Positions 1-10,689 of a stretch of DNA of 10,689 nucleotides are shown piece by piece. How positions within the stretch are numbered: the stretch's first letter is position 1; every line of letters begins with the position of its first letter. Below the pieces are notes generated by a model, which was not told where the DNA came from, searched no databases, and worked only from the letters and a program-made list of their open reading frames with translations. Source of the stretch: an uncultured Litorilinea sp. (GTDB lineage: Bacteria; Chloroflexota; Anaerolineae; Caldilineales; Caldilineaceae). The stretch covers positions 1 through 10,689 of the forward strand of contig CAMPHP010000050.1 of the NCBI GenBank assembly GCA_946885925.1, given 5' to 3'. A program made the position numbers and the translations under genes.

Positions 1-234
1 ATCGTCTTCACCTGCGTATTCATTGTAGATGCTAACCAATTGAGAGCCGACGCTCATATCAAACCACAAGTCCGCAAGCCGCGGATCAATCGGGTGTGGC
101 GCTGCCCGTGGCTTTGCCTGTGCCACCTCTTGACCTTTTGCGCTTACCGATGGACTTAGGGCGCGAGCAGCGGAGATCGGGGCACATGCCGCGGTCAAGA
201 GCGCCATCACTAAACAAATCAAATATTTAGACAT
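1..234 (-). CDS. Small secreted protein or lipoprotein, 5' part only (runs off the left edge)
   Basis: An open frame of 78 codons starts at the ATG at 234-232 and runs to the window edge without a stop, so the protein is C-terminally incomplete. The N-terminus is a clear export signal: MSKYLICLVMALLTAAC, with one basic residue and then a hydrophobic core. Two processing routes are possible. One is lipoprotein cleavage before Cys17; the TAAC box is weak because Thr replaces the usual Leu/Val/Ile at -3. The other is signal peptidase I cleavage after an AxA-like site such as ARA at residues 24-26. The mature part begins with an Ala/Pro/Lys-rich linker, followed by an acidic, more folded-looking stretch (residues 49-78). 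An AGGA box lies 5 nt before the ATG, and the gene follows the stop of the 1999-residue gene by 21 nt, so it is probably in the same transcript. I do not recognise the family. A cell-surface role is inferred from the signal and the neighbours. Confidence 0.8.
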   Translation of the reverse strand, partial: MSKYLICLVMALLTAACAPISAARALSPSVSAKGQEVAQAKPRAAPHPIDPRLADLWFDMSVGSQLVSIYNEYAGEDD

Positions 235-239
235 CTTGT

Positions 240-243
240 TCCT
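240..243 (-). promoter_or_regulatory. Ribosome binding site of the partial secreted protein
   Basis: AGGA on the minus strand sits 5 nt before the ATG at 234. It is inside the 21-nt gap after the previous stop codon, and it supports this ATG as the true start of the truncated gene. Confidence 0.6.
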
Positions 244-255
244 ATTCCACCCATC

Positions 256-3200
256 TCATCGCGACAGCCGTGCAAGCCGCAACCGACCGGCAGCAATGCC
301 GGGGCTAAGTTTGGTTGCCTCCGCATAGGCAACTTGTGCCTTCTGTGCATCCCCTGCGTCGCGGTAATAATCGCCGAGGGCGAGCAAAACATCCAGTGAG
401 CCTGGCTCTTTGAGCCGTGCAGCCTCTAGATCAGCTAGTGCTGCATCAGTGCGGAGCATCTTAGTATACACGGCAGATCGCGCTAGTAACATTTCCACAG
501 TCGGCGCAATTTGATCTGCCTGCGCCAACAGAGTTGTAGCTCGCTCCACTTCACCCTGATCTACCAGAAAATCACAATAGGCAATGTAAAGAGGACCATC
601 GCGGGGTGCCAGCGCCAATCCATTTTCATACACAGCCCGCGCTTCATCAAAACGACTTTGCGCTCGATAGAGTTTCCCTAACTCCATATAAGCTTCTGCC
701 AAAGTAGGTTCCAAGATAATCGCCTGTTGGAGTTCAGCGATTGCGTCGTCAACGCGGTTGGCAGCAGCATAGGCAGTTGCCAAGCCGACATGGGTCGCGG
801 CAGCTGTAGGGGTCAGTGCCACCACCTGCTGGTAGCGCGTCATCGCCTCATCTGTCATGCCGCGGCGCAAATAATGCTCACCAAGTGCCATCAGCGCCGC
901 CGTATCGGTGGGAGCAGCAACCAGATAGGAAGTATACCATTGTTCGGCGCTATCCTCTGGTGCAATCCCCTGAATTGCCTGCACCTCAAAGTAGGCCCCC
1001 ATTGCCATTGCTAATGACGATTCATGCCCCATTTCGTCCATCGCCGTGGTCAACAACCCCACAGCATCCTCCATCCTGCCTTGTTGGAGATAGAGATCCG
1101 CCAGGGCTGCATAAAGCGGAGCTGGCTGCTTTACCATCGGCAGCCCCATTTGCAGCACAGCCTCAGCCTGCTGGAATTGTGCCTGTGAACGCCACAGTGC
1201 CGCCAAGCGAATATAGTAGGCTTCCTCATCTGGGTCGAGTGCAATCGTCTGACGATAGGCAGCCAATGCAGCCTCCGGACGCCCTTGCGACATGTAAAGC
1301 TCACCCAGTTCCGCCGAAAGCTGAGCATCGGCCATATTAAGCTCCGATGCAGCTAACAACGTTGTCAACGCTTCACCTGTTTGTCCCAGATAGCGCTGGG
1401 CGCGTGCTTGTCGTAGCACCATATCCAGATTGGTTGGCTGGCTCGCAAGTGCCTCACGCAGATAGGTCAAGCTGAGTTCATAATGTCCATAGCGTTGCAA
1501 CAAATCAATCAGTACCAGATTGACCGGCTGGTTAGGCGGGCGCACGCGCACAGCCCGCTTAAACCACTCGACAGCCTCCTTGGGATTGCCCCGCTGCTGC
1601 TCCAACACACCCATTTGAATGTGGGCATTCATGTTGGTTTGGTCGGTCTCAAGCGCGGCTGACAACATCGGTTCTGCTTCGCTATAACGTGCTTGTTCCA
1701 AGAGCAGCGAAGCCAATTCCACGTATGCCTCGGAATTGCCAGGAGTCAGCGCCAGTGTCCGGCGATAGGTGCGCTCGGCCTCATCCCACATCTTTCGTGA
1801 TTGCCATGCCTGGGCCAGCGCCAATGTTGCGCGTGGGTTGCCGGGATGATCCGCGGCGGTCTTGCGATAAAGCTCCAATGCACGTTCGGGTTCACCATGT
1901 TGCTCAAGGAAATCAGCCAGCGCCACTTGCGCCTCCACATAACCAGGCGCAACAGCCACTGCACTCTCCAACTGCGCCTGGGCTGCATCGGGCTGACCTA
2001 AGTTTTCCAATGCCAGCGCCAACCCAAGTTGTGCCTGGGGCCACCAACTATCTAGCTGGCTTGCCATGCGGTACGAATCAGCCGCCTTGGATGGCAACCC
2101 CTGAGCCATATATAAGTCGCCCAGCCCTTTATGATATTGGGCAAGCAGAGTAGGATACCAGCCCTCACGCTCTCCCTGTTCCAATGCCTGCTGGAACAGC
2201 TCAATTGCGCGCGCCTCATCCCCTGTGCTCTGTGCCAAACGGGTTAACAGGTTCAACACCCCTGTCCCATCCTCTACAGCAAAGAGTTGCCCACCATCGG
2301 CTGCCAGTTCACCCAATAGGCGCTCGGCCTGTTCCTGGGCGCTGCCAGCTGCCAGATCCACATCAGAGCTAAAGGATTGGGCAATCCCCTCCCCGTGTGT
2401 CGAGCCACCTACCGGAGGCAAGTTGCGTGCCAGCTTTGGCGCTGCCGCCTGGGCAAAGGCAACCTCCAACGCCTGTTGGCGCACTGTGTTCGCCTCGGTG
2501 TTGTTACCCGTAGCCGTCAATAGATCGGCCAGTTGGACATAGGCATTGGCAAAGTCAGGATCATTCGCAATAGCACGCCGGTAGGCATTTTCAGCCGCAG
2601 TAACATCGTTGCGCCGCCGTAACGCATCGCCATACATCAACTGCGTCCAGGCTGCTTCTGGTACTGCCGCTACTGCCGCGCTGTAATAGTTCATCGCAGG
2701 CTCATTCAAGCCCAGCTCTTCGCTCACCGTCGCCAACCGTGTATAGACATAGGCGCGGCTTGTGTCGTTACCACGTAAGACCAAACTGTTGCTCAAGGAT
2801 GCCAGTTCAAACATATCCAACGCCGACTGATAGGCATCAATGGCACGCTCGGTTTCTCCCTGACGTTGCAATTGATCACCCAGGGCCAACGCCAGCGTCG
2901 GCTCATCGGGGTTAGCACGCATGGCGGTCTCTAGCAAATCAAGCATTTCTGACTGCTCCCCACCCAACTGGCGGAATTGGTTATTCAGCGCCAGATATAA
3001 CTGCACTTGCGTAGGGTCGAGACGAAATGCTTTCTGATAGGCGACTGTAGCCGCTTGTTCGTCGTGCAAAGCGCGATGGATATCACCCTGTAAAGCATAG
3101 GCTTGTGCATTATTGGGTTGCAGCGCCAAGACCCGGTCCAACTCACGCTGCGCTTCCACCACGCGGTTCGCTGTGAGCAGGGTACGCGCCAACGCCAATC

Positions 3201-6200
3201 GGGTAACTGCCGACTCTTGTCCGGTTAGGTCCTGCACCCACACTGCGCGCCGGTAAAGTGCCACTGCACCCTCATAATCTGCTTGCGCCACTTGGACTTC
3301 CGCCGAGAGGGTCCACACATCATTAGAGAGAGGATAGTGGCTGCGTAAGCGCGTCAACAGTTCCTGTGCCTCACCATAGCGCGCTTCCTCATAATAGGCG
3401 CTTGCCAACATCAATTGGTTCACTTCACTGGGCTGGTATTCTGCGGCATTGGCATAGAGCGACAGCGCATGATCCGCACGACCACGTTGCCGCCAAAGGT
3501 CAGCCAGCGCGATCAATTCCGAGGCGTCATCGGGCAGGTTGCGATTAGCCGCTGCCTGGGCATATTGCTCACCCGCGCAAGCCTCATCTTCCATTCCCAA
3601 ACAGGCGTCGCCAGCCGCCACATGATAGCGCGCTACATTGGGCGCTTGGGTTTGGGCAATATCAAATTCCGCCATTGCCAATTCAAGCTGTCCCAATTGT
3701 GTATACAACTGGCCCAAACGATAATGCAGCACCGCCACATCCGCCTGTGCTAGTGCCTGCTTATACCAATTAAGTGCCTCGTTAAAGCGGCCGCGAACAT
3801 GTGTAATTTCACCCATGCCCACCAGCGCCAGCAGGTCGCCAGGATTTTCAGCCAATGCTTCCCGATATTGCGTCTCTGCCTCTGCCCATTGCCGTTCGGC
3901 CAGGGCTGTATTGCCCTGCACAGATGCACTCAACGCGGGTATCTCATTCACGGCATAGAGCGAATAGGATTGGTCATCCATGATCCACTCAAAGCTTTGC
4001 GGCGCAAGACGTAATTGCACCTCTAAGTTAGAGCCGCTGGGTGCGACGATATACCCCACCTGATAGCGATCCAAAATCTCTATCGTTGAGGTTGTGAGGT
4101 AACGCGATTGGAAAAAGGCCGCCTGATCGATCAGTCTTTGCAGTGCCACATCTTGCTGCGTGGCAGGAAAGACTTCGCTCGTGGTCGGCACACGATGGGC
4201 CACAATATGCGCGTTTGCCACATAGGCCGGTATCGAAACGCTCAAGTCCTGGTCTGCCATCACCGTCGTTGGGCCATGCGCTGCCGTTAATTCCGACAAC
4301 TTGCTCAAGAGCCGTTGCGGTGTTGGGAAGAAATAGGGAAACGCTGCACGCTCCTGCATGCTCTGCAAGTTGCGTAACACAAGCGGCGTCAGCAGCAGTG
4401 CCAGCGCGACCACAGTAGCAAACGTCGTATAGCGTGTCAGCACGGTTTCGCTGCGTAAGCGTGCACTTCCAGCAGTTGCGCTTACCTGCCGCCCGACAGC
4501 GCGCGCGGCCCCATTCAAACCGGGAGCCATCGCCAGCCCAATCGTCAAGGCATAGGGCAAAAGCCAGACAAAACGCCACAGAATCCAGGGCATCACCTGA
4601 TCCCCGATGAGCGGCGTGATGATTGGGTTATACATCACCATCAACACAGCCATGCTCACACTTAGTGCCAACTGCGCGCCCAGACTGCGACGAATGCCGG
4701 GCAATAGCAAGGGCAGCAGCAAGAGTGCCAGCAAATAGGGTGGCTCTAACAAAATGTTGGGGTCAGAGATATAGCGATCCAGGCTAAACAAAAGCAACCG
4801 CCGCCGTGCCATATTGACGGCAAAACGCCAGATCAAAAAGGGGTCTGTGCTGCTGTTGACCTCCGAGGCATCCAGTTGGGTTAAATCAGGCAGAGGCCCA
4901 TAGACATCCAACGTAGCAACATTGACAAAGGGCAAGGCTGGCACCAGCCGGTAGCCCACAGGCCATCCTGCCAGGCTAGTTGGATAGGAGGATGCCAAGG
5001 GCGCTTCGCCACGTGATAGCACCAACTGCACAATCGGCAGAAACATGGCCGCGATGATCAGGGAGCCTAACGCCACGCTGCGCCACATTGCCACTCGCTG
5101 CCGCACGTTCAACAGAAAGTGCAGCCCGCTAAATGCACCCAACGCCAGGGCCAACATCGCTGCAATCAGGGGATGAATCGCTGATACAGCAAGCGTACCA
5201 ATAGCCGCAGCCCACCAGACACCACGGCTACCATTGCGGAGATAGTGAATCCCCAACGCCAACACGACTGGCAGCATCGTAATCGGCACCATGAACTTAT
5301 CGGCAGTAGTGCGCTCAAAGAAAAAGAGGCTTACATTATCGCCACGCAAGAAAGGCGCAGCCATATAAATCAGCACTTGGATCGATGCGACCAACAGCCC
5401 AAATCGTCGCCCGCGCACTGGTTCCGGTAAATCCATTCCTGCGGCACGACCCAGAATATAGCTAACAAAAATCGCCCAAAGCGCGATCATGGCGCGTGAG
5501 GCGACCGCGGTTAGTTCAATCTGATCAAGCCCCGACCAGTAGGACCATAAGTAGGCGAGAGGCAAGGACTGGTTAAAGGCCATACGCACACCTGGCCCCA
5601 AGTCAGTACCAAAGAGCGGTTCTGCTTGGTTCAGGGGCAGCCCTGCCAACGCATCGGCAGCAAAAGAGTTGACAGCATAGGCATCACCGTCGATCTTATA
5701 GAGCGTGAGTGCAGGTAACATTGCCACAAAGGCCACCAGCAGCAGCGCAGCCAACGCAATCTCGTCTGCCTTCCACGGCGCGCTGGGCGTTCGCTCGACA
5801 TTGGCCCGGGCACGCAGACCAATCATAACCAGCCATGCCACGATCACGACACCCGTCGTCGCCGCCCAACCAAGCGCCAGTTCATCCACACGCCAATGCA
5901 GTAGCAGTGCCGCCAACCCTGGCAGCGCTAAGACCGCCATGCCCAAGGGGAAGGACAAGGCCAGCCGCTCTGGCTGATCCAGATCGAGTTGCACAGTCAG
6001 CAGATCACCGAGTAGATAACCTGGCAGGATCACCAATGCCAGAAATGTCAGCCAACTGGCAGCTTGGGTGGGCAACAAGGCCGCACTACCAGCCAGCACC
6101 GCCCCCCAGATAAAGATCAACCCGATTGCTAAAAAGACTTCTGTCCGCGCCAAATGATGCAACAGCGATGATGATGCCGCCCCTGGCATGATCCCTGCCG

Positions 6201-6255
6201 CTACACTTTGACCATCCATTTGTGACTTACGATTGACCAACCGATTGATCAACAA
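256..6255 (-). CDS. GT-C-like membrane glycosyltransferase fused to about 33 extracytoplasmic TPR repeats
   Basis: This 1999-residue protein has three parts. Residues 39-627 hold about 15 hydrophobic helices. The first four, with an LPGYLLG turn at 77-83, resemble a DUF1616-type N-terminus. The fifth (164-186) is followed at once by KIDGDAY, a DxD motif (D189, D191) placed like the acidic motif in the first outer loop of GT-C glycosyltransferases that use polyprenyl-phosphate sugars. Residues 628-775 form a soluble domain of the kind that ends many GT-C proteins. Residues 780-1987 are about 33 TPRs with near-perfect 34-residue spacing, broken at 1269-1330. Positive-inside counting (basic loops 148-162, 281-285, 341-344, 384-391, 521-524, 583-608) puts the soluble domain and all TPRs outside the cell. 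Initiation is at TTG behind a strong Shine-Dalgarno site; an ATG at codon 13 is the alternative. A glycosyl transferase or ligase role is inferred. The TPRs may bind acceptors or partner proteins. Family assignment is by motif and topology only. Confidence 0.93.
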   Translation of the reverse strand: MLINRLVNRKSQMDGQSVAAGIMPGAASSSLLHHLARTEVFLAIGLIFIWGAVLAGSAALLPTQAASWLTFLALVILPGYLLGDLLTVQLDLDQPERLALSFPLGMAVLALPGLAALLLHWRVDELALGWAATTGVVIVAWLVMIGLRARANVERTPSAPWKADEIALAALLLVAFVAMLPALTLYKIDGDAYAVNSFAADALAGLPLNQAEPLFGTDLGPGVRMAFNQSLPLAYLWSYWSGLDQIELTAVASRAMIALWAIFVSYILGRAAGMDLPEPVRGRRFGLLVASIQVLIYMAAPFLRGDNVSLFFFERTTADKFMVPITMLPVVLALGIHYLRNGSRGVWWAAAIGTLAVSAIHPLIAAMLALALGAFSGLHFLLNVRQRVAMWRSVALGSLIIAAMFLPIVQLVLSRGEAPLASSYPTSLAGWPVGYRLVPALPFVNVATLDVYGPLPDLTQLDASEVNSSTDPFLIWRFAVNMARRRLLLFSLDRYISDPNILLEPPYLLALLLLPLLLPGIRRSLGAQLALSVSMAVLMVMYNPIITPLIGDQVMPWILWRFVWLLPYALTIGLAMAPGLNGAARAVGRQVSATAGSARLRSETVLTRYTTFATVVALALLLTPLVLRNLQSMQERAAFPYFFPTPQRLLSKLSELTAAHGPTTVMADQDLSVSIPAYVANAHIVAHRVPTTSEVFPATQQDVALQRLIDQAAFFQSRYLTTSTIEILDRYQVGYIVAPSGSNLEVQLRLAPQSFEWIMDDQSYSLYAVNEIPALSASVQGNTALAERQWAEAETQYREALAENPGDLLALVGMGEITHVRGRFNEALNWYKQALAQADVAVLHYRLGQLYTQLGQLELAMAEFDIAQTQAPNVARYHVAAGDACLGMEDEACAGEQYAQAAANRNLPDDASELIALADLWRQRGRADHALSLYANAAEYQPSEVNQLMLASAYYEEARYGEAQELLTRLRSHYPLSNDVWTLSAEVQVAQADYEGAVALYRRAVWVQDLTGQESAVTRLALARTLLTANRVVEAQRELDRVLALQPNNAQAYALQGDIHRALHDEQAATVAYQKAFRLDPTQVQLYLALNNQFRQLGGEQSEMLDLLETAMRANPDEPTLALALGDQLQRQGETERAIDAYQSALDMFELASLSNSLVLRGNDTSRAYVYTRLATVSEELGLNEPAMNYYSAAVAAVPEAAWTQLMYGDALRRRNDVTAAENAYRRAIANDPDFANAYVQLADLLTATGNNTEANTVRQQALEVAFAQAAAPKLARNLPPVGGSTHGEGIAQSFSSDVDLAAGSAQEQAERLLGELAADGGQLFAVEDGTGVLNLLTRLAQSTGDEARAIELFQQALEQGEREGWYPTLLAQYHKGLGDLYMAQGLPSKAADSYRMASQLDSWWPQAQLGLALALENLGQPDAAQAQLESAVAVAPGYVEAQVALADFLEQHGEPERALELYRKTAADHPGNPRATLALAQAWQSRKMWDEAERTYRRTLALTPGNSEAYVELASLLLEQARYSEAEPMLSAALETDQTNMNAHIQMGVLEQQRGNPKEAVEWFKRAVRVRPPNQPVNLVLIDLLQRYGHYELSLTYLREALASQPTNLDMVLRQARAQRYLGQTGEALTTLLAASELNMADAQLSAELGELYMSQGRPEAALAAYRQTIALDPDEEAYYIRLAALWRSQAQFQQAEAVLQMGLPMVKQPAPLYAALADLYLQQGRMEDAVGLLTTAMDEMGHESSLAMAMGAYFEVQAIQGIAPEDSAEQWYTSYLVAAPTDTAALMALGEHYLRRGMTDEAMTRYQQVVALTPTAAATHVGLATAYAAANRVDDAIAELQQAIILEPTLAEAYMELGKLYRAQSRFDEARAVYENGLALAPRDGPLYIAYCDFLVDQGEVERATTLLAQADQIAPTVEMLLARSAVYTKMLRTDAALADLEAARLKEPGSLDVLLALGDYYRDAGDAQKAQVAYAEATKLSPGIAAGRLRLARLSR
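2266..2451 (-). other. Non-TPR insert that splits the repeat array in two
   Basis: Residues 1269-1330 of the 1999-residue protein break the 34-residue period. The stretch is rich in Ala, Gly and Ser and includes a flexible segment around PPVGGSTHGEG followed by an acidic, possibly helical stretch. It divides the array into about 14 upstream and 19 downstream repeats. I read it as a hinge between two solenoids; degenerate TPRs are the alternative for its second half. Confidence 0.6.
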
Positions 6256-6261
6256 TGACGG

Positions 6262-6273
6262 CTCCCTCTCCCC
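6262..6273 (-). promoter_or_regulatory. Ribosome binding site that selects a TTG start
   Basis: The minus strand reads GGGGAGAGGGAG, then six bases (CCGTCA), then TTG at 6255-6253. This purine-rich block is the strongest Shine-Dalgarno-like site near the N-terminus. The ATG at codon 13 (6219-6217) has only a weak AAG upstream. The TTG is therefore preferred, giving an N-terminal cytoplasmic tail of about 38 residues before the first membrane helix. Confidence 0.65.
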
Positions 6274-6322
6274 ACCAACACCCTAGTTCCATTCCCGCTA
6301 TCTTTGATGTCTGCTAGCACCC

Positions 6323-6353
6323 ACTATAAAGCCATCACAAATACATGAATCAA
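6323..6353 (-). promoter_or_regulatory. Possible weak sigma-70-type promoter in the 154-nt spacer
   Basis: On the minus strand TTGATT (6353-6348) and TATAGT (6328-6323) are separated by 19 nt, matching the consensus -35 at 4 of 6 and the -10 at 5 of 6 positions. The spacing is longer than the optimum of 17. The site lies about 68 nt before the TTG start of the 1999-residue gene, in the only real gap of the cluster. It could give that gene expression independent of the three upstream genes. The -35 overlaps a 6-bp inverted repeat. Confidence 0.22.
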
Positions 6354-6359
6354 TCATGT
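6343..6359. repeat. Short inverted repeat in the intergenic spacer
   Basis: ACATGA and TCATGT form a 6-bp inverted repeat around a 5-nt centre. A third ACATGA copy lies on the minus strand just upstream (6365-6370, with the plus strand reading TCATGT). There is no following T-run on either strand, so it does not look like an intrinsic terminator. It could be a protein-binding site overlapping the candidate -35 element, or chance in an AT-richer spacer. Confidence 0.35.
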
Positions 6360-6409
6360 GAAGGTTCATGTGGAAGGAATAGCAGCATTGAAGGGAAATA
6401 TGCAATCCT

Positions 6410-7462
6410 TTAACCAAAGGGGATTTGACGGCGCAACAATGGCCCCACGAATTCGGCCACTGGCAGCGGCAGTCGAGGCCAGATGCGGCGGAATGTCTGA
6501 AACCGTTCGTCAGACTGGGCTTGTCGCGCAATACTCAAAGCATGCTGCGCCCCTGCGTCTACCCCTGGTGTCCACGTCTGCTGGTAGATAGGTCGCGAAC
6601 ATGTGGCCCATTGGCTCTTATACTTAGAAGCATTGGACCCTGCCGGGCTGCGCCCCATATCTAATGTGTCAAAACCCCGTACAATCGAATCAGCAATAAT
6701 CGTCCAATATGCTAGATAAACCGGACGCAATTCTAAGAATTCGTGGAGTGTTGCTCCCCAAGCCCCATAGGTGGCCTTGCCTAATTCCAACTGGAAATAG
6801 CCACCTATGGGCTGCGCGCCCTGATAGACCATGACGATGCTAAAGCCATTAGGGAACGCTGCGATCACTTCGGCCAAGAATTTACGCGCAAAGATGGGCG
6901 TACCAGCCTGGTGGGTAAAGCGGCTCATCACCGCATAAAAGTCATCCAACCGCTCACCAGTGCGATCCACAACCGCGGTAAGTTCGTTACGTTGGGCAAT
7001 GCGGATTTGGCGGCGGATATTGCGATCCAATTTTGCTGAGACTGCTTCCTCTCCTGCGCGCAGATCGATTGTCCAATCTTCGTGGTCGCAGGTTGTATGA
7101 AACCCGCCCGGCCATGATTCTCGCGAATCGTGCAGCACAAGACGTTTGGCACGCATCACACGGGTAAGCGTCTGTGCCTCGGTTAAGAGCGCAAGCGCGG
7201 CCTCTTCATCATCGGCACAAAGCCCCCCAGGCAGTGTAGTCAATGTAGCGCCCAACAACGGGCTGCGAACGACAAAGAGCGGCAGCACACCCGCAATCGT
7301 GCCCGGCTCATGCTCAGCCAGCAGATAGCGAGTTTCATAGCCATAGGTGTTCTGCAAGACGGTCTGCCAGCCAGCCAAATGCTGGGGTAATCCCCCCGCG
7401 CTTTGGCGTACATAGGCATCCCATCTGCCCCACTCTTGTCGGCACAATTCTGTTACACGCAT
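6410..7462 (-). CDS. FemAB/GNAT-like acyltransferase, PEP-CTERM-locus type
   Basis: This 350-residue protein matches, by pattern, the FemAB-related proteins of exopolysaccharide/PEP-CTERM loci (the TIGR03019 type). Recognisable stretches are the N-terminal HLAGWQTVLQNTYGY (residues 28-42) and YLLAEH followed by GVLPLF (47-63), which form the first acyltransferase-like half. The linker LDRNIRRQIRIAQRNE (145-160) has the basic helix usual in this family. The second half has GTPIFARKF (187-195), the glycine-rich GGYFQLELGKATYGAWGA (220-237) and DMGRSPAGSNASKYKSQW (268-285). The length is close to that usual for the family. There is no signal peptide or membrane helix, so it is probably cytoplasmic. 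FemAB relatives transfer amino acids from aminoacyl-tRNA; in glycan loci the substrate is generally unknown, and attachment of an amino acid or acyl group to a sugar is inferred. The start is 4 nt after the deacetylase stop with no clear Shine-Dalgarno site, which suggests translational coupling. Confidence 0.92.
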   Translation of the reverse strand: MRVTELCRQEWGRWDAYVRQSAGGLPQHLAGWQTVLQNTYGYETRYLLAEHEPGTIAGVLPLFVVRSPLLGATLTTLPGGLCADDEEAALALLTEAQTLTRVMRAKRLVLHDSRESWPGGFHTTCDHEDWTIDLRAGEEAVSAKLDRNIRRQIRIAQRNELTAVVDRTGERLDDFYAVMSRFTHQAGTPIFARKFLAEVIAAFPNGFSIVMVYQGAQPIGGYFQLELGKATYGAWGATLHEFLELRPVYLAYWTIIADSIVRGFDTLDMGRSPAGSNASKYKSQWATCSRPIYQQTWTPGVDAGAQHALSIARQAQSDERFQTFRRIWPRLPLPVAEFVGPLLRRQIPFG

Positions 7463-7466
7463 AGCA

Positions 7467-8336
7467 TTAGCCGTGGGTCATGGTGGCGACCGTTGGCTGC
7501 TCTCCCTCCAGAGTTGCCACGAGGTCGCGCATAGGGCCAAAACGGAAATCAGAGAAAAGTTGGTGGAGCTTTGCAGCCAGGCCACGTCGCCCGTGGTAAT
7601 GGGTTATTCGTTCACGCGGGGTGACTTGGCGATAGCGCTGGCCCAAGTCCAACTCCCACGGATGGATATAAAGGATCGCCGGTTCACCCGCTCGGTGCAG
7701 CCGTTGGATTGCCCAACGAGTCACCATATAGGGCAGCGCACGGACATAAAACCCACCCGACATCGGCCATGTCCGCCCTGCCCAACGTACTGTTGAAGCC
7801 GGTAGTTCCCAGAGGTTATGCTCCGCCATCCGGTAGGGAAGGCGTGGCGCGCCAGGGAAACCATAGAGCATATTGCGGGTGGGAAAAACACTGCTATCAT
7901 AGCGCAACCCGTTGCGGGCTAGCACCTCAAAGGCCCAGGGTGTTGTGCCATTCACCGAAAAGTAGGGAGCGCGGTGCCCTTGTGGCATTTCGCCATTCAC
8001 GCGCATCACCGCTTCAATGCTACGCGTGATCTCTGCCTCAAATTCAGCGGGTGTCAGACGATAGACGAAACGGTGATAATAGCCGTGAATCCCTAGTTCA
8101 TGCCCATCGGCACAGATATTTTCCATCAATGCCGGATGGCGGTCTGCCACATGACCTAGCGTAAAGAAGGTGGCACGTACATTATGTTCGCGCAGGATGC
8201 CAAGTAACAAGTGTGTAGCCGAGACAACTCGGCTCTCATACTCGTCCCACTTTGCCACCTGAGGATTGGTACTGGTTAATCCCTGGAACCACTCTTCCAA
8301 GTCCACCGTAAAGACATTCACCGGCAGAGCGCACAT
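7467..8336 (-). CDS. NodB-type polysaccharide deacetylase with DUF3473-type C-terminus
   Basis: This 289-residue protein would remove N- or O-acetyl groups from a glycan, using a divalent metal. Carbohydrate-esterase-4 motifs appear in order: FTVDLEEWF (residues 9-17, D12 and the acidic E14/E15), RATFFTLGHVADRHP (54-68), HELGIHGYYHR (79-89, with H84 and H88 as likely metal ligands), QGHRAPYFS (119-127), YDSSVFPTRNMLYGFPGAPR (146-165), PMSGGFYVRALPY (191-203) and YIHPWELD (223-230, H225). The last part, from SGGFY onward with HYHGRRGLAAKL, is the DUF3473-like extension of the PEP-CTERM-locus deacetylases (TIGR03006 type). No signal peptide is visible, so it probably acts in the cytoplasm on lipid-linked or nucleotide-linked sugar, as usual for this subgroup. 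It starts 3 nt after the phosphodiesterase stop; the nearest AGGA is about 17 nt away, so coupling is likely. The family call is firm; the substrate is unknown. Confidence 0.95.
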   Translation of the reverse strand: MCALPVNVFTVDLEEWFQGLTSTNPQVAKWDEYESRVVSATHLLLGILREHNVRATFFTLGHVADRHPALMENICADGHELGIHGYYHRFVYRLTPAEFEAEITRSIEAVMRVNGEMPQGHRAPYFSVNGTTPWAFEVLARNGLRYDSSVFPTRNMLYGFPGAPRLPYRMAEHNLWELPASTVRWAGRTWPMSGGFYVRALPYMVTRWAIQRLHRAGEPAILYIHPWELDLGQRYRQVTPRERITHYHGRRGLAAKLHQLFSDFRFGPMRDLVATLEGEQPTVATMTHG

Positions 8337-8339
8337 ACG

Positions 8340-10589
8340 CTAGCCCACATATCCTAAATTGCGGAGACGCTCCGCCAACAGCTTCTTGTCCTCAGCACTC
8401 AGCACCTCCCCGCCAGCACTCGCGCCGGAAGAGCCGCTCTCGTTGCCATTTTGGCTGCGTGTTGCGCGGCGTTGTGCCATTGCCGAAGCGACATCAGGCA
8501 CGAATACCTCGCTCAGAACGCGGCCATCCATATGTTCAGCGACCGGCTCATTCATCAAGTGTAAAATGGTAGGAGCTAAATCATACAAACAAGCATCCTC
8601 CACCACGGTACCCGGCTGAATAGCAGCGCCATAGGCCATGAAAATGCCGTTCATGCGATGAGTGCCCGAAATGCCCCGGCGCATGGATTCGATGATTTTG
8701 TGCGAACCAAATTCATATTCGCCAAAACCAAAGTATTCCAACCGGCGTGGCAGGAAGACAATATCAGGCGCTTTGTCTAAGAAATCGCCTGAATATAATT
8801 CCTCGCGGCGATAGATAGACTCTACCACCAGATCGCCGGTCTCAGGGTCACGCAAGGTTTGCAACTTGGCAATGATCTCCTCACGTACCCGCTCGTACTC
8901 TTCCCCAGGGTGCACACAGCCTTGTGGCTCGCGTCCCACCACATTGAGATAGACCTGCCCCACATTACCCAGCGAGTACGCTTGTGTGCGGCTCCAGTCA
9001 ATATCTTCAAAGGAGAGGAAAAGCGTCTTGAGCAATCCTTGCCCCTGACCGCGCACGACCTCGCGCTTCAATGCTCCCAGCCCCAGCCGCATGAGTGTGT
9101 CATAGACATTCATGGGTGAAAAACCTTGGCGGAACATGGCGCGTTTCAACCCTGTGCGTAAACCAGGATTGACTGTCATGAAGCCCTCTTGCAAGAGCCA
9201 GTTGTTGACATGGATAAACTTGTGGAAAGGGCCAAAGCCATGATCAGACATGACCACGAGTGTCGTATCATCAGGCAATTCATCCACATAGTGTGCTAAT
9301 TTGCCATCTAAATAGGCATAGTAGTCACGGATGGCGTTGCCATACTTCTGCGCCGCAGCAGGGTCATGTAGCGGGTGGCGCTTGTCCATGTACTTCCACA
9401 TGGCATGCGAGATGGTGTCTGTGCCATTAAAGACCACCATCGCAAAATCCCAATCCTCACGACTCCGCAGATAGTCCAGGGTCTGGATGCGTAGATCGGT
9501 GGTGCGATAGAGCCGCTCCAGGAAAGCATCGACCCCTGCATCCGAATAGGCTTGCCCAGGATCAGGATAGAGGATGTAATCACCCACTGCCGCCATAATC
9601 TCATTCAACAGATTGGGAGGATAGGTAATGGGTACTTTGAGGCTCGGTGCTGGGAGTCCCGACACCATCACACCATTCACGGGTGTAGGGGGGTAGGTCA
9701 TTGGAACATTCAAGGCACAGACACGCCGCCCCGCATCGCTCAACAATGTATAGAGCGTGGGCGCTTCCATATCCAATGCTGTGACCGGCGAGAAGGTATA
9801 TTCCCCCTCGTCGCGCGCAATCCAATCATACAAACGATGCTTGCCAGGGTTGACACCTGTTGCAAAGGAAGTCCAAGCAGGGCCAGTCATGGGAGGCGTG
9901 GTGCTACGCAATGAACCATGCGCGCCTTCGTCCATCAGCCGCTTGAGTGTAGGCAAATAGCCCGCCGCTGCCCACGGTTTGATCAAATCAAAGGTTGCGC
10001 CATCCAGCCCCAACACCAACACCTTACTGGGCTTGTCACTACTCGGTTTGTTCCTGCCCGTGGCTGTATTACTAGTGGGCTTATCACTACTAGTCTTCTC
10101 ACCAGCCAGTCCATCAGGACTGTGCTGTCCATTCGGTTGTCCCACAGGTGGGGTCATGGCGTCCATCGCTTGGGAAAGTACCGGCGCTGCCTGCACGGGG
10201 GCAGGTGGCACGGGCGCGGCTGTGTGGCTTGCCATGACGCGCTCTAAATGGCGCAAGCGCCATTCGAGCATCCCCATCGCCTGCGCCAAATCGCGAATGC
10301 GGTTGGCCTGGAATGAAATCGTCACTGTCTGCGAGAGCAAAAGCACCATACAGAACAGAATGCCAAAGACCAGGATCAGCGTTGGGGCATAGGTCACGGC
10401 AAAGAGCCGCGCTAAGAAACCTACGAGCGGTTCGACTACGATTAAGATAAAAATAGCAATACTTGCACCCATCCACACCAGCGCGTATTCCTCCCGCAGC
10501 CGGTGCTTTCGAACTAATTGAATTGTGACCAGAAGCAGTGTGAGACCAAAAATCACCGCGATCACTTGTTGCTCAATGGGAATGCGCAT
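8340..10589 (-). CDS. DUF2304-type membrane domain fused to an alkaline-phosphatase-superfamily phosphodiesterase
   Basis: Residues 1-118 look like DUF2304: hydrophobic helices at about 8-26, 37-56 and 67-88, the LREEYALVWM signature (31-40), and an amphipathic basic stretch (95-118) that may form a short coiled coil. Residues 119-188 are a Pro/Ala/Ser linker. Residues 189-690 are a type I phosphodiesterase/phosphohydrolase (COG3379-like). Visible active-site elements are D196 in VLGLDGATF, a probable nucleophile T235 in PPMTGPAWTSFATG, D391 and H395 in GTDTISHAMW, D449 and H450 in MSDHGFGP, and H644 in GTHRMNG; together they supply the expected two-metal site. A polar Ser/Gly linker leads to the C-terminal RLRNLGYVG. 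Basic loops after helices one and three place the catalytic domain in the cytoplasm. Substrate is unknown; a phosphorylated sugar or lipid intermediate of the glycan pathway is inferred. The ATG has a perfect AAGGAG 8 nt upstream. It is first of the three tightly packed genes. Confidence 0.93.
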   Translation of the reverse strand: MRIPIEQQVIAVIFGLTLLLVTIQLVRKHRLREEYALVWMGASIAIFILIVVEPLVGFLARLFAVTYAPTLILVFGILFCMVLLLSQTVTISFQANRIRDLAQAMGMLEWRLRHLERVMASHTAAPVPPAPVQAAPVLSQAMDAMTPPVGQPNGQHSPDGLAGEKTSSDKPTSNTATGRNKPSSDKPSKVLVLGLDGATFDLIKPWAAAGYLPTLKRLMDEGAHGSLRSTTPPMTGPAWTSFATGVNPGKHRLYDWIARDEGEYTFSPVTALDMEAPTLYTLLSDAGRRVCALNVPMTYPPTPVNGVMVSGLPAPSLKVPITYPPNLLNEIMAAVGDYILYPDPGQAYSDAGVDAFLERLYRTTDLRIQTLDYLRSREDWDFAMVVFNGTDTISHAMWKYMDKRHPLHDPAAAQKYGNAIRDYYAYLDGKLAHYVDELPDDTTLVVMSDHGFGPFHKFIHVNNWLLQEGFMTVNPGLRTGLKRAMFRQGFSPMNVYDTLMRLGLGALKREVVRGQGQGLLKTLFLSFEDIDWSRTQAYSLGNVGQVYLNVVGREPQGCVHPGEEYERVREEIIAKLQTLRDPETGDLVVESIYRREELYSGDFLDKAPDIVFLPRRLEYFGFGEYEFGSHKIIESMRRGISGTHRMNGIFMAYGAAIQPGTVVEDACLYDLAPTILHLMNEPVAEHMDGRVLSEVFVPDVASAMAQRRATRSQNGNESGSSGASAGGEVLSAEDKKLLAERLRNLGYVG
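10028..10095. repeat. Short imperfect direct repeat in the phosphodiesterase linker
   Basis: The plus strand carries TGGGCTTGTCACTACT (from 10028) and TGGGCTTATCACTACT (from 10076), 48 nt apart with one mismatch over 16 bases. Both encode SSDKP in the linker (residues 167-171 and 183-187). The spacing is in frame, which fits a small internal duplication that lengthened the flexible tether. Confidence 0.6.
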
Positions 10590-10597
10590 CCACTCCT

Positions 10598-10603
10598 CTC
10601 CTT
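10598..10603 (-). promoter_or_regulatory. Ribosome binding site of the phosphodiesterase gene
   Basis: A consensus AAGGAG lies 8 nt before the ATG at 10589. It fixes the start of the DUF2304 domain and is the best Shine-Dalgarno site in the cluster. This is consistent with it driving translation of the coupled set of three genes. Confidence 0.75.
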
Positions 10604-10622
10604 AGACCGGCGACTACGCTGT

Positions 10623-10689
10623 CTACGATTCGGTTCCAGACGATTTAACAATCTCTGTCCCGTTGGACGCTACGGTAGAGACTGGCATG
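10623..10689 (-). CDS. Possible 3' end of an upstream minus-strand gene
   Basis: One minus-strand frame is open from the right edge to a TAG at 10625-10623, giving about 21 codons ending in IVKSSGTES. It would sit 33 nt before the phosphodiesterase ATG, a spacing typical of this cluster. The polar, Ser/Thr-rich end is plausible for a protein C-terminus, but 67 bases are too few to be sure. A second frame is also open to a TAA at 10647-10645. The stretch could instead be a non-coding leader; I saw no convincing promoter in it. Confidence 0.25.
   Translation of the reverse strand, partial: MPVSTVASNGTEIVKSSGTES

What the first reader, a model, noticed from the sequence alone, without database searches (positions are those of the whole stretch)
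256..6255. GT-C-like membrane enzyme fused to about 33 extracytoplasmic TPRs: a bacterial parallel to TMTC O-mannosyltransferases
The sequence shows a many-helix domain with a DxD motif (D189/D191) just after a helix whose outer end it follows, then a soluble domain, then a very long TPR array. Positive-inside counting puts the array outside the cell. Established knowledge: eukaryotic TMTC1-4 have a GT-C membrane domain followed by TPRs in the ER lumen and O-mannosylate cadherins, with the TPRs thought to handle protein acceptors. The inference is that this protein glycosylates surface or secreted proteins, or assembles a surface polymer, with the TPRs choosing the acceptor. It may be convergent and need not be a homologue of TMTC.
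Basis: partly seen in the sequence, partly recalled or inferred. Interest (0 to 1): 0.7.

Follow-up and report, generated by a model that had tools for sequence, protein, structure and literature searches.

The report
Membrane sugar transferase with TPR arm
A Chloroflexota bacterium encodes a very large membrane enzyme that probably moves single sugars from a lipid carrier onto something on the cell surface, with a long built-in repeat arm that likely holds the target; the target is still unknown.

Summary
One 1999-residue ORF (256-6255, minus strand) encodes four extra N-terminal helices, a GT-C-fold membrane domain, its extracytoplasmic alpha/beta domain, and about 33 TPR-like helix pairs. 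AlphaFold2 gave mean pLDDT 90.7 for residues 1-776; the 15 Foldseek PDB hits with E <= 0.001 are AftA, ArnT and OST-complex chains. D189-G190-D191 is invariant in 121 of 121 sequences. Charge counting and two Cys invariant in 110 of 110 long sequences put the TPRs outside. All 14 hits with an organism name are Chloroflexota.

The finding did not cover the operon. Relatives carry a PpgS/AglJ-like GT2, DUF2304 (GacJ-like) plus phosphodiesterase, a NodB-type deacetylase, a FemAB-like protein, the GT-C/TPR gene, a secreted protein and an MFS protein. This resembles multi-component extracytoplasmic glycosylation with an amino-sugar donor.

Best reading: it transfers a polyprenyl-phosphate-linked, probably deacetylated or N-acylated sugar to a surface acceptor held by the TPRs; protein or polysaccharide is undecided. 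It is not a TMTC by the features tested, and prokaryotic GT-C+TPR proteins are already noted in print. New variant of a known kind.

The parts
256..6255 (-). GT-C/TPR gene, 1999 aa, TTG start
   Evidence: ORF; homologues, most of similar length; the close relative L001 starts at an aligned TTG; a purine-rich GGGAGAGGGAG lies just upstream of the start (read)
5797..6144 (-). N-terminal extra module, four TM helices (residues 38-153), outside the GT-C core
   Evidence: AlphaFold2 helices; most structural matches start at model residue 153-169
4336..5796 (-). GT-C membrane domain (residues 154-640)
5683..5691 (-). D189-G190-D191, catalytic-type DxD motif in the first outer loop of the GT-C core
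   Evidence: 121 of 121; 10 of 10 in the alignment with divergent members
3946..4335 (-). Extracytoplasmic alpha/beta domain (residues 641-770)
256..3945 (-). TPR array, about 33 helix pairs (residues 771-1999)
   Evidence: Pfam TPR families down to E 6.7e-70; shuffle control; AlphaFold2 mean pLDDT 86.7 for residues 800-1999
3577..3603 (-). Invariant Cys885 and Cys893, either side of one TPR turn; likely disulfide (inferred)
   Evidence: 110 of 110 sequences of 1690-2110 aa, query included; 51 of 110 have no other Cys; helix positions
2266..2430 (-). Low-confidence linker inside the TPR array (residues about 1276-1330)
   Evidence: pLDDT under 50 at model residues 476-532
6410..7462 (-). FemAB/GNAT-like protein (XrtA-associated type, below family cut-off)
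   Evidence: PF13480 E 3.6e-15; TIGR03019 185.8 bits, cut-off 260.35; in 8 of 11 relative loci
7467..8336 (-). NodB-type polysaccharide deacetylase with DUF3473 (XrtA type, just below cut-off), no evident signal peptide on reading
   Evidence: PF11959 E 2.6e-38, PF01522 E 6e-20; TIGR03006 269.9 bits, cut-off 276.2; in 9 of 11 loci
8340..10589 (-). DUF2304 (GacJ-like membrane domain) fused to a type I phosphodiesterase domain
   Evidence: PF10066 E 3.6e-20, PF01663 E 6.6e-41; match in 9 of 11 loci, one only 36% identical and one cut by the contig end
1..234 (-). Start of a secreted lipoprotein gene (runs off the window), homologue of L001:16025-17119
   Evidence: translation with lipobox-like LTAAC; family alignment of 8 relatives

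Best explanation
The protein is an extracytoplasmic GT-C glycosyltransferase of a multi-component trans-membrane glycosylation system. Proposed order: (1) a cytosolic PpgS/AglJ-like GT2, helped by the DUF2304 membrane domain, makes a polyprenyl-phosphate monosaccharide, probably a HexNAc; (2) the cytosolic NodB-type deacetylase frees the amine and the FemAB-like protein may re-acylate it; (3) a flippase (perhaps the operon's MFS protein) turns the lipid over; (4) the GT-C domain, using D189/D191, moves the sugar to an acceptor outside; (5) the TPR array holds or selects that acceptor. Shown by computation: GT-C fold, DxD conservation, outside placement of the TPRs (predicted), conserved operon. 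Inferred: sugar identity, order of steps, flippase, TPR role. The acceptor class is left open; the first two rivals below are its two versions, with polysaccharide slightly favoured.
Against: No activity, sugar or acceptor has been tested. The GT2 lies outside the window and is inferred from relatives. FemAB is not found in divergent L050 and MFS not in L004, though the held DNA reaches far enough; L049 has a different phosphodiesterase and a GNAT ORF upstream in its 2.7 kb, no deacetylase or FemAB match. No flippase is identified; GtrA-family genes exist elsewhere in 6 of 6 member genomes searched, so the MFS role is a guess. The remote homologue G091 keeps only one of the two Asp (E-D-G). 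The fold does not fix donor type: the top structural matches by Z are OSTs, which use pyrophosphate-linked oligosaccharides.
Confidence: 0.63

Rival explanations
1. Acceptor version A: polysaccharide-decorating GT-C. It adds an amino-sugar side branch to a wall or extracellular polymer, the TPRs acting like the polymer-binding TPRs of PgaA or the carbohydrate-binding modules of other large GT-C enzymes.
For: Nearest functional neighbours of the operon parts decorate polysaccharides: GacI/GacJ/GacL and PpgS/Rv3632/Rv3779; ArnC/D/T decorates lipid A (recalled). PgaA TPRs bind PNAG/dPNAG. Other GT-C enzymes carry carbohydrate-binding domains. The remote relative G091 lies among ORFs that read like sugar-nucleotide, glycosyltransferase and flippase genes, with two DegT matches (roles read from ORF beginnings, not scanned).
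Against: No polymerase gene is among the seven conserved operon genes. The polymer is unidentified.
Confidence: 0.45
2. Acceptor version B: protein O-glycosyltransferase working like TMTC/TMEM260. The TPRs bind surface proteins and the GT-C puts a single sugar on Ser/Thr.
For: Same layout of GT-C then TPRs outside. For TMTC1-4 and TMEM260 the TPRs are proposed to recruit substrate domains (PMC11292533 passages). The conserved operon holds no polymerase (other flanking ORFs were not all scanned). Concave-type positions are better conserved in the first 14 repeats (mean 0.67) than in the other 19 (0.56; from the per-repeat values).
Against: Deacetylase and FemAB neighbours are not expected for O-mannosylation. 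No acceptor protein was identified. No TMTC or PMT family match listed.
Confidence: 0.3
3. Oligosaccharyltransferase-like enzyme that transfers a whole glycan from a pyrophosphate carrier to protein.
Confidence: 0.08
4. Part of an XrtA exosortase/PEP-CTERM surface system, with the array as a fused PrsT.
For: Deacetylase 269.9 bits (cut-off 276.2), FemAB 185.8 (cut-off 260.35) and TPR array 303.8 (cut-off 312.2) match XrtA-system models.
Against: All are below cut-off. Exosortase is found in 4 of 9 member genomes against 41 of 120 genomes of the class of G001 (which includes G001), so no clear association; the genomes are mostly incomplete assemblies. The PrsT model rings in 13 of 14 control genomes at E <= 0.001, over cut-off in 1.
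Confidence: 0.05

Closest known systems
TMTC1-4 (GT105) and prokaryotic TMTC-like proteins; TMEM260 (GT117)
   Same: GT-C membrane domain followed by TPRs on the outer/lumenal side, acidic motif in the first outer loop
   Different: Here 15 TMs with a four-helix N-terminal module, an alpha/beta domain between membrane and TPRs, about 33 rather than about 10 TPRs, no TMTC-type Pfam match listed, and an amino-sugar-type operon
GacI/GacJ/GacL group A carbohydrate side-chain system
   Same: GT2 plus small DUF2304-type membrane partner making a lipid-phosphate sugar, then a GT-C outside
   Different: DUF2304 is fused to or beside a phosphodiesterase; deacetylase and FemAB are added; the GT-C carries TPRs
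PpgS (Rv3631)/Rv3632/Rv3779 GalN decoration of arabinogalactan
   Same: PpgS is the best NCBIfam match of the GT2 (below cut-off); helper protein; deacetylated amino sugar; final transferase
   Different: A deacetylase gene is in the operon here, the acceptor is unknown, and a TPR array is absent there as far as recalled
ArnC/ArnD/ArnT L-Ara4N system (recalled)
   Different: No TPRs in ArnT; acceptor lipid A, which most Chloroflexota are thought to lack (recalled)
Pfam DUF6541 / DUF1616
   Same: Weak sub-threshold matches around residues 50-184
   Different: Below cut-off; comparison of the family profile with one DUF6541 protein from G001 gave 17% probability over 65 columns

Membership tests
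GT-C superfamily | GT-C membrane fold with extracytoplasmic domain | tested here: met
GT-C superfamily | DxD or similar acidic motif in the first outer loop after the first core TM helix | tested here: met
   D189/D191, 121 of 121, after helix 163-183; only one Asp kept in remote G091
GT-C superfamily | Sugar transfer from a polyprenyl-linked donor | not testable with these tools
   operon is consistent only
TMTC (GT105) | Match to TMTC_DUF1736 or PMT Pfam models | tested here: not met
   none listed for the query at E <= 10 or among the 25 families reported for 21 members at E <= 1; a missing HMM match is not proof of non-homology
TMTC (GT105) | 11 TMs leading into TPRs | tested here: not met
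   15 TMs assigned by hand from the model and an alpha/beta domain before the TPRs; 11 TMs for TMTC from PMC7801869 passages
TMTC (GT105) | TPRs on the outer/lumenal side | tested here: met
   by prediction
TMTC (GT105) | O-mannosylation of cadherin-type domains | not testable with these tools
   no experiment possible
TMEM260 (GT117) | DUF2723 domain | tested here: inconclusive
   not among the matches listed; no profile-profile test made
Oligosaccharyltransferase (STT3/AglB/PglB) | WWDYG-type motif in the soluble domain | tested here: not met
   absent on reading the sequence; motif recalled
Multi-component trans-membrane glycosylation system | GT2 polyprenyl-phosphate sugar synthase with the GT-C | tested here: met
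   in relatives, 7 of 11 loci, the other 4 starting too close to the gene; GT2 activity inferred from weak family match; not visible in the window itself
Multi-component trans-membrane glycosylation system | Dedicated flippase | tested here: inconclusive
   MFS gene in 8 of 11 loci; GtrA genes elsewhere in 6 of 6 genomes searched
XrtA/PEP-CTERM system | Exosortase in the genome | tested here: not met
   4 of 9 member genomes, background 41 of 120 over cut-off
DUF6541 | Score over the Pfam cut-off | tested here: not met
   query 19.1 bits, cut-off 29; 14 of 21 members match at E <= 1, best 3.4e-5; precomputed PF20176 labels on a few homologues

The most novel reading that the evidence does not exclude
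A Chloroflexota-specific, undescribed glycosyltransferase family in which a GT-C enzyme carries its own wall-spanning 33-TPR acceptor reader, transferring a deacetylated, N-acylated amino sugar to chosen surface proteins: a convergent bacterial counterpart of TMTC/TMEM260 with new sugar chemistry.
Probability: 0.25. Interest if true: 0.75.

Novelty: new variant of a known kind. Interest (0 to 1): 0.5.

Why it matters
How GT-C enzymes find their acceptors is open; the TPR role in TMTC and TMEM260 is still a proposal (PMC11292533 passages). Here the enzyme, a 33-repeat arm and the likely donor-making genes form one conserved operon that could be rebuilt in a laboratory bacterium, so donor, acceptor and TPR role can be tested separately. 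It would also be a handle on surface glycosylation in Chloroflexota, filamentous bacteria common in wastewater sludge and hot springs (last point recalled).

Tried and rejected
Exosortase link: suggested by neighbour models near XrtA cut-offs, not borne out by co-occurrence. PrsT identity of the array: the model reacts to TPRs in general. Sequence links to solved GT-C structures: none with the single protein or the 21-row profile, both at E <= 10. DUF6541 kinship: weak. Full-profile genome search: all 298 genomes rang because of TPRs; in the capped match list 7 of 298 (G001, G002, G061, G064, G098, G174, G218) had strong matches through the membrane domain, so 7 is a lower bound; G091 later proved a remote full-length homologue (an MFS control gave 0.5% probability). 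TPR model against PDB: the 50 rows shown are general TPR/repeat proteins (IFT-A, SKI, Ctr9, OGT). Tandem DNA repeats and tRNAs: none. Families of the secreted downstream protein: none convincing. No paper in the library holds the word DUF6541; one holds DUF2304. The greedy ORF table hid FemAB and the phosphodiesterase in L047; corrected by tblastn. The downstream gene was first read in a wrong frame and redone. Paper searches on Chloroflexota/protein glycosylation and NaxD/FlmK were seen as listings only and not used. Rows dropped before counts: one search used 110 of the 137 proteins then held (1690-2110 aa only); one search used the same 110.
Full report
What is there. The minus-strand ORF 256-6255 encodes 1999 residues from a TTG start. 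In the full protein the 25 Pfam families shown, of 45, are TPR or related repeat models; residues 1-776 alone give only sub-threshold DUF6541, DUF1616 and DUF6050. A search with residues 40-780 found 146 proteins, 120 listed, at 52-80% identity; most are near 2000 aa (range 1122-3235) and all 120 carry TPR labels (candidates capped). A search with the N-terminal piece found 20 proteins, 4 of them already; 11 of the 20 carry no TPR label. The six loci are titled Caldilineaceae, Chloroflexi or Anaerolineales.

Active site. In 121 aligned sequences D189, G190 and D191 never vary; nor do N228, Q229, E314, R315, D319, K320, H361, W557, W560 and R561. In three divergent members D189-G190-D191, E212, R224, N228, R304, R315, D319, K320, H361, R477, W557, R561 and W564 remain, while E314 is lost in two and W560 and Q229 in one. 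A remote homologue, G091 (profile probability 100%, E 9.9e-43 over 654 columns; MFS control 0.5%), keeps R315, D319, K320, H361 and R561 but has E-D-G in place of D-G-D. A residue overlay on the catalytic Asp of ArnT or STT3 could not be printed; the start positions make it plausible only.

Topology. With 15 TMs set by hand from the model, mean K+R in loops under 70 residues over 110 sequences is 21.5 inside and 5.8 outside; nearly all of the outer value (5.4) comes from the first outer loop and the R-D...E-R loop. Two long outer stretches were left out of the sums. Cys885 and Cys893 are present in 110 of 110 sequences of 1690-2110 aa and are the only Cys in 51 of 110; 27 shorter or longer proteins were not counted. 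They sit on either side of one helix turn of a TPR. A disulfide there is an inference, but it fits an extracytoplasmic array.

TPR array. The model shows 32 helix pairs and a cap; with one pair assigned by eye at 772-805 that makes 33. The scan score far exceeds shuffles, its unit count only modestly (31 versus a mean of 24.1, maximum 28). One disordered linker lies near 1275-1331. The array is less conserved than the enzyme (0.59 versus 0.72). Concave-type positions are more conserved than other non-structural ones (0.607 versus 0.507; p 9.5e-9, but sites are not independent, position sets are recalled and repeat starts were set by hand); the first 14 repeats average 0.67 and the other 19 0.56 (from the values). 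Array length varies: homologues up to 3235 aa and an ORF of 3224 aa in L048.

Operon. In 11 relative loci (L001 supplied the GT2, secreted-protein, MFS and DegT queries and so matches itself) the usual order is GT2, DUF2304-phosphodiesterase, deacetylase, FemAB, GT-C/TPR, secreted protein, MFS. GT2 is found in 7 of 11; in L002, L003, L048 and L049 the held DNA starts too close to the gene. DUF2304/phosphodiesterase matches in 9 of 11 (L048 cut by the contig end, L049 only 36% and without the DUF2304 part), deacetylase in 9, FemAB in 8, the secreted protein in 9 (before the gene in L050), MFS in 8, DegT aminotransferase in 3. Real misses, where DNA reaches: FemAB in L050, MFS in L004. L048 and L050 carry an extra phosphodiesterase gene. 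The window shows the last part of this order, with the start of the secreted protein at 1-234; the GT2 would lie just beyond the DUF2304 gene, which begins at base 10589.

What the neighbours mean. The GT2 is Pfam GT2 with PpgS (polyprenyl-phospho-GalNAc synthase) as best NCBIfam match, far below cut-off, then AglJ and a dolichyl-phosphate hexose transferase. DUF2304 is described as typical of GacJ-like proteins next to gacI (PMC8327497 passages), and GacJ enhances the UndP-GlcNAc synthase GacI (PMC10821137 passages; review PMC8035078 passages). In mycobacteria PpgS with Rv3632 makes the lipid-linked GalNAc, unidentified factors flip and deacetylate it, and Rv3779 transfers GalN (PMC9671496 passages). 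The deacetylase here shows no signal peptide on reading, so it probably acts inside. This gives a coherent donor pathway and is the main addition to the finding.

Acceptor. Nothing found decides it. Protein: TMTC/TMEM260 analogy (PMC11292533 passages). Polysaccharide: PgaA TPRs bind PNAG and the deacetylase PgaB (PMC9384988 passages), and other large GT-C enzymes carry carbohydrate-binding domains (PMC11127046 passages; PMC8035078 passages). I favour polysaccharide slightly.

Known or new. Prokaryotic GT-C+TPR proteins are in print: PMC7801869 (passages; Discussion section read) mentions full-length TMTC-like homologues in many prokaryotes. I found no description of this family in the paper searches, which cover only an open-licence library. 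It fails the TMTC features tested. I therefore call it a new variant of a known kind.

Noticed in passing
window 1-234 (-) and L001:16025-17119: A conserved secreted protein lies next to the GT-C/TPR gene; some members have lipobox-like signal peptides and a C-terminal hydrophobic stretch, with E138, E147, D150 and D190 (L001 numbering) invariant in 8 aligned relatives. No family match; might be a TIM-barrel hydrolase.
   Followed up: partly
window 8340-10589 (-): DUF2304 fused to a type I phosphodiesterase; the charge pattern of the three helices, read by eye, suggests the phosphodiesterase lies in the cytoplasm. In L004, L006 and L046 the two parts appear as separate ORFs.
   Followed up: partly
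L055:7772-14070 (G091): A remote homologue with TPRs (1330 aa ORF) is followed by a 722 aa ORF that also matches the family profile weakly, in a locus that reads like polysaccharide synthesis.
   Followed up: partly
P0125 (739 aa), P0128 (777 aa): Family members without TPR labels whose longest contigs exceed 100 kb; could be split genes, frameshifts, contig-end pieces or true TPR-less forms.
   Followed up: no
L048:5759-15433, P0107, P0108, P0115: Members of about 3100-3235 aa with much longer TPR arrays on the same enzyme domain.
   Followed up: no
L001:18470-19702: DegT-family sugar aminotransferase near the operon in L001, L002 and L003, hinting at an amino sugar.
   Followed up: partly
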